Positions 1 through 64,000 of a stretch of 64,000 bases of DNA are shown in pieces. This stretch comes from Roseicyclus marinus (GTDB lineage Bacteria; Pseudomonadota; Alphaproteobacteria; Rhodobacterales; Rhodobacteraceae): NCBI RefSeq assembly GCF_036322625.1, contig NZ_AP027266.1, positions 2,793,001 through 2,857,000 on the forward strand. Reading direction: 5' to 3'. Both the position numbers and the translations under genes were made by a program. Below the pieces are notes generated by a model that had not been told where the DNA came from, did no database searches, and was given only the letters and a program-made list of their open reading frames with translations. Each line of letters opens with the position of its first letter. The first letter of the stretch is position 1.

Positions 1-270
1 TACATAGGTGCATTCCATGCGCGCCGATGATCGTTCATTTCCTACTGCTTTCGTTCTGTGTCCTTCCGCAGAGTCATTCGATCAGAGCATCACTGGCGTC
101 TTCGCACTGATTGGGTTGCCTGCTATCGGGGAGGCAGAAAACCTCGATCAATCAAGCTTCGGGAAAATCACGTTCTGGCTTCGTTACGACGGCGTGCGTC
201 TTTCGCGCCCTACCATCGTTTTCGAGATCGCCAGCCCGAGATCTGTCCAATGCAGTGCCGTTGTGACGAA
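1..270. other. Intergenic left edge, no supported gene
   Basis: No reading frame here has convincing protein features or a ribosome binding site. It is the upstream region of the BON-domain gene. The FNR-type box at its right end is the only signal I can point to. A promoter for the rightward genes presumably lies in it. Confidence 0.5.
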
Positions 271-284
271 TTGTCCGCCGTCAA
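271..284. promoter_or_regulatory. FNR/CRP-type box TTGTC-CGCC-GTCAA
   Basis: The 14-bp site TTGTCCGCCGTCAA has the FNR-family layout of two 5-bp half-sites around four bases. It lies 76 bp before the BON-protein start. One half (GTCAA) matches the other boxes in the window; the left half has one change. Regulation by one of the two FNR-like proteins encoded at 13.8-16.2 kb is inferred. Confidence 0.5.
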
Positions 285-359
285 TGAGCCCTGACGGAAA
301 CGAGGGCACTCTTGGCCACACGAAAATCACCCAACCAACAGATTTGCGGAGAAAGCCCC

Positions 360-1010
360 ATGAAGGATATCGACCTGAGAAAGGATGTCCTCGACGAACT
401 CGAATACGAACCCAGCATCGACGCTGCCGATATTGGCGTGGCTGTCGAAAATGGCACCGTGACGCTGACCGGCCATGTTCGCACCTATGCGCAAAAGCAA
501 ACTGCCGAACGCATCGTCAAGCATGTGAAGGGCGTTCTTGCCATCGCCCAGGAAATCGAGGTGCGACCGGCGGGCAGCCACTTGACGGCCGACGACGAGA
601 TCGCAAAGCGCGCGGTCAGTTCCCTGAACTGGAATGCTTCGGTGCCGCGGGACAAGGTTCAGGTCACGGTCGAGAATGGCCATGTGACCCTCAGCGGCAC
701 AGTGACGTGGTATTTCGAGAAGGAGGCTGCCGCAAAAGCCGTCCAGAACCTTGCAGGCGTCAAGGACGTGACGAACCTGATCCTCATCAAACCGTCGGTC
801 AGCCCGACTGACGTTCGTCAGAGGATCGAGAATGCCCTCAAACGCGACGCCGAGCTCGAGGCGAAACGCATCCAAGTGCAGGTCACTGACAGCAAGGTGA
901 CCCTCGAGGGACGCGTGCGCAACTGGGCCGAGCGTGACGCTGCCACGCGTGCGGCTTGGGCAGCACCGGGGGTCGTGAACGTAGTCGATCACATCATCAT
1001 CGGTGCCTGA
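360..1010 (+). CDS. Triple BON-domain protein
   Basis: The 216-residue product consists of three consecutive BON domains (about residues 3-70, 75-145 and 148-216). Each has the pattern of an alpha helix followed by a strand with a VENGxVTLxGxV-like motif. BON domains, as in OsmY, are thought to bind membranes or phospholipids and are linked to osmotic and envelope stress. There is no signal peptide, so unlike OsmY it is predicted cytoplasmic. The ATG was chosen because GGAGAAAG precedes it; an upstream in-frame start would add 16 unconserved-looking residues. It heads a cluster with a DUF883 protein and a small membrane protein. An FNR-type box 76 bp upstream suggests low-oxygen control. Confidence 0.88.
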   Translation: MKDIDLRKDVLDELEYEPSIDAADIGVAVENGTVTLTGHVRTYAQKQTAERIVKHVKGVLAIAQEIEVRPAGSHLTADDEIAKRAVSSLNWNASVPRDKVQVTVENGHVTLSGTVTWYFEKEAAAKAVQNLAGVKDVTNLILIKPSVSPTDVRQRIENALKRDAELEAKRIQVQVTDSKVTLEGRVRNWAERDAATRAAWAAPGVVNVVDHIIIGA

Positions 1011-1027
1011 AAGAGGGAGCTATCAAC

Positions 1028-1351
1028 ATGGCAAAAGACAACACAGCCGATCTCTCGGTTGCAGCAGGCGAGGTTCGGGAATTGCGTCGTGCTGCGCTGG
1101 ATCTCGGGAAAGCGCTCAGGTCATTCGGGAAGTCAGATTTTTTCGACACCGGTGAGGACGCGTCCGACGATGCGGCAATGATCGTGAGAGAAGGCCAACG
1201 GATGGCGCATGCGTTGCAAGAGCGCTTTGGGCAACTCGAGAAACGTGCCGAAAAGAGCCTTCGCGAACATCCCGGCACATGGGCCGCCGGTCTTTTGGGT
1301 GTGATCGGCTTTGGACTGGTGCTGGGGTTGATCCTGCGGCATCGCGATTGA
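1028..1351 (+). CDS. DUF883-type membrane-anchored protein (YqjD/ElaB-like)
   Basis: The product has 107 residues. It has a charged amphipathic helical region (about residues 10-80), then one C-terminal transmembrane helix (about 84-103) and a short basic tail. That layout is typical of the DUF883 family (E. coli YqjD, ElaB, YgaM), inner-membrane-anchored proteins reported to bind ribosomes in stationary phase. AGAGGGAG precedes the ATG. It follows the BON gene by 17 bp and is probably cotranscribed. Assignment rests on size and architecture rather than a sharp motif. Confidence 0.7.
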   Translation: MAKDNTADLSVAAGEVRELRRAALDLGKALRSFGKSDFFDTGEDASDDAAMIVREGQRMAHALQERFGQLEKRAEKSLREHPGTWAAGLLGVIGFGLVLGLILRHRD

Positions 1352-1365
1352 TTTTTGGCCGACGA

Positions 1366-1743
1366 ATGACGCAACCCATGCTCAGGACGGGATTTCGGTT
1401 CGGCTTGGGTGCCGCGATCGGCCTTCTTTGGGGGGTTTCAATCTGGCTTTGCCTCGTGGCCGGGATTGTCATTCTCCTGCGCCCTGCCCTGGGATTGGGC
1501 GGGGCGCTTTTGTCTGTCGGAGGCGCTTTGTTTGCCATGGCCCTTGTGGCCTTGACTGTGTTGATTCCAAGCTTTGGCGCACAATCCGCGCCGCAATCCG
1601 TCGCGTGGAAAAAGGCGGTAGAAGGGGCGTTCTTCGTTCTCCTCTCCCGAAATGGCGGTCGGCTTGCCCTTGGGGCGATTGGCGCCGCGCTGCTGAGCCT
1701 AGCCTTGGTCCTGCCCGGGCCAAGGGATGGTCCGCCATCCTGA
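1366..1743 (+). CDS. Small integral membrane protein
   Basis: The 125-residue protein has two close hydrophobic segments (about residues 12-38 and 42-67) and a third near the C-terminus (about 98-117), separated by a polar stretch. It follows the DUF883 gene by 14 bp, as yqjE follows yqjD in enterobacteria, so a similar membrane partner is possible. I do not recognise a family. The start is uncertain: an ATG four codons downstream is an alternative and neither has a strong Shine-Dalgarno. It converges on the next gene. Confidence 0.6.
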   Translation: MTQPMLRTGFRFGLGAAIGLLWGVSIWLCLVAGIVILLRPALGLGGALLSVGGALFAMALVALTVLIPSFGAQSAPQSVAWKKAVEGAFFVLLSRNGGRLALGAIGAALLSLALVLPGPRDGPPS

Positions 1744-1750
1744 TCCAGGA

Positions 1751-2578
1751 TCAACCCGATAGGAATATCGGGATGGGGGCTCCGTCCAGTAGGTGACGCG
1801 TTACCGCCCCGATGAAAAAATCATAAATCTGCGAATGGCCGAATGCACCGGTAACCAGCAGCTCTGCATCCATGTCGCGCGCGCAGCGGAGCAATTCCGC
1901 GGCCCGAGCATCGGGATTGGCCGGGCGGTCCGTGATCGTCACGCGGAACCCGAGCCTGTCGAGCGCCGCCGCGAGGTCCTGGAGACCGCCAGCCATTGGC
2001 GAAACCTCGTCTGCAGCAGAATGAAGTGACACAAGCGTAACTTCGGCCCCGGGCGCCGTCATGCCGATGGCATCATGAATCGCACGCGTCGCCTCGCGGG
2101 TATCATTCCACCCCATCAAGATCCGCTGTGCGGGACCGGCAATAGATGCGCCGCGCCCCAAGACGAGGAAGGGCCGCCCTGCTTCCCGGACCAAGCGATG
2201 AGCAAGGGTTCGCTCATCAGGTGAGCGCTCGGCGGTTGCGCCGACCAAGACGACATCTGCCGCGCGCGCAGCGTGAAGCAGATAGGCTTCCGCACCGAAT
2301 AGAGCGTCTTGCGCCCGGTATTCCCCCTGGAGCGCGTTCCGTCTCAGTGCCTCTTCCACCTTGATGCGGATCGCGCGCGACTCCGTCTCCTCCCAATCGA
2401 GCATTTTGGAAAAGACGGTCGGTTCCGACTGAATGCCGGCCGGAAAAACAAGGGGGGCAAACGGGTGCAAAACGGTCAAATGGGCGTTGAAGCCAGATGC
2501 TGTTTCGGCGGCCCGGTCGACCAACCAAGCTGCCTCGAGCTTGTCGAAAACGACGAGAAGAAACGTTCTATGTGTCAT
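1751..2578 (-). CDS. Tandem universal stress protein (UspA family)
   Basis: The 275-residue product contains two UspA folds in tandem (about residues 1-145 and 148-275). The first begins with a short beta strand (TFLLVVFDK) and the second with RILMGWNDT. The C-terminal part keeps VTGAFGHSQIYDFFIGAVT, matching the family G-x2-G-x9-G(S/A)-x4 nucleotide loop in degraded form. Such tandem proteins accumulate under stress or oxygen limitation. A small 7-bp inverted repeat (CCCGATA-GGAA-TATCGGG) overlaps the 3' end and could act as a terminator in either direction. A second, single-domain USP lies at about 20 kb. Confidence 0.85.
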   Translation of the reverse strand: MTHRTFLLVVFDKLEAAWLVDRAAETASGFNAHLTVLHPFAPLVFPAGIQSEPTVFSKMLDWEETESRAIRIKVEEALRRNALQGEYRAQDALFGAEAYLLHAARAADVVLVGATAERSPDERTLAHRLVREAGRPFLVLGRGASIAGPAQRILMGWNDTREATRAIHDAIGMTAPGAEVTLVSLHSAADEVSPMAGGLQDLAAALDRLGFRVTITDRPANPDARAAELLRCARDMDAELLVTGAFGHSQIYDFFIGAVTRHLLDGAPIPIFLSG

Positions 2579-2634
2579 ATGCCGTTACCAATGCTGAGGC
2601 TGTCGCCCCCGGTTTTGGCCAGAGGCGACGATGC

Positions 2635-2730
2635 TCATTTCGAGGGTTTCTTAGGATCAGCCGACTGCTTTCCGACGGGTGCCGAAGGTTTGCCCGGCTT
2701 TGCCGGTTTGGGTTTCGATTTCGGGTCCAT
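2635..2730 (-). CDS. 31-residue Lys/Pro-rich small protein
   Basis: A short frame preceded by GGAGAAAAG five to six bases before its ATG encodes 31 residues made largely of Lys, Pro and Ser, with no hydrophobic segment. Base composition and codon choice are like the neighbours. Small basic Lys/Pro peptides of this kind can bind nucleic acid or be disordered, but I assign no function. It lies upstream of the tandem USP gene on the same strand (56 bp gap), so both may share a transcript. It could be a chance frame; the ribosome binding site is the main support. Confidence 0.45.
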   Translation of the reverse strand: MDPKSKPKPAKPGKPSAPVGKQSADPKKPSK

Positions 2731-2800
2731 GGTCTTTTCTCCAGACAAGTCGCGCAGGAACAGCGCCAACTGACACTGAACCCGGCCGCAACGTTGCGCA

Positions 2801-2814
2801 TTGATGGCCGTCAT
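2801..2814. promoter_or_regulatory. FNR/CRP-type box, distal copy (TTGAT-GGCC-GTCAT)
   Basis: First of two boxes in the region between the small basic gene and the E1 alpha gene. The left half-site is the FNR consensus TTGAT; the right has one mismatch (GTCAT). Its centre is 44 bp from that of the second box, about four helical turns, so both could be occupied on one face. It may serve the leftward genes, the rightward operon or both. Confidence 0.4.
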
Positions 2815-2844
2815 GCGCCCGGCCCCGATCTGGGCGGTCTATCG

Positions 2845-2858
2845 TTGATCGCCGTCAA
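2845..2858. promoter_or_regulatory. FNR/CRP-type box, proximal copy (TTGAT-CGCC-GTCAA)
   Basis: A near-perfect box that ends 61 bp before the start of the Tat-exported E1 alpha gene. Both half-sites are good FNR-family matches (TTGAT and GTCAA). Placement fits activation of the operon below under low oxygen; this is inferred from sequence and spacing only. Confidence 0.6.
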
Positions 2859-2919
2859 TGCCCGCCCAATCGTCTCGTCCCACGTTAATGGGAGCATCGG
2901 ACGATAGGAGGGAGAAACC

Positions 2920-4122
2920 ATGGAAGCGGAGGCCATTAGCCGAAAGGATCTACGCGACGGGATCAGTCGTCGTGGCTTTATGCAAATCGCCGGAATGGCT
3001 GGCGTGGCGGTCGGGGTCGCTGGCGGCATCGCACGCGCAGAGGGTGCGATTGGATACCATGCAATGGATCTGTCAGACGAAGATCTGACGCAGATGCTCC
3101 GGACGATCCTTCGGATCCGCTGGCACGAGCGAACGATGGCCGACCGGATGCTGAGCGACCCGAATTACAGGGCTTACAACCATTTCTATGCGGGACAGGA
3201 AGCTGTGGCGACCGGTGTCTGCGCCGCGTTGCGGAACGAGGGCCCCTTCGATCAGATCGACCTCGTCTATTCGACACACCGCCCAACGGGACATGCTCTG
3301 GCCAAGGGTGTGGACATGGGGCGGATGCAGGCGGAATTCGACTTTCGCGCGACGGGCATCAACGGCGGTTACGCGGCCGAGATGCACATTTCAGATCCCT
3401 CGGTCGGCTTCATCGGGGCCGATGGCATGATTGGCCCGGGTCATGTGATCGCCACCGGATCAGCCTTCGCCTTTCGCGCACGGGGTTCGGACCAGGTGTC
3501 GGTCGTCTTTGGCGGAGACGGCACCTATGCCACGCCGCATTTTCATTCGGCACTCAACAACGCCCGCCTTCTCGATCTGCCCTTCATCTACGTGCTCGAG
3601 AACAATCTTTATCATCAGTACGCGCATTATTCCTATTCCTGCCCCCATACGGACATCGCGGATGCCGCGCGCGCCTATGGAATTCCGGCGCGCGTTGTCG
3701 ACGGGCAGGACGTCTTTCAGGTCTACAATGCCGCCAAGGAGGCCGTGGACCGGGCCCGGGCCGGTGGCGGGCCGACCTTCATCGAGGCCAAGACCTATCG
3801 CTACTACAACCACTGGGGCGCGCCCGGCGCCGATGTCGGTCAGCTCGGGGCATTCGGCTATGACCCGCTGGCGATCACGTCCTTCCGCCCCGAACGCGAG
3901 GTGCGCGCGTGGATGCAGCGCGACCCGGTCGATATCGCCCGGGACACCCTTATCGACTGGGGCGTTCTGACCGCCGAAGGGGCCGAAATGCTGGAGGCCG
4001 AGGTTCGCTCCGAGGTGGATACCGCCTTCGCCTGGGCTGCCGAGCAACCGCTCTGCACCCCTGAGGACGGGCTCCGGCATGTCTTTGTGGAAGGCGAGGT
4101 CATCCCTCGTCAGATCGCTTGA
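2920..4122 (+). CDS. Tat-exported TPP-dependent dehydrogenase E1 alpha subunit
   Basis: The 400-residue protein begins with a textbook twin-arginine signal: SRRGFMQ at residues 16-22, a Gly/Ala-rich hydrophobic stretch, and ARA before residue 41. The rest is a full E1 alpha subunit of the pyruvate/acetoin/branched-chain 2-oxoacid dehydrogenase family. It has GQEAVATG near 92, STHRPTGHALAKG near 118, and the TPP/Mg motif GDG (199-201) followed 26 residues later by NN (228-229). Known E1 subunits are cytoplasmic, so a Tat leader is unusual. AGGAGGGAG precedes the start, and an FNR-type box lies upstream. No E2 or E3 gene is nearby. I infer thiamine-dependent oxidative decarboxylation in the periplasm, with electrons perhaps passed to the cytochrome-like proteins encoded downstream. 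Confidence 0.88.
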   Translation: MEAEAISRKDLRDGISRRGFMQIAGMAGVAVGVAGGIARAEGAIGYHAMDLSDEDLTQMLRTILRIRWHERTMADRMLSDPNYRAYNHFYAGQEAVATGVCAALRNEGPFDQIDLVYSTHRPTGHALAKGVDMGRMQAEFDFRATGINGGYAAEMHISDPSVGFIGADGMIGPGHVIATGSAFAFRARGSDQVSVVFGGDGTYATPHFHSALNNARLLDLPFIYVLENNLYHQYAHYSYSCPHTDIADAARAYGIPARVVDGQDVFQVYNAAKEAVDRARAGGGPTFIEAKTYRYYNHWGAPGADVGQLGAFGYDPLAITSFRPEREVRAWMQRDPVDIARDTLIDWGVLTAEGAEMLEAEVRSEVDTAFAWAAEQPLCTPEDGLRHVFVEGEVIPRQIA

Positions 4123-4140
4123 AACAGGGGGAAGAAAACG

Positions 4141-5109
4141 ATGACCGAAAAGACCTGGATGTATTCGGTGCTTGAGGCCGTCCAGTGGGAAATGCGGAAT
4201 GATCCGGCAATGACCTGGATCTACGAATTGACCCCGCCGGTTGCCACCAACGCCGGGATGCCCGTGATCAACCTCGAGACCGAATTCGGTCGTCGTAGGG
4301 TGGTCAATACCGGCATCGATGAAAACTGGATGGCTTCGGCAGTGCTCGGGGCCGGTCTCGCAGGGTCGCGCGCGGCGACATACATTCCCTACCAGGGCGC
4401 AGGAATGCCCTACCAGGTGATCCAGAACCATGCGGGAAAACTGCGGCATATGACAGGTGGCAAGGCCTCGATGCCCGTGGTCTTCGTGATCGAGATGACA
4501 GGCCAGACACCGGGGTTCGCCGGTCAGCACAGCGACTACGAGGTGGATACGATCTATGCCCACATCCCCGGTGTGCGCACCGTGGTGCCATCCACCCCCT
4601 ATGACGCCAAGGGGATGATGCATGCCGCCTTGCGAAGCCCGGATCCCGTCGTGTTTCTTTATCCGGCGGGATTGCGGATGCTGTCCGAGGAGGTACCGGA
4701 CGAACCCTACGAGGTTCCCCTGACGCGGGCCGCAGTCCGGCAGGAAGGCAGCGACCTGACCATCGTCGGATCGGGTGCCGGAATGCCGGACGTGCTGGAG
4801 GCCGCCGCCACGCTGACCTCCGAAGGGATGTCGGTCGAAGTGATCGACCTTCGTGTCCTCAAGGAAATGGACACGGAAACACTCGTTACCTCGGTCGCCA
4901 AGACCCGCCGCCTTCTCGCGGTTGACCAGAGTTACTACACCCTAGGCCCCGCTGCGGAGGTCGTGGCCCGGTGCGCCGAGGCCGTCGAGGGCGCGCGGTT
5001 CCGACGGATCGCCTTTCCGGACGCCCCACCCCCTGCTTCACCCGAAATGTTCACATGGATGAGGCCTGACGCGACACGGATCGCCGATGCCGCCCGAAAG
5101 ATGGTGTGA
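4141..5109 (+). CDS. TPP-dependent dehydrogenase E1 beta subunit
   Basis: The 322-residue product matches E1 beta (transketolase pyrimidine-binding domain about 5-175, C-terminal domain about 190-320). FGRRRVVNTGIDEN carries the expected invariant Glu that activates the TPP ring. It follows E1 alpha by 18 bp, with GGGGGAAG as ribosome binding site, so the two should form an alpha2-beta2 enzyme. It has no signal peptide of its own. If E1 alpha is exported by Tat, this subunit would have to travel folded with it, as known Tat hitchhiker subunits do. Alternatively the pair stays cytoplasmic and the leader is not used. Confidence 0.88.
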   Translation: MTEKTWMYSVLEAVQWEMRNDPAMTWIYELTPPVATNAGMPVINLETEFGRRRVVNTGIDENWMASAVLGAGLAGSRAATYIPYQGAGMPYQVIQNHAGKLRHMTGGKASMPVVFVIEMTGQTPGFAGQHSDYEVDTIYAHIPGVRTVVPSTPYDAKGMMHAALRSPDPVVFLYPAGLRMLSEEVPDEPYEVPLTRAAVRQEGSDLTIVGSGAGMPDVLEAAATLTSEGMSVEVIDLRVLKEMDTETLVTSVAKTRRLLAVDQSYYTLGPAAEVVARCAEAVEGARFRRIAFPDAPPPASPEMFTWMRPDATRIADAARKMV

Positions 5110-5112
5110 GCC

Positions 5113-5421
5113 ATGAAAATGCCAGCCAATGACACCCAAGACCGAACGGCCAGTGCTCACGTCCATGTCCGCTGTGACCGGTGTGAGGATGGCATTCTTT
5201 CGGCACAGCCAATCCAGAGCGCCTTCTGGCGGGGGATGGGATTGGTCGTCATCCGCAACATCCCTGCCATGATCTGCCCGATCTGTGGCGAGGAATATGT
5301 CTCGGACGAGACGGCGATCGGGCTCGATCGGATGCGAGGCGCGGGCTTCACCGCGATGGGATCGGTCGAGCGCATGATCGTGCCCGTTCTCGATTACTGC
5401 GCCCTTGGAGAATCCGAATGA
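5113..5421 (+). CDS. YgiT/MqsA-type zinc-finger protein, no toxin partner
   Basis: The 102-residue protein has two CxxC pairs (CDRC near residue 21 and CPIC near 55), the second followed by GEEYVSDET, which resembles the zinc-binding part of YgiT/MqsA antitoxins. The helix-turn-helix half of MqsA is absent and there is no MqsR-like toxin beside it. Starting 3 bp after the E1 beta stop and overlapping the next gene by ATGA, it is clearly part of the operon. A metal-binding or assembly role is possible. No signal peptide is seen. Confidence 0.65.
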   Translation: MKMPANDTQDRTASAHVHVRCDRCEDGILSAQPIQSAFWRGMGLVVIRNIPAMICPICGEEYVSDETAIGLDRMRGAGFTAMGSVERMIVPVLDYCALGESE

Positions 5422-5930
5422 TCCGGGCGGCCACCCTTGCCATGACCCTTTTCTGTAGCGCTGCGGTCAACGCACAGGAGGACCCGTTCGGCTTCATGCC
5501 GGACGGGGGGCGCGGCAGTTTCGAGCTCGTCTTTGCGGACGCGGCCGAGCGCGCTTGGGCGCTGGATCAGGTCAAGACGGTCGGTGAGTGGCAAGACGTG
5601 ATCGCAGCGCGCACGCCCGAACTGGGACAGGCCGCGCGGGAAACGCTGGCCGCTTACCTGTCAGTCATCGCGCCGCTTGCGGGCGGCCCATCGGTAACGC
5701 TGCCCCTGGATGGACGCGATATCGCGTTGGCCCAATGCATGTCGTGTCACTCACTCTTCACCGGCTACCTGATGCAGAGGCGGGACCGGACGGCATGGCT
5801 GTCGACCTTTGCGTCGCCGTTCCATCAGGTCATCGAACTTACACCCGACGAACGCGAGATCTTCGCGGATTACTCCGCCATCAACATGCCGATGCGGCCG
5901 GAAGAAGTACCGCCGGCATTGCGCTACTGA
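5418..5930 (+). CDS. Exported monohaem cytochrome c-like protein, copy 1
   Basis: 170 residues: an N-terminal signal peptide ending VNAQ near residue 20, a helical N-terminal domain, then CMSCH at 107-111 for covalent haem attachment. A Met-rich NMPM near 156-159 could give the distal ligand. The mature N-terminus has a DPFGFMPDGGRG-like motif shared with the next gene, so the two are paralogues. The start overlaps the zinc-finger gene stop. I infer a periplasmic electron acceptor for the exported E1 enzyme; the family is not one I can name. Confidence 0.72.
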   Translation: MIRAATLAMTLFCSAAVNAQEDPFGFMPDGGRGSFELVFADAAERAWALDQVKTVGEWQDVIAARTPELGQAARETLAAYLSVIAPLAGGPSVTLPLDGRDIALAQCMSCHSLFTGYLMQRRDRTAWLSTFASPFHQVIELTPDEREIFADYSAINMPMRPEEVPPALRY

Positions 5931-5945
5931 CCAGAGGGTCCGGAT

Positions 5946-6482
5946 ATGAAATCAAGCATCCTGTCTGCCTGTCTGCTTCTGGCGGGCACTGCCATGGCCC
6001 AGCAGGGCGATGACCTCTTTGACTTCATTCCGCAAGGCGGGCGCACGCTGGCAGAGCGGGCGATAGCGTCAGGGGATGCGGACTTTTTGGACCTTCTGGC
6101 CACCGCAAACGATGCGCCGGAGTGGATCGACTTCCTCTCGGGACTCGACATGTCGGCTGGCCTCACGTTCGACGATTGGGAATTGCAGACCATCGCCGAC
6201 TATCTCGCTTATGCCGGGGCAATCGTTGATCCAACCACACTTCCCGCGGATGGGCGCGACATGATGCTGGCCCGCTGCCAGTCCTGTCACATCGTCACGG
6301 TCACGGTTACACAGGCCCGCAGTCGTGACGCATGGATGGCGACGCTCGGCCGCACGAGCCATGTGGATATCCCGCTTAGTGCAGCAGAGCGCGCGCAGCT
6401 GGCCGATTACCTCGCGATCAATGCGGGCCTGCCCATAGACGTTATCCCGCCCGAATTGCGGGCGGGAGGAGCGTCTTACTGA
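5946..6482 (+). CDS. Exported monohaem cytochrome c-like protein, copy 2
   Basis: 178 residues with a signal peptide ending TAMAQ, then CQSCH at 111-115. It parallels the upstream gene over its length: a DLFDFIPQGGR motif near the mature N-terminus, and DGRDxxLAxCxSCH before the haem site. The NMPM that could supply the distal Met in copy 1 is replaced by NAGLP, so its haem may use another ligand or be five-coordinate. The different ligation suggests distinct redox roles of the two paralogues. It lies 15 bp after copy 1. Confidence 0.7.
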   Translation: MKSSILSACLLLAGTAMAQQGDDLFDFIPQGGRTLAERAIASGDADFLDLLATANDAPEWIDFLSGLDMSAGLTFDDWELQTIADYLAYAGAIVDPTTLPADGRDMMLARCQSCHIVTVTVTQARSRDAWMATLGRTSHVDIPLSAAERAQLADYLAINAGLPIDVIPPELRAGGASY

Positions 6483-6492
6483 GACTGGGCCG

Positions 6493-7848
6493 GTGTCCTA
6501 TGCCACGCTCACTTTCTGGATTTTCCTGATCATCTCTCTCGCCGGGCTGTCCCTGAGCCCTGCCCGATTGCGCGGCATCTGGCTCACCATCGTCAGTCTT
6601 TGGTTCTATGCAAGCGTTGATCCGATGCGGCTTGCGTGGCTTGGAGGCGTGACCGGTCTCACGCTCTGGGCTGCGGGCATCTGGCACCCCCCCTATGCAC
6701 GAGCCGTGCGGAGCACGGCGATCGCTCTTCTGGTGATGCTCCTCATCTGGGCGAAGTTTTCCGATGCAATGGGCCTTCCCGATCCGAAGGCGCCTCCAGG
6801 GCTGTCGTTTCTGGTCTTCACCGCCATCGCCCTGATCGTTGAAACCGCGCGGCGCGGCACCGCTTGGTCAGTCCCGGAGAGCGTGCTGCACCTGGTCTGG
6901 TTCCCCAAGATTCTGGCTGGGCCGATCGAAAGACCCGGAGACCTGATCGCGCAGTTTCCGGCTATCGGCATCCGGCCCGGTCTGATGGGGCTGGGTGTCG
7001 CCTTCATCGTCACCGGATTGGTGAAGAAACTGGTGATCGCCAATGCCCTCGCCCCGGTCGTCGATGCCGCCTATGCCATCCCTAGCTTTGCGACACCTGT
7101 CGACCTGCTGGTTGCGACATATGCCTTTGCCTTCCAGATCTACTGCGATTTCTCGGGCTATGCCGACCTTGCACTTGGGCTGTCTGCCTTGGTTGGCCTT
7201 CGACTGTCCCGCAACTTTGCCCAACCCTATCTGTCGCCCACCGTGACCGAATTCTGGGCGGAACGTTGGCATATCACCTTGGGGCGTTGGTTCCGCGATT
7301 ACGTCTACATACCCCTGGGTGGCAGCCGCCGGGGACGGCCGAGGCAGATGGCCAACCTGATGCTCGTGTTCCTGTTGTCCGGTATCTGGCATGCCGGACT
7401 GGGCTATGGGGTCGGCTGGGGCTTCTTGATCTGGGGCGTGTTGAACGGCGCGCTGGTGATCGCCGAGTTGTGGGTGCCGCGCCCGAAGGGTCGGTTGGCG
7501 CACATCCTGCGCACGGTCCTGACCTTCCATCTGATCCTCGTCACATGGGTCTTCTTCCGTGCGGAAACGCCGTCCGATGCCGTGACGATCCTGATGCGCA
7601 TCAGCGCGATCCTTTCGGACCTTCCTCGGATTTTGCCGACATATCCTTTCACGCCGGATCAACGCTTCGGAGCCGTCCTTGTCGCCATGCTGCTGGTGTT
7701 GGAAATCCTGAACCAGCCCCGACCTCTGGCAGAGCGGATCGCACAGGCCCCTTTGCCGCTGCGTTGGGCCGGGCTCTACATCGGCATGGCGGCCCTGCTG
7801 CTCTTTGGGCGGTGGCAAGACGCGGAATTCATCTATGCAGGCTTCTGA
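6493..7848 (+). CDS. MBOAT-family membrane O-acyltransferase (AlgI-like)
   Basis: The 451-residue polytopic membrane protein has around ten hydrophobic segments and the core MBOAT blocks: FPKILAGPIERPGDL near 138, QIYCDFSGYADLALGL near 215, FWAERWHITLGRWFRDYVYIPLGG (mid), and LLSGIWHAG with the putative catalytic His at 300. Such proteins pass acyl groups, usually acetyl, across the inner membrane to exported polysaccharides, together with an SGNH partner. The start is GTG, 10 bp after the cytochrome-like gene; a GGAGGAG lies somewhat far upstream. The link to a 2-oxoacid dehydrogenase in one operon is unusual. Confidence 0.88.
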   Translation: MSYATLTFWIFLIISLAGLSLSPARLRGIWLTIVSLWFYASVDPMRLAWLGGVTGLTLWAAGIWHPPYARAVRSTAIALLVMLLIWAKFSDAMGLPDPKAPPGLSFLVFTAIALIVETARRGTAWSVPESVLHLVWFPKILAGPIERPGDLIAQFPAIGIRPGLMGLGVAFIVTGLVKKLVIANALAPVVDAAYAIPSFATPVDLLVATYAFAFQIYCDFSGYADLALGLSALVGLRLSRNFAQPYLSPTVTEFWAERWHITLGRWFRDYVYIPLGGSRRGRPRQMANLMLVFLLSGIWHAGLGYGVGWGFLIWGVLNGALVIAELWVPRPKGRLAHILRTVLTFHLILVTWVFFRAETPSDAVTILMRISAILSDLPRILPTYPFTPDQRFGAVLVAMLLVLEILNQPRPLAERIAQAPLPLRWAGLYIGMAALLLFGRWQDAEFIYAGF

Positions 7849-8785
7849 GGACAGATGGCACCCGGTCAGGGCGATCGGTTTCCTCGCCCTTGGGCTGATG
7901 CTCTATGTGGGGCTATTTCTCTGGTCCGACCAGGTGCGCGAGACGCACGCAGGGCGCAACCCGTTTCATCGGATCGCCCAGGCCCCTATCCAGAGCGACT
8001 GGATCATTCTCGGGGCATCCCATGCCCTGCCGCTTGGCTTTGACGGCATTCCCAACAGCTTGCGCACGGCCACCACCCAGACCACGCTTACACTTGCCGT
8101 GCCAGGGGGAGGCCCTGCCGTGACACGCCTTGTCGCTGAACGCTATTTCGCAGACCATGAGGCCGGTAGCGTCCTCGTCGTGCTGGACGCCTTTACCTTT
8201 GCCGATGCCCGGTGGAATGAAGATCGACTGGGGGACAGCGACATCCTGCCCAAGATGCCGGCAGATCCCCTGACCTTTCGTGTCCTGCTGCGGGCGGTCC
8301 CTCGCGGCCTTCCAGTAGGGACCTTGCTGGCCTATGTCACAGGTTTTGCGCGGATCAACGACCGCGCCCGTTTCGAGACCGATCGTTGGGAGGCCGAAGG
8401 CCGCTTCGACAACACCTCGCGCCCATCGGAGGCGGCCGATGCCGCACGGGTCGCCTATCTTTATCCCGATGCGCCGTCCGAGGCTTCCATCCAACAGGGT
8501 CTTGCCGACATCGAAGCGCTGATTGGCCTGACGCGAGCCCACGGGGCGCGGATCGTTCTGGTCTTTCCGCCCCTGCCGGAACGGTTCGCAACGCGCCTGC
8601 CCGAAATACCGGGGCTTAAACCGCGGTTGGCAGCTCTCGCCGGGCGGCTTGGTGTACCCTTGATTGATCACCAAGGCCTCATCCCCGATGCGCAATTCTA
8701 CTTCGATACGGATCATTTGAACCGCAGCGGCGTTCAGCTGTGGCTGGAGCGAGGATTGGGAACGATCCTGCGCGGGGAACAATGA
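7835..8785 (+). CDS. SGNH/AlgJ-like acyltransferase partner
   Basis: 316 residues: one N-terminal transmembrane anchor (about 14-32), then a periplasmic SGNH-like domain. Ser62 lies in LGASHAL, and the DxxH dyad is D291-T-D-H294 in FYFDTDHLNRSG, as in AlgJ/AlgX-type enzymes. It overlaps the MBOAT gene by 14 bp, so translational coupling is expected. Together they should O-acylate a periplasmic or exported substrate. An alternative start 10 codons upstream lies deep in the MBOAT gene and is less likely. Confidence 0.78.
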   Translation: MQASEDRWHPVRAIGFLALGLMLYVGLFLWSDQVRETHAGRNPFHRIAQAPIQSDWIILGASHALPLGFDGIPNSLRTATTQTTLTLAVPGGGPAVTRLVAERYFADHEAGSVLVVLDAFTFADARWNEDRLGDSDILPKMPADPLTFRVLLRAVPRGLPVGTLLAYVTGFARINDRARFETDRWEAEGRFDNTSRPSEAADAARVAYLYPDAPSEASIQQGLADIEALIGLTRAHGARIVLVFPPLPERFATRLPEIPGLKPRLAALAGRLGVPLIDHQGLIPDAQFYFDTDHLNRSGVQLWLERGLGTILRGEQ

Positions 8786-8852
8786 CAACCATCAATGCCG
8801 GGCTTTCCCGATGTCGCCATTCCTTCGAGACCGAGAGAGGGATAACGCGGCG

Positions 8853-9008
8853 ATGACCGGTCAGAATGTCCATCTGTTCGCGGCGGCGCGGGATGTTGGA
8901 ACCTGCCTTGTCGGCGGCATCGACGGCCCTGCGATCAGCGCGGCCGGTGATCTCGACACCCTTGAATTCATCACCAGCATCCAACCCGTCCGTTGGCCCG
9001 CCGAATAA
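8853..9008 (+). pseudogene. Remnant of nitroreductase-family protein (C-terminal piece)
   Basis: About 51 residues resemble the end of a nitroreductase: GQNVHLFAAARDVGTCLVGG matches the AxQNxxLxAxxxGLGTxxVGG flavin-binding block, and IQPVRWPAE the terminal PVGxP segment. The larger N-terminal part is missing, and the region between these blocks looks deleted. An ATG with a weak upstream AGAGGGA exists, so a short peptide could still be made. I treat it as a decayed gene. Confidence 0.45.
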
Positions 9009-9021
9009 GGCAAATACCGCA

Positions 9022-9450
9022 ATGACCCTTTCAACCAATGACCCCTCCCTCGACCTGAATATCCCGGTCACGACCGTTGAGGTGATCATCGATTTGGCAC
9101 GCAACCTTCAGGGCAAGGTGGAAGCATCACTTTTCGGCACTGAAGCTGCCGATCCGGATGACTTCGAAATCGATATTCTCGAGGACCGCGGTGTCGATCC
9201 CGCAGAAATCGCCTTCAAGACCTTCATCGAGGACCTCACCGAAGATGCTCAGATCGATCTCGTGGCTTTGACCTGGCTAGGTCGAGACGACGGGGACTGG
9301 TTCGAGCTTCGAAGATTGGCGGCGGAGCGGCGGGAGATCACCACGAGCGATTACCTCAGGTCCTTGCCGTTGCTCGCGGATTATCTGGCCGGTGGTCTTG
9401 CAGCCTACGAGGCATTCTTTGACACGGCGATCGAGGGACATCCGATTTGA
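9022..9450 (+). CDS. DUF3775 family protein
   Basis: The 142-residue acidic soluble protein contains EDAQIDLVALTWLGRDDGDW near the middle, resembling the family motif (E/D)xQxxLVALxWxGRGD of DUF3775, common in alphaproteobacteria and of unknown function. The ATG at the 5' end was chosen because the upstream in-frame extension overlaps the nitroreductase remnant. A box of the FNR type follows directly after its stop. Confidence 0.7.
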   Translation: MTLSTNDPSLDLNIPVTTVEVIIDLARNLQGKVEASLFGTEAADPDDFEIDILEDRGVDPAEIAFKTFIEDLTEDAQIDLVALTWLGRDDGDWFELRRLAAERREITTSDYLRSLPLLADYLAGGLAAYEAFFDTAIEGHPI

Positions 9451-9455
9451 AGCCA

Positions 9456-9469
9456 TTGCGCGCCGTCAA
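9456..9469. promoter_or_regulatory. FNR/CRP-type box without an adjacent gene start (TTGCG-CGCC-GTCAA)
   Basis: The right half GTCAA and the CGCC spacer are identical to other boxes in the window; the left half keeps only TTG. It lies six bases after the DUF3775 stop and some 400 bp before the next gene, so its target is unclear. Confidence 0.35.
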
Positions 9470-9847
9470 TTCAAGGATCGAAGAATCGTCGCATTCTGAA
9501 GATCCCGGTGGGAGGAGCGAGATCAGAAAAGAGATGTCCAGAAGCGCCTGAAAACGTGAAAGGGCAAACCGATGATCTGATCTGGTGTGGAGACCCGGCG
9601 GGCCGGTCCGTCGCGAGCCAATGCTGAGCGCCTCGGGGGAGACCTTGACGGTGGAAGCGGGTCGCGACGGATCGGGTTCGGCATTGATGCGCGAGTTGGA
9701 GCGGTTGGAAACCTGCGAATGTCAACTTGCCTGCCCGCGCCATCGCGCGTCGATGCCGTTCCGAATGGTTAGCGGCTCCTTGCCTAGGCGCAGGTAACCG
9801 GACGCGGCACGGCACAGCCCGAAAACCCGTCCGAATGCCTAAGCCAC
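9470..9847. other. Intergenic region, about 380 bp, no supported gene
   Basis: Frames on both strands are open over 60-130 codons, but none has a ribosome binding site or recognisable protein features. The box at its left edge makes a non-coding transcript or long leader for the helix-hairpin-helix gene possible; this is speculative. Confidence 0.3.
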
Positions 9848-9874
9848 TTGGCACGATTGAAAAGTGACGATGCC

Positions 9875-10777
9875 ATGCCTGATGCAGCTGTCATGCTGGA
9901 GCACTCAGACGCATCCGAAAACACCCGGATCGCCGAACGTCTCCGACGCTATGCAGACCTTTTGGAACGGCAGGGCGTGGACGGATACCGCGTGCGTGCC
10001 TACCGCGCTGCGGCATCCGAGGTCGACGCACTTTCCGAACCTTTGTCCGATCATCTGCATCGCGGTGGTGTCGAAGGGCTGATCCGACTAAGGGGCATCG
10101 GCCGGGGGATTGCCGCGGCCATTGTCGAAATGCTGACAACCGGCACATGGCGACATCTGGACAGGCTCGAGGGCGAGCTGGCACCCGAACGCCTGTTCGC
10201 GACAATCCCGAGCATAGGTGCCGTTCTTGCTAAGCGGCTCGCCCAAATGTTGGAACACCACACGCTCGAGCATCTGGCGGCGGATTTGCGCAGCGGCGAA
10301 GCGGACTTTCCGGGCATTGGCCCGCGCCGCCGCGCCGCCATTCTTTCTGTCCTCGACCAGCACCAGGCGCGCCATCCGTCCATCCCCAGTCTATACACGC
10401 GATCTCTGCCGGAACCACCGGTATGGCTTCTGCTCGCGACCGACGCTCTCTACAGGCGCAAGGCCTCGGCCGGCACGTTGCGCCGGATCGCACCGCGCAG
10501 GTACAACCCGACCGGCGAGGCCTGGTTGCCGATCCTCGAGACGCGCCTCGACGGCTGGAACCTGAAAGCCCTCTACTCCAACACGGCCCGGGCACGCCGG
10601 TTCGACCGCGTGCTCGACTGGGTCGTGATCTCCTTTCATCGCGACCATGGACGCGAGCGACACTGCACGGTCGTCACGGAAACGCATGGGGCGTTGGCTG
10701 GGCAGCGGGTTATCCGCGGTCGAGAAGAGGAATGTCGCGCGCATTACAAGACAACGCTGGCCGAACAATCGACTTGA
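9875..10777 (+). CDS. Helix-hairpin-helix protein (PolX N-terminal-like)
   Basis: The 300-residue protein resembles the N-terminal DNA-binding part of PolX polymerases. It has a helical domain (about 13-60, AERLRRYADLLERQGVDGYR) and two helix-hairpin-helix motifs (LIRLRGIGRGIAAAIVEML, and ADFPGIGPRRRAAILSVL). The polymerase palm and PHP exonuclease are absent. The C-terminal 110 residues (LDGWNLKALYSNTARA onward) are a separate domain I cannot name. A TTG start nine codons upstream is an alternative. A role in DNA binding or repair is inferred. Confidence 0.65.
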   Translation: MPDAAVMLEHSDASENTRIAERLRRYADLLERQGVDGYRVRAYRAAASEVDALSEPLSDHLHRGGVEGLIRLRGIGRGIAAAIVEMLTTGTWRHLDRLEGELAPERLFATIPSIGAVLAKRLAQMLEHHTLEHLAADLRSGEADFPGIGPRRRAAILSVLDQHQARHPSIPSLYTRSLPEPPVWLLLATDALYRRKASAGTLRRIAPRRYNPTGEAWLPILETRLDGWNLKALYSNTARARRFDRVLDWVVISFHRDHGRERHCTVVTETHGALAGQRVIRGREEECRAHYKTTLAEQST

Positions 10778-10950
10778 CCCAAATTGTCTCACCTCGGGCG
10801 TATGCCTGTGGCGGCCTGTTTGCACGCCAAACATCACGCTCAGCGCGTGAGCGCATCGCAGCCTTTGGCGTGCGATAGGCGTCATTTCAACCCAAACGTC
10901 AGGCCGTATGACAGTGCATTGTGCAGCTTCTTGTCCAACGGCACCTGCCA

Positions 10951-10964
10951 TTGAGCGCCATCAA
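10951..10964. promoter_or_regulatory. FNR/CRP-type box (TTGAG-CGCC-ATCAA)
   Basis: The right half ATCAA is the FNR consensus and the left half has one mismatch. It lies 67 bp before the start of the cytochrome c gene, an activator-like position. Part of the same set as the boxes at 2.8, 12.2, 17.7, 20.3, 22.2 and 28.3 kb. Confidence 0.5.
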
Positions 10965-11031
10965 TGCGATCTGCCTGTCCTCTCCGCACTCTTCCTTCGA
11001 GCAACGACCCTACACCCTGAAGGAGGCTTCC

Positions 11032-11454
11032 ATGACTGAATTCCGATCGAAACTGATCCATATTACCATTTTCGTCTGCCTAGCCATTGGCCTGATAACC
11101 CATGAAGGCTTTGCCCAAGCAGACGAAATCGGGCGTCTCGAATACGTTTACAACTGTTCTGCCTGTCACGGTGAAAACGGACACGGCGATGGGCCGGTCG
11201 CGGGCTATTTGAATGTCGATACGCCCAGCCTTACGACGCTTGCGCAGCAAAACGACGGGATGTTCCCGCTGCTGCGTATCATCCAGATCATCGATGGTCG
11301 GTCAGGCGTCGGTCCCCACGGCACGATCATGCCGGTTTGGGGGGAGCGGTTCATCGCCAGTGAAATCGAGGATCGCGGCCCATATGGGGCGGAAATCGTC
11401 GTACGCGGTCGCGTCCTGTCCCTCGCCAGATACCTCGAGTCCATCCAGGAGTGA
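11032..11454 (+). CDS. Exported class I cytochrome c
   Basis: 140 residues: an uncleaved-looking or cleavable N-terminal hydrophobic signal (about 8-28, ending GFAQA), CSACH haem motif near residue 42, GENGHGDGPV following it, and TIMPVWG near 103 supplying the distal Met. These are features of small periplasmic cytochromes c that feed terminal oxidases. AAGGAGG lies six bases before the ATG, and an FNR-type box 67 bp upstream. Monocistronic; a strong hairpin separates it from the convergent HSP20 gene. Confidence 0.85.
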   Translation: MTEFRSKLIHITIFVCLAIGLITHEGFAQADEIGRLEYVYNCSACHGENGHGDGPVAGYLNVDTPSLTTLAQQNDGMFPLLRIIQIIDGRSGVGPHGTIMPVWGERFIASEIEDRGPYGAEIVVRGRVLSLARYLESIQE

Positions 11455-11474
11455 ACGAAGGGCCTGCCTCGACC

Positions 11475-11521
11475 GAAAAAAGATGCCCGGCGGCCCGAGT
11501 GAACACTCGAACCGCCGGGCA
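11475..11521 (-). terminator. Rho-independent terminator of the HSP20 gene
   Basis: A 10-bp GC stem (TGCCCGGCGG / CCGCCGGGCA) with a second inner stem (GAGT / ACTC) is followed, read leftward, by six consecutive T residues. That is a complete intrinsic terminator for the leftward HSP20 transcript. The hairpin can also stall the rightward cytochrome transcript but lacks a T-run on that side. Confidence 0.82.
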
Positions 11522-11568
11522 CCTCCGGCACTCTGGGGCGAAAGTGCCGGCAAGTCGGCCCATGGGGC

Positions 11569-12102
11569 TCAGGCCGCCTTGACTGCGATCTTCCGTTCGG
11601 CCGCCCTAGCGACCTCGGTCTTGGGGATGATGATCGTGAGCACGCCGTGCGACAGCTGCGCCGTGATCTTTTCGGCATCGGATCCGGCAGGAAGCGCCAT
11701 GGTCCGATGAAATGCGCCATAACGCCGTTCGTTCAAAAGGTAATCGGATTTTTCTTCGCGCTTTTCCTCGGTTTTCTCGCCGCGGATTGTCAGCACATTG
11801 TCGTGCAAGGTGATATCGACATCCTCCGCCGCCAAACCCGGCAACTCGGCGGCAATGCGAAATTCACCGTTGCAATCGACCACCTCCATCACGGGGGCGA
11901 GCCGCCAGGAGATCGGCTCGAGAACGCGGCCCGTCGCGCGCCTTGTCATCGGATTGCGCCAAAAACCGCTGCCGAAATCGTCGAACAATCGGTCGATCTC
12001 TTCGCGCAGGGACGTGATTGGCCCCCAACCTTCGGATGCCGGCGCGCGCGTTTCGGTCTCGCTGTTGCGCTGGATGTCGATTGACTCTTTTTGCCTTGTC
12101 AC
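11569..12102 (-). CDS. Small heat-shock protein, HSP20 family
   Basis: 177 residues with the alpha-crystallin domain (about 60-165): VVDCNGEFRIAAELPG, then DNVLTIRGEKTEEK, then the signature GAFHRTMALP and GVLTIIIPK. These ATP-independent chaperones hold unfolding proteins. The start is GTG, selected because GGAGGAAAT lies seven bases upstream; longer in-frame extension lacks family similarity. A perfect TTGAC-N4-GTCAA box lies 86 bp upstream. An intrinsic terminator follows. Confidence 0.9.
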   Translation of the reverse strand: MTRQKESIDIQRNSETETRAPASEGWGPITSLREEIDRLFDDFGSGFWRNPMTRRATGRVLEPISWRLAPVMEVVDCNGEFRIAAELPGLAAEDVDITLHDNVLTIRGEKTEEKREEKSDYLLNERRYGAFHRTMALPAGSDAEKITAQLSHGVLTIIIPKTEVARAAERKIAVKAA

Positions 12103-12187
12103 AATATTTCCTCCAATGAACGGACATGTGCCTTTTCTCGAACAAGACACATGAGAACATGATTGAAGAATGGCTGCAGCGAGGGCA

Positions 12188-12201
12188 TTGACGACGGTCA
12201 A
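12188..12201. promoter_or_regulatory. FNR/CRP-type box, perfect palindrome (TTGAC-GACG-GTCAA)
   Basis: Perfectly symmetric half-sites around four bases. It lies between the divergent HSP20 and GAF/PAS genes, 86 bp before the former and 130 bp before the latter, and so could serve either. Confidence 0.6.
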
Positions 12202-12331
12202 GACTGGCTGAGGTACCATAGGTGGCAAAAGTAGTCTCGGGACGAAAAGCCATGAAATTTCATCATTGCCGCTTTTTTAAGCTCCGGCGGGTCGTGTTCC
12301 CGCAAGGTGGAACCACAGGGAAATTTGGCAA

Positions 12332-13771
12332 ATGGCCGACGTGTCAGATCTGCAAGATATCTCAGCTGACTTGCTGCGCGTGGATTGGTCCGCGAACGAA
12401 CTGGGGCCGCTTTCGGGATGGGATCTGCGCTTGCGCACGATGGTGGGCTTCGTGTTGCGGAGTGCGCCGCCAATCTGCCTGTTCTGGGGTCCGTCCGGTA
12501 CCATGTTCTTCAATGCCGCTTGGCAGGACGCACTTGGCCCCCTTCAGTCGGAGGCATTCGGGTGGCAGGTCTCTGCGTTGGACGAGCCGCTCGCTGCGGC
12601 CTACCGCGATGCGCTTTCTTCATCGGCGGCATATGAACGCCCAGCTTTCGCAGCAGCCTTGACACCGGTGATGTGGCGTTTGTTGGTCGATCGGCCTGGC
12701 GCATCGCTATCCTGTCGTGCCGTACCAGGCGAGGCCGGACAGGTCGAGGGTATCTTGGTACAGCGCATGAGTGGTCCGGGATCGGCACCGGACCTTAAAA
12801 ACAGAAGCGTCTTCTTGCTGCAGCTGGGGGATGCCCTTAGCCAGCAGGAAGACCCGGAAATCGTTCAGGCAATCGGAACGCGGATGCTGGGCCAAATGCT
12901 TTACGCTGACCGCGCCAGCCTGGCTGAAATCGACATGGAGGCAGGTGTTGCCAGGGAAGGGATGGAATATCGGCGGGACGCTGAAGCCCCGCCCCATGAG
13001 ACGTTGCATCGTCTCCAAAAGCCAGGAGGACCCGCGCTAGGCCTTTTGAATAAGGGCCTGCCTTTGGTCATCTCGGATTTTGCTCAGGTCGACGGTGAAC
13101 CAAGCGAAGCTATCGCGTCCGAGATCCTCAGCTATGCGGTGGCACCTTTTCGCGCGCAGCTATCGGTTCCGGTCATGCGAAAGGACAGGCTGGAGGCCGT
13201 CATGACCATCCGGTTCAACGAGCCTCACCCCTGGACCGCGGACGAACTTGCCATCGCCCATGATGCGTCCTCACGGATCTGGGAGGCGATGGAACGCGCG
13301 CGCGCACAGGCGGCAGCGCGTCAATCAGAATTGCGCCTCAGGATTGCGCAAAAGGCTGCCAGGGTAGCGACCTTCGATTGGCAGATCGGCGACAGGTCTG
13401 TGATCTGGAGCACCGAGGCTCTCAATATGCTGGGTCTGAGCACTGGAGCCCTCGGCGGCACCTACGAGGACTGGATCGCGACAATCCATCCTGACGATCT
13501 TTCATATGCAACCAACCAGATCGAATGGGCGCTGGAAGATGGTGAACTCGAAGGAGAATGGCGCGTTCGCCGCGCCGACGGACAGGTGATCTGGGTCCTT
13601 GTCCGTGGGGTTGTGGACAAGGGTCCCATGGGGCGTCCGAAGCGCCTGACTGGGGCGCAGGTTGATGTGACGGATCGTGTTCGCTCGGAGCAGGACACAC
13701 GGGCCCTGATAGCGGATCTCAGTTCCCAGATAGCCGAGTTGCGCCGCTATCTTGGAAAGGATGAGACCTGA
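12332..13771 (+). CDS. GAF/PAS sensor protein without an output domain
   Basis: 479 residues. N-terminal PAS-like region (about 5-140, WDLRLRTMVGFVLRSAPPICLFWG), a GAF domain (about 150-330), and a C-terminal PAS/PAC (about 345-460, with HPDDLSYA and GEWRVRRADGQVIWV typical of PAS_3). The chain ends in a short helix (LIADLSSQIAELRRYLG) where a HisKA kinase or cyclase would normally begin, yet no transmitter follows. It could be an orphan input module that binds a separate partner, or a truncated histidine kinase. The next gene, an FNR-like regulator, converges on it with a 4-bp gap. Confidence 0.72.
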   Translation: MADVSDLQDISADLLRVDWSANELGPLSGWDLRLRTMVGFVLRSAPPICLFWGPSGTMFFNAAWQDALGPLQSEAFGWQVSALDEPLAAAYRDALSSSAAYERPAFAAALTPVMWRLLVDRPGASLSCRAVPGEAGQVEGILVQRMSGPGSAPDLKNRSVFLLQLGDALSQQEDPEIVQAIGTRMLGQMLYADRASLAEIDMEAGVAREGMEYRRDAEAPPHETLHRLQKPGGPALGLLNKGLPLVISDFAQVDGEPSEAIASEILSYAVAPFRAQLSVPVMRKDRLEAVMTIRFNEPHPWTADELAIAHDASSRIWEAMERARAQAAARQSELRLRIAQKAARVATFDWQIGDRSVIWSTEALNMLGLSTGALGGTYEDWIATIHPDDLSYATNQIEWALEDGELEGEWRVRRADGQVIWVLVRGVVDKGPMGRPKRLTGAQVDVTDRVRSEQDTRALIADLSSQIAELRRYLGKDET

Positions 13772-13775
13772 ATTC

Positions 13776-14678
13776 TCAATGTGCGTGGTAGCCGTTGTAT
13801 GATCGACGGATGGCCCCGCCTGTCCGCATCGCACCTTGCGGCAGCGATGTATCGCTGGGGCCCTTCGCAAGGATCGCTGGCGAGATAGGCTCGTTGTTCT
13901 CGATTTTGGAGCTTCTTGGGCCATCGGTAATGACCATGCCCTTTCGATCCTCACGACGATCCAAACCTGCAAGTTCAGCAAGCGAACCCATGTCCCTGAT
14001 CAGGAACCGGCTTGGTGTCACGCTGCGAAGCATGCTCCGTTCGCTCAGGTATGTCAGCGTCCTGCTGATCGTCTCGAGGGTGGAACTGCAGAAATCCGCC
14101 CAATCCTTGCGGCTTACCTGCATGGTCAACAGAATACTTCCATCCGGCAGGGGTTCCACTGGCATGAACTCTGCGGCGAGCACGATAAACGCCATGATGC
14201 GCTCCTTGCTGTTGAGCGCACCCCGTCGCCAAACCATCTCGAGCTGCCTTGTGTGCTGACGCATGACTTCTGCCAGGACTTCGGCCCTGATCGCCTTGTC
14301 GGTTGTGATCGCATGACGAAAGGTTGCTGGTTCGAAGATACAGATCTCGGCGTCCGTCGCGGCGACGACCGCAGGACCGAACCCCAACCCCATGATGTCG
14401 CCAATCAGATCGCCGGGGACGATGAAGCCGAATACGCTTCGCCGACCATCCATAAGGATCCGCTCCGTGCGCAAATATCCCTTGCGCAGGATGCCGATGA
14501 TTTTGGGGCGTTCGGTTTCGTCCTGAAGTCGTGTCTCGTTTCTGACCGTTCTGATCCGAAGCGGCCCGTTCAGGCCCTTCAAGGCGGAAGTCTGTCGCAC
14601 GGCCCGGCACAGGCGTCGCGCTTGCAAGGGACAAGAACTACACGTTTCCTTGCCGGACACTGAATGCGAAATCGTCAT
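13776..14678 (-). CDS. FNR-type regulator with putative Fe-S cysteines
   Basis: 300 residues in the Crp/Fnr family. N-terminal CSSCPLQARRLC gives Cys13, Cys16 and Cys24. A further Cys113 follows the cyclic-nucleotide-like beta-roll, matching the four-cysteine pattern of oxygen-labile [4Fe-4S] FNR. The helix-turn-helix (about 190-220) keeps E-x2-SR in STLETISRTL, the residues that read TTGAT half-sites. About 70 residues beyond the usual end (after residue 230) form an unusual tail. I infer an oxygen-responsive activator of the boxes in this window; nitric oxide sensing is possible too. It lies 46 bp after the host-attachment gene on the same strand. Confidence 0.83.
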   Translation of the reverse strand: MTISHSVSGKETCSSCPLQARRLCRAVRQTSALKGLNGPLRIRTVRNETRLQDETERPKIIGILRKGYLRTERILMDGRRSVFGFIVPGDLIGDIMGLGFGPAVVAATDAEICIFEPATFRHAITTDKAIRAEVLAEVMRQHTRQLEMVWRRGALNSKERIMAFIVLAAEFMPVEPLPDGSILLTMQVSRKDWADFCSSTLETISRTLTYLSERSMLRSVTPSRFLIRDMGSLAELAGLDRREDRKGMVITDGPRSSKIENNEPISPAILAKGPSDTSLPQGAMRTGGAIRRSYNGYHAH

Positions 14679-14724
14679 TTCAGGCTCCTATCCCCTCATA
14701 ACGGCAAGATCCAAACCGCAAGGC

Positions 14725-15180
14725 TCAGGTTTGCCGATTGATCAGCTCCTTGATCCGATCCCGCAGCTGGCGTTCCGGCAACGAGACCAGGTTCAGCGGC
14801 AATTCGAGAAAAACCGTCGCCCAGAGGGTCGCGGGGAATTCGTTACGCACGATGCCGAGCATGCGCGGCTCGGCAAAAACAGCCAGGCGTTGAAAGTCAC
14901 CCGCCCGGCGATGTTTCTCCAGCATCCCGGCGGTGTCGCCGGCAAAATCCTGCATGTCGCGCAGCACCGGATCGCTCCCCAATTCCATGGCGGAACGGCG
15001 CCCGCTGCGATCCGATGAAAAGCTGCGTCCGGGTTGATCCGACAGGATATCTCGCAGGTGCGTGGATGGCGCACGGCTCAGAAGTTCGATCTGATCCTCG
15101 CCATCCATGTTTTCGACGCCACGCAGGACACGTGCGCGCACCCCGTTCATTACGAGGGCCCAGGTTCGCGACCCAGCCAT
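14725..15180 (-). CDS. Host-attachment protein family (AtsA-like)
   Basis: 151 residues. It begins WALVMNGVRARVLRG and has FAEPRMLGIVRNEF near 108 and LPLNLVSLPERQLRDRI near the C-terminus, which match the family named protein required for attachment to host cells (PF10116). The fold resembles eRF1 domain 1; the true function is unsettled, and members often occur in stress clusters. GGGAGCGAGG precedes the ATG. Probably cotranscribed with the FNR-type gene. Confidence 0.78.
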   Translation of the reverse strand: MAGSRTWALVMNGVRARVLRGVENMDGEDQIELLSRAPSTHLRDILSDQPGRSFSSDRSGRRSAMELGSDPVLRDMQDFAGDTAGMLEKHRRAGDFQRLAVFAEPRMLGIVRNEFPATLWATVFLELPLNLVSLPERQLRDRIKELINRQT

Positions 15181-15244
15181 CCTCTCGCTCCCGCCATCGT
15201 TTCACCCACAAGTGAAGTGACCATAGAGACAGGGGTGTTGGCAT

Positions 15245-15258
15245 TGATAATTCGCAAT
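15245..15258. promoter_or_regulatory. Weak FNR/NNR-type box (TTGAT-AATT-CGCAA)
   Basis: The left half is consensus; the right half keeps only CAA. It lies in the AT-rich gap between the divergent host-attachment and Crp/Fnr genes. That gap (15181-15414) is the likely promoter region of both, and autoregulation is possible. Confidence 0.35.
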
Positions 15259-15414
15259 GACCGAAAAATCTGTGCTAATTTACTTCAGGTCAGCCGGTGA
15301 CCTTGCTTGCGACTGTGCCGTCAGCAGATGCGAAAGCGCTGCCAAGTTATTTTTTTGTAAACCTGTAATTCGTCAGCGGGCCATCGGTTTTGCAAATCCG
15401 CATTGGAAATTTTC

Positions 15415-16194
15415 ATGTCAAACGGATACAAGACAACAAAAAAATTATGTGCGTTCAGCGGTCTAGATCAGTTTGAAAACCTGCCAAGCCAGATCAAGTC
15501 CGACCTCGAAACCATGTGCCGACCTCAGTCCTATAAGTCTGGTGAGGTCATCGCCGAGATATCGACTCATCCGCCCTTCATCGGCGTCGTGAGCGAGGGC
15601 ATCCTCAGGATGCAAAAGTCCTTGCCCGATGGTCGCCAACACGTTGTTGGCTTGCTGGTCGCAGGTGACATGTTCGGGCGTGTCTTCAATGGCAACATGC
15701 ACTTTTCCGTAGAGGCTGCGACCGACGCGACCGTCTTTCAGTTCCAGCGTGGACCGATGGAGGACATCTTGATGAGTTCGCCGGAACTCGACAGGCTGAT
15801 CCTGCTCAATCTGACAAGCGAGTTGGATCGTGCCAGAGACTGGATGATCATTCTTGCCAATCCAAAGGTGCGCAGCAGGCTGACGGGCTTTATCCTTCTT
15901 CTCTGCACAAAGTTTCAGGCCATCACCGATCTGGTCAGTCTGCACGGCACGGATGTTCATGTCCGAATACCGATCAGCAGAACAGACCTCGCGCACCTCC
16001 TCGGAACGCGGGTCGAATCCATCAGCCGTGGGCTCCATGCTTTGGCTGACGACGGGTTGATCGAAATCCTGCGGCCAGATCTTGTGGCCATCCGGTGCTT
16101 CGAAGCACTCACTGACGAAATCGGTGATCCTGATCTTTTGGAGCAGGTGTCGTTGAAGAACATCGTTCGGGATATTCAAAAGAACCTGCAATGA
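15415..16194 (+). CDS. Crp/Fnr-family regulator without Fe-S cysteine cluster
   Basis: 259 residues: beta-roll sensor domain (about 40-125), dimer helix, and winged HTH (about 185-215) with TRVESISRGLHAL, which again carries the E-x2-SR recognition residues of FNR-like proteins. Only one Cys precedes the roll, so no [4Fe-4S] cluster as in FNR is expected. Members of this sort include the haem- or NO-responsive DNR/NnrR group and FixK. A TTG codon four residues upstream is possible, but ATG is preferred. The long AT-rich leader is distinct from its GC-rich surroundings. Confidence 0.82.
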   Translation: MSNGYKTTKKLCAFSGLDQFENLPSQIKSDLETMCRPQSYKSGEVIAEISTHPPFIGVVSEGILRMQKSLPDGRQHVVGLLVAGDMFGRVFNGNMHFSVEAATDATVFQFQRGPMEDILMSSPELDRLILLNLTSELDRARDWMIILANPKVRSRLTGFILLLCTKFQAITDLVSLHGTDVHVRIPISRTDLAHLLGTRVESISRGLHALADDGLIEILRPDLVAIRCFEALTDEIGDPDLLEQVSLKNIVRDIQKNLQ

Positions 16195-16209
16195 GCGGGG
16201 CACGCATGC

Positions 16210-16764
16210 TCAGTCGCTGGGGGTCACACCGGTTGCATAGGCCCCCTTCTCCCCTTCCATTTCGCGAAACCGAAGGCGGGTGCCCACCGAAAGCGCATCC
16301 CAATCGCCGCCAGTCAGCGCATCCTTCTGAAAATAGACTTCGCGCCCATCATCGGCGCGCAGCCATCCGTGGCCAAGCTCCGGCTCAAGAAAAGTAATTT
16401 CACCATGCAACAAGGCGGCGTGATGCTTGACCTCAAGCTTGGCCATGATGGCCTTTTGCCGCTTTAGAAGTTTTTCCGCTGCCGAAAAGGCCCGGTTGAC
16501 GGCCAGAATAAGATCCTCCTGCGCGCTACCCTGCGCAACCGAACGCTCGACCGAAAGGTCCGGGCCGGGCAGGTGCAGGACAAGATGCGCGCGCAGAATG
16601 CGTGCGTGAACCTTGCGTTTTTGCAGCGCTTCGAGCGTCACCTCGCACCCGACGATGCGGTCAAAAAGCGCCTCCAGCTTTTTGGTCCGGCGCTCCACGA
16701 TCGACGCCACAGCCGGTGAAGGGTCCAGGTTGCGGTAAGCGATTACGGGGGCAATCTGCATCAT
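16210..16764 (-). CDS. HPF/RaiA ribosome-hibernation domain fused to cold-shock domain
   Basis: 184 residues. The N-terminal half (about 1-105) resembles the S30AE/HPF fold (NLDPSPAVASIVERRTKKLE... then LHLPGPDL and QEDLILAVNRAFSAAEKLLKRQ). The C-terminal half (about 115-184) resembles a cold-shock OB fold, with HGEITFLEPELGHGWLRADDGREVYF equivalent to the RNP motif region (given here in part). Proteins of this build probably silence ribosomes and bind RNA under stress. The ATG seven codons into the longest frame is used because that frame starts with TTG. Confidence 0.8.
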   Translation of the reverse strand: MMQIAPVIAYRNLDPSPAVASIVERRTKKLEALFDRIVGCEVTLEALQKRKVHARILRAHLVLHLPGPDLSVERSVAQGSAQEDLILAVNRAFSAAEKLLKRQKAIMAKLEVKHHAALLHGEITFLEPELGHGWLRADDGREVYFQKDALTGGDWDALSVGTRLRFREMEGEKGAYATGVTPSD

Positions 16765-16775
16765 TGCAACCCCGG

Positions 16776-17054
16776 TCAAGGGCAAGGAGCGACAAAGTAG
16801 GTCCCGTCGCCGCGGGCATAGGCGCAGCTGTCCGTCGCGCTGTTCTGGGCAACGAGTGTGCCGGCGGCGGCTCCTGCAAGCGCCGCAATCAACCGCCAGT
16901 TGTTATCAGCGTCGAGTGCTTCGGCGGTGATCAGTCCCGCAGCCGCACCTCCGGCAAGACCCACGATGGTGCGTTGCTCGGAGGTCAGATCGTCACAGGC
17001 TGACAAGACTGCAAGAGCGGCAATGCCAGGGACAAGATGGAAACGGTATCTCAT
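16776..17054 (-). CDS. Small glycine-zipper lipoprotein
   Basis: 92 residues with a lipoprotein signal: MRYRFHLVPG, hydrophobic core and lipobox LSAC, giving a mature N-terminal Cys at about 20. The mature part holds two glycine-zipper stretches (GLAGGAAAGLITAEAL and ALAGAAAGTLVAQNSAT), as in small outer-membrane lipoproteins. Two C-terminal cysteines could form a disulphide. It lies 11 bp upstream of the HPF gene on the same strand. The function is not known. Confidence 0.72.
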   Translation of the reverse strand: MRYRFHLVPGIAALAVLSACDDLTSEQRTIVGLAGGAAAGLITAEALDADNNWRLIAALAGAAAGTLVAQNSATDSCAYARGDGTYFVAPCP

Positions 17055-17089
17055 GGGCTTATCCTTTGCTTGGTGTTGGACGGAGCCTT

Positions 17090-17509
17090 TCAGCCGTGGT
17101 GATCCGCCACTGCGTGCAGGATCTCGCCCGACAGGTCGCGGCTGACCGAATGCGCGATATCGCCAAGGCTCAGCATTCCAACGAGGCGCTTGTTGTCGTC
17201 GATGACCGGCAGCCGACGGATTTTCTTCTGGTCCATCAGGTGGATCGCATCCTCGACCGTGGCTGATGATCGACACCAGACAACCCCTTTCGTCATGACT
17301 TCGGCTGCCTTTGTCCGCTCGGGGTCACGGGCCTTGGCCACGACACGCACCGCGATGTCACGGTCGGTCAACATCCCGACCAGCCGGTCGTCGTCGCCGA
17401 TAGGCACTGCACCGATATCGTCCTTGGCCATCATGCGCGCGATCTCGGTGACTGACGTATCGGCGCTGGCCCAGTCGGCCTTGTGGTGCATCGCATCCGA
17501 AACCTTCAT
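17090..17509 (-). CDS. CBS-domain pair protein
   Basis: 139 residues made of two CBS domains (about 7-60 and 73-127): VGMLTDRDIAVRVV and VGMLSLGDIAHSVS mark the equivalent helices. Stand-alone CBS pairs bind adenine nucleotides and sense energy state, and occur in hypoxia regulons. GGAGG lies before the ATG. The TTGAC-N4-GTCAA box upstream is shared with the divergent DUF2267 gene. Confidence 0.9.
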   Translation of the reverse strand: MKVSDAMHHKADWASADTSVTEIARMMAKDDIGAVPIGDDDRLVGMLTDRDIAVRVVAKARDPERTKAAEVMTKGVVWCRSSATVEDAIHLMDQKKIRRLPVIDDNKRLVGMLSLGDIAHSVSRDLSGEILHAVADHHG

Positions 17510-17659
17510 GGCGTCCTCCTTCTCATTCTGCGGGGTGTCGGCATCATCGGGCGGTTACGAAGGCGGGTCATTGACCATGCGCAACCGTAGCCAGTTCCGG
17601 ATAAGGCACGCCCAACAGGCGCGGGCTGCCGTGAAAAGGCCGTGACCTGCTGCACTGGA

Positions 17660-17673
17660 TTGACCGCAGTCAA
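17660..17673. promoter_or_regulatory. FNR/CRP-type box, perfect palindrome (TTGAC-CGCA-GTCAA)
   Basis: Extended symmetry ATTGAC-CGCA-GTCAAT, the best palindrome of the set. It lies 61 bp before the DUF2267 start and 150 bp before the CBS gene on the other strand. Confidence 0.65.
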
Positions 17674-17734
17674 TGCACCCACGCACCCGATTTCCGAGAT
17701 TTCTCCGGCAACTGGCCTGCAGAGGAGGATACGC

Positions 17735-18160
17735 ATGTCAACGACCGGTATTTCCACGCTCGACCACGCGCCGCAGGTGGTGGCGGCATGGTTGAACGAA
17801 CTCTGCGAAGATCTCGATTGGCGGGAAAAACCGCGCGCCTATCTCCTGCTTCACGAAACGCTCCATGCGATCCGTGATCTTCTTGGGGTCGATGAAGCCG
17901 CCGAGCTTGCAGCACAGCTGCCGGTTCTGGTGCGCGGCATCTTTTTCGAAGGTTGGGATCCCTCCGGAACGCCCATTGCCGCGCGGAGCAAGGCCGACCT
18001 GATCGAGCGGATTTCCGGACGGTTCTCGAAGCAACCGCTGGACGATCCCGAACGCGCGATTGCCGCAGTTTTCGACCTTTTGCGGCGGCATGTGTCTTTC
18101 GGGGAAATCGACCAGGTCCGTCACGCCATGCGCAAGCCGATCCGAGAACTTTGGGATTGA
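17735..18160 (+). CDS. DUF2267 family protein
   Basis: 141-residue helical protein with VVAAWLNELCEDLDWREKPR, then RDLLGVDEAAELAAQLPVLVRGIFFEGWDP, typical of DUF2267 (PF10025), a soluble helical-bundle family often found among stress genes. AGAGGAGG lies just before the ATG. Function unknown. The box 61 bp upstream places it in the putative FNR regulon. Confidence 0.85.
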   Translation: MSTTGISTLDHAPQVVAAWLNELCEDLDWREKPRAYLLLHETLHAIRDLLGVDEAAELAAQLPVLVRGIFFEGWDPSGTPIAARSKADLIERISGRFSKQPLDDPERAIAAVFDLLRRHVSFGEIDQVRHAMRKPIRELWD

Positions 18161-18282
18161 ATACCGGTCGGGCGACCCGAGCGATGGGTCACGATCCGGG
18201 TCTGACCGCGAACCGCGCGTTTCTGGAAGGCGGAGATGCCTGGCGAGGCGGCTTTCGCTCGAATTGAAGATCGACCCGCCAG

Positions 18283-18759
18283 ATGGCTGACCTGACAGGT
18301 CCGACCGCTCTCGAAATGCTGGCCCCTCAAGTTCCGCACATGCTGGAGAGGGCCCGCCCCGAGATCGAAGCCCCCTCCGCCAATGGCTTCGTGCTCGAAG
18401 GGCATGGCGATCTGCGGGCGGAACATGTCTGCCTGCTGAACCCTCCTGTCATGTTTGATCGGGTAGAATTCGATCATGACTTTCGCCTGATTGATCCCCA
18501 TGACGAGATCGCGGCCCTTGGTCTCGATTGCGAACGTCTCGGCGCACCCCTGATCGGACCGGCTCTCGGAACGCAGCTTGATGCAGCCGGTATCACGGCA
18601 CCAAGCGATGGACTTTCGACACTCTACCGTGTCTTGCGCTGCCTTACACAGGCGCGGCTGTCCATCGACCATCTTCGCAAGCCGCGCCCGCGAACGCCCG
18701 AGAAATGGGCTCCCCGTGCGCTTTGGTTCATGGCGACTGCCCAAAAGACTTGTGCGTGA
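18283..18759 (+). pseudogene. Remnant of aminoglycoside-phosphotransferase-like kinase
   Basis: 158 codons. EGHGDLRAEHVCLL and FDRVEFDHDFRLIDPHDEIA match the catalytic HGDxxxxN/H and DxxE blocks of APH-like proteins of proteobacteria. The N-terminal lobe is missing; a frame upstream (about 18161-18265) may be its frameshifted continuation. The 3' end overlaps the converging phosphoribosyltransferase gene by 32 bp. The catalytic segment reads HGDLRAEH, close to the usual HGDLRPEH. I regard the gene as decayed, though a short protein could be made. Confidence 0.5.
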
Positions 18760-19435
18760 CGCGCCCTGCCATGGGCTTGGCACTCACGGCTTGGAGCGCC
18801 TTCGCCACCTCGGCATCCGTGATCTGTCTGAAATCCTGGTAATGTGCTCCGACAGCGCGAAAGGGATGCGGCACGGACAGGCAGATTGCCTCGTCCACAA
18901 ACCGCAACAGATCGGCAAGAGCGTCGGCAGCAGCAACCGGCACCGCCAGGATAAGGCGCGCCGCCCCGGCCCGCCGCAGCGTGTCGAGCGCAGCTTTCAT
19001 GGTGGCCCCGGTCGCGATCCCGTCATCGACGACAACCACTGTCTTGCCCACCAGCCGCAGGTCAGGACGGTCGCCCCGCCACAACCCACGCCGTCTCTCG
19101 ATCTCGGCCATCTGCGGCAAGGCCAGCGCCCGGATATCCGCATCCGACAGCCCGGCCATGTCCGCGATCTGCCGATTGATGGCGAACACCGGATTGCCCC
19201 CGTCCGTTACCGCGGCAACCGCCACCTCGGGTTGCCCCGGAAGACCGACCTTGCGCACCAGAACCACGTCAAGTGGCAGGTGAAGAGCGTGTGCTATCTC
19301 CTCTGCGGCGGGCACACCGCCGCGCGGCAAGGCGATGACCACGGTGGACTTGGGATCAAGGTGCGGCAACTGCCCCAAAAGCTGCCGACCCGCGTCACGG
19401 CGATCACGGAACAAGGGTGTTGCGTTTGATATCAT
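18728..19435 (-). CDS. Phosphoribosyltransferase-like protein
   Basis: 235 residues of the type I PRTase fold: VVIALPRGGVPAAEEIA near 36, LVRKVGLPGQPE near 62, and the PRPP loop VVVVDDGIATGATM near 135. Such free-standing proteins of 210-240 residues are common in stress clusters; the acceptor base is unknown. The ATG chosen has GGAAAG before it and overlaps the stop of the small upstream gene (ATGA), so a longer frame is rejected. Confidence 0.82.
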   Translation of the reverse strand: MISNATPLFRDRRDAGRQLLGQLPHLDPKSTVVIALPRGGVPAAEEIAHALHLPLDVVLVRKVGLPGQPEVAVAAVTDGGNPVFAINRQIADMAGLSDADIRALALPQMAEIERRRGLWRGDRPDLRLVGKTVVVVDDGIATGATMKAALDTLRRAGAARLILAVPVAAADALADLLRFVDEAICLSVPHPFRAVGAHYQDFRQITDAEVAKALQAVSAKPMAGRVTHKSFGQSP

Positions 19436-19680
19436 CTTTCCGGCCCCTTGTCGGCATTGGCCGGAGGATCCGGATTGAAAGTGATGGTCTGCAAGCTGGA
19501 GCAATGCTTGGCCAAAAAGACAACCCGGGGCGTGACCCGGAAATAAAGCGCTATCTCGCTGTCGGTCAGGTCAAGGTCTCGAAGAGCCGCGATGCAGGCA
19601 GCGGGCCAGGGTGCGAACTTTTCCAAACCATCCGCGACGCAGGGCGCGAGCACCGTTGTGTGACAACTTGCCGGCCTCAT
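19432..19680 (-). CDS. 82-residue hypothetical protein coupled to USP and PRTase
   Basis: The frame overlaps both neighbours by four bases (ATGA at each junction), which strongly supports translation. The product has ACIAALRDLDLTDSEIALYFRVTPRVV in the middle, resembling a helix-turn-helix (the DSEIAxYFxVxPRxV stretch), and a disordered Pro-rich tail. It may be a small DNA-binding protein; no family is recognised. Confidence 0.65.
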   Translation of the reverse strand: MRPASCHTTVLAPCVADGLEKFAPWPAACIAALRDLDLTDSEIALYFRVTPRVVFLAKHCSSLQTITFNPDPPANADKGPER

Positions 19681-20204
19681 TGCACAACGACCACGGTCCG
19701 ATCCGTTGCATGCAGAACCTTTTGCGTCACACTTCCCAACAAGATTTCGCGCAGCCGCCCAAGGCCGCGACGACCCAGCACGATGATCCCTGCCCTCTCG
19801 GCCTCGACCGCATCCAGGATCTCGTCGGCATAATCTCCGGAGCCTCGGACAATCCGGATATCGGTCGCCCCGGTTGCCTTGGCGGCGGCCCGGGCCCGCT
19901 CCAGAACCTGTTCCGAGATGATCTCAATCACCCGGAAACGCTCGATCTCGCCCTGCGTTGAGTCGTAGAATTCCCAGAGATTTGCGGCAGACGGCACAGC
20001 GCTGAAACTGTCCAACCCGGAAAGGTGTTCGAGCATGTATTCGCTTTCGACAAGGCGCGCCAATTCGTGTGAGAGACGCTCGTGAAGATCCACGTGGACA
20101 ATGCTCAGACCTAGGCCAAGCTTTGCCGATAGGGTTGCTGCGAAATTGACGGCGCGCACGCCGTGATCAGACCCGTCAGTAGCCACGATGATACGATCTT
20201 GCAT
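19677..20204 (-). CDS. Universal stress protein, single domain
   Basis: 175 residues. IIVATDGSDHGVRAVNFA at the N-terminus and the ATP loop GRRGLGRLREILLGSVTQKV (about 147-166) match the G-x2-G-x9-GS pattern of ATP-binding USPs. An insert of some 30 residues (about 55-85) lies in the middle, as in hypoxia-induced USPs. AAAGGA precedes the start. First gene of a three-gene overlapping operon; an FNR-type box lies 62 bp upstream. Confidence 0.88.
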   Translation of the reverse strand: MQDRIIVATDGSDHGVRAVNFAATLSAKLGLGLSIVHVDLHERLSHELARLVESEYMLEHLSGLDSFSAVPSAANLWEFYDSTQGEIERFRVIEIISEQVLERARAAAKATGATDIRIVRGSGDYADEILDAVEAERAGIIVLGRRGLGRLREILLGSVTQKVLHATDRTVVVVQ

Positions 20205-20265
20205 GGGTGTCGTCCTTTCGCCTCGTCATTGATGGGCACGATCCGCTTTCCCGCATCGGCTTGCA

Positions 20266-20279
20266 TTGTCGTCAGTCAA
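20266..20279. promoter_or_regulatory. FNR/CRP-type box (TTGTC-GTCA-GTCAA)
   Basis: One half-site GTCAA is exact; the other has one change. It lies 62 bp before the USP start and just after the end of the phaC gene, so it should serve the leftward USP operon. Confidence 0.55.
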
Positions 20280-20328
20280 TGCGGACCGGGGCATGCTGTG
20301 CCTTGCGCCCGGCGATGATCCATCCGTT

Positions 20329-22164
20329 CTAAACCTGGTGGATGTAGCTGCACGGTGCATCGGCAAGAGGTGGCAGGCCGCGCGCCACAGCCCCGATCTC
20401 AGGCGGAGCGACAGGGGGGCCACTTTGTGCGGCAAGCCAGGACGACCATTCCGGCCACCACGATCCATCTTTTGGATCATGCCGTTCGATCCAGCCATCC
20501 GGTCCCGCATAAGGCGCGCCCGCTGGTCGGTGCGATATCCTGTAATGTCGCCCCGGATGCCCCGGCTCGCTCAGGATACCCCCGTTGTGCCCGCCTTTTG
20601 TCAACACGAAGGTCAGGTCGCCATCCGTGAAGAGCTGCGCCTTGTAGACCGATTGCCAGGGCGCGATGTGGTCGGTTTCCGTGGCCACGACGAACATCGG
20701 AACGGCAATGTCCTTGAGCGCAATCACCCGACCCTCGACCGCGAAACGCCCGGCGCTCAACCTGTTTTCGAGGAACAGCCCGCGCAGATATTCTCCATGC
20801 ATACGGGCTGGCATACGGGTTGTGTCGGTGTTCCAGACCCCGATGTCCGAGGGCAGATCCTCTCGCCCCAGAAAATAACGCCGCACCGCCCGGCTGTATA
20901 TCAAGTCCTCGGCCCGGATCGCCGCAAAGGTTCGGGTCATCTGGGGCCTGTCCAGAAATCCCTGGTCCCACATCAGGTCTTCGAGGACGGCAACCTGGCT
21001 TTCATCGAGGAACAAAAGCAGCTCGCCTGCCTCGACGAAATCCACTTGGGCCGCCAGGAGCGTGACCGTTGCCAGCCGGTCGACCGCATCACGCGCCATC
21101 GTGGCCGCCGCGATGGCAAGCATTGTGCCGCCAAGGCAGTATCCCATCGCATGGACCCGACGGCCCGGCACGATCTCGTTGATCGCATCGAGGGCTGCCA
21201 GCACGCCGTCCCTGCGATAATCCTCGAGCGACAAGCCGGCCTTGTCTGCCTTGGGGTTGACCCACGACATCATGAAGACCGTGAACCCCTGCGATACGAG
21301 AAACCTCACAAGGGAATTCTGTGGTGAGAGATCGAGGATGTAGTATTTCATGATCCAGGCCGGGACGATCAGGATGGGCTCGGGCCGCACGGTTTCCGTG
21401 GTCGGCTCGTACTGGATCAGTTCGCAAAGAGCGTTGCGGAACACGACCTTCCCGGGCGTGCAGGCAAGATCCTTGCCCGGACGAAACCCTTCGGGCGGCG
21501 GATCGCGACGTTGCGTGAGCGTCTTCAGGATGTCGCGCGCCAGATGATGTGACCCGTCGACCATGTTGCGCCCTTTGGTGCGCACCGTTTCGACGACGAT
21601 TTCCGGATTGGACACAGGGAAATTCGAGGGAGAGACCAGGTCGAGCGCCTGCCGCGCCATGAAGCGGGTCCGCTCGGTTTCCCTACGCTCCAATCCGCGC
21701 AGCGGCGATGTCGCGGCATCCCACCAATCTTGCGCGGCAAGAAATCCCTGTTGCCAGCCAAGATAGGGAAACCTCGACCACAACGGATGGTCAAACCGAT
21801 GATCGAAGGCTTTGGGCGCAAAGGGCGGCGCGGTATCGCGGTCACGGGTGACCATGAACGCTGTCAGCTTCAACGCATTCTCCTGCGCGCGTTCGAACAA
21901 TTCCAGTTGCCGCCCGGGGGCGCGGGACAGGTGCATCGCCCAATCCACCCATGCCTCCAGGAATGCATGTGTGGAAAGCCCCGCGCTGAACCTTGCCCTC
22001 GCAGCCCGGACGCTCCGGTCGAGGGTCTGGTGCCGATGCTCAGGGACCTCCACGGTCACGGCAGGTGGTTCTGACCGTCGCGCTACGACGGGACGCATGG
22101 CTTGCACGATGGGACGAGCTCCGGATTTCTTCTTCTGCACCTGTGCCCTTCCCGCTTTCTGCAT
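20329..22164 (-). CDS. phaC: Poly(3-hydroxyalkanoate) synthase, class I type
   Basis: 611 residues. N-terminal PHB polymerase domain (about 95-280), then an alpha/beta-hydrolase catalytic domain. The lipase-like box is GYCLGG with nucleophile Cys343; Asp in ETDHIAPW and His in KGGHNGG complete the triad. It polymerises 3-hydroxyacyl-CoA into storage granules. The length fits class I, without a PhaE partner. The N-terminal 45 residues are basic and variable. GAGG abuts the ATG, so an internal Met23 start is possible. No phaA/B/R is nearby, and its place among stress genes suggests a second, condition-specific synthase. Confidence 0.92.
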   Translation of the reverse strand: MQKAGRAQVQKKKSGARPIVQAMRPVVARRSEPPAVTVEVPEHRHQTLDRSVRAARARFSAGLSTHAFLEAWVDWAMHLSRAPGRQLELFERAQENALKLTAFMVTRDRDTAPPFAPKAFDHRFDHPLWSRFPYLGWQQGFLAAQDWWDAATSPLRGLERRETERTRFMARQALDLVSPSNFPVSNPEIVVETVRTKGRNMVDGSHHLARDILKTLTQRRDPPPEGFRPGKDLACTPGKVVFRNALCELIQYEPTTETVRPEPILIVPAWIMKYYILDLSPQNSLVRFLVSQGFTVFMMSWVNPKADKAGLSLEDYRRDGVLAALDAINEIVPGRRVHAMGYCLGGTMLAIAAATMARDAVDRLATVTLLAAQVDFVEAGELLLFLDESQVAVLEDLMWDQGFLDRPQMTRTFAAIRAEDLIYSRAVRRYFLGREDLPSDIGVWNTDTTRMPARMHGEYLRGLFLENRLSAGRFAVEGRVIALKDIAVPMFVVATETDHIAPWQSVYKAQLFTDGDLTFVLTKGGHNGGILSEPGHPGRHYRISHRPAGAPYAGPDGWIERHDPKDGSWWPEWSSWLAAQSGPPVAPPEIGAVARGLPPLADAPCSYIHQV

Positions 22165-22205
22165 CCTCGGTGGCCCAGATCAGCATGGCGAAGGGGGACC
22201 ATGCA

Positions 22206-22219
22206 TTGACCGCCCTCAA
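22206..22219. promoter_or_regulatory. FNR/CRP-type box (TTGAC-CGCC-CTCAA)
   Basis: Left half exact, right half one mismatch. It lies 42 bp upstream of phaC, between it and the divergent ABC-transporter operon (260 bp before its start). Confidence 0.5.
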
Positions 22220-22465
22220 TGCGCTTTTCGTCATGGGACGCGCATGGGAACGCGTGCCGGATCGGGCCAGAACTGTCGGCACCATGACGCGTTACAAAGG
22301 GCGGTCTTTCCGGTTTCCGAAATCGCCGGCAGATGCCCCTGACGCGCGGCAACCTCCGATAACTTAGCGCCTACCCTTGGCCAGAGATGATGGCGGCCTC
22401 GGGCATCAATGGCATTTGTCCTTCATCAAGGTAAAGAGATCGCCGGACCTGCTACTCCTGCATCC

Positions 22466-23191
22466 ATGGATAACGAGCCGACCCAACTTGCAGCGATCCT
22501 GCGAACCGAGGAGGTCACCAAGATCTACCGCTCGGGCTCGGTCGCAGTTCACGCTCTGCGCGGCGTCGACTTCGCTCTCTATCCACACGAAATCGTCGTT
22601 CTGCTCGGTGAATCCGGGTCAGGGAAATCGACGCTCCTGAACATTCTGGGCGGGCTGGATCGGCCCAGCTCCGGCCGCATCCACTTCCGCGACCGGGACC
22701 TCACGTCCCTCGACGACGACGCCCTGACCGAGTTCCGGCGGGCGCATGTTGGCTTTGTCTTCCAGTTCTACAACCTCGTGCCCAGCCTGACGGCCCGCGA
22801 AAACGTGGCCCTCGTGACCGAGATCGCCGACGATCCGATGAGACCCGAGGACGCTCTCGACCAAGTGGGGCTTTCGGGGCGGCTCGATCACTTCCCCTCG
22901 GAAATGTCTGGCGGAGAACAACAGCGCGTGTCCATCGCAAGAGCTATCGCCAAACGGCCCCAGATCCTGCTTTGCGATGAACCGACAGGCGCGCTCGACA
23001 GCAAGACCGGGGTCACCGTTCTACATGCACTGGTCGAGGCGAACCGCAACCACGGCACTGCCATCGCATTGATCACCCATAATGTCGGGATCCGGCGGAT
23101 CGCAGACCGCGTTATCCACATGGCCGACGGACGGATCACGCACGAGGACCGCAACGCGACCCGCCTGTCCCCCTCCGAGGTGAGCTGGTGA
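22466..23191 (+). CDS. ABC transporter ATP-binding protein (LolD/MacB type)
   Basis: 241 residues: Walker [10 protein letters not shown] (about 46-54), Q-loop [16 protein letters not shown], signature MSGGEQQR, Walker [13 protein letters not shown], and H-loop ITHN. The LolD/MacB subfamily is recognised from RAHVGFVFQ and the compact size. It pairs with the FtsX-like permease whose start overlaps its stop. An upstream ATG 19 codons earlier is possible; neither start has a clear Shine-Dalgarno. Confidence 0.9.
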
Positions 23192-25554
23192 TGGGGACAC
23201 TCGACCGCAAGCTTCTGCGCGAACTGCGGCGGATCTGGATGCAATGCCTCGCCATCGCGCTCGTGCTTGGCTGCGGCATCATGGTTCTGGTGCTCTCCAG
23301 CGGAACCCAGCGCTCGCTCGAAGCCATGCGCACGAGCTTTTACGAAGTGACCCGCTTTGCCGATGTCTTCGCGCGCCTCACCCGCGCGCCCAGAAACCTT
23401 CTGGCCGAAATCGCGCATGTCGACGGCGTGGCCCAGGTCGAGGGGCGGGTGGTGTTCCCCGCGATGATCGACATTGATGGCAAACCCGAACCGGCTTCGG
23501 CCATCCTCATATCCTTGCCGCCGACCGGCGAGCCTGTTCTCAACGTCCCGGTTTTACGTCACGGTCGGATGCCCCGCCCCGACCGGCCCGAAGAGGTCGC
23601 CGTCTCCGAAGCATTCGCCGAAGCCAATGGCCTCATTGCGGGCGACCGCCTGTCTGCGGTGCTGAACGGCCGGATGCGCCCGCTGGTCGTGACGGGCATC
23701 GTTATTTCGCCGGAATACATCTACACCGTCGCCTCCGGGTCAATGGAACCCGACGACGAGAATTTCGGCATCCTGTGGATGGGCGAAGACGCGGCCGCCG
23801 CCGCAATGGATCTGGAAGGTGCCTTCAACGACCTGGCGGTGACCCTGTCACCCGGCGCGCGAGAACAAGCGGTGATCGCACGGCTGGACCGCCTGCTCGC
23901 ACCCTACGGCGGGACCGGCGCCCATGGGCGCGACCAGCAGCCCTCGCATGTCTTCATCGAGGGCGAATTGAAACAGCTCGGGACCATGGCCGCCGTGCTC
24001 CCGCCGATCTTTCTCATCGTGGCCTCGGTTCTGGTGAACATGGTGCTCGGGCGCATCGTCGCACGCGACCGGGGACAGATCGGGCTGCTCAAGGCGCTTG
24101 GCTACCGAACCCGCAGGATCACCGCGCATTACAGCAAGATGACCGTTGCAATTGGCCTCACCGGACTTGTGCTCGGCTGTTTCTTCGGCTGGTGGCTGGG
24201 ACACGAGTTGACCGAGCTCTACACCCGCTATTTCCGCTTCCCAAACCTTCTCTACCGCCCGGGACCCGCACCGATCCTGATCGCCTGTTTGCTGGGAATG
24301 GCCGCAGCACTGCTTGGCGGGCTGCGCGCTGTTCGGGCCGCGAGCCGTCTTGCACCTGCCGTGGCCATGTCGCCGCCCGCCCCGCCCAACTATCGTCATG
24401 GCTGGCACGAAAGGCTGGGAGCGGCACTCGGGTTTCGGCAGACGACCATGATGATCCTCCGGTCGCTCCTGCGCTGGCCCGATCGCGCCGCTGTCACGCT
24501 TTTCGGGGTCGGCGGTTCCGTCGCCGTTCTGGTCGCCTCGTTTTTCACCTTCGACGCCCTCGACCTGATCCTCGAAGACCTGTTCGAACTCGCGAACCGG
24601 CAGGACGCGACCATCACCCTCGCCCAGCCTGCCACAACACAGGCAGAGCGCGACGCCCTCGCCCTGCCTGGTGTTCTGAGAGCCGAAGGACTTTACCACG
24701 TGCCGGTTCGCCTGTCGCATGGCGCAAATACGCGGCTCGCGAGCCTTCAGGCACGCGCCCCCGACGCAAGTCTGGCACGCCTGCTCGATGCCGATGGCCG
24801 GGCCGTACAGATGCCCAGAACGGGCCTCGCCCTGTCCGAGGGGCTGGCCGAGGCGCTCAGGGCGCGTCCAGGTGACCAGCTTAGGGTAGACCTCCTGACC
24901 GCCCCGCGCGGCAGCTGGGATCTTCCCGTAACGGCCGTGATCCGCCAGAGCCTCGGACAAGATGCTTACATGAACCGAGCGGCGTTTTTCGCGCTGATCG
25001 GACAGGTGCCGCAAGTCAACGTGATCCACCTCTCCATCGACGAGACAGAGCGCGCGGCCCTTCAGGCGAGCGTGCGGCAGACACCCGCCATCGCGCGCCT
25101 CACGCTCTGGAGCGACATCCGCCGACAGCTCGAAGAAACGCTCGACGAAAGCCTCGTGACGATGACAGTGATCTTCGCATCGCTCGGTATGCTCATCACC
25201 ATCGGCGTCGTCTACAACACGGCCCGGATCCAGCTGGCCGAACGCGCTCATGAACTGGCATCGCTCCGGGTGCTCGGGTTCCACAGGCGGGAAGTGGGCT
25301 ATGTGCTCGTGGCAGAACAGATGTTCCTGACGCTGCTGGCCGTTCCGCTTGGTTGGCTTTTCGGCTACGCTTTCTGCATGCTGATGGCCGATGGATTTTC
25401 TACGGATGTGGTGACGATCCTCGTTGTGGTCACACGCCGCACCTATGCCATCGCCGCCCTGATCGTGATCCTGACGGCATTGGCCTGCGTGCTCGCGGTG
25501 CGCCGAACCCTTGACCATGTTGATATCGTCAGCGCCCTCAAACGGAAGGAATGA
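23188..25554 (+). CDS. FtsX-like ABC permease, duplicated
   Basis: 788 residues. An N-terminal transmembrane helix (about 15-35), a periplasmic MacB core-like domain, then three-helix FtsX blocks near 265-390 and 650-780, with a further helix near 425. This two-FtsX layout is seen in exporters of lipoproteins, lipids or peptides (LolCE, MacB, DevC relatives). Overlaps ATP-binding gene and adaptor gene by 4 bp each. Substrate unknown. Confidence 0.85.
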
Positions 25555-26774
25555 CCTTGGCCGGACCCAATCGCACCGTTGCACTGGCTCTCGTCGCCGC
25601 CATCATTCTCGGGGGGCTTTTCTGGGCGTTTTTGCCAGCTCCGGTTGCCGTGGATCTGGTCGAAGTGCAGCACGCACCAATGCAGGTAACCATCTCCGCC
25701 GAAGGGATCACCCGCGTCCGTGACAGCTGGCGCGTGACCGCCCCCGTCACCGGTGCTGCGCATCGCTCACCCGTTCGGCTGGGCGATGCCGTGGTAGGGG
25801 GATCGACGGTAGTGGCCGTGGTCGAGCCGGCCGAGCCGCCCTTTCTGGACGCAAGGGCGCGGCGTCTGGCGGAGGCATCCGTAAGCGAGGCAGAAGCTGC
25901 CGTCAGGCTGGCCGAGGCCAATCGCGCCCGGGCCCAGACACAGCTGGATCATGCGCTGGCAGAACGCGACCGTATCCGCGCGCTCACTGAGCGTGGCACG
26001 CTTTCCCGGACCGTTCTGGAGGATGCAGAACAAGCCGCCTTGGTCGCAAGTTCCGCGCATGACGTGGCACAAGCCGATCTGGACATGCGGCGCGCCACTC
26101 TGGCGCGGATGCAAGCGCAACTGGAAAGCCCCGCAACAATCCGTTCCCAAGCTTCCGCCACCTGCTGTGTCGAGATCACGGCACCGCATTCCGGCCTCGT
26201 TCTCGAACTCACGGACGAAAGCGCCCGGCTCGTCACCGCCGGTGAGACCCTTCTCGTTATCGGCGATCCCTCGGATCTCGAAATCCGCGTCGATCTTCTG
26301 TCGGGCGATGCTGTCGGCCTTAACCGCGGCACCCCTGCCCGCATCACGGGATGGGGCGGGGAAACCGTTCTGGAAGCCGAAGTCCGGCAGATCGGCCCCT
26401 CCGGTTTTTCGCGCATCTCGGCCCTTGGGATCGAGGAACAGCGCGTTCCCCTGATCCTCGACATCCTGAGCCCGCCCAATCAACGCGCCGGGCTTGGAGC
26501 CGGCTACCGGGTCGAGGTGACCCTCGTCACATGGGAGGCGGAAAACGTGCTTCAGGTGCCGTCAGCCGCCCTGTTCAGATCCGCCGACGACTGGGCGCTG
26601 TTCACCGAAGTGAACGGCAGAGCGGTGCAAACCCCCGTGGTGCTCGGCCATGTATCGCGCGACTGGGCCGAGGTCCTAGCAGGCGTCGCAGAGGGCGCAC
26701 GCGTCATCGCATATCCCGGATCATCCGTCGCGCACGGGACCAAGATCACGCCACGTGAAGCAATGACGCCATAA
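25551..26774 (+). CDS. HlyD/RND-type periplasmic adaptor
   Basis: 407 residues: N-terminal anchor (about 8-28), a lipoyl-like/beta-barrel pair split by a coiled coil (about 100-190, rich in Ala, Glu, Arg), then a C-terminal beta-barrel (about 225-330). Such membrane-fusion proteins join an inner-membrane transporter to an outer-membrane channel. No TolC gene is nearby, so a distant one would be used. It ends the three-gene operon that starts with the ATP-binding protein. Confidence 0.85.
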   Translation: MTLAGPNRTVALALVAAIILGGLFWAFLPAPVAVDLVEVQHAPMQVTISAEGITRVRDSWRVTAPVTGAAHRSPVRLGDAVVGGSTVVAVVEPAEPPFLDARARRLAEASVSEAEAAVRLAEANRARAQTQLDHALAERDRIRALTERGTLSRTVLEDAEQAALVASSAHDVAQADLDMRRATLARMQAQLESPATIRSQASATCCVEITAPHSGLVLELTDESARLVTAGETLLVIGDPSDLEIRVDLLSGDAVGLNRGTPARITGWGGETVLEAEVRQIGPSGFSRISALGIEEQRVPLILDILSPPNQRAGLGAGYRVEVTLVTWEAENVLQVPSAALFRSADDWALFTEVNGRAVQTPVVLGHVSRDWAEVLAGVAEGARVIAYPGSSVAHGTKITPREAMTP

Positions 26775-26990
26775 ACACGACCTGACGTCCGAAACAGCGC
26801 GGGAAGATCGACCAGCCGGTAACGATCTGTCAACTTTTGGCCCGAAATCTTCACCGTAACTTAATTTGAGGCAGAACTGTTTCGAACAGGAGCACGCTCG
26901 GGCCTGCTTGCCCCGATACCGTTTGCAACAAGTTATCGAATTGCTGTCGATATGCGCCTGTCACAGGGTGAGGCCGTCTGGCCGGGCCGC

Positions 26991-28157
26991 CTACAAAGGC
27001 AAGGCACGCGCCATCTGAAGGAGGAGCGCCAGAAGTTCGCTCTGCCGCGATGTGCCCGTCTTGCGCAACAAAGAAGAAAGCTGATTTCGCAAAGTCTGCT
27101 TCGAAACGGACTGGTCTTGGGCGAATTCGGGCAAGGTGCGCCCCTCCAGCAATGCCAGAGCAAGTTCGGATTCCCGAGTTGTCAAACCGAAGATCGTCCA
27201 AAGCGTATCCCGGCCGATCCGCAGAGTGTCCCATCCGTCAATCGCGATGATCGCCACTTTGCCCTGCAAAGCCCGATTGCCCGTGCAGGGCAAACGCCCG
27301 TGGGACGGGCCAACCAGTGGCGTCAGTGTCAGAACCTGCGGCGCGCGCCCGGATTTCGCGCGCAGGGCGACCACCTCGCTCCGGCTCTTGTGGGCAAGGC
27401 TCGCCTGTTCCACTGCACCTTGCAGCAAAGCAGTGTTGGTCGGATCGACGGCGTGCAGGGTATGATCCATCCCGAGGACCAGACCCGAGGCATGTCGCAA
27501 CAGGCTCTCGCCACGGCCATTCATCGCCTTCAGACGGCAGCGCTTGTCGACGATGAACGTTGGAAACGAGCTGAGTTCGAGAAAGTTTTGTGCCTCCGTC
27601 TGCGCCCGTCCCGCGTCAAAAGCCAAGTCGGCGATCCGCGAGGCTTGTACCAGCGGCAGAGAGAGCTGCTCCAGCAGCGCCACCGCGTGGCTTTCCAAGC
27701 GACGGGCGTCATGAGCCGCATAGCGTATTTCGAGCACCGTCTGGACGGCTTGGTCTCGGGTAATCACCACGCCGCAGCTGGCATCGAAATCGCCTGCCTT
27801 CGCAAGCCAGTCGATGAAGAACCGCGTTGCCCGAAAGGCGTCGCGGGGCATCAGCGCGTCGCTGGTGAACACGTTGCCGACTGACTGCCGCCGATGCTCG
27901 CGGAAGAGGGCGCAATCAGTGCCCAGTTCGATCGGAAAGGGCGGCATGGCGGTTCCGCCAAGCCGTCGGTGCATGATGTCGATATTGGCGGCAATCGCAT
28001 CGTCTTGCCTGTAAATGAGGCAGGCAACATCGGACATCCGATCGCAGATCAGATCGAGGGCGACTCCGTGCAGGTTTCCCTCCACGGCTGCTTCGAACAA
28101 TCGGACGATCTCACATCGTGAAACGAGCGCGTCCGCGCCCTCAGTGGCATCCCGCAT
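26991..28157 (-). CDS. LuxR-family regulator next to curlin genes
   Basis: 388 residues. The C-terminal HTH (about 325-385: TTRESELALALLEGRTLPE, then SKQTLRNQLSSLLRKTGTSR) is a LuxR/FixJ type. The N-terminal 300 residues have no receiver domain; they contain a PAS-like segment near 200-290 (FPTFIVDKRCRLKAMNGRG). The ATG used has GGGGGG six bases upstream; an upstream ATG six codons earlier is the alternative, and longer extension overlaps csgH-like sequence. By position it may control the curli genes, playing the role CsgD has in E. coli, but its build is different. Confidence 0.75.
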   Translation of the reverse strand: MRDATEGADALVSRCEIVRLFEAAVEGNLHGVALDLICDRMSDVACLIYRQDDAIAANIDIMHRRLGGTAMPPFPIELGTDCALFREHRRQSVGNVFTSDALMPRDAFRATRFFIDWLAKAGDFDASCGVVITRDQAVQTVLEIRYAAHDARRLESHAVALLEQLSLPLVQASRIADLAFDAGRAQTEAQNFLELSSFPTFIVDKRCRLKAMNGRGESLLRHASGLVLGMDHTLHAVDPTNTALLQGAVEQASLAHKSRSEVVALRAKSGRAPQVLTLTPLVGPSHGRLPCTGNRALQGKVAIIAIDGWDTLRIGRDTLWTIFGLTTRESELALALLEGRTLPEFAQDQSVSKQTLRNQLSSLLRKTGTSRQSELLALLLQMARALPL

Positions 28158-28280
28158 CGCATCCCCCCAAGGCATGAAGCCGTTGACGATCAGTGCGGGT
28201 CCGGGCGACGGCCGCTCAGCCAGTGCAAAGTGTCCGCTGGCCCGCGCCTCTTTTGTAAAGCCACCTCCCAGAAGGTGGCA

Positions 28281-28294
28281 TTGATGACCGTCAA
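28281..28294. promoter_or_regulatory. FNR/CRP-type box (TTGAT-GACC-GTCAA)
   Basis: Good match in both halves. It lies 124 bp before the LuxR-type gene and directly after the csgH-like stop, so the target is probably the LuxR gene. It is the last box of the series. Confidence 0.5.
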
Positions 28295-28306
28295 GAGAGA
28301 GGGCGG

Positions 28307-28732
28307 TCAGGGAGAATTCATGGCGTATACCGATGTGCAGACCGTCTGTCCGTCGATGGTGATGACCAATTCCGCCATCGTGTCGGCACCCTGTCGTCGC
28401 CCCACACCGACCGAGCCAAGTTCCAGATCGCGTCCAGGCTCGCCATTGAAGTTGCCTTGTTGACCAACTTGGGACCGACCGCCCTGACTCTCTGTAATGA
28501 CGTTCAGTCGGTAGTGTCCGACCATGACATCTCCCGGCACGACATGGGCAATCAACAGCACATGATTGCCACTTTCTTGCGATACGACCCGGCATTGCGT
28601 TGACCCGGTGTCGGCAAGGGCAAGACCCGGCAAGCCAAATGAAATCGACGCTGCGGTCAGACTGACGGCCAGCCAAACATGCGCTCTGGACGGCGCAAAG
28701 CGAAAACGGGTGTTCGGTCTTGGCTTCTGCAT
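28307..28732 (-). CDS. CsgH-like curli chaperone
   Basis: 141 residues with a signal peptide (about 15-41, ending LALAD). The mature part has CRVVSQESGNHVLLIAHV, then GHYRLNVITESQGGRSQVGQQGNF and two Cys that may pair. This matches alphaproteobacterial CsgH, a periplasmic inhibitor of premature curlin aggregation with a CsgC-like fold. GGAGG lies before the ATG. It follows the curlin genes on the same strand by 27 bp. Confidence 0.7.
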   Translation of the reverse strand: MQKPRPNTRFRFAPSRAHVWLAVSLTAASISFGLPGLALADTGSTQCRVVSQESGNHVLLIAHVVPGDVMVGHYRLNVITESQGGRSQVGQQGNFNGEPGRDLELGSVGVGRRQGADTMAELVITIDGQTVCTSVYAMNSP

Positions 28733-28759
28733 CACTTCCTTCCTCCAAGTCAGGCGGTC

Positions 28760-29149
28760 TCAATCGGACTGCAAGGTGAATTCCGACGTTATTCCGCCAT
28801 GGTCACCCTCGGCAGACATGTTGATCGAAGATAATCTGGAGGAGACTTGCGCCGCTGCATTGATACTGCGATCACCCTCCTGATCCACGCTGACCTCGTG
28901 CCCCGTACCGGATTGCATGACGCCCGAGATATTGTGCCGTCCGCTCTGGGTGACATCCGCCAGGTTGTCTGCACCATCTTGAGCGATGGCCGAAAAATTA
29001 CGCCCGGCCTGCGTAGTCTCGGCACGGTTTCCGAAGCCCGATTGATTGGTGGTCGAGAAATTTTGTGCGCTGGCGACACCGGTCGAAACAAGCAGAGCAG
29101 CTCCAATCACGATGCAGAGACTGCGCCGTAGAGTGATCTGACGAAACAT
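28760..29149 (-). CDS. Curlin-repeat protein, downstream copy (CsgB-like)
   Basis: 129 residues: signal peptide ending GVASAQ (about 29), then curlin repeats of pattern S/T-x-(N/Q)-x-G-x2-(N)-x: NQSGFGNRAETTQAGRNFS, AQDGADNLADVTQSGRHNI and MQSGTGHEVSVDQEGDRSI. These fold into the amyloid fibre of curli. The tail after the repeats (SSRLSSINMSAEGDHGG) is less regular. Being second in the operon and less regular, it may be the nucleator; this is inference. Confidence 0.8.
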   Translation of the reverse strand: MFRQITLRRSLCIVIGAALLVSTGVASAQNFSTTNQSGFGNRAETTQAGRNFSAIAQDGADNLADVTQSGRHNISGVMQSGTGHEVSVDQEGDRSINAAAQVSSRLSSINMSAEGDHGGITSEFTLQSD

Positions 29150-29221
29150 GACAGTTATCCTTCAATTCTTGCTTTGTTTTGGAATTGGAGGCGACGGAGG
29201 TCGTCTGCGCCGCCCCCAGCG

Positions 29222-29251
29222 GCGCGTCGGATGATGATTTATCCGACGCGC
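29222..29251 (-). promoter_or_regulatory. Intercistronic stem-loop between curlin genes
   Basis: An 11-bp perfect stem (GCGCGTCGGAT / ATCCGACGCGC) with an 8-base loop lies four bases after the stop of the first curlin gene. No T-run follows leftward, so it is a poor terminator. It more likely stabilises the upstream message or reduces read-through into the second curlin gene, so that the two are made in unequal amounts. Confidence 0.55.
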
Positions 29252-29255
29252 TCAC

Positions 29256-29618
29256 TCAGTTGGACTGCACGGTCAGCGAAGAGTTTCCAACGCCTGTCTG
29301 GATGGTCTCCGACTCGTGACCACTCCCGAACTGCATCGTCTCGGAGGCGTTGCCGATGCCAAGCTGATCGGTGATCGAGAGGTTGTCCCAGCCGCGCTGA
29401 CCGGTGACCGACATGTTGCCCAGACCCTCCTGAAGCGACAGCGAACCGTTGCCGAAGCCGCGCTGATCAGTGATCGCGGCGTTGTAATCACCATGCTGGA
29501 AGGTGCCCTGGCCATTGCCGAACCCTTCCTGATTGACAAAGGACCAGTTGCCGTCTGCCATCGCGGCACCACCAACGCAGATGCCGGCGATGATGAAGGG
29601 AATTGCGAAGAGTTTCAT
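29256..29618 (-). CDS. Curlin-repeat protein, upstream copy (CsgA-like)
   Basis: 120 residues. Signal peptide (about 1-22, ending AAMAD), then five regular repeats with GxGNxxxxxQxGxxN spacing: GFGNGQGTFQHGDYN, GFGNGSLSLQEGLGN, GWDNLSITDQLGIGN and so on. The regularity exceeds the downstream copy, so it is likely the major amyloid subunit. GGAGG lies eight bases before the ATG. CsgG, CsgE and CsgF, needed for export, are not in the window. Confidence 0.85.
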   Translation of the reverse strand: MKLFAIPFIIAGICVGGAAMADGNWSFVNQEGFGNGQGTFQHGDYNAAITDQRGFGNGSLSLQEGLGNMSVTGQRGWDNLSITDQLGIGNASETMQFGSGHESETIQTGVGNSSLTVQSN

Positions 29619-30091
29619 GAGTATTTCCTCCGTTTGGAACATGACGCCAGAGCACCACCTGCCTGGCTGGGAGGATCATCACGCAGCTTGCGGATTTCAG
29701 CCTGCGCGCCTTCGTACTGTCGAACTATCCGGTTTGACTTCTATTCCGTCGGGCGGTGTGGATTGGCATCTACAGCGCTCCCATGGAGATGGGTTTTTTC
29801 ATGACTGCGGCGGTGCTTTCGCAATTCCGCAGTGACACATGGAGGATCCGGCCTGCTCGTGACGGGTTTGAGCACCCTGACGTTGACTGGAATGGCCCAG
29901 ACATCGCGCTTGCGTAGGACGATTGCACCAGACAACGAAGCTGCTCCTTTCCTGTGCCGCGTAGCCCTCGCTGGTTGTTTTTGATGCAGGCGGCACGTTT
30001 TTGATCTATAAAATCACTGCTGCAATACTCGTACGTGGCCGGTCGTTACGCCCGATGAGCGGCCTTGGAACAGGCGACAAGGCTAAAGGCC
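29619..30091. other. Intergenic, divergent promoter region of curlin and barrel genes
   Basis: The 470 bp between divergent genes contain no convincing frame. The stretch nearest the barrel gene (about 29980-30030) is AT-rich and could carry promoters. Many short inverted repeats exist but none stands out. No FNR-type box was found. Confidence 0.4.
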
Positions 30092-30847
30092 ATGGTCATC
30101 CGGCTTTTCCTAATAACACTTCTTCTTGGTCTGAATGCAGGTGCAACCTCTGCCGACACCCGTCTTTCGGGTGGCTATGTCGGCTTGGGGTTAGCGCCGA
30201 CCGTCACACGGCTGTCGTTCGATACGCTCTCGGCAAGTGTAAACGGTAGCTCCGTGAACATGGCCAATTCCAACGGGTTTGTGCCCTACGCCATGATCGG
30301 CTACCGCGAAAATTTTGGATCATGGGTGCTCGGCGGTGAAATCGACATGGAGTTGGGAAGCCGCAGCTTCGGGCCGGAAAATGGCTGTGCGCTCTTTCGC
30401 AATTGTGCCGAGGCAGGAGTCGTCGGGGAGATCGGCCCGCTCTACCGGGTGCGTCTCGTGCTGGGACGAGATGTCGACGGCGGCTTGCTGCTGCTGGGCG
30501 GTGCCGGGATTGCCGTTGCACAGGTTTCGACAAGCGCCGCCTACGTCACCTCGTCCAGCGTGAGTGGAACTTCATCCAGTTTTTCGAGAGCAAGCTCTCC
30601 CTTTTCGACCAACGACCTTGCCGTGGGGTTCACGCTCGGCCTTGGCGTGGAGCAGCGCCTGTCACATCGGCTGTCCCTACGTCTCGACGCGCATTATGAC
30701 CGCCTTAACGTGGACACAGCCAGCCGGCTGTTTCTCTCCACCTCGAATACGACGGGTCCGAACACGTCACAGGCGGTTTTCTCACAGTCGGGAAACTTCA
30801 ATTTCGACATGTTTTCGGCACGGGTTTCCCTGATCTTGCATTTTTGA
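30092..30847 (+). CDS. Outer-membrane beta-barrel protein (OmpA/OMP_b-brl type)
   Basis: 251 residues. Signal peptide (about 1-22), then alternating polar/hydrophobic strands: SGGYVGLGLAPTV, FVPYAMIGYRENFGS, WVLGGEIDMELGSR, LYRVRLVLGR, LAVGFTLGLGVEQRLS and LRLDAHYDRLNV, ending in a terminal aromatic (VSLILHF). This is the eight-strand outer-membrane barrel fold, as in surface proteins of alphaproteobacteria. Two Cys near 108 and 115 may form a disulphide. Function unknown; it diverges from the curlin operon. Confidence 0.8.
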   Translation: MVIRLFLITLLLGLNAGATSADTRLSGGYVGLGLAPTVTRLSFDTLSASVNGSSVNMANSNGFVPYAMIGYRENFGSWVLGGEIDMELGSRSFGPENGCALFRNCAEAGVVGEIGPLYRVRLVLGRDVDGGLLLLGGAGIAVAQVSTSAAYVTSSSVSGTSSSFSRASSPFSTNDLAVGFTLGLGVEQRLSHRLSLRLDAHYDRLNVDTASRLFLSTSNTTGPNTSQAVFSQSGNFNFDMFSARVSLILHF

Positions 30848-30975
30848 GGACTGGCGTTCCACCGAATGCCTGCCGCGATCCGGAAACCGAACCGATCAGA
30901 AAGCCAGGCGCTTATGAAGCGTCGACCACGGCTTGCAAAGCACGGTTCTCAACGCACCGCCCCGGAGAGGTCAGC

Positions 30976-31908
30976 TCAGCTCTGCGGTGCAGTGACGCGT
31001 CGTGTGATGCGCCAATCCGGCAGGCCAAAACCTTGCGGCCAGTCGTAAACCTCCGGGTGGTTGAAATAGACCACCCCCACAAGCGCTGGGAATCTTGCCG
31101 ACATTGTCCGGACCTGTCGGTCCCAGGCCGCGACATAGGCTGCATCGCCACTATAGCCCAACTCTGCCAACATGACCGGCTTACCGAATACGACGGCGCG
31201 ATCATAGCGCGGGGCAAGGATCTCGGCGAAACTGCGGTCCCGACCATGATTTGCGCGATCCCATTCTTGCAATCCGAAAACGGTCAGTCCCACAAGGTCG
31301 ACGAGATCATCGCCCGGATAGAAGGCCTGCATTGTGGCATTGCCGAGGGGAGACCAGATGAGCTGGATCCCAGGCACCACCCGCCGCGCGATAGTTGCCA
31401 TGCGGCGATAGGCAGCAATGTAATCCGAGGGACGCCAACCCGACCAGATGAAACGGCCATTTTCATTGTCCATCTCATGTCCCCACCTCAGAATGAGCGG
31501 GCTTTCGAGGGCGGCAAAGACCTCGCAAATGGAACGCATATTGTCGTCATAAGCCCCTGAAGCGATCCCTTCACGCAAACTGCGCGCCGTGTTGCGCTCG
31601 CTTCTTGACCAAGTCCAAGGCTCCAGCGTTACAAGCAGGGTACGGTTGCGCGCTCTGGCGTATCTGTCGGCGTCAAAGACCGTCTCGATGGCGACATCCT
31701 CCCACGGCAGAAAAATGTGTTCGATGGTGCAATCGGCTGTGTCGGAAAAGTCGCCTCCCGGATCGTAGGCACCGAAAGAGATCCTGCCAGGCGGAACAGA
31801 ACCGGATGAGGGACCTAACGCGGCAGACAAGCCCGCTCCGGTCAAGGCAGCTCCCAAAACAAATGTGCGGCGGCCCATCAAGACGGGCATGATGTTACGG
31901 GTTGCCAT
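30976..31908 (-). CDS. Tat-exported glycoside hydrolase, GH26-like
   Basis: 310 residues with a Tat-type leader (MGRRTFVLGAALTGAG). The catalytic (beta/alpha)8 domain has RWGHEMDNENGRFIW, where Glu would be the acid/base, and VMLAELGYSG, where Glu would be the nucleophile, as in beta-mannanases and related GH26/GH5 clan enzymes. It is the last gene of a polysaccharide operon, so it probably trims or releases the product polymer rather than digesting food. Met11 is an alternative start. Confidence 0.75.
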   Translation of the reverse strand: MATRNIMPVLMGRRTFVLGAALTGAGLSAALGPSSGSVPPGRISFGAYDPGGDFSDTADCTIEHIFLPWEDVAIETVFDADRYARARNRTLLVTLEPWTWSRSERNTARSLREGIASGAYDDNMRSICEVFAALESPLILRWGHEMDNENGRFIWSGWRPSDYIAAYRRMATIARRVVPGIQLIWSPLGNATMQAFYPGDDLVDLVGLTVFGLQEWDRANHGRDRSFAEILAPRYDRAVVFGKPVMLAELGYSGDAAYVAAWDRQVRTMSARFPALVGVVYFNHPEVYDWPQGFGLPDWRITRRVTAPQS

Positions 31909-31928
31909 GACATATCTCCTTTTCGTCC

Positions 31929-33737
31929 TCAGTCACCATTGGCACGACTTGTTCGTGTCGTGTTGAAACGGATACGCGAGGCACCGACTTCGGCTCCGCT
32001 GCCTGCGCCCGAAACAAGGAACTCGGCCCGCGTCAGATCATGAAGCGCTGTCCCATAGGTGAGGGCATGGACCCCTTCCGGCGCCCGCAGTGAGACTGCC
32101 CCGACAACCAGGAAACTCCCCAGGGCGGCACTGCTGAGATGCGGGCGCATGTCGCGCCACCAGTCGGCGGCATTCTCGCGAATGTGGCCGAGAACGGCGA
32201 CCCAAAGGATTGCGGCGTAAAAGAAGGCATTCAGCGCCGAGAGAAGATAGAACCCCGCCGCATCCTCGACGCGGCTGACCAAGAACACGGGCCCGATCGC
32301 GCCGATGAGCAAGACGCTGTAGACTGCCAAAATCTTGTAAGGCAATCGAGCCGTTGTGCCTGTGCCTTTCGGGGTGATGCGAAAATCGACGAAGCTACCT
32401 GTCAGCCTGTCGCGGAACGCCATGACGCAGCCAAATGCCACCCATGGCCACTGGACCAATAGAAAGAGCGCTTTCTCCCAGCTCAGAACAGGCGCAGCCG
32501 CGGGACGAAAGAGCCCATCCCGCCGCATCGCTAATGCAAAGGCGAGAATGGCTCCGACGGCGGGCAGGCTATGACCAAGGAACTCCGCATAGGTCACATC
32601 GGCATAAGGACGGTCGAGCAACAATGCCGCTATGGGCAAGGCATAGATCAACGCCGCAGTCAGCGCGATCATCGGGTAGAGCGCTTGGCAAAAGAGGAAT
32701 TGGAACCGGAGCCGCCAGGGCAAATCGCGAAGATAGCGCGGCGTATGCGTCAACAAGAGCGCCACCAGACTGCGAGACCACTGGAACTCTTGGGTCACCA
32801 TGTCGGCGAGGGTTCTGGGACCGTCACCGATGGCGATGGCGTCGGGGGCGTGAACCCCGCGCCATCCACCGGCGTTCAGGATCATGGAGGTAGAATGATC
32901 CTCGGCCAGTTCGGGGCCAAGCCCGCCCACGGAGGCCAGCGCCGCGGTTCGCACGGCATAATGCGATCCGATGCACATGGGTGCCAGAAGCCACGTATAC
33001 CCTGACTGGAACACGCCGTGAAAAGCGGCCTCGGCCTGGAGCCGCGCGCGTGCGGCCCAACTTGATCCGGCATTCGCCGCGCAGATCGAAGGCGCCGTGA
33101 CATATCCCACGGCAGGATCGGCAAAGGGGCGGAGGATGGCGCGCAGATAACCCGGCTGCGGGACGTGATCCGCATCAAGCTGTGCCACGACATCGTAATC
33201 GCGATAGCCCCAGTGGTCATAGAAATAGGCAAGATTGCCTTCCTTGCAGCGGGCGCGTCGGGGCCATGACGTGTTGTGATAGCGTAGGTCGTCCTTTCGG
33301 CTGGAAAGTCTCACGCCATGGCGCGCACACCACGCCCGGGTCAGATCGTCGGGGTCTTCGTCGGCCAGCCAGGTGTCATGCGGGTAATCCTGCGCCAACA
33401 TGGCTTCGAGCGTTGGGATCAGGACCGAAAGCGGTTCGACCGGAGTCTTGGTCACCACCATGGCAACACGGACATCGCCGGGGGCCAGATCGGGTGCTGC
33501 CGAAGTTTTGGCCCCCAAGAATATCACTACGAAGTAAAGTTGCAGACCATAGATCCACCCCAGAACCAGCGTGGACAACGAGTAGCCCGTGGAACTTGCT
33601 ACATGGGCCGGATCAAGCCACCAAAACCAGAACCACAGCACGCAGGCGACCCAAACCGCTATCAGCCAAAAATAACGCGACCGCATCCTCGCGTTGAGAA
33701 CCGGAACAAGAAGCGTTGGATCAAGCTGTCGCTGCAT
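31929..33737 (-). CDS. Membrane glycosyltransferase, GT2 (cellulose-synthase-like)
   Basis: 602 residues. Two N-terminal helices (about 20-45, 55-80), a cytoplasmic GT2 domain with DADHVP (DxD), LAEDHSTS (ED) and QEFQWSRS in place of QxxRW, then about six C-terminal helices. FRITPKGTG near 460 resembles the loop of CrdS/BcsA-type processive synthases. No PilZ domain is present. It should polymerise a sugar nucleotide and push the chain through the membrane. The start overlaps the epimerase gene by 17 bp. The sugar is unknown. Confidence 0.82.
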   Translation of the reverse strand: MQRQLDPTLLVPVLNARMRSRYFWLIAVWVACVLWFWFWWLDPAHVASSTGYSLSTLVLGWIYGLQLYFVVIFLGAKTSAAPDLAPGDVRVAMVVTKTPVEPLSVLIPTLEAMLAQDYPHDTWLADEDPDDLTRAWCARHGVRLSSRKDDLRYHNTSWPRRARCKEGNLAYFYDHWGYRDYDVVAQLDADHVPQPGYLRAILRPFADPAVGYVTAPSICAANAGSSWAARARLQAEAAFHGVFQSGYTWLLAPMCIGSHYAVRTAALASVGGLGPELAEDHSTSMILNAGGWRGVHAPDAIAIGDGPRTLADMVTQEFQWSRSLVALLLTHTPRYLRDLPWRLRFQFLFCQALYPMIALTAALIYALPIAALLLDRPYADVTYAEFLGHSLPAVGAILAFALAMRRDGLFRPAAAPVLSWEKALFLLVQWPWVAFGCVMAFRDRLTGSFVDFRITPKGTGTTARLPYKILAVYSVLLIGAIGPVFLVSRVEDAAGFYLLSALNAFFYAAILWVAVLGHIRENAADWWRDMRPHLSSAALGSFLVVGAVSLRAPEGVHALTYGTALHDLTRAEFLVSGAGSGAEVGASRIRFNTTRTSRANGD

Positions 33738-34722
33738 GGCGGACCTCGTGGCCGAACCAGGGGGCGGCATGAGCGATCATCGTGTCGATATCGCTGAGGC
33801 GTGTCGAAAACCCCAACCGGCTGGCGGCGCGGCGGGGATCGGCGACAAGTGCGGCCGGATCTCCCGCCCGGCGCGGCAAGATCACATGGGGCACATGCCG
33901 GCCCGTGACACGCGCGACGGAGGCCAGGACTTCGAATACGGAAACGCCACGGCCGGACCCAAGGTTCAGGGTCATTGCCCCCCCGCCCCCCATCAGGTGA
34001 TCGAGAGCCATGACGTGGGCCCGCGCCAGATCGGCAACATGGATGTAGTCCCGGACCCCGCTGCCATCCCGTGTGTCGTAATCGGCACCAAAAACTGAAA
34101 GCGGCTTGGACCACCCTGCTGCCGCCCTCAGGGCCAACGGGATGAGATGTGTCTCGGGGTCGTGGCTTTCGCCCATCTCTCCGCCGGGATCAGCACCGGC
34201 AGCATTGAAGTAGCGCAGGATCATCGGCCGAAACCCATAGGCCGCGGCCTGCTCGCGCAGCATCCGCTCACAGACCAGCTTCGAGAAGCCGTAGGGGTTG
34301 ATCGGGGTTTGCGGCGTATCTTCCTTGATCGGCAGGACATCAGCTGCCCCATAGGTCGCGCAGCTCGACGAGAAGATGACCGCGTCGACACCCCTGGCAC
34401 GGCACACATCCAGCAGTGCGATCATTCCGCCGATGTTGACGTCGTGATATTTTCCAGGATCGATGACGGACTCACTGACATAGGCGGCGGCGGCGAAATG
34501 CATCACGGCCGAGACCTGGTAGCGGGAGATCGTTTCGCCAAGCGCGTCCCGGTCGCAGAGATCTGCAAACCGCGCAGGCCCCCAACGCACATTGCCCGAA
34601 TGCCCGGTGGAAAGGTTGTCATAGACCACCGGCAGATAGCCAGCCGCCGCCAAAGCCTTGCAGCACTGGGAACCGATGAACCCTGCGCCACCCGTCACAA
34701 GAACCGAGCGCGCGCCGTTCAT
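33721..34722 (-). CDS. UDP-glucose/UDP-sugar 4-epimerase (GalE-like)
   Basis: 333-residue extended short-chain dehydrogenase: VTGGAGFIGS NAD loop at the N-terminus, SSSCATYG with catalytic Ser, and YGFSK with the Tyr-x3-Lys pair. RYFNAAGADP follows, as in GalE. In this operon the substrate may be UDP-glucose or, given the neighbouring decarboxylase, UDP-xylose. Its ATG overlaps the stop of the upstream gene by four bases. Confidence 0.88.
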   Translation of the reverse strand: MNGARSVLVTGGAGFIGSQCCKALAAAGYLPVVYDNLSTGHSGNVRWGPARFADLCDRDALGETISRYQVSAVMHFAAAAYVSESVIDPGKYHDVNIGGMIALLDVCRARGVDAVIFSSSCATYGAADVLPIKEDTPQTPINPYGFSKLVCERMLREQAAAYGFRPMILRYFNAAGADPGGEMGESHDPETHLIPLALRAAAGWSKPLSVFGADYDTRDGSGVRDYIHVADLARAHVMALDHLMGGGGAMTLNLGSGRGVSVFEVLASVARVTGRHVPHVILPRRAGDPAALVADPRRAASRLGFSTRLSDIDTMIAHAAPWFGHEVRHAATA

Positions 34723-35753
34723 GACACGGCCACCTTGGATTGGCAGCACAGCTCCTGGGCAAAATGCGCGATCATGCGATCCAGCCCGTCCGTCAAGGCG
34801 GTACTTGGCTGCCAGCCGAGGATCGTTCGAGCCAGCGTGATGTCCGGGCGTCGCTGTCGGGGATCGTCTTGCAGGGCATCAAGAAAGCGCAGCTTCGAAG
34901 AAGACCTTGTTTTCTCCAGAACCATGTCAGCGAGCATCAGCACCGAGAATTCGCGCGGATTGCCCAGATTGACCGGCCCGGAAACTCCATCGGTGCTGGC
35001 CATAAGACGCATCAGCCCATCGATGAGGTCATCGACATAGCAAAACGACCGTGTTTGCTGCCCGTTTCCGTAGATCGTCAGATCCACGCCAAAAAGCGCC
35101 TGAACCACGAAATTCGATACTACTCGGCCGTCTTGCGGATCCATGCGCGGCCCATAGGTGTTGAAAATGCGGGCGATCCGCGCGTCAACATGGTGCCGCT
35201 TTCGGTATTCGTAGAATAATGTCTCCGCCGCGCGCTTGCCCTCGTCGTAGCAGGCCCGAGGCCCGCAAGTATTGACCGCGCCCTTGTAACTCTCTGGCTG
35301 CGGTGTCGTTTCCGGATCGCCGTAAACCTCCGAGGTCGAGGCTTGGAGAATTCGCGCGGATTTCTGTCGTGCAAGCTCCAGCATGTTCTGCGACCCGTCG
35401 ATGGACGTCCGGAGCGTATGGATCGGATCGATCTGATATTTCGGTGGGGAGGCAGGGCAGGCCAAGTTATAGATCGCCGCGACATCCTCGACGATCTTGA
35501 TGGGCATTATGATGTCATGTTCAACAAGGGTGAACCGGTTCGTGTCCTCCAGATGGGCCACATTGGCCCTTTTTCCGGTCGACAGGTTGTCAATCGCGAT
35601 CACCCTGTCGCCCTGTTCGATCAGGCGCGTGCAAAGATGTGACCCAAGAAAACCGGCTCCACCCGTCACTATGGTGACCGGGTCAGGCATCACTCTCATC
35701 ACATTTGGCGCAAACAGGGTTACCTGTTGTGCCGACAAGGAAGGCGTCTGCAT
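34719..35753 (-). CDS. UDP-glucuronate decarboxylase (UDP-xylose synthase type)
   Basis: 344-residue short-chain dehydrogenase. VTGGAGFLGSHLC NAD loop, YNLACPASPPKYQ and TSEVYGDPE, YDEGKRAAE with the Tyr-x3-Lys pair, and RIFNTYGPRM: the set that defines UXS. It converts UDP-glucuronate to UDP-xylose. GAGGAG lies before the ATG. First gene of the operon UXS-GalE-GT2-GH. Confidence 0.88.
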   Translation of the reverse strand: MQTPSLSAQQVTLFAPNVMRVMPDPVTIVTGGAGFLGSHLCTRLIEQGDRVIAIDNLSTGKRANVAHLEDTNRFTLVEHDIIMPIKIVEDVAAIYNLACPASPPKYQIDPIHTLRTSIDGSQNMLELARQKSARILQASTSEVYGDPETTPQPESYKGAVNTCGPRACYDEGKRAAETLFYEYRKRHHVDARIARIFNTYGPRMDPQDGRVVSNFVVQALFGVDLTIYGNGQQTRSFCYVDDLIDGLMRLMASTDGVSGPVNLGNPREFSVLMLADMVLEKTRSSSKLRFLDALQDDPRQRRPDITLARTILGWQPSTALTDGLDRMIAHFAQELCCQSKVAVS

Positions 35754-36120
35754 CTTGGTCTCCTCGCTGTTGGTTCGGTCGCATTTTCCGACCAATGCCG
35801 TGCAAAAAGGCGCTTTGCGCGATCCTTAAGCCACAGCGAAGCCATACGCTGCCATTCAGCTCCGCGATTGGATCCGTCATTATCTGCTTGGGTGTCGCAC
35901 ATGCCAAAGCGGCAACTTCACGCTTATACTGACATGGACGACGATTGATTCATTGATGATTGTCATCAGCGAAAAACGGCATCACCATAGCGATGCTGGC
36001 ACAACGGAAAGGGTCAGTAGCCCGATTTGTCTTCAGAGATATGTCAGGACCATAGAATCAGCATCCCGAGCATCAGGAAAATAAAATCTTTTCATTTTCA
36101 TCAAATTATCAAATTTCTCG
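35754..36120. other. Intergenic, promoter side of polysaccharide operon
   Basis: No supported gene. The segment near 36060-36130 is strongly AT-rich. A half-matching site (TTGATGATTGTCAT) lies near 35953, but I do not count it with the FNR-type boxes. Confidence 0.4.
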
Positions 36121-36348
36121 CTAAAATAAATTCTGCCTGAGCCACAAGATCAGCGAAAATTTATTGATTGGGTCCTCGGGTGGCAGGTCAGGATCATATT
36201 CAGGCAGTGGTCTAACCGGGTTTTCCGGTTCATCGAAGGCAGGAAGCTCCGGCGGTGCATTGTCCGGCTTTTCGTTTGGGCTGCCGTCTGGCATTTCCTT
36301 AGGGGTACGCCCTGCGAAGGTTGCTGGAACTGCGCGCAAAGTGTTCAT
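36121..36348 (-). CDS. 75-residue Pro/Glu/Asp-rich hypothetical protein
   Basis: The frame encodes an acidic proline-rich chain (PELPAFDEPENPVRPLPEYDP) ending in a hydrophobic NKFSLILWLRQNLF. It has an ATG without a strong Shine-Dalgarno. Likely disordered. No family is recognised; the composition is unlike the shadows of nearby genes, which argues for a real protein. Confidence 0.45.
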   Translation of the reverse strand: MNTLRAVPATFAGRTPKEMPDGSPNEKPDNAPPELPAFDEPENPVRPLPEYDPDLPPEDPINKFSLILWLRQNLF

Positions 36349-36588
36349 CGTAGAAACTGCCTTATCGAGTGGATTGATACAGGTGTGCTGCCAGCCATAA
36401 TTTTTCCTTCGCAAGCAAGGTTTGGCCACTCGCATGAGAAAATTTGGCCATTGAGTCCGAAAACGGGGATTTTCTCCGAAAATCTCGGAATTGAGGCAGG
36501 GCGGCGCCGAAAGGTGCCGCCCTAAGTCTTCCCAAAAGCCCTTTGGCGTTATAAGATAACTTTATACTTGGTCCAACGATAACGCATT

Positions 36589-36921
36589 ATGCCCCAAAAT
36601 TTTGAACGACTTGTGGAGCGACAAATCCAGAAGGCTTTCGCCGAGGTAAAGCTGAGTGGCCTCTCGGGTGAAGGGAAGCCTCTGCCAGATCGATCAGGTG
36701 ATGCGTTCAATGATATGGCGCAGGCTGTGGCCTTCCGCATAATGGCCGAGGCAGGGGCCTTGCCCGAGGAATTCAAAATTAAAAAACTGCTCGATGCGGC
36801 GAAACAGCGTTACGTGGAGGCAGAGAATGAAGAGGCCAAATATGTCGCAATGGCTTTGATCGCAGCCCTTCAGCAGCGCTACAACATAGCTGTCGAGGCC
36901 AGGCGACGTTTCATGGTTTGA
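36589..36921 (+). CDS. DUF1992 (DnaJ-C28 conserved region) protein
   Basis: 110 residues. LVERQIQKAFAEVKLSGLSG followed by GKPLPDRSG is the hallmark of DUF1992, found in bacterial YhdN-like proteins and the end of eukaryotic DNAJC28. The C-terminal half is helical (AKQRYVEAENEEAKYVAMAL). Function not known. The upstream region is AT-rich; it stands alone. Confidence 0.78.
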   Translation: MPQNFERLVERQIQKAFAEVKLSGLSGEGKPLPDRSGDAFNDMAQAVAFRIMAEAGALPEEFKIKKLLDAAKQRYVEAENEEAKYVAMALIAALQQRYNIAVEARRRFMV

Positions 36922-37184
36922 TTGGTTTTCTCTCGAAGTCTGACCCTCATAATTCACAGAATTAAAATCGGCGGTGAGCGCGGAATGTGGCATCGTCTAC
37001 TGAGGACCCCGAGGTCGAGATCGGGAGGAAGTGAAGGTACCGCCCATAACAGGAAGCCAATGGATACCCCTGCCCCCCTTATGCCTAATGCGGGCAATAG
37101 CTCCGGCAACGCATTTCTTGCATTGCCCCCAACCTCAGACCGTCAGATGCCTACCTGTTGCGCCTGAGCAGCATGCACCTTCGT

Positions 37185-38024
37185 TCAGTCACAAGGCCCC
37201 GCCATACGGCGATGCAGGAGGATGGCGGCTGCCCGATCCCGTCTTTGGGTATCCGGGCTGACCGCCTGCAAAACGCTGCGCAGCTCGAAAAGTTCCCGAG
37301 CCCCAAGTGCGCCATAAACCGAGTTCTCACCCTCGATCCGAAGCTCTTGCAGATCGCGGAGCAGATCCATCCGTTCGGATAAGGTTAGATTTCCGCGCAA
37401 GATGATGCGCGCGACACACTGCCGTGCTTCTTCGGGCCGATTGGACGTGCTTAGCACATCATCGATCTCGCGCAGTTGAAGCCAGCTTAGGGTCGGGACG
37501 TGTTCGCGCGAAAAACCCATGTTTTCCAGAAGCGTCTCGATGTCGCCGCGGTAACTCTGGCGCCGCCTCATTGGCCATTCCGATTCTGCGAGCAAGCTGT
37601 CGATTACCGCTCTCGTCAAGTCCGGACCCCTTTGTGCCAACACAGCTTCTAGCATGATGGCCTGGGGCAGTGTGACACCCCTGAAGTGATCCGCAGAATA
37701 CCCCAGATCGGCGAGGCGTTCGAGAACATAGAGACGGAAGAGCTCTTCTTCGTCCCGAGTGAGCGAACGGCGATCCATGATGCGATCTATTGCGTCTCTC
37801 TTTTCGTTCTCCGATAAACCATCTTGGCCCAAGATGATCTCGATGTCGTAAACCTGTTCCCGAGAAAGGCTGGATATCCGCACTTGCGCAATTCCCAGCA
37901 TGGTCAGGTGCAGGGCGGCATCAGGCCGTGGGAATGGCCTAGTTGTTTGCGCCTGTGCATCATTTACGGCAAGGATTACGAGGATGCTGGTGGCAATAAA
38001 AGTCAGATATTTCATTTCCAACAT
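37185..38024 (-). CDS. Exported helical hypothetical protein
   Basis: 279 residues. Signal peptide (about 4-25, ending NDAQAQ), then a mostly helical chain. A recurring theme is LSxxExxDxxxxLxx (SSLSREQVYDIEIILGQDGLS, LTLSERMDLLRDLQEL), so it may be an internal repeat protein. No family is recognised. AAAGGG lies five bases before the ATG chosen; one three codons later is an alternative. Confidence 0.6.
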   Translation of the reverse strand: MLEMKYLTFIATSILVILAVNDAQAQTTRPFPRPDAALHLTMLGIAQVRISSLSREQVYDIEIILGQDGLSENEKRDAIDRIMDRRSLTRDEEELFRLYVLERLADLGYSADHFRGVTLPQAIMLEAVLAQRGPDLTRAVIDSLLAESEWPMRRRQSYRGDIETLLENMGFSREHVPTLSWLQLREIDDVLSTSNRPEEARQCVARIILRGNLTLSERMDLLRDLQELRIEGENSVYGALGARELFELRSVLQAVSPDTQRRDRAAAILLHRRMAGPCD

Positions 38025-38455
38025 ACCCTTTTGGCAGTGATGCTCATCGTGGTAGATAAATCCCCCCACACAACTGAAAACCGAACAAAACAATTTTGCA
38101 CTTTTGACCAGTGATCCGGATTACCAAATAATCGACAAAATCCCTCGTCGACGACTATGCGACCTCAATCGGAACTCGACACCACTTCGAATAATTCGCT
38201 AATTTCTGCAGGCGCTTATCGACACGACAACATTCCGTCGACACGGTTGGTTTTCATGATGCATGAGACACGAGACCAGATAGACTGAGATTCGACATTG
38301 ACGAAAAACAATCAGGCAGAATGCATTGTGGAACCTTGAACACTGAAAAAAATACGACCTGTCAGTTTTTGCATTGAGCTGCTCCCCGAAAATCGGACAG
38401 TGACGGAAGCTACGATCTGACGTCTGCTGGCCTCCCAGAACGAGGAGATCAAAAC
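38025..38455. other. Intergenic, ends in left part of IS3-type remnant
   Basis: No supported gene. Near its right end a CCCCGAAAATCGGACAG-like segment (about 38385-38400) is typical of the left terminal repeat of an IS3-family element; the remnant transposase begins just after it. Confidence 0.4.
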
Positions 38456-38646
38456 ATGAGGAAACGCAGGAACCATGACGCGGGATCCAAAGCCCGCGTG
38501 GCGCTGGAAGCCGTGAGGGGCGAGCGTACGGTGTTGGAACTGCCTGCCGAATATGGCGTGCATCCGACGATGATCCACCAGTGGAGCGAGCAATTGTGCG
38601 CCATTGGTTCGAGAACAAAGGCGAGCGCTCTTCTCGAGGGCGCGGC
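38456..38646 (+). pseudogene. Truncated IS3-family transposase OrfA
   Basis: The frame begins MRKRRNHDAG and continues GVHPTMIHQW, the N-terminal HTH of IS3-family OrfA, preceded by AACGAGGAG. After HQW the sequence departs from family pattern and recovers at ALLEGAA, where the second IS begins. The rest of this element, including its OrfB, is missing, and nothing resembling its continuation follows the second IS. Confidence 0.7.
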
Positions 38647-38709
38647 TGACCTGCCATGGGATTTTTCCTCCACCGTCGATTAGAGTCCGGCCCAACCTGA
38701 GGACGGACA

Positions 38710-38976
38710 ATGAAGCGAACGAGATTCACGGACGAACAGATCATCGGCATCCTTGGCGAGCATGAGGCTGGCGCGAAGTGTGCAGATCTGTGCCGCAAGC
38801 ACGGCATGTCGGAAGGCACCTTCTACAATTGGAAGGCCAAGTTTGGCGGCATGACGGTGTCGGAGGCCAAGCGGCTGAAGGCGCTCGAGGATGAGAACGC
38901 CAAGCTGAAGAAGCTTCTGGCCGAGCAGATGCTGGATCTGGCAGCGATGAAGGATCTGGTTTCAAAAAAGTGGTAG
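38710..38976 (+). CDS. IS3-family transposase OrfA
   Basis: 88 residues: HTH domain ([17 protein letters not shown], then [20 protein letters not shown]) and a C-terminal leucine zipper ([21 protein letters not shown] in part), as in the IS407 group. It binds the IS ends. The final codons hold the slippery run used to make OrfAB. Confidence 0.9.
38964..38970 (+). promoter_or_regulatory. Programmed -1 frameshift site A-AAA-AAG
   Basis: The heptamer AAAAAAG lies in the orfA frame as A-AAA-AAG, four codons before its stop. Slipping back one base opens the orfB frame, giving the OrfAB transposase. This is the usual arrangement in the IS3 family. Confidence 0.75.
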
Positions 38977-39899
38977 GGCCCGCCGTGAAGCGTGAAGCCG
39001 TTGCGTATCTTCGGGCCGAGCATGGCCTGTCGGAACGGCGGGCCTGCCATATCATTGGCGCGGATCGAACGATGATCCGCTATCGCTCTCAGAGTGCCCC
39101 GGACACGGTTCTGCGCGGTCGGTTGCGGGATCTGGCCAACGAGCGCCGGCGGTTCGGTTACCGGCGCCTATTTGTCCTGCTGCGCCGCGAGGGTGAGCCC
39201 TCGGGGATTAACCGGATCTATCGGCTCTACCGCGAGGAAGGGCTGACGGTGCGCAAGCGAAAGGCCCGACGCAAGGCCGTCGGGACCCGGGCGCCAATCT
39301 TGGTCGAGGCACGGCCCAATGCACGCTGGTCACTGGATTTCGTCCATGACCAGTTCGCGGGAGGCCAGCGCTTCCGGGTGCTCAACGAGGTTAACGACGT
39401 CACCCGCGAATGCCTGGCTGCGATCCCGGATACTTCGATCTCGGGGCGGCGTGTAGCACGGGAGCTGACGGCCCTGATCGAGCGGCGCGGAAAGCCCGGC
39501 ATGATTGTCAGCGACAACGGAACCGAACTGACCAGTAACGCGATCCTGCGGTGGTGTTCCGAGCAGCGGATCGAATGGCAGTACATCGCACCGGGAAAAC
39601 CCACGCAAAACGGCTTCGTGGAGAGTTTCAACGGACGGATGCGCGACGAACTGCTCAACGAGACCATGTTCCGCAACCTGGCACACGCGCGGGTCGTCAT
39701 CGCCGCCTGGGCTGCCGACTATAACACCGAACGCCCGCATTCGGCCTTGGACTACCAGACCCCTGCCGACTACGCGCGGACCCTGACCACCGCAATCGCC
39801 CGCCCCGCTGCGCGAGATGAAAGCTCCGCGCGTCGGGCGATTGCTCAACCTGCGCCAACCGGCGTAAACATGAACCGGGCTCCAGTCGCGGCTGGATGA
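38970..39899 (+). CDS. IS3-family transposase OrfB (DDE integrase core)
   Basis: 309 residues in this frame. HTH_21-like N-terminal part, then the rve core with catalytic Asp in SLDFVHDQF, Asp in IVSDNGTEL and Glu in [14 protein letters not shown], spaced as in IS3 transposases. [16 protein letters not shown] near the end is characteristic. No stop or frameshift within it, so it may be active. Confidence 0.92.
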
Positions 39900-39917
39900 A
39901 AGTTCAGTGGCAGGTCA

Positions 39918-40315
39918 ATTCACCGCACGAAACAACGCATTCGACATAGTGGCGCAGACCGATTCAGGCGTCAGAACGTCGACCAGTGGCCAACCGAAGG
40001 CTCACCTCGCAGAGAAGCTGCCTCAGTTTTGAATGGCCGCTTTGGGCGGATTCCGGTCATTCGCCGCGGTGGCGAGCATGTCGGCCCTCAAAGGGCGGAA
40101 GCTGACATTCAATTCAATCGAGTCTGGGATGAACTGCTGCACTGCAGCAAGTCGGCTTCGAGCCCATAGCATACTCAATTCGTGTGTGGTGCAGTTTACG
40201 ACCGTTGTCCGGTCTCCCGTTGGCTTGCGCCATCACTGAAGTCCTTGTTGCACGCAAGAAGTCTTGCCAAAGGCCAAGACGCCATGCCAGCCTGCCGCAC
40301 CACGAGGAGCGGCCC
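39918..40315. other. Intergenic with divergent repeat copy A
   Basis: No supported gene. It carries, in order, GAATGGCCGCTT (40031), GCTGCACTGCAGCA (40136) and AAGTCGGCTT (40149). The same three words occur in the same order in the intergenic region on the far side of the TRAP cassette. Confidence 0.5.
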
Positions 40316-41224
40316 ATGCATCCCAGCCATGTCGAGCTTATCGTCGCGATCGCCGATGCCGGGAGCCTTGGCGCGGCGGCAAGGCGCATCGGCAAGACGC
40401 AGCCGGCCTTGACCAAGGCCCTGAAGCGCGCCGAGGAAGATGTCGGGGTGCAGCTGTTCTACCGGGGGGCGCATGGCGCGCACATGACCGCGGACGGGGC
40501 GCGCGTGGTCGAACGTTGCCGCCGCATCCTGCGCGACCTCGACGCGCTGGCCGAGGATCTGGCGCAACGCCGGGGCGAACTGACCGGGCAGATCGGCGTG
40601 GTCGTCTCTCCGCTGGCAGCGATGAAGATTATTCCGCCCGTCATGGCCCGGTTCGGATCGCGGTTCCGTGGGGTTCGGGTGCAGATCCGGGGCGGCCACG
40701 CCCCCAAGGCCTTCGCGGCACTGCACAGTGCCGAAGCCGATTTCGTCATCGGACCGGGCCCGTCATCCGGCGGTGAGCCGGGGCTGATTGCCGAACCGCT
40801 TCTACGAACGGGGCTGGCGCTTCTGACCGGCGCGAACTCGCGCTATGCGCGGACGACGGACCCGAAGATCCTGGGCGAGGCCCCCTGGGCGGCGATCGGT
40901 CCACGCGGCCGCCGCCCCTATTACGCGGATTTCCTCGAAGCCAACGGGATTGCCGCGAAGGAGCCGGTCCTGCTGTCGGATTCGATCCTGTCGATCCTCT
41001 CGGTGCTGGAAAGCTCGGATCTTGTCTGCAGCTTCCCCTCGCTCGTGCTGCCCGAAATCCTGTCGCGCTGGAACGTCGTCCAGGTGCCCGTCGAGATGGG
41101 GCCGACAGGGGTGGACATTGCCCTGACGCATGCGCGGGGGCGCATTCTGACGCCGGCCGCGATGGCCTTCGGCGACCTGGTGCACGAGGAGAGCAGACGC
41201 CTGCGCGATCATAACCCGGGGTAA
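40316..41224 (+). CDS. LysR-family transcriptional regulator
   Basis: 302 residues: N-terminal winged HTH (about 3-62, LIVAIADAGSLGAAARRIGKTQPALTK in part) and a periplasmic-binding-protein-like effector domain (about 88-295). GAGGAG precedes the ATG; a longer frame has no family match. It lies 103 bp before the sulfatase gene on the same strand, and so probably regulates the catabolic/transport cassette, with the ligand related to the imported substrate. Confidence 0.9.
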   Translation: MHPSHVELIVAIADAGSLGAAARRIGKTQPALTKALKRAEEDVGVQLFYRGAHGAHMTADGARVVERCRRILRDLDALAEDLAQRRGELTGQIGVVVSPLAAMKIIPPVMARFGSRFRGVRVQIRGGHAPKAFAALHSAEADFVIGPGPSSGGEPGLIAEPLLRTGLALLTGANSRYARTTDPKILGEAPWAAIGPRGRRPYYADFLEANGIAAKEPVLLSDSILSILSVLESSDLVCSFPSLVLPEILSRWNVVQVPVEMGPTGVDIALTHARGRILTPAAMAFGDLVHEESRRLRDHNPG

Positions 41225-41327
41225 TGGGTCTGAAAAATTGCGCTTAGCGAGTTATCGGAGAATCGGGTTAGCCTGCGCATCGGGCCCGTGAAACCGGCCC
41301 GACGGATCGCGGGGGAGGCGCCGTTTC

Positions 41328-42986
41328 GTGAATATCCTGTTCATCATGTATGACCAGCTGCGCTTCGATTACCTCGGCTGCGCCGGGCATCCCCATCTCG
41401 AGACCCCCAATTTCGACCGCGTCGCGGCACGTGGCGTGCGTTTCACGAATGCCTATGTCCAGTCGCCGATCTGCGGCGCCTCGCGCATGTCCTTCTACAC
41501 GGGGCGCTACGTGTCCTCGCATGGCGCGGCGTGGAACGCGTTTCCGCTGCGCGTGGGCGAGCTGACCTTGGGCGACCACCTGCGCGAAGCAGGGATGGCC
41601 TGCTGGCTGATCGGCAAGACCCACATGAAGGCGGATGCGAAGGGGATGGCCCGGCTGGGGCTTGCGCCGGACAGTGTGATCGGCGCCCGGCAGGCGGAGT
41701 GCGGCTTTGACACCTGGGTGCGTGATGACGGTCTCTGGGGCGAGGGACCGGACGGCTTCTACGACGAGAAGCGCAGCCCCTATAACGAATACCTGAAGTC
41801 GAAGGGATATGCCGCGGATAATCCCTGGTCCGAGAATGCCAATGCCGGCATCGACGATGACGGCAACATGGCCTCGGGCTGGATATTCATGAATGCCGAC
41901 AAGCCGGCGAATATCCGCGAGGAAGACAGCGAGACCCCGTGGCTGACGACCCGGACGATCGAGTTCATAGCGCAGGCCGAGGGGCCGTGGTGTGCGCATG
42001 TTTCCTATATCAAGCCGCACTGGCCCTATATCGTCCCGGCACCCTACCACGACATGTACGGGCCCAATCACGTCCCCGCGGCCCGTCGCGATCCGGTCGA
42101 GAGGGAAGATCCGCACCCGGTCTATGGCGCCTACATGGACAACCGCATCGCGGCGGCCTTCCAGAGGGAGGAGGTCCGGCAGAAGGTGATCCCGGCCTAT
42201 ATGGGGCTGATCCGGCAATGCGACGACCAGTTGGGGCGTCTGCTCGACCATCTTGAAGAGACCGGGCGAATGCAGGACACGATGATCGTCCTGACCTCCG
42301 ATCACGGCGACTACCTCGGCGATCACTGGCTGGGGGAAAAGGACATGTTCCACGATCCCTCGGTCAAGATCCCGATGATCGTCTACGATCCGCGGCCCGG
42401 GGCCGACGCGACCCGTGGCACCGTCTGCGATGCGCTGGTCGAATCCATCGACCTCGCAGCGACCTTCGTCGAGGCCGCGGGTGGAAAGGTGCCGGACCAC
42501 ATCATCGAGGGCCGCTCGCTGATGCCGTGGATCCGGGGGGAGGTTCCGGAGGATTGGCGGCGCTACGTCATCTCCGAGTACGACTACTCGCAAACGCCGC
42601 AGGCCGTGAAACTCGGGCTGCGTCCGCGCGACTGCCGGTTGTTCATGGTCTTCGACGGGCGCTGGAAGCTTGTCCATGCCGAAGGCGGGTTCCGCCCGAT
42701 GCTGTTCGATCTGTGGACCGACCCGGACGAGTTCCACGACCTCGCCAAGGGCGCCGACCACCAGGCCGAGATCGACAGGCTCTATGCCTGCCTGGCCGGG
42801 TGGGGGCGGCGCATGTCCCAGCGCGTGACCAAGTCCGATGCCGAGATCCTGGCAGGGCGCGGCAGATCGGGCCGCAAGGGCATATTGCCCTTCCTCGTCG
42901 ACGGGTCCGAGGTGCCCGAGGAACTGACCAGCCGGTATCGGGGGCCCGCCCGGCAGGATTTCACGGCGGAGCGGCGCGATGAGTGA
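41328..42986 (+). CDS. Sulfatase / phosphonate monoester hydrolase family enzyme
   Basis: 552 residues of the alkaline phosphatase superfamily. Metal ligands near MYDQLRFD (Asp9) and TSDHGDYLGDH. The formylglycine position is Cys49 in SPICGASR; the usual C-x-P-S-R has Ala in place of Pro, as in some sulfatase and phosphonate/phosphodiester hydrolases. IGKTHMKAD is also typical. No signal peptide, so it acts in the cytoplasm on an imported ester. GTG start with GGGGGAGG upstream. Overlaps the transporter gene by 8 bp. Confidence 0.85.
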   Translation: MNILFIMYDQLRFDYLGCAGHPHLETPNFDRVAARGVRFTNAYVQSPICGASRMSFYTGRYVSSHGAAWNAFPLRVGELTLGDHLREAGMACWLIGKTHMKADAKGMARLGLAPDSVIGARQAECGFDTWVRDDGLWGEGPDGFYDEKRSPYNEYLKSKGYAADNPWSENANAGIDDDGNMASGWIFMNADKPANIREEDSETPWLTTRTIEFIAQAEGPWCAHVSYIKPHWPYIVPAPYHDMYGPNHVPAARRDPVEREDPHPVYGAYMDNRIAAAFQREEVRQKVIPAYMGLIRQCDDQLGRLLDHLEETGRMQDTMIVLTSDHGDYLGDHWLGEKDMFHDPSVKIPMIVYDPRPGADATRGTVCDALVESIDLAATFVEAAGGKVPDHIIEGRSLMPWIRGEVPEDWRRYVISEYDYSQTPQAVKLGLRPRDCRLFMVFDGRWKLVHAEGGFRPMLFDLWTDPDEFHDLAKGADHQAEIDRLYACLAGWGRRMSQRVTKSDAEILAGRGRSGRKGILPFLVDGSEVPEELTSRYRGPARQDFTAERRDE

Positions 42987-45069
42987 CGCCTTGCCCCGGC
43001 CGCTGGACCAGCGCATGCGCGATGTGCTGGCCGTGTGTTTCACGCTGGTGATCCTGCTTTACGCAGCCGGCGGCCCGATCAGCGATTTCGTGCGCTGGTT
43101 TGTCGAGGCCACAACAGAGGGCTGGGACGAGCTGTCGCGCCGCGACCAGCGCGTGGTCATGCGCGAACACTGGCTGGGGGCGGGCTGGCGTGCGGTCGAG
43201 CGCAACCTGCTGCAGCCCACGGGCCTGATCCTGGGCCTGCCCATCGCGTTCGGGCTGGCGGTTTCCGCGCTGTCGCTTCAGGCCCGGCCTGGCCTGCGCT
43301 GGGTGAACTGGGGGCTTGCCGGTACCGCGGTCGCCACCATGACGCTCTGGATCGTGGATATCTTCGCGACCGATGCGGGGCTGCTGCCATCCGCGGACCC
43401 GATCGACTTCGTGATCTTTCCCATCGCCGCGGCGGTCACGCTTTTCCTCACCTGGCGCATGTTCGGCGGGTTCATCGCGGCCTTCTGCCTGTTCTGGGTT
43501 CTTTACCTGTTCACCCGCGGGCTTTTCCCGGACTGGGCCGGCATTTTCCAGGGGTCGGACGCGACCATCGCGCAGAACCTGCGCGCGATGGTGCAGAATT
43601 TCTGGAGCCAGACCGGGGGCATGTTCGGGCAACCCATCCAGGTGGTGTCGGGCAACGTGCTGATCTTCATCGTCTTCGGAGCGGTGCTGATGGCTTCGGG
43701 GGCGGGCGAGCTGTTGATGAAGATCGCGAACCGCCTGACCGGGGGCTTCATCGGCGGTGCGGCCCATGCCTCGGTCGCCTCCTCCGCCTTGTTCGGCACG
43801 CTGTCAGGGGCGGCGATTTCCAACGTCGTGTCGACCGGCGTCATGACCATCCCGGTGATCAAGAAGGCGGGCTTCCGCCCCAGCTTCGCGGGCGCGGTCG
43901 AAGCGGCGGCCTCGACCGGGGGGCAGATCATGCCGCCGGTCATGGGCGTGGTCGCCTTCTTCGTCGCGGGGCAGATCGGGCTGGAGTATCGCTACATCGT
44001 CGTCGCCGCCATCCTGCCGGCCTTCTTCTACTATCTCGGCACCTTCATGGCGGTCTATTTCGAGGCGCGGCGCGCGGGTGTGGGGCGGCTGCCGCCCGAG
44101 GCGCGCCCGCGGCTTTCGGGGCACGAACTTCGCCAGTGCCTGGTCTTCGTCATACCGCTCGGCGTGCTGTCGACCTTCCTGTTCATCCAGCCCTCGGTGC
44201 CGAAAGCGGGTTTCTACGGCTTCGTCGCGGCCCTCGTCTCGGCGCTGGTCCTGTTTCCCGGCTTCAGGTCGCGGAGCAAGCTTTGGGCCGCCTTTGTCGA
44301 TGCGGGCCGCATGTCCGCCTCCATCGTCGTGATCGTCGCCGCCATCGGGCTGATCGTCGGGCTGATCCAGCTTTCGGGCTTTTCGGGGCGGTTGTCGCTC
44401 CTGCTGGCGCAGCTGGCCGATGGCCCGCTGATCCTGGTCCTCCTCGTCGTCGCGCTGGGGTCCATCGTGCTGGGGATGGGGCTGCCACCGGGGGCCACCT
44501 ATTTCATCATCGTGATCGCGCTGAGCTCCGGCATCGAGGCGGTGGGCATCCCCGAGCTGACGCTGCACCTGTTCGTCGTCTTCTTCGCGGTCATGTCCAC
44601 GGTGACGCCGCCCGTGGCGCTTGCCGCCTTCGCGGCCGCCCCGATCGCGGGGGCCGACCCGATGCGGACAGGCCTGGAAGCCGCCAAGATCGGTTTTGCG
44701 GGTTTCCTCATCCCCTTCGTCTTCGCCTTCCACCCGGCGCTGCTCTACAAGCTGCAGCTTCTCTTCCCGCTTTTCGGGGCGGAGCTTTCCGGCTCGTCTG
44801 CCATGATGGACCCGGACACGATCAGCTGGGGGGAGTTCCTCTGGATCGTCGCGGCCTTTTCCATGGCGCTGTGGCTGGTCTCCTCGGCGCTGGCCGGCCA
44901 CGAGGCCGCGAGGCTGTCACGGCTCGAACGGGTCGGACGCGCCGCGGCCGGGCTCGCCATGCTGGTGCCATCCCATGCCATCGCCCTGCCTGCCGCGGCT
45001 GCGGGGTGTCTTCTTGTTGCAGTCCACAGGTATCGGGCGCGGTCGGGAACCGTGGCCGCAGGACCCTGA
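42979..45069 (+). CDS. TRAP transporter, fused 4TM/12TM permease (TAXI type)
   Basis: 696 residues with some 17 hydrophobic segments. The N-terminal quarter replaces DctQ and the rest is DctM: GGFIGGAAHASVASSALFGTLSGAAISNVVSTG (given in part), VEAAASTGGQIMPPVMGVVAF and LGMGLPPGATYFIIVIAL are typical. Works with the TAXI binding protein encoded downstream as a sodium-driven importer. Probably brings in the sulfatase substrate. Confidence 0.92.
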   Translation: MSDALPRPLDQRMRDVLAVCFTLVILLYAAGGPISDFVRWFVEATTEGWDELSRRDQRVVMREHWLGAGWRAVERNLLQPTGLILGLPIAFGLAVSALSLQARPGLRWVNWGLAGTAVATMTLWIVDIFATDAGLLPSADPIDFVIFPIAAAVTLFLTWRMFGGFIAAFCLFWVLYLFTRGLFPDWAGIFQGSDATIAQNLRAMVQNFWSQTGGMFGQPIQVVSGNVLIFIVFGAVLMASGAGELLMKIANRLTGGFIGGAAHASVASSALFGTLSGAAISNVVSTGVMTIPVIKKAGFRPSFAGAVEAAASTGGQIMPPVMGVVAFFVAGQIGLEYRYIVVAAILPAFFYYLGTFMAVYFEARRAGVGRLPPEARPRLSGHELRQCLVFVIPLGVLSTFLFIQPSVPKAGFYGFVAALVSALVLFPGFRSRSKLWAAFVDAGRMSASIVVIVAAIGLIVGLIQLSGFSGRLSLLLAQLADGPLILVLLVVALGSIVLGMGLPPGATYFIIVIALSSGIEAVGIPELTLHLFVVFFAVMSTVTPPVALAAFAAAPIAGADPMRTGLEAAKIGFAGFLIPFVFAFHPALLYKLQLLFPLFGAELSGSSAMMDPDTISWGEFLWIVAAFSMALWLVSSALAGHEAARLSRLERVGRAAAGLAMLVPSHAIALPAAAAGCLLVAVHRYRARSGTVAAGP

Positions 45070-45105
45070 CGGCTGCCATCGCGTCATCACAAGGGAGGAT
45101 CTGAG

Positions 45106-46086
45106 ATGACAAAACACCTGGCAACCGCCGCCATCGGGCTTGTGCTTCTTGCCGGCCCCGCCGCCGCTCAGGACACGCTGCGCATGGCGACCATCGCGCC
45201 AAGTCTCGGCCAGGCGATCACCATGGCGACCTTCGCCAATATCGTGAACGACAATCTCGACGGGGTCGAGATCGAGGTGAACCCCGGCGGCGCGGCCACG
45301 CTGCACATGCTCGAAGTCGGGCGCGGCAACCTCGAGATGTCCATGGTGTCGCCGACGATCTACCGGCTCATGCAGCGCGGCGTCGCGATGTACCAGAACG
45401 AGGCCGATGCGGCGGAGATGTCCGAAAACGTCCGCTTGCTGATGTGGTTCCCCTACGGCGCCTATCACTACGCGGTGCGCGGTGACAGCGACATCCTTCT
45501 GCTGGATGACATCGAAGGCGCTACGGTCTTCCTCGGCCCGCAGGGCGGGGGGGCGTTCAACACCGCCCGCGCCTGGATCGAGGCCACAACCGGCCTTGTT
45601 GCCGGTGAGGATTACGAGGCGATCTCGGCCAACTGGCAGACCGGCTTCCAGGCGTTCCTCGATGGCTCGATCGACATGTACGTCAATGGCTGCCTGGATC
45701 CCTGCCAGCAATTCATCCAGTTCACCGAGACCGAGACCGTGCGGTTCATCGGGCCCGAGACGCACGAGAGTGACTCCGTCACCGCGTTCCTGGGCAACGA
45801 ACGGTTCCTGACGGAAATCCCGGCCGGCGTGTATGCAAACCAGGTCAATGACGGCCCCGTGACGGCGAATGACACTTGGGTCGGCATCGGCGTGCGCGCC
45901 GATCTCGACGAGGAAATGATCTACCAGATCACCCGCGCCTTCTGGGAAAACATCGACCAGGTGACGACCGAAGCCCCTTGGGCCGAGGCGATCACGATCG
46001 AAACCGCTGTCCTGCCGCTGGGCGAGATGCAATTGCATCCCGGCGCGGCCCGCTACTACAGCGAGGTTGGCGCGATCAGCCAATGA
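45106..46086 (+). CDS. TRAP transporter solute-binding protein, TAXI family
   Basis: 326 residues. Signal peptide ending PAAAQ (about 22), then RMATIAPSLGQAITMATFAN and EIEVNPGGAATLHMLEVGRG, and later IDMYVNGCLDPCQQFIQF with two Cys that could pair. TAXI proteins bind small organic acids or amino acids; the ligand here is unknown. Located 36 bp after the permease, followed by a strong hairpin. Confidence 0.88.
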   Translation: MTKHLATAAIGLVLLAGPAAAQDTLRMATIAPSLGQAITMATFANIVNDNLDGVEIEVNPGGAATLHMLEVGRGNLEMSMVSPTIYRLMQRGVAMYQNEADAAEMSENVRLLMWFPYGAYHYAVRGDSDILLLDDIEGATVFLGPQGGGAFNTARAWIEATTGLVAGEDYEAISANWQTGFQAFLDGSIDMYVNGCLDPCQQFIQFTETETVRFIGPETHESDSVTAFLGNERFLTEIPAGVYANQVNDGPVTANDTWVGIGVRADLDEEMIYQITRAFWENIDQVTTEAPWAEAITIETAVLPLGEMQLHPGAARYYSEVGAISQ

Positions 46087-46093
46087 CAATAAC

Positions 46094-46115
46094 GGGCGGC
46101 CGATTGAGGCCGCCC
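46094..46115 (+). terminator. Hairpin terminator after the TRAP operon
   Basis: Perfect 8-bp GC stem GGGCGGCC / GGCCGCCC with loop GATTGA, eight bases after the binding-protein stop. No T-run follows, as is common in high-GC genomes. Confidence 0.6.
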
Positions 46116-46640
46116 ACCCAATGGCGCCTTGACGCGATGGCGCGAAACGAAAGCAAACCTTGTTGGGCCACTGGGAACAAACAATAAACCCTATCTCATA
46201 ATGCTTGATCCGCATGCTAGACATCAAGCCGTAGCGCCGCGAATAACCGATGCCGATCTGGCCCGTTTGGGGATGCTGAAACGACCGCTTTCGGGCAACC
46301 GCGCTGTACTGCAGCGATCAGATGGCCGTCCGGCAGTGATTTGGACGACTGTCTATGCCGTGCGCGCATCGGTCTGGTTTGTCCGCACTCCAGTCATTCA
46401 GCGTGCGGAGATGCTACGCGATGCACGAATGGCCGCTTCGGGGAAGCTGCACCGCAGCACGGTCGTCCATCTGGAAAGTCGGCTTTGGGCCGACACCGGC
46501 CACACTGTCTGAACGCGCTAAACAACCACTTTCCTGCTTTCTTTGGGAAGGTATCCCTACCAACGACGTATTCGGTGGTCTGTGCCCTTAATTTCGCGCA
46601 ATCAGGGCAGAGCAGATTGAACTAAGCGGCCTGCCTTCCC
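46116..46640. other. Intergenic with divergent repeat copy B
   Basis: No supported gene in 525 bp. It contains GAATGGCCGCTT (46427), GCTGCACCGCAGCA (46446) and AAGTCGGCTT (46476), the same order as copy A at 40.0-40.2 kb, with different spacing. Confidence 0.5.
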
Positions 46641-48152
46641 TTACACGTCATCGTGCCGCGCCCGCATAGAGCGCCGCGCAGGCCTACGTCGGATGGGCCG
46701 GCTGCGCCGTTCGACCCGCAGTGGATGCTGACGATCGAGGGCGCGCCAAAAGCCGTTGCCCTTCGACCAGTTCAGGAACTGGCTGAAGCTGTCGACTTGA
46801 TCATCGTGGCGACCACGGGGAAAGCTCTGAAGCTCACGCTTGAAGTCCGCCAGCCATGCAGCTTCGCTAGGCAGCAAGACCTTGCCCTCCTCAACGGAAG
46901 CGCAGGCGGCCGCGAAGCGGATCTCCTTGTTCTCGACAGCGGGAACTTTCCGGAACCGCCGCCTGTCATTGCGGAACAATTCGTCAAAGAGCGGCTTGCC
47001 CGTTGCCGCATCCTCAATCAGCACCTTGTCCGGATCCCACGCCGCAACCAGCCCCGTGACAGTTTTCTTGAGGTCAGGGTAATCAAGCCGCGCTCGGAAC
47101 ACATCGAGCAGGTGCCAACGGGTCTCCGCAAACCCCCAGGTCGTACATACGGAATAGTCAGAGCGTGGATCTGCCGACATGCCGGTGTCCCAGCTTTGCA
47201 CGAGGAGCTCGTATCGTCGTGGCTCCAGCACTTCGTCATAGGTTCCAAACCACTCCCACCGCAGCGGTGATCCATCCGGTGCAATCGGGTTTTGCTGGTA
47301 CTGGCAATTGAACACCGCCGTCCCCAGTTCTCGCCGGAGACGCTCGAGCGCATCAAGATCAAGACGCTCCGGAAAGAGCGGCTGGCCCGGCAAGCGGCGA
47401 TGCACCCGTCCACCGGGCAAGAGAACACTGTCCTCAACCTCAGCAATGGCGGGGAGGTTCAGGTGACGGTAGGTACCCTTGCCCAAGAGGTAGCCCGGCG
47501 GATCCATTTCGTGCAGCCGCTGCGCAACCATGACCACGCGGCCTTCAGCCGGATTGTCGAAGCGCGACAGCAAAGTGGCCTCGATGAAGTCCTGCGCGCG
47601 GTAACGTTCGACCTCAGAACCCGCATCCGCCGCTTTCAGCAGATCGTCGATGATGATCGTATCGGCGCCGTGCCCTGTCACGGAACTGCCGAGCGAGACC
47701 GCCTTGCGCCCGCCACCCTGCGTCGTGCGCAGCTCGTCAATCGTGGTGCCTCGCGTGGCAAGCCGGGTACGCGGGAACATCTGTTTGTACCAGGGAGCCT
47801 CCATCACCCGCCGGCAATCCTCTGCGTGTTTGCGGGCAAGATCGAGACCGTAGCTTGCCACCATGATCTTCGTATGCGGCCCGTGTCCGAGCAAAAATGC
47901 CGGATAGGCAACGGCGACAGTGATCGACTTCAGACAGCGCGGCGGCATGGTAATCACAAGCCGGCGGTTTATCCCGTTGCGCAGATCTTCAAGCTCTTTG
48001 CAGATCGCTTCCACATGCCAAGCGGGCACAAAGCGATGCGCCGGGTCGGCATGGAGGGTCGCGAAGACCCTCCAAACGAAGTGGAAGAAGTTGTCGCGGC
48101 AGACGACCTGAGCGGCCCGCCGACAGCGCGCGGGATCAGGCATCACTGTCAT
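46641..48152 (-). CDS. Phage terminase large subunit
   Basis: 503 residues. ATPase part: ITMPPRCLKSITVAV (variant Walker A), then DTIIIDDLLKAAD (Walker B). Nuclease part: QSWDTGMSADPRSDYSVCT, KVLIEDAATGKPLFDEL and RHDDQVDSFSQFLNW, matching Terminase_6C acidic residues. It packages phage DNA. The start overlaps the upstream DUF5681 gene by 17 bp; a Met three codons later is equally possible. No portal gene follows. Confidence 0.85.
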   Translation of the reverse strand: MTVMPDPARCRRAAQVVCRDNFFHFVWRVFATLHADPAHRFVPAWHVEAICKELEDLRNGINRRLVITMPPRCLKSITVAVAYPAFLLGHGPHTKIMVASYGLDLARKHAEDCRRVMEAPWYKQMFPRTRLATRGTTIDELRTTQGGGRKAVSLGSSVTGHGADTIIIDDLLKAADAGSEVERYRAQDFIEATLLSRFDNPAEGRVVMVAQRLHEMDPPGYLLGKGTYRHLNLPAIAEVEDSVLLPGGRVHRRLPGQPLFPERLDLDALERLRRELGTAVFNCQYQQNPIAPDGSPLRWEWFGTYDEVLEPRRYELLVQSWDTGMSADPRSDYSVCTTWGFAETRWHLLDVFRARLDYPDLKKTVTGLVAAWDPDKVLIEDAATGKPLFDELFRNDRRRFRKVPAVENKEIRFAAACASVEEGKVLLPSEAAWLADFKRELQSFPRGRHDDQVDSFSQFLNWSKGNGFWRALDRQHPLRVERRSRPIRRRPARRSMRARHDDV

Positions 48153-48609
48153 CTTCGCCTCCCACGCCAGGGTCTGTGTACTGCCGATCCGCTTTGTCAT
48201 CGGCATCTTCGGGCGGATGTGAGCCCGAGAGGGCAAAGAAGTGACGCAGGATGTCGAGATCGACTTGGTCGACCTCCGCGCTTTCGGCCTGTGCGGCATC
48301 CCCGCTGGCTCGTACGCTCATCAGATCGTTGTCGAGCGCAAGCAGGCTCTTCAGGGCCGCCATGTCGCCCTTCAACGCCAGCTCCAGCAAACGCTTCGCC
48401 GCCGCTTCTCCTTTAGAGATCCGCGTCACGCGATTGCCATCCCGCACCACTATGGGCGCTTCAAGCTCTCGGATCAGGCTTGCCCTGAAGCCACGCGCGC
48501 CTTTCGGCCGTCCTTTAGGGTTGCCAGACTGTCCCTTCTTGAACCGGGACGCCTTCGGCGGCTTGCCGTACCCCACCTCGTAGCCATCATCATCGTCATG
48601 CCTCGACAT
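48136..48609 (-). CDS. DUF5681 family protein
   Basis: 157 residues. The N-terminal YGKPPKASRFKKGQSGNPKG followed by RPKG is the DUF5681 signature; the middle is helical and the C-terminus acidic. In many prophage-like clusters it precedes the terminase large subunit, so a small-terminase-like role is plausible, but not shown. Overlaps both neighbours. Confidence 0.8.
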   Translation of the reverse strand: MSRHDDDDGYEVGYGKPPKASRFKKGQSGNPKGRPKGARGFRASLIRELEAPIVVRDGNRVTRISKGEAAAKRLLELALKGDMAALKSLLALDNDLMSVRASGDAAQAESAEVDQVDLDILRHFFALSGSHPPEDADDKADRQYTDPGVGGEDDSDA

Positions 48610-50002
48610 GAGAGGCCTCCCCGTCAGCATCGGCCTTTGCAGCCTGAACCCGATCATCAAAGGCTTCGCCGGTGACTGCGTGCACTGCGCGCTGGCCCGT
48701 CATGGCCTGCCAGCGGCGGATCGCAACATCCACATAGAGCGGGTCAAGCTCGATCAGCCGCGCAAACCGCCCTGTCTTTTCGGCAGCGAGCAGCGTCGAG
48801 CCCGACCCACCAAAGGCGTCGAGCACGATGTCACCGTGACGACTGACATCAAGGATCGCATCGGCCACGAGGGCGGTTGGCTTCACCGTAGGATGATCCG
48901 CGAGATCTGCCGACCTCCCCGCACCGAAGCTGTTGACACCAGCGTAATCCCAAACATTCGTCCGGTAGCGGCCGTGCTTGCCCAACTCGACATTGTTGAC
49001 ATGCGGCGCGCCGGGCTTGCGGAAGAGGCAGATCAGTTCGTGCTTCGACCGATAGAGGCTGCCCATCCCGCCATTGGTCTTGTTCCACACACAGAGATTG
49101 ATCAGATCGAAGCCGCAGGATTTGCCCGCTACGATTACCTGATCGATGTGGCGCCAATCCATGCAAACCATGGCCACGCCCCCCGGGACGAGTGCGTCAA
49201 GCACCCTCCCAAGGAAGGTCCGCAGGAAGATCGCGAACTGATCCTCACTCATTTCGCCCGACGCCATCGCAAACTCACGGTGCCCGTTTTTGGCGCTGCG
49301 CACATGCCCGTTCACCGGAACATTGTAAGGCGGGTCCGTGAACACCATCCGCACCCCTCCACCATGATCATCGCCAAGGAGCTGAGCATAGGTCTCCCGG
49401 TCCAGAGCGTCGCCGCACAACAGCCTGTGACGTCCCAACTGCCAAAGATCGCCACGTCGTGTCACCGGCACCGTAGCGCGATCTGGATGCTCGATGACTT
49501 CGCAAGGCGATGCACTCTGCTCCTCAGGATCGAGGATCAGCAGGTCGATCTCGGGCGTATCAAAGCCAGTGATGGTAAGATCAAACGCAAGCGCGTCCTC
49601 CAACTGCAGTTCAGCAAGTTCGGCGAACTCGAGACGCAACGCATCGCGGTTCCAGCTCGACAGCTCGGCCAGACGGTTCTCGGCAATCCGGTAGGCCCGA
49701 ACCTGCTCCCGCGTAAGGTGGTCGACGCGGATCGCAGGGACGCTCTCAAGACCAAGTCGCCGCGCCGCCTCAATCCGCGCCTCCCCGGAGACGATACCCC
49801 CTGCGCCGTCGATCACGACCGGGACAACGAACCCAAACTCGGCAATCGCTTCAGCAAGGCGAGCGAGGCTTTTGTCGTCATGAGACCGAAGTCGCTTACC
49901 GTAAAGGGTCAGCTCGGTGATTGGCACCTGCTCGATCTGCTGGCTGCACCAGATCGGCCGATTGCGGCGCTTACGGGTTTGGGGTGTTTCGGGTTTCGAC
50001 AT
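48596..50002 (-). CDS. ParB-like domain fused to DNA methyltransferase
   Basis: 468 residues. A ParB/Srx N-terminal domain (about 22-115: LARLAEAIAEFGFVVPVVID, then GEARIEAARRLG), then an adenine- or cytosine-N4 methyltransferase (about 165-440) with catalytic DPPY in FTDPPYNVPVNG and SAM-binding DAFGGSGSTLLAAE in the permuted beta-class order. No restriction enzyme lies beside it. Typical of alphaproteobacterial prophages, where it may protect phage DNA. Confidence 0.9.
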   Translation of the reverse strand: MSKPETPQTRKRRNRPIWCSQQIEQVPITELTLYGKRLRSHDDKSLARLAEAIAEFGFVVPVVIDGAGGIVSGEARIEAARRLGLESVPAIRVDHLTREQVRAYRIAENRLAELSSWNRDALRLEFAELAELQLEDALAFDLTITGFDTPEIDLLILDPEEQSASPCEVIEHPDRATVPVTRRGDLWQLGRHRLLCGDALDRETYAQLLGDDHGGGVRMVFTDPPYNVPVNGHVRSAKNGHREFAMASGEMSEDQFAIFLRTFLGRVLDALVPGGVAMVCMDWRHIDQVIVAGKSCGFDLINLCVWNKTNGGMGSLYRSKHELICLFRKPGAPHVNNVELGKHGRYRTNVWDYAGVNSFGAGRSADLADHPTVKPTALVADAILDVSRHGDIVLDAFGGSGSTLLAAEKTGRFARLIELDPLYVDVAIRRWQAMTGQRAVHAVTGEAFDDRVQAAKADADGEASHVEA

Positions 50003-50412
50003 TCAAGCCTCCATTCGTAGTGACGCCGTTCAGGCGCTTGATCGGAATGGATCGCTGCTGATCTCGGGAGCGCTGGACAGACCGCCGCCTCCCGGATCAC
50101 GCGATCCGGTGAAGTGGCTTCGGACTGCCCTAAGGCCCTCAGAGGGCCATCATGCCCAAGTCGTGAGGGCTGCGCTGCTGAAGCGCCGTCACCTTGCCAC
50201 AAGGCACGCGCGTGTCAAGCAAGATCAGGGGGGCTGACGTAATATTTTCGCTTTATTACAATTGGTTAAAGATACTGATGCTTAGTCAAACCGCTCAATC
50301 TATCGCAGCTATGGCACCGCGTAACTTGGCCTCGCCGGCAGCGCAGAACGCGCTCGACTTCCTCTACGAACAGAGCGGTACTGCACCCACGCCCGGATCG
50401 CTCCCGGGCATG
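50003..50412. other. Divergent promoter region of the module
   Basis: No supported gene. An AT-rich stretch (about 50225-50285) lies between the leftward methyltransferase and rightward DUF3489 genes and is the likely site of both promoters. Confidence 0.45.
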
Positions 50413-50456
50413 CCTCGGTACAAGGACCGACACGTCGTCGGTCCAACCAACCGAGG
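50413..50456 (+). promoter_or_regulatory. Leader hairpin covering the ribosome binding site of DUF3489 gene
   Basis: Two stacked stems: outer CCTCGGT / ACCGAGG, inner GGACCGAC / GTCGGTCC with loop ACGTC. The 3' side of the outer stem includes part of the GAGGAG ribosome binding site, nine bases before the ATG. The fold could reduce translation until a protein or ribosome opens it. Confidence 0.55.
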
Positions 50457-50465
50457 AGAGAACCC

Positions 50466-50699
50466 ATGTCTAAGCCCAAGCAAACGAAGATCGAGATGGT
50501 GCGGGCCTTGCTCGCGCAGCCAAAGGGCACAAGCCTTGCAGCGATCTGCTCGGCCACCGGCTGGCAACCGCATTCGGCACGCGCAGCCCTCAGCGGGCTT
50601 CGCAAAGCCGGGTATACGGTCGAGCGCACAGCGACTGACGAGGGCACGACCGACAGCGCAGTTTACCGCATCATCGCCACGCCCGGATCGGCCACATGA
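50466..50699 (+). CDS. DUF3489 family small HTH protein
   Basis: 77 residues. KIEMVRALLAQPKGTSLAAICSATGWQPHSARAALSGLRK (given in part) is a winged-helix-like domain typical of DUF3489. Commonly precedes DUF2924 and a serine recombinase. It might regulate or assist the recombinase. GAGGAGAG precedes the ATG, inside a hairpin. Confidence 0.82.
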   Translation: MSKPKQTKIEMVRALLAQPKGTSLAAICSATGWQPHSARAALSGLRKAGYTVERTATDEGTTDSAVYRIIATPGSAT

Positions 50700-51106
50700 T
50701 CCGCCTCGCTGATCTTGAAGGCATGGATCGGGCCGCGCTTCTCGCGGCCTGGTCACAGATCTTCGGCAGACCTGCACCAAAGGGAATAGGGAGGACCTGC
50801 CTGCGCCGCTTCTTGGCCTTCGAACTCCAGGCCAGAAGATCGGGCGGCCTGCCAAAGCAAGTTCTCACGGCGCTCCGGCGAGACACAGAAGGTGGCTCGG
50901 GCCGGAGCATGTCCCCCAACCTCAAACCCGGTGGCCGCCTGTTGCGGGAATGGAACGGCGTCACCCATGTCGTTGAAGTCGTCGAGAATGGCTACCTTTG
51001 GAACGGCCAGCGCTGGCGCTCCCTCTCAGTCATTGCCCGCGAGATCACCGGCGCGCACTGGTCCGGACCGCGCTTCTTTGGCTTGAATGCGAAGGCCGCG
51101 TCATGA
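50696..51106 (+). CDS. DUF2924 family protein
   Basis: 136 residues. WSQIFGRPAPKGIGRTCLRR and PGGRLLREWNGVTHVVEVVE mark DUF2924, a family found next to large serine recombinases of alphaproteobacterial prophages. It may act as a recombination directionality or accessory factor; this is inferred from gene order. Overlaps both neighbours by four bases. Confidence 0.85.
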   Translation: MIRLADLEGMDRAALLAAWSQIFGRPAPKGIGRTCLRRFLAFELQARRSGGLPKQVLTALRRDTEGGSGRSMSPNLKPGGRLLREWNGVTHVVEVVENGYLWNGQRWRSLSVIAREITGAHWSGPRFFGLNAKAAS

Positions 51107-52785
51107 CCAAGCCGGCTATCCGTTGTGCGATCTACACACGCAAATCCTCCGAAGAGGGTCTCGATCAGGATTACAACTCGCTTGATGCGCAGGCAGAAGC
51201 TTGCGCCGCCTACATCGCCAGCCAGAAGCATGAGGGCTGGAAGTGCCTGCCCTCTCGTTATGATGATGGCGGCGTTTCCGGCGGCACGCTGGAGCGCCCT
51301 GCGCTACAGCGCTTGCTCAGCGACATCGAGGCCGGGCGCGTCGACATGGTCGTGGTCTACAAGATCGACCGGCTGACGCGATCCCTCGCCGACTTCGCAA
51401 AGCTCGTGGACCGCTTTGACGCCGCAAGCTGCTCCTTCGTCTCCGTGACGCAGGCCTTCAACACCTCGTCCTCCATGGGGCGCCTGACCCTCAACGTGCT
51501 CCTCTCCTTTGCCCAGTTCGAGCGCGAGGTCACCGCCGAGCGGATCCGCGACAAGATTGCCGCCTCGAAGAAGAAGGGGCTCTGGATGGGTGGTCTGCCG
51601 CCTCTCGGCTATGATCCCCATCCCGACACGAACCGACGCGAACTCGTGATCAACAAAGCCGAGGCCGAGACCGTCCTTCGTCTATTCACCCTCTATCTTG
51701 AGCATGGTTGTCTCAATGCCACCGCCCGGGCCGCCGCCGCTGAAGGGCTACGGTCAAAACATCGCTGCTTCACGAGCGGACGCACGCAAGGCGGCGGCCT
51801 CCTCGGTCGAGGCCATATCCATCGGATCCTGACCAACCCGATCTACCGCGGCCAGATCCGACACCACGACCGGATCTGGCCGGGAACACACAGCGCGATC
51901 ATCGATGAGATGCTCTGGGAAAGGGTGCAGGTACAGCTACAATCGGCCAGCGCCCGGCAGCGTGGATCGCAACATCCGGCCGGCTCTCTGAAGGACGCGA
52001 CCCCGGGCGCCCCGCTCTTAGGCAAGCTACGGGACGAGACCGGCGATCTGCTCACGCCCACCCATACGCAGGCACGTGGTCGACGCTTCCGATACTATGT
52101 CTCGAACCGCCTTATCTCTGCTGGACCAGACCCCACAGGCTGGCGCCTTCCCGCCCCTGCGCTTGAAGCCGCCATCATCGAGGTGATTGCGGGACATCTC
52201 GAGACGCAGGCGACACGCCACGATGTCCTGCAATCGGGATCCGCAACCGAACAGGCCAGCGCCGCAGCTCAGGTCCAAAGCATGGCCCAATCGATCAGAG
52301 CCAAGGGCTGCGCTGTAATCGCGCATGCAATAGCCTCCATCGAGATCAGGCAGGACCATCTCCACATCCGGCTCGACAGGACAGCCATTGCAAGCCTGTC
52401 CGGTCTCAACGACGCTCTGCTCACATCCAGCTTGCTTGCCTTCCCAGCACCCCTCTCCCTCCGTCGCCGTGGCGTGGAAACAAAGATCATCGTCGGCTCC
52501 AGGGCACCAACACCAGATCGGACACTTCTTCGAGCTCTGCGGCTCGCGCATCGATGGGCTGACATGTTGAAGAGTGGATCGTCCCTCAAAGACATCGCCC
52601 AAACCGAAGCTCGCTCTGAGAGCTATGTCGCCCGTCTCCTGCCACTGGCCACGCTATCACCCTCCCTGCAGCAAGCCATCATCTCCGGCACCCAACCCGT
52701 CGAGCTCTCTCTTGAAGTCCTCGTCCGCAGCTCGCTGCCGCTAGCTTGGTCTGATCAGGAGCGCCGCTTCGGGCTCACGGCCTGA
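51103..52785 (+). CDS. Large serine recombinase
   Basis: 560 residues. Resolvase domain (about 5-155) with catalytic Ser15 in YTRKSSEEG and VYKIDRLTRSLADF, then a recombinase domain (about 170-290), and a zinc-ribbon region in which the expected Cys pairs are absent (GKLRDETGDLLTPTHTQARG). The C-terminal portion contains an HTH-like SLKDIAQTEARSESYVARLL. Integrases of this size catalyse attP x attB exchange. Overlaps DUF2924 stop by ATGA. Confidence 0.9.
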   Translation: MTKPAIRCAIYTRKSSEEGLDQDYNSLDAQAEACAAYIASQKHEGWKCLPSRYDDGGVSGGTLERPALQRLLSDIEAGRVDMVVVYKIDRLTRSLADFAKLVDRFDAASCSFVSVTQAFNTSSSMGRLTLNVLLSFAQFEREVTAERIRDKIAASKKKGLWMGGLPPLGYDPHPDTNRRELVINKAEAETVLRLFTLYLEHGCLNATARAAAAEGLRSKHRCFTSGRTQGGGLLGRGHIHRILTNPIYRGQIRHHDRIWPGTHSAIIDEMLWERVQVQLQSASARQRGSQHPAGSLKDATPGAPLLGKLRDETGDLLTPTHTQARGRRFRYYVSNRLISAGPDPTGWRLPAPALEAAIIEVIAGHLETQATRHDVLQSGSATEQASAAAQVQSMAQSIRAKGCAVIAHAIASIEIRQDHLHIRLDRTAIASLSGLNDALLTSSLLAFPAPLSLRRRGVETKIIVGSRAPTPDRTLLRALRLAHRWADMLKSGSSLKDIAQTEARSESYVARLLPLATLSPSLQQAIISGTQPVELSLEVLVRSSLPLAWSDQERRFGLTA

Positions 52786-53146
52786 TCGCCTTCCTGCTGC
52801 GCACAACAAGATCCCTGTTCCTTGTGGATGTTTCCCTGTTCGACGGGAAAAATTCCCTGCTCTGAAGCGTAGGGAATTTACGACCAACCAACTGAAAACG
52901 CAGAGCGATTCAGAACCAAAATCCACCACGATGGCGGAAAACGGCGGGAATTCCCTGTAAAATACCCAGCATCAGGGAAATCCCGAAAAACCACACCGGC
53001 CAATCAGGCCAACAGAGACCGCATCCGAAAACCAGCGCAAACGACCAGTTACAGTGAGTCTCTGTTCGCAGGCCTGCCTCGCAAGCCACGGGAATAAGGC
53101 GGGAATTCGACGCGGAATCTGTAATGAAAACAGAGACATAGAGCGG
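52786..53146. repeat. Intergenic cluster of TCCCTG / CAGGGA words
   Basis: Between the recombinase and tRNA-Ser, TCCCTG occurs at 52812, 52833 and 52854 (21-bp steps) and again inside GGGAATTCCCTG at 52946; inverse copies AGGGAA lie at 52871 and 52974. No gene is supported. They could be protein-binding sites of an attachment region or of a promoter. Confidence 0.45.
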
Positions 53147-53236
53147 TGGCGGAGACGATGGGATTCGAACCCACGAGACGGTTTCCCGCCTACTCCCTTA
53201 GCAGGGGAGCGCCTTCGACCACTCGGCCACGTCTCC
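53147..53236 (-). tRNA. tRNA-Ser (anticodon GCU)
   Basis: Folds as a class II tRNA of 90 nt including an encoded CCA: acceptor GGAGACG / CGTCTCC with discriminator G, D arm GCCGAGTGGTCGAAGGC, anticodon stem CTCCC-CTGCTAA-GGGAG giving GCT, a long variable arm, and T arm GGGTTCGAATCCC. Reads AGC/AGU codons. Confidence 0.96.
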
Positions 53237-53298
53237 GCCGACCCGTCTAATCGCAGGCCATGCCGGGGACAAGCCTTAATTCTCGGAGGAATGCAGGC

Positions 53299-54396
53299 TC
53301 AGGCGTTGAACAGGAAATGGAGCACGTCGCCGTCCTTGACCTCGTAGGTCTTGCCCTCGACGCGCATCTTTCCGGCCTCTTTCGCGCCCGTCTCGCCGCC
53401 CAGTGCGACGTAGTCGTCATAGGCGATGGTCTCGGACCGGATGAAGCCGCGTTCGAAATCGCCGTGGATGACGCCAGCGGCCTGGGGGGCCAATGTGCCC
53501 TTGCGGATGGTCCAGGCGCGGGCCTCCTTGGGGCCGACGGTGAAATAGGTCTGAAGGCCCAAAAGCGCGTAGCCCGCGCGGATCAGCCGGTCGAGGCCCG
53601 CTTCCTCGAGCCCCATCTCCTCGAGGAACATCGCGGCCTCGTCGGCGTCGAGTTGCGCGATCTCTTCCTCGATCCGGGCAGAGATGACGACATGGGCCGC
53701 GCCCTGGGCCGCGGCCATCTCGGCCACGCGGGCCGATTGGGCATTGCCGGTGGCGGCCGAGGATTCCTCCACGTTGCAGACATAGAGGATGGGTTTGGAG
53801 GTCAGAAGCTGGAGCATCTTCCACGCCTTCTGATCTTCATCGGAGACCTCGACCAGGCGGGCGGGTTTGCCGTCCTCCAACATGGCTTGGGCGGATTTGA
53901 GCAGGCGTTCCTGTGCCACGGCTTCCTTGTCGCCGCCGCGGATCTTGCGGGTGAGGTTCTGGAGGCGTTTCTCGATCGATTCCAGGTCGGCCAGCATCAG
54001 TTCGGTTTCGATCGTGTCGGCATCGGCGATGGGATCGACGCGGCCCTCGACATGGGTGACATCGCCATCCTCGAAACAGCGCAGCACATGGGCGATGGCG
54101 TCGGTTTCCCGGATATTGGCGAGGAACTGGTTGCCCAGACCCTCCCCCTTGGAGGCGCCCTTCACGAGGCCCGCGATATCGACAAAGGTCATGCGCGCGG
54201 GAATGATCTGTTTCGACGTGGCAATCGCCGCCAGACGGTCAAGCCGCGGATCGGGCACCGCCACATCGCCCACATTGGGTTCGATGGTGCAGAAGGGGAA
54301 ATTCGCCGCCTGCGCCGCCGCCGTCTTGGTCAGCGCGTTGAAAAGCGTCGACTTGCCGACATTCGGCAGGCCCACGATGCCCATCTTGAAGCCCAT
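53299..54396 (-). CDS. ychF: Redox-regulated ATPase YchF (OLA1 family)
   Basis: 365 residues. P-loop GLPNVGKST (about 8-16), [20 protein letters not shown], then a helical coiled-coil insert and a C-terminal TGS domain ending [10 protein letters not shown]. YchF binds ribosomes and hydrolyses ATP despite its GTPase fold. Full length for the family. Monocistronic beside tRNA-Ser. Confidence 0.97.
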
Positions 54397-54591
54397 CTGC
54401 GCGTCCTTTGCCGGATTGCGGGAAATTCGCGGGCATGTAGGGGGGGCGGGGCCCCGGCGTCAAGGTTGCGCGGGGATGGGGCGGGCTTGACTTGGGGCGT
54501 GGGGCGGGCCACCTCGGGCTTGCGGCACGGCCGCCCCCGTGCGGCTGGGGTATCGTCCTGGACTTGAGACATTGCGGGGGGCCCGCCCGTG

Positions 54592-55959
54592 ATGCCGGTG
54601 GTGATGTCCATGCCTGCCCTGCCCCCGACCAAGCCCGGTTCCGTCCGTGCCGAGATCGGCCCGCTTCTGGCCCTGTCGGTGCCGATGATGCTGGGCCTGT
54701 CGGCGATGACGCTGATGGGGGTGGTGGATACGGTGATGGTCGCCCCCCTGGGCACCGTGCCCTTGGCGGCGGTGGGCATCGCATCGGCGGTGGCGATCCT
54801 GTTCGTCGCGGCGCTGTGGGGGATCGTGACGGTGGCAGGGGTGCGCATGGCGCAGGCCCATGGCGGTGGCGATGCGAGGGCCGTGTCGGGCGAAGTGCGG
54901 GCAGGATTGGCTCTGGGGGCTGCGACGGGCGGGGCGGGCGCGGTCCTGATGCTGGGGCTATTGCCCTTCCTTGGCTGGATCGGGCAGCCGCCCGCGGTGC
55001 TGGCGGCGCTGCCGGTCTATTGGGGGCTGGTGGCGCTGGGGCTGGTGCCATTCACCATGTTCTTCGTGCTGAAGGCGCTTTTCGACACGATCGGGCGGCC
55101 CTGGGCGGGGGTGGGGTTGAGCTACCTGGGCGTGGCGCTGAACGTGCCGCTCAACTGGCTTTTGATCTACCATCTGGGGCTGGGACTGACCGGGGCGGGC
55201 TTGGCGAGCCTTTTGTCGCAAGCGGTCAACCTGGGTGTTGCGGTCCTGGTCTGGCGGCATTGGGCGGTGCTGGCCCCATTCCGCCAACAGGCGGGCGGGA
55301 TCTGGCCGCGCATCCGGGCGCAATGGCGCGACGGCTGGCCGCTGACCTTGGGCTATGCGGGCGAGGGCGGGTCCTATGCGCTGATCGGGGTGATGATCGG
55401 CTGGTTGGGGGCCGAGGCGCTGGCCGCCAACCAGATCGTCCATGCGGTGGCGGGCGTGGCCTATGTCTTTCCGCTGGGGATGGCGGGGGCAGCCTCGATC
55501 CGGGTGGGACTGGCCGTGGGCGCGGAGGAGCCTGCGCGGCTGCGGCCTCTGCTCAAGGCGGCCCTTCTGATCGTCACCACCTGGATGCTGGGGGTGATGG
55601 CCGTCCTGCTGATCGCGGGAGAGGCGATCGCGGGCGCCCTGTCGGATGATCCGGCGGTGATCGCCATCGCGCTCACGCTGTTTCTGGCCGTGGCCGCGAT
55701 GCAGGTGGCCGATGGAGTGCAATCGACGACATTGGGCGCGCTGAGGGGCATGATGGATGCACGCTGGCCCACGATGGTGTCGCTGATCGCCTACTGGCCC
55801 GTGGCGCTCCCCGCAGGCTACGTGATGGGCTTTGTCCTGAACCTTGGGGCTGTCGGCGTCTGGATCGGCTTTGCGCTGGGTCTGGCCGTCGCGGCCGTGG
55901 CGCTGCCGTTGCGCTACTGGCGGCTGACACGCGTGCCGAAACCCACCCTGCCCCATTGA
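54592..55959 (+). CDS. MATE-family multidrug/cation exporter
   Basis: 455 residues, about 12 transmembrane helices in two homologous halves. SVPMMLGLSAMTLMGVVDTVMV and the second-half GYAGEGGSYALIGVMIGWLG are typical MATE (NorM-like) segments. Several in-frame start codons within 20 bases (GTG just upstream, ATGs just downstream) make the exact start uncertain. Substrate unknown. Confidence 0.9.
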   Translation: MPVVMSMPALPPTKPGSVRAEIGPLLALSVPMMLGLSAMTLMGVVDTVMVAPLGTVPLAAVGIASAVAILFVAALWGIVTVAGVRMAQAHGGGDARAVSGEVRAGLALGAATGGAGAVLMLGLLPFLGWIGQPPAVLAALPVYWGLVALGLVPFTMFFVLKALFDTIGRPWAGVGLSYLGVALNVPLNWLLIYHLGLGLTGAGLASLLSQAVNLGVAVLVWRHWAVLAPFRQQAGGIWPRIRAQWRDGWPLTLGYAGEGGSYALIGVMIGWLGAEALAANQIVHAVAGVAYVFPLGMAGAASIRVGLAVGAEEPARLRPLLKAALLIVTTWMLGVMAVLLIAGEAIAGALSDDPAVIAIALTLFLAVAAMQVADGVQSTTLGALRGMMDARWPTMVSLIAYWPVALPAGYVMGFVLNLGAVGVWIGFALGLAVAAVALPLRYWRLTRVPKPTLPH

Positions 55960-56012
55960 TTTCCGCGCGCCCATGGCCCAAACCCGGCCGGACGAACACC
56001 TGAGGGGCGGAT

Positions 56013-56804
56013 ATGACACGGATCGACGACACCTTCGCGCGGCTCAAGGCCGAGGGGAAAAAGGCCTTCGTGGCCTATGTCATGGCGGGCGACCCGGATT
56101 ACGACACCTCGGTCGAGATCGTGAAGGCGCTGCCGGGCGCGGGTGTGGACATCATCGAGCTGGGAATGCCCTTTACCGATCCGATGGCCGATGGCGAAAC
56201 GATCCAGTTGGCAGGCCAGCGCGCTCTGGAAGGCGGTCAGACGCTCGACAAGACGCTGCAGATCGCGCGCGAATTGCGCAAGAGCGATGACAAGACCCCC
56301 ATCGTGATGATGGGCTATTACAACCCGATCTATTCGCGCGGCGTCGACACCTTTCTGGCGCAGGCCAAGGAAGCGGGGATCGACGGCCTGATCATCGTCG
56401 ACCTGCCGCCCGAGGAAGATGACGAGCTGTGCATTCCGGCGCAAAAGGCGGGGCTGAATTTCATCCGGCTGGCGACCCCCACGACGGATGGCAAGCGCCT
56501 GCCCAAGGTGCTGCAGAACACGAGCGGTTTCGTCTATTACGTCTCGATCACCGGGATCACGGGTGCCGCCGAGGCGGATGCGGCGCAGGTCGCCCCCGAG
56601 GTGGCGCGGATCAAGGCCGCGACCGATCTGCCGGTGATCGTGGGCTTTGGCATCAAGACGCCCGAGGCGGCGCAATCCATCGCGGGCATCGCGGATGGCT
56701 GCGTCGTGGGATCGGCCATCGTGGCGCAGATCGCGGCGGGCAAGCCCGTGGGCGAGATCGCGGATTTCGTCGCGGGGCTGGCGGCGGGGGCGCATCGCGC
56801 CTGA
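56013..56804 (+). CDS. trpA: Tryptophan synthase alpha chain
   Basis: 263 residues, a TIM barrel. [19 protein letters not shown] holds the catalytic Glu and Asp, [10 protein letters not shown] the active-site loop, and [11 protein letters not shown] the phosphate-binding loop near the C-terminus. Releases indole from indoleglycerol phosphate for TrpB. No other trp gene is in the window. The stop codon lies within the first of three 30-bp repeats. Confidence 0.97.
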
Positions 56805-56886
56805 GGGCGCGTTGAGGCGCAGGGTTGCGCCTGAGGGCGCGTCACGGTCAGGTGTCGCGCCTGAGGGCGCGTCACCTGCAATCGAG
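56797..56886. repeat. Three 30-bp tandem repeats with hairpin core
   Basis: The 16-bp core GCGCCTGAGGGCGCGT begins at 56797, 56827 and 56857, exactly 30 bp apart; the other 14 bp differ. Each core can fold into GCGCC-TGAG-GGCGC. The first copy contains the trpA stop. As the unit is a multiple of three, open frames across it show a ten-residue repeat, but I do not think it codes. Confidence 0.8.
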
Positions 56887-56895
56887 CTTTGGGTG

Positions 56896-57031
56896 ACGGA
56901 AAACGCGCGTTTTCCGTTTGGCAAATCCCGGGATTTTCCGGTGGGAAAACCCGGGTTTTCCCGTGCGGAAATCTCGAGATTTCCGGGGCGAAAAACTGCA
57001 GTTTTTCGAAACGCAAAACTGCAGTTTTGCA
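56896..57031. repeat. Array of six distinct palindromes at exact 23-bp spacing
   Basis: Successive palindromes: CGGAAAACGCGCGTTTTCCG, GGCAAATCCCGGGATTTTCC (one mismatched pair), GGGAAAACCCGGGTTTTCCC, CGGAAATCTCGAGATTTCCG, CGAAAAACTGCAGTTTTTCG, and GCAAAACTGCAGTTTTGC. Their centres lie at 56906.5 and every 23 bp after that, with three-base spacers. Sequence differs between units, yet symmetry and the AAA..TTT frame are kept. It fills the gap between convergent trpA and valS. Confidence 0.92.
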
Positions 57032-57034
57032 GCG

Positions 57035-59974
57035 TCAGCCGATGGCGGACAGACGGTCCAGCGCGTCCTTGATCTTGGCGGCTTCTTCCTCGCGGGCGGC
57101 CAGGTTCTCGCGGGCTTCTTCCACGATCTCCTCGGGCGCGCTCTCGATGAACTTGGGATTGCCCAAGCGCCCCTTGAGGCCCCCGATTTCCTTGCCGAGC
57201 TTGTCCATCACCTTGGCCAGACGCGCCTTTTCCTCGGCCACGTCGATCAGGTCGGCGATGGGCAGGCCAAAGACCGCACCATCCGCCGCGACCGTCACCG
57301 CCCCCTTGGGCATGGCGGACACCTGCGTCACCTGGGACAGGCGGGCGAGGCGCTCGATCATCGCGGCGTTGCGCGCGAAAGCGGCTTGCCCTTTCTCGTC
57401 AAGCTCCACCTGCAACAGTTGCACCTTGAGGCCTGCGGGCACATGCATCTGCGCGCGGACGGAGCGGATTTCCTCGATCAGGCCGATGACCCAGCCCATT
57501 TCGCGAGAGGCTGCATCGTCGATCAGCTCCGCGCCATACTCCGGCCAATCGGCATGGACCAGCATCTTGGGCCGGTCCGCGATGGCGCCCCAAAGCTCTT
57601 CGGTGATGAAGGGCATGGTGGGATGCAGGAGGATCAGGCATTGGTCGATGACCCAGGCCATGGTCGCGCGTGTTTCCGCGATGACGCTCTCCTCGCCCGA
57701 GGTCAGAAGTGGCTTGGCGAATTCGACATACCAGTCACAGACGCGCCCCCAGACAAAGGCGTAAAGCCCGTTGGCGGCATCGTTGAAGCGGTAGGATGCC
57801 AGCGCCTCGTCATGGGCCAGCCGCGCGCGGGCGGTTTCGCCGACGATCCATTTGTTGACCGTCTGGGTGACGGCGCCCGGGTCGAAACCGGCGACCGGCT
57901 TGCAGTCGTTCATCTCGGCAAAACGGGCGGCGTTCCAGAGTTTGGTGCCGAAATTGCGGTAGCCCGCGATGCGGTCCTTGGACAGTTTCAGGTCGCGCCC
58001 CATGGCGGCCATGGAGGTCAGGGTGAACCGCAGGGCATCGGCCCCGAATTCCTCGATCAGTTCCAGCGGATCGAGGACATTGCCGATGGATTTCGACATC
58101 TTGCGCCCCTTCTCGTCTCGGACGAGGGCGTGGACATAGACATCGCGGAAGGGCACGTCGCCCACGACGGCGAGCTGCATCATCATCATCCGGGCGACCC
58201 AGAAGAAGATGATGTCGAAGCCCGAGACAAGGGTGGAGGTCGGGAAATAGCGCTTGAGTTCCGGCGTCTGTTCCGGCCAGCCAAGCGTTCCGATGGGCCA
58301 GAGACCCGAGGAGAACCAGGTGTCGAGGACATCGGGGTCGCGGGTCAGCGCCTTGCCGCCGGATTTGGCAACGGCCTCGGCCTCGGTCGGCGCGCAATAC
58401 ATGCCGCCGTCCTCGTCATACCACACCGGGATCTGGTGGCCCCACCAGAGCTGGCGCGAGATGGTCCAGGGTTCGATATTCTCGAGCCAGTGGAAATACA
58501 CCTTGCGGTGCTGTTCGGGCATGATCCGGGTGCGGCCGTCGCGCACGGCATCGAGCGCGGGACCGACGATTTTCGCGGTGTCCACGAACCATTGGTCGGT
58601 CAGCATCGGTTCGATGACGACCTTGGACCGGTCGCCATGCGGCTGGGTGATGGTCTTGGCCTCGACAAGGGGGACGAGGGCGGGGGTGGCGTTGGATTGG
58701 TGGGTTTCACCCACCCTACCGGGGTCCGTAGGGTGGGTGGAACCCACCATTTTCCCCAGGCGCGGATCGTCGGGTGTGGTCATCACGGCCAGACCCTCCG
58801 CCGTGATCTCATCGATCACGCGGGCGCGCGCCTCGTAGCGGTCGAGGCCGCGCAGATGGTCGGGGACGAGGTTCAGCGCATCGGCCTCGACCTCGGTCAG
58901 GGTCTTTTCGCCATTGGCCACGGCCTGCGCGATGGCGGCGGCCTCGGCATAGGGGGTGCCGTCGGCGCGCATCTGCGCGCGGGTGTCCATCAGGCGGTAG
59001 CAGGGAATGCCGCCGCGCTTGGCCACGCCGTAATCGTTGAAATCATGCGCGCCGGTGATCTTGACCGCGCCCGAGCCGAAATTCGGGTCGGGGTATTCAT
59101 CGGTGATGATCGGGATCAGGCGGCGGTGTTCCTTGGGGCCCACGGGAATTTCGCACAGCATCCCCACGATGGGTTTGTAGCGGTCGTCATCGGGATGGAC
59201 GGCCACCGCGCCATCACCCAGCATGGTTTCGGGGCGCGTCGTGGCGATGGAGATGTAATCCCGCGTCTCGCGGAGCGTCACGTTCCCGTCTTCATCTTTC
59301 TCGACATATTCATAGGTTTGTCCACCGGCGAGCGGATATTTGAAATGCCACATATGGCCGGGGGTATCGATGTTCTCGACCTCGAGATCGCTGATCGCCG
59401 TCTCGAAATGCGGGTCCCAGTTCACCAGCCGCTTGCCGCGGTAGATGTAGCCCTTTTCGTACATGTCCACGAAGACCTTGATGACGGCATCGTGGAAATT
59501 TCCCTCTTCGCCCGCGGGGGCGCCCGGCGCGCCGGACATGGTGAAAGCCTCGCGCGACCAGTCGCAGGATGCCCCCAGCCGCTTGAGCTGCTGGCGGATC
59601 GTGCCGCCCGATTTCGCCTTCCACGCCCAGACATGGGACAGGAATTCCTCGCGGGTCATGTCGCGGCGGGATTTGCCCTCCTTGGCCAGTTCGCGTTCGA
59701 CGACCATCTGGGTGGCGATGCCCGCATGGTCAGTGCCCGGCTGCCACAAGGTGTCGAAGCCGCGCATCCTGTGCCAGCGCGTCAGCACATCCTGCAGCGT
59801 GTTGTTGAAAGCATGGCCCACATGCAGGACACCCGTGACATTGGGCGGCGGGATCATGATCGAAAAGGGCTCGGCCCCCGGCCGTGCATTGGCCCCGGCC
59901 TTGAAGCATCCGCGCGCCTCCCATTCGGCGGCGATGCGCGGTTCGGCTTCGGCGGCGTTGAAACTCTTGTCCAT
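57035..59974 (-). CDS. valS: Valyl-tRNA synthetase
   Basis: 979 residues. HIGH-type motif in [15 protein letters not shown] (about 43-57), KMSKS in [10 protein letters not shown], editing domain in between, and a C-terminal coiled coil. Charges tRNA-Val and edits Thr. Near residues 409-426 there is an insert ([16 protein letters not shown]) encoded by a nested palindromic DNA repeat. The reading frame is intact. It has no neighbour in an operon. Confidence 0.97.
58698..58749. repeat. Nested palindromic repeat inserted in frame in valS
   Basis: A 52-bp inverted repeat: 22-bp arms (21 of 22 matching) around CGGGGTCC. Each arm itself holds GGTGGGT-TTC-ACCCACC, so nested hairpins form. The related word GTAGGGTGGGT is a widespread intergenic repeat type in bacteria. 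Here it lies inside an essential gene and adds about 17 residues to a surface loop. Confidence 0.8.
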
Positions 59975-60114
59975 GGGCGGCGTCCCTCTTGTCGGTCAGG
60001 GCGTCAGGTAGCGGATGGCGGGCGCGAGGAAAAGGGGGCGAGGGATGCGCGCGTGGCGGCGTTGCAAGGGGCGCTGCCCCCTTGATGAGTATTTGGAAAG
60101 CAAAGACGGGGCGG

Positions 60115-61161
60115 TCAGGCCAGATGGGCGGTGACGGCGCGCGCGGCCTGGTCGAGGGCGGCATCGTCCAGATCGCCAGCATCGATCTGAGCGATCACGG
60201 GGCTTTCGTCATCGCGGCGGAGGCGGCCATAGGCACGGTCGTAATGCGCCTCGATCAGCGCGCGGGAGAGCGCCTCGGTCTCGCCCGCTTGCAGAAGCGC
60301 CAGCCAGTCGTCCACGGTCGCATGGCCCGCGACTGTCCGAAGCCCGTTCAGTCGCCGGGTCAACCCCGCGGCATCGGCGGCGAGATCGGCATAGACGGCG
60401 GCCAGATAGCGGGCGCGGGCGGCGATGGGGGCCTCGATCACGATCCGGGGGGAGGCGCGCATCGCGACCCAGAGCGCGGGCGGCAGGCGCAGGGTGCCGA
60501 TCCGGGCCGACTCCGCCTCAACCAGCAGGGGGCGGGCGGGGTCGAGCCCTGACAGCGCGCCGATCAGCGCGGATTCGAAGGCCTTTTGCGAGGGTTGTTC
60601 CCCCTCCACATCGCCGAGGATCGAGCCGCGATGCCGCGCCAGACCTTCGAGGTCGAGGACCTGCGCGCCCAGGCCGCACGCGCGCTTGAGGATCTCGGTC
60701 TTGGCGGTGCCGGTATAGCCGTCGAGCCGGATCACCCGGAACGGCAGGGTCGTATCGTAAAGCCGGGCCACGACATGACGCCGCCATGTGCGATAGCCGC
60801 CCTCCAGCACCTCGGCCCGCCAGCCGATCTGGTGCAGGATCGAGGCAAAGCTGCCCGACCGCTGCCCGCCGCGCCAACAATAGACAAGGGGCCGCCAGCC
60901 GCCGTCATGGCCCATCAGCCGCGTCTCGATGTGATGGGCGGCATTGCGCGCGACCAGCGCCGCGCCGATCTTGCGCGCGCGAAAGGGGCTGTCCTGCACG
61001 TAGATCGTGCCGACCTCGGCGCGTTCGGCATCCGACAGGACAGGCATCGAGAGCGCGCCGGGCAGATGATCCTCGGCGAATTCCGACGGGCTGCGCACGT
61101 CGATGATCGCGTCGAATCCTGCGGCGCGGAGATGGGCGAGATCGGTGAAGGCAAAGGGCAT
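60115..61161 (-). CDS. mnmH: tRNA 2-selenouridine synthase (MnmH/SelU)
   Basis: 348 residues. Rhodanese domain (about 1-125) with active Cys in VYCWRGGQRSGS, then a P-loop domain with DGYTGTAKTEIL. It converts 2-thiouridine at the tRNA wobble position to geranylated and then 2-selenouridine forms. The P-loop has Ala where GKT is usual (TAKT), a common variant of the family. No selD lies in the window. Confidence 0.9.
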   Translation of the reverse strand: MPFAFTDLAHLRAAGFDAIIDVRSPSEFAEDHLPGALSMPVLSDAERAEVGTIYVQDSPFRARKIGAALVARNAAHHIETRLMGHDGGWRPLVYCWRGGQRSGSFASILHQIGWRAEVLEGGYRTWRRHVVARLYDTTLPFRVIRLDGYTGTAKTEILKRACGLGAQVLDLEGLARHRGSILGDVEGEQPSQKAFESALIGALSGLDPARPLLVEAESARIGTLRLPPALWVAMRASPRIVIEAPIAARARYLAAVYADLAADAAGLTRRLNGLRTVAGHATVDDWLALLQAGETEALSRALIEAHYDRAYGRLRRDDESPVIAQIDAGDLDDAALDQAARAVTAHLA

Positions 61162-61309
61162 TGCGCCGGAGTAGGCGAGTTCGCGGGCAAGGTCAAAGCG
61201 GATGCGCAAAGGGACGGGAACGGGGATGTGAACGGGCAGAGCATGGCCGTGGATGCGGGGCGCGCTAGCTCTGGAGCTTGAGTATCCGTGTCACGAGGGA
61301 GGTCTGTTC

Positions 61310-61936
61310 ATGTCCGGTTCACATCCATCCCGCAGGGGGTTCGTTGCAGGGGGGCTTGGCGCCTTTGGCTATGCCGCGCTGGCCGGACCCGCAGCGGCCA
61401 ATACACCTACGCCCAGCGCGATGGAGGGGCCATTCTACCCCACCCCGCCCATGCGTCGCGCCGATGTGGACAATGATCTTGTCCGCATCATCGGCATGGT
61501 CGAGGAGGCGGGCGGCGCGGTCTTTCGCCTGAAGGGCCGGGTGATGGACCGGCAGGGGGCAGCGCTGGCGGGTCACCGGGTCGAGATCTGGCAATGCGAC
61601 ATGAACGGGAAATACATGCATCCCGGCGACCGGCAGGCGGTGACGTTCGACGCCGCCTTCCAGGGGTTCGGCCATGACGTGACGGATGCGGAAGGGCGCT
61701 ACGAATTCCGCACGATCAAGCCGGTGGCCTATCCCGGGCGCACACCGCATATCCACGTCAAGGTTCTGGATGGCACGCGCGAGGTTTTGACCACGCAATT
61801 CTACATCGCGGGCCATCCGGCCAACAGAAGCGACTTTCTGTTCAACCAGATGCCGCAAGCGGCCGCCGATGCCGTGTCCATGGTCTTCACCATGACCGAC
61901 ACCGGCGAGGAAGCGATCGTGGATATCGTGATCTGA
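61310..61936 (+). CDS. Tat-exported intradiol dioxygenase-like protein
   Basis: 208 residues. Tat leader SRRGFVAGGLGAFGY at the N-terminus, then the intradiol fold (about 60-200). EGPFYP near 40 and TIKPVAYPGRTPHIHVKV supply the Tyr and two His iron ligands; a second Tyr is in GRYEFR. Resembles protocatechuate 3,4-dioxygenase-like exported proteins rather than cytoplasmic catabolic enzymes. GAGGGAGG precedes the ATG. Stands alone. Confidence 0.82.
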   Translation: MSGSHPSRRGFVAGGLGAFGYAALAGPAAANTPTPSAMEGPFYPTPPMRRADVDNDLVRIIGMVEEAGGAVFRLKGRVMDRQGAALAGHRVEIWQCDMNGKYMHPGDRQAVTFDAAFQGFGHDVTDAEGRYEFRTIKPVAYPGRTPHIHVKVLDGTREVLTTQFYIAGHPANRSDFLFNQMPQAAADAVSMVFTMTDTGEEAIVDIVI

Positions 61937-61951
61937 GGGCGCAAACGCCCC

Positions 61952-62833
61952 TCAGAGTTCCCCGTTCATGGCGCGAAAGCGCTGGATCAGGCTGGAGGTA
62001 TCCCAGCGCCCGCCGCCCAGTTGCTGCACATCGGAATAGAACTGGTCGACGATGGCCGTGACCGGCAGGGCGACGCCGATTTCCTTGGCCTGGCCCAGCG
62101 CGATGCCCAGATCCTTGCGCATCCAGTCGACGGCGAAGCCGTGGTTGAACTGGTTGTCGACCATCGTGCCCGCGCGGTTCTTGAGCTGCCAGGACCCGCC
62201 CGCGCCCTGGGCGACCAGATCGGCCACCGCCTTGGGGTCGAGACCGGCCTTCATCGCGAAATAAAGCCCTTCGGACATGGCTTGCACCAGGCCTGCGATG
62301 CAGATCTGGTTGACCATCTTGGTCAATTGGCCCGCGCCGACCGCGCCGAAATGGACCGTGGCCTTGGAATAGGCGGCCACGACGGGTTCGGCAGCGGCGA
62401 AATGGGCGGCATCACCGCCGCACATGATGGCGAGCTGGCCGTTTTCGGCCCCGGCCTGCCCGCCAGAGACGGGCGCATCCACCCAGCCGATGCCCGCGCC
62501 CTCGGCCTCGGCGGCGAGGTCACGGGTGACGGTGGCGGAAACGGTCGTGTGGTCGACCACGATGGCCCCGGCCTTCATCCCCGCCAAGGCGCCATCGGGG
62601 CCGGTGTAGACCGAGCGCAGATCGTCGTCATTGCCGACGCAGGACAGGACGAAATCGCAGCCTTCGGCGGCATCGCGCGGGGTCGCGGCAAAGGCGCCGC
62701 CGTGCTGCGCGACCCAGCCCTCGGCCTTGGCCGTGGTGCGGTTGTAGACGGTCACGTCATGGCCCGCGCGCAACAGATGCGCGGCCATCGGGTAGCCCAT
62801 CACGCCCAATCCCAGAAATGCCAGTTTCGCCAT
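61952..62833 (-). CDS. NAD(P)-dependent beta-hydroxyacid dehydrogenase
   Basis: 293 residues. Rossmann fold with FLGLGVMGYPMAAHLLRAGH, substrate loop DAPVSGGQAGAENGQLAIMCGG, and catalytic Lys in GAGQLTKMVNQ. Typical of 3-hydroxyisobutyrate dehydrogenase / tartronate semialdehyde reductase. QFNHGFAVDWMRKDLGIAL fits the family C-terminus. The Met chosen has GGGGG seven bases upstream; a Met two codons earlier is too close to it. Confidence 0.9.
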   Translation of the reverse strand: MAKLAFLGLGVMGYPMAAHLLRAGHDVTVYNRTTAKAEGWVAQHGGAFAATPRDAAEGCDFVLSCVGNDDDLRSVYTGPDGALAGMKAGAIVVDHTTVSATVTRDLAAEAEGAGIGWVDAPVSGGQAGAENGQLAIMCGGDAAHFAAAEPVVAAYSKATVHFGAVGAGQLTKMVNQICIAGLVQAMSEGLYFAMKAGLDPKAVADLVAQGAGGSWQLKNRAGTMVDNQFNHGFAVDWMRKDLGIALGQAKEIGVALPVTAIVDQFYSDVQQLGGGRWDTSSLIQRFRAMNGEL

Positions 62834-62966
62834 CTTCATCCCCCGCGGCTGATCTTGTCCTGGAGCAGACCTAGCGCAACGGCCCGAAAGGGAAAACCGG
62901 TTTCGGACAGGGCAAGGCAGCCCCACCCCGGACAGGATGAGGTAGGTTGCGCCCGGACTGTCCCGG

Positions 62967-63407
62967 TTAGACGGGCCCCCCCGGGATTTGGCCCGGGGGC
63001 TGTGGCTGCGGTTGCGGCTGTGGCTGCGGCTGTGGCTGTGGCTGGGGCGGCGGCGGCGGGGCACCTGGTTCGGGCACCGTATTGGCCGCGCCCGTCGAAA
63101 CGCCGAAACTGATGTCGCCGCTGCCGAAGCCGATGCCCATGTCGATGCCGACATAGCCGTCGTTCTCCATCCAGCCGCCGCCCAGCGTGCCGCGCCAGCT
63201 GCCATCGCCGGGCATGTAATCCACGCCGACGGAAAAGGCGCCGCTGCCTTGTTCATTGTTGGAAAAGACCCGCAGGCCGATCCCCGGCTGAACCCCCGAA
63301 GGGCCGAAGTAGAGGGTGAAGCCGAGGCCGATCATCGGGTCGGCCTTTGCCGGAAGGGCCAGCAGCAGACAGGTCGGCAAGACAGCCGCAAGGGTGGAAT
63401 ATTTCAC
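62967..63407 (-). CDS. Exported protein with Pro-Gln repeat tail
   Basis: 146 residues. Signal peptide (about 1-23, ending PAKAD), then beta-rich repeats (IGLGFTLYFGPSG, IGLRVFSNNEQGSGAFSVG, YVGIDMGIGFGSGDISFGVS), and a tail of alternating Pro-Gln before PPGQIPGGPV. It looks like a small outer-membrane or surface protein. The start is probably GTG; a TTG three codons upstream is possible. The tail is coded by hexanucleotide repeats. Confidence 0.65.
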   Translation of the reverse strand: MKYSTLAAVLPTCLLLALPAKADPMIGLGFTLYFGPSGVQPGIGLRVFSNNEQGSGAFSVGVDYMPGDGSWRGTLGGGWMENDGYVGIDMGIGFGSGDISFGVSTGAANTVPEPGAPPPPPQPQPQPQPQPQPQPQPPGQIPGGPV

Positions 63408-63580
63408 GAAAGACAACTCGTTACCGGAACTCGTACGCGGTCCGTTATGGCGACTCTCGCGCCTGCGCCTGCGTGACATAGATCACGCGGAAACCGGCCC
63501 GGGTCCTGCCGCACGCCCTCTTACCCCGCCCCTCGACGGATCGTTGCATTTGCACTAATCTCGCCCGAAGCAGAGGGGAA

Positions 63581-64000
63581 ATGACCATGGCCAAGGCCTT
63601 CGCATCGGCGGGCGACCTGTCGGAAAAGACGATCAGCTTCACCCAGATCGGCGAGGGGCTTTATGCCTTCACGGCGCAAGGCGACCCCAATTCGGGCATC
63701 ATCATCGGGGATGACAGCGTCATGGTGATCGAGGCGCAGGCCACGCCCCGCCTTGCGCAGAAGGTGATCGACTGCATCCGCAGCGTGACGGACAAGCCGA
63801 TCTCGCACCTGGTGCTGACCCATTACCACGCCGTGCGCGTTCTGGGGGCCTCGGCCTATGGGGCGGGGCAGGTGATCATGTCGGATGCCGCGCGCGCCAT
63901 GGTCGTCGAACGCGGGCAGGAGGATTGGGACAGCGAATTCGCCCGCTTTCCCCGGCTCTTTCAGGGGCACGAGGATATCCCCGGCCTGACTTGGCCCACC
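63581..64000 (+). CDS. MBL-fold metallo-hydrolase, N-terminal part (runs off the window)
   Basis: 140 codons visible. AGAGGGGAA precedes the ATG. The N-terminal half of a metallo-beta-lactamase fold is clear: LYAFTAQGDPNSGIIIGDDSVMVIEAQATP, then the metal region LTHYHAVRVLGASAYGA. The usual HxHxDH is HYHAVR here, so Asp and the third His are lost, a known variant subfamily whose members may bind metal differently. The rest lies beyond the end. Confidence 0.8.
   Translation, partial: MTMAKAFASAGDLSEKTISFTQIGEGLYAFTAQGDPNSGIIIGDDSVMVIEAQATPRLAQKVIDCIRSVTDKPISHLVLTHYHAVRVLGASAYGAGQVIMSDAARAMVVERGQEDWDSEFARFPRLFQGHEDIPGLTWPT

Follow-up and report, generated by a model that had tools for sequence, protein, structure and literature searches.

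What holds six palindromes of differing sequence at exactly equal spacing in the gap between two convergent genes? In the window, by which we mean the whole stretch of 64,000 nucleotides that was analysed, trpA (56013..56804, forward strand) and its convergent neighbour valS (57035..59974, reverse strand), both named by NCBIfam, enclose a row of palindromes whose centres, at 56906.5, 56929.5, 56952.5, 56975.5, 56998.5 and 57021.5, advance in steps of exactly 23 bp. Taken in that order, the units, none of which is assigned to a strand, read GGAAAAC-GCGC-GTTTTCC (unit 1, 56898..56915), GCAAATC-CCGG-GATTTTC (unit 2, 56921..56938), GGAAAAC-CCGG-GTTTTCC (unit 3, 56944..56961), GGAAATC-TCGA-GATTTCC (unit 4, 56967..56984), GAAAAAC-TGCA-GTTTTTC (unit 5, 56990..57007) and GCAAAAC-TGCA-GTTTTGC (unit 6, 57013..57030, closest to the valS stop). 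Five of them form nine of nine pairs in their inner 18 bp and unit 2 has one mismatched pair; the array as a whole lies 93 bp from the trpA stop and 4 bp past the 3' end of valS. The entire window contains 15 palindromes with an arm of 9 and at most one mismatch, six of them in this array, and 20 dinucleotide shuffles of the window produced no two such palindromes 23 bp apart, so that the recomputed centres and the shuffles both bear out the spacing claimed in the original prediction. A coding repeat is ruled out, 23 not being a multiple of three.

The array is one copy of a dispersed, largely genus-level element that lies, in either orientation, just 3' of a number of genes. Searching its own genome (G000, a single Rhodobacteraceae-type contig of 3.55 Mb) with the window array as query returned 47 matches, and chance is excluded as the origin of the window array because the pattern AAA-N8-TTT-N9-AAA-N8-TTT, which describes two successive units, matches 42 times per strand in that genome and its reversed control not once. 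Two finders place 29 and 28 array sites in G000 alone, so the array is not peculiar to the trpA-valS gap. In the other genomes of the genus, G001 to G012, the same pattern gives 48, 20, 20, 24, 4, 8, 41, 0, 18, 28, 49 and 1 matches with controls of 0 or 1; nine of these twelve reach at least 8 matches, and few genomes do so outside the genus. The pattern matches in 66 of 295 genomes of the family, G000 counted among them, and in most of these at about control level; a clear excess over control is seen in, among others, G023 (9 to 1), G314 (6 to 0) and G285 (7 to 2), as pattern counts with the strings unlisted, and the matching strings of G199 and G255 look chance-like. A survey of trpA relatives, in which 44 of 80 trpA loci led to 43 searched genomes, found any match in five and real units in one, the metagenome-assembled Rhodobacteraceae bacterium HLUCCO18 (6 matches, control 0), which has the new symmetric cores AAAAGCCGGCTTTT and AAAATTCGAATTTT. 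The search of relatives by pattern that had been proposed for this locus did find arrays with a 23-bp pitch, largely at the level of the genus. One array of G011 (L205) had no match in a plasmid collection, and phage-borne copies were set aside: the single match in viral contigs (L248) holds no array according to the array finder and is taken as chance. Positions 56700-57200 gave eight matches in Rfam 15 at E values up to 1, all far below the gathering score. Titles and abstract openings in the open-access literature, most subscription journals lying outside the search, describe no such arrays in Rhodobacteraceae, and the available portions of PMC3733652, PMC2267715 and PMC12306157 do not mention Rhodobacter.

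To describe the family we assembled 102 arrays from four species, 28 from G000, 40 from G011, 19 from G001 (part of those present there) and 15 from G002. Extended along the lattice, they contain two units (20 arrays), three (66), four (15) or six (one), 304 units in total, and the window array is the longest. The usual unit, which we call A-type, is G-[GAC]-AAA-[ATCG]-C-NNNN plus its mirror; the T-type unit has swapped arms, GTTTTCC-NNNN-GGAAAAC, and is often an end unit, standing at an array end 50 times and inside an array never. These arrays were fetched by a pattern demanding a 23-bp pitch, which biases their pitch statistics, and less biased evidence comes from a search with a variable gap and from a search for T-type units alone. 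The former permitted pitches of 16-40 and all 14 matches fell at 23. The latter, run on the genome with no array condition, found 15 T-type units, every one with a palindrome exactly 23 bp off (14 of these neighbours perfect, one with 7 of 9 pairs), and the unit at L267 has palindromes 23 bp away on both sides. Off-lattice palindromes near the ends of the 102 arrays number 16, twelve of them at a distance of 22, 24, 45 or 47 bp and four at other distances, against 202 on-lattice neighbour pairs; the 23-bp pitch is strict but not absolute.

The letters that carry this lattice vary: the arms are swappable, as in GTTTTCC..GGAAAAC, any of the four bases may stand at pair 4, and AAAAGCCGGCTTTT, AAAATTCGAATTTT and GGACATCTCGAGATGTCC are in use among relatives. 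Few cores dominate in G000 (CCGG, TGCA, TCGA and GCGC make up 63 of 70 A-type units). The first base of the linker belongs to the palindrome, pair 10 being Watson-Crick in 142 of 151 cases, and from pair 11 outward at most 70 of 151 are paired. One candidate explanation is a putative protein of two-fold symmetry, or else a nucleoid or topoisomerase complex, that would bind each palindrome in double-stranded DNA, with neighbours touching or phased at 23 bp and the row serving as a roadblock or boundary at gene ends. Symmetry that includes the centre pairs and reaches as far as pair 10 would be expected of such binding, as would the strict pitch seen in the variable-gap and T-type searches and mismatches that show no strand preference. 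We nevertheless consider it unlikely, since the inconstant letters just described do not suit it, a sequence-reading dimer would leave the positions it does not read free rather than symmetric, and there are 16 off-lattice neighbours. On the preference of the original prediction for a protein or cruciform over an RNA loop, the sequences point both ways: the symmetric centre would speak for a cause at the level of DNA and the variable letters against a protein that reads sequence.

Placement points to a role at the ends of genes. With gene calls from our own GC-frame script, 49 of the 102 arrays lie between convergent and 47 between tandem genes, five are called divergent and one has no right-hand gene; all five divergent-called arrays overlap an ORF call, leaving no clean case between divergent genes, and 10 of the 46 gene junctions in the window are divergent. 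In 56 of 96 arrays the first A-type unit follows the closest stop codon at 3-12 bp. Of the 47 tandem sites, 12 have a downstream ORF whose called start is 3-29 bp past the last A-type unit, and the calls overlap in eight more. A bidirectional terminator serving the two convergent genes, as had been suggested, thus survives in part: a 3'-end role fits this placement, but nearly half of the arrays stand between tandem genes.

Two sites can be compared across the genus. The valS gap was read, partly by eye, in 10 of the 13 genus genomes (G011, G006 and G012 being outside), and arrays or their remains occupy it in eight of the ten. G000 has its six units; G003, G004 and G010 have three symmetric units each; G007 has two perfect units and an imperfect one with a 6-nt linker; G005 has one perfect unit; and G001 and G002 have decayed units, of which the palindrome finder lists one and none. 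The original prediction held that selection for symmetry would be refuted by non-symmetric sequence at the same site, and the sites are divided on this point: G001 and G002 hold decayed units, G003, G004 and G010 are symmetric throughout, and G007 keeps symmetry in two units and lacks it in one. G008 and G009 carry no array, and on the valS strand they have a plain hairpin followed by T residues, GGCGCGC-AGCAC-GCGCGCC-TTT and GGCGCGC-AAGAC-GCGCGCC-TTT, respectively. At the tandem pair dnaN-recF (named by NCBIfam), judged by eye, an array is present in nine of 13 genomes, short in G012 and partly collapsed in G006, and it is absent from G002, G005, G008 and G009. In G000 it fills the gap (L136, about 2731-2830), leaving 6 bp between its last unit and the recF start codon, and for that reason it may also affect recF translation. 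In G002 and G005, dnaN is followed by GCCTCCGGCGGGC and then ATATTTTTGG or ATATTTTCGG; the GCCTCCGGCGGGCATATTTTTGG-like stretch after dnaN in these genomes (L250, L251), where the array is absent, may be a common 3'-end signal of the group. A terminator scan of L250 found no terminator in that stretch, and for this reason the dnaN-recF site adds nothing to the argument that arrays and hairpins replace one another.

Between species, the units change pair by pair in mirror fashion, centre pairs included, except in G001. We matched 52 orthologous array pairs by their flanks on both sides; the species comparisons have tree branches in common, so that none is independent of the others. Between G000 and G011 (38 units, two having been left out as type changes), the innermost pair, pair 1, shows a symmetric change in 10 units and a one-sided change in one; pair 2 showed nine symmetric, two single and one double asymmetric change, pair 4 eleven symmetric and three single, pair 8 four symmetric and no single, and pair 7 two changes, both symmetric, with pairs 3, 5, 6 and 9 unchanged. 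Between G000 and G002 (31 units), pair 1 changed symmetrically in five units and singly in one, pair 2 in three symmetrically, one singly and one asymmetrically, pair 4 once in each of the symmetric and single ways, and pairs 3 and 9 by one single change each. Fisher tests of left against right change at pair 1 give 2.3e-8 for G000-G011 and 3.5e-5 for G000-G002. The claim that symmetry was kept or re-made is upheld by these data, as orthologous units change on both sides together.

Gene conversion replacing whole units, which had also been proposed, is not favoured for most of them. The numbers of units with 0, 1 and 2 changed pairs in G000-G002 are 19, 9 and 3, where independence expects 18.4, 10.4 and 2.0, and in G000-G011 the numbers with 0 to 5 changed pairs are 12, 15, 9, 0, 0 and 2, with 9.9, 16.1, 9.4, 2.4, 0.2 and 0.0 expected; because both lie near independence, most units were not swapped whole. 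What remains of that claim are the two units with five changes, which may have been replaced, and the more uneven G011-G002 comparison, which fits independence less well (8, 5, 6, 2 and 1 units with 0 to 4 changes; 5.1, 9.1, 5.9, 1.7 and 0.2 expected). The same two units, together with the few dominant cores of G000 and near-identical copies in G011, would also suit a founder effect, in which a few palindromic units would have spread not long ago, bringing their mirrored differences with them by descent, with little paired change since. We judge this very improbable, given isolated paired changes at orthologous sites matched on two flanks, with linkers nearly unaltered (for example, L005 vs L224), and given that the four species compared stand at 88-96% valS identity to G000.

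A mutational origin is another explanation of the symmetry. Here template switching between arms during replication would correct units into palindromes, so that free positions would change in pairs without the unit as a whole being selected, and the arrays would spread and last as neutral or selfish repeats at gene ends, where insertions do little harm. Template switching is reported to homogenize arms and to invert spacers (PMC8604942). Most changes are indeed symmetric pairs, near independent along the unit in two comparisons; the near-identical array copies of G011 occur in both orientations and suggest spread; and asymmetric loops likewise occur both ways round (TTGC 5, GCAA 5), as spacer inversion would give. 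Other features do not suit it: intramolecular switching should, we reason, spare the centre of the loop, yet pair 1 is symmetric in three species; pairs 3, 5-7 and 9 hardly change, which implies that something is selected; arrays are kept at orthologous sites across species; neighbouring units avoid equal stems; and no Y1/RAYT mobiliser was found in 13 genomes. We hold a mutational origin to be improbable.

G001 departs from the other species at the centre. At pair 1, 11 of its units show a one-sided difference from G000 and three a symmetric one, and its A-type units have a palindromic centre in 26 of 44 cases, against 63 of 70 in G000, 80 of 90 in G011 and 26 of 36 in G002; none of its 11 T-type units has one, and the stem pairs of its A-type units are still paired at 95% or more. 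Many of its loops are non-palindromic (for example, at L158, L230, L240 and L242), GCAA/TTGC being the commonest of these, in five A-type and five T-type units; this loop is GNRA-like on one strand.

Neighbouring units, for their part, differ in the stem. Equal letters at pairs 4 and 8 occur in 16 of 136 adjacent A-type pairs where 35.8 are expected if units are dealt anew inside each genome and position class; not one of 2000 shuffles gave so low a count. The avoidance is clear in G000 (P 0.001) and G011 (0.006) and weaker in G002 (0.064) and G001 (0.081); fully equal half-codes are absent where 8.3 are expected, and core identity stands at chance (38 vs 33.1). Such stem avoidance would fit rows of hairpins that must not cross-pair, and loss of equal repeats by slippage would look alike. 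A long hairpin across neighbours, running from A-tract through stem, loop and stem to T-tract, was rejected: it needs equal neighbours, whereas neighbours agree in their cores no more often than by chance and in their stems less often. Kissing of equal loops was rejected as well: in G011, T-type and adjacent A-type units have the same loop 15 times out of 21 (7.8 expected), and elsewhere not above shuffles (4 of 12 in G000, 2 of 6 in G002, 2 of 11 in G001); recent copies may explain the excess in G011.

Predicted folds are consistent with units that close on themselves. On the valS strand the window array has a predicted folding energy of -64.8 kcal/mol where shuffles give -39.6 (z -6.97), and in the predicted minimum-energy structures of the 102 arrays 230 of 304 units self-fold (232 on the other strand), with 60-64 units pairing mainly outside themselves, window units 5-6 and 2-3 among them. 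Linkers lengthen the palindromes, adjoining extensions summing to at least 5 in 64 of 202 inner linkers (maximum 21 in 300 shuffles), and in 21 of the 66 arrays with three units linkers l1 and l2 pair along their whole length, against 5.4% in a cross-array control. A four-way junction closed by the outer linkers l0 and l3 is not supported beyond the family consensus: at least four pairs form in 22 of 66 arrays, near the cross-array control of 0.292, and the junction is closed in the predicted fold of 12-14 of 66. A terminator scan confined to the window array marked one terminator-like site, unit 6 on the valS strand, where shuffles average 1.0, and no clear T-tract follows the hairpins there.

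Placement, the plain hairpin at valS in two relatives and the constraints on the stem together lead us to favour, tentatively and at a little under an even chance, a REP/BIME-like 3'-end element that forms a row of RNA hairpins at message ends. The transcript of the upstream gene would carry successive short hairpins, each with a 7-bp stem closed by C-G and a 4-nt loop and often lengthened into the linker, and these would slow or stop RNA polymerase or shield a 3' end left by Rho or by processing from 3'-5' exonucleases, so that the row would set the boundary of the upstream message. One array could serve both convergent genes, a unit and its reverse complement being almost the same sequence; unlike stems in neighbours would keep every hairpin folding on itself; and at valS the array would have replaced the single GC-rich hairpin seen in G008 and G009. 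The missing clear T-tract and the tight downstream spacing at the 12 tandem sites would favour guarding of the 3' end or partial termination, and full termination at dnaN-recF would silence the next gene because the array ends so close to the recF start.

Hairpins alone do not explain the symmetry of the centre pairs and the fixed pitch. The two innermost pairs sit in the loop, where a hairpin would leave them unconstrained, but among G000, G002 and G011 their changes are symmetric; separate hairpins need no fixed pitch; and the stem mismatches (n=29) comprise 7 GT/TG and 5 CA/AC, showing no G-U preference, nor do the asymmetric loops in tandem sites make a clear choice of strand. A strand signature of RNA through G-U pairs or loop orientation was thus not seen, in small numbers. 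A DNA lattice or template-switch correction would account for either the centre symmetry or the pitch. A broader alternative, to which we give little credence, is a class of element whose defining feature would be self-complementarity on a fixed 23-bp lattice instead of any particular sequence. A process acting on double-stranded DNA, either symmetric complexes arranged in a lattice or repair directed at palindromes, would hold almost all of its bases in mirror symmetry, those at the loop centres too, and the element would replace terminators in this genus with a strand-neutral boundary at gene ends.

Among known systems, the family resembles REP/BIME in placement and in paired stem changes but has neither their constant tag nor their transposase. 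Like REP, BIME and REPIN sequences, the arrays are short dispersed palindromes, often grouped, close past the stops of convergent and tandem genes, and, as is usual for REP/BIME, they are rarely divergent (5 of 102 as called). For those elements the available portion of PMC3733652 describes complementary stem changes and proposed roles in termination, mRNA stability and supercoiling. Unlike them, the arrays here are mostly full palindromes through the centre, keep a 23-bp pitch and have neighbours that differ in stem letters; the REP tag appears in the 102 arrays as GTAG/CTAC anywhere in five and CGTC/GACG in 22, at no constant place. REP with RAYT is ruled out, the RAYT domain (Y1_Tnp, PF01797) being absent from all 13 genus genomes, the own genome included; the control search did detect it in 5 of 14 known genomes, one of them that of E. 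coli. Bidirectional intrinsic terminators, too, are palindromes that lie between convergent genes and have an A-tract in one arm and a T-tract in the other, and at valS in G008 and G009 a plain hairpin stands in for the array; in contrast, the window array has no clear T-run after a hairpin, the arrays set two to six hairpins in a row, and they also lie between tandem genes, as at dnaN-recF. CRISPR arrays likewise have short palindromic units at a regular pitch, whereas here the spacing sequences are just 5 nt and the repeats vary while their mirror symmetry stays.

Paired changes normally mark RNA stems, and here they include two centre pairs that no hairpin can form. The family thus offers a natural test of whether palindrome symmetry arises through selection on DNA, selection on RNA or template-switch repair, with comparison material in about 28 arrays of G000, sites common to sister species, two plain-hairpin sites and a species, G001, in which centre symmetry is partly lost. 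It may also show how a lineage swaps terminator hairpins for a multi-hairpin row. At the other end of the same gap, a short hairpin, [TC/TT]GCGCC-TGA-GGGCGCGT, occurs at 56795-56872 of the window in three copies 30 bp apart, the first of which spans the trpA stop codon. Similar tandem hairpins, read by eye, stand at the trpA end in relatives, two in G002 and G003 and about four in G005, a second and unrelated multiplication of a 3'-end hairpin.
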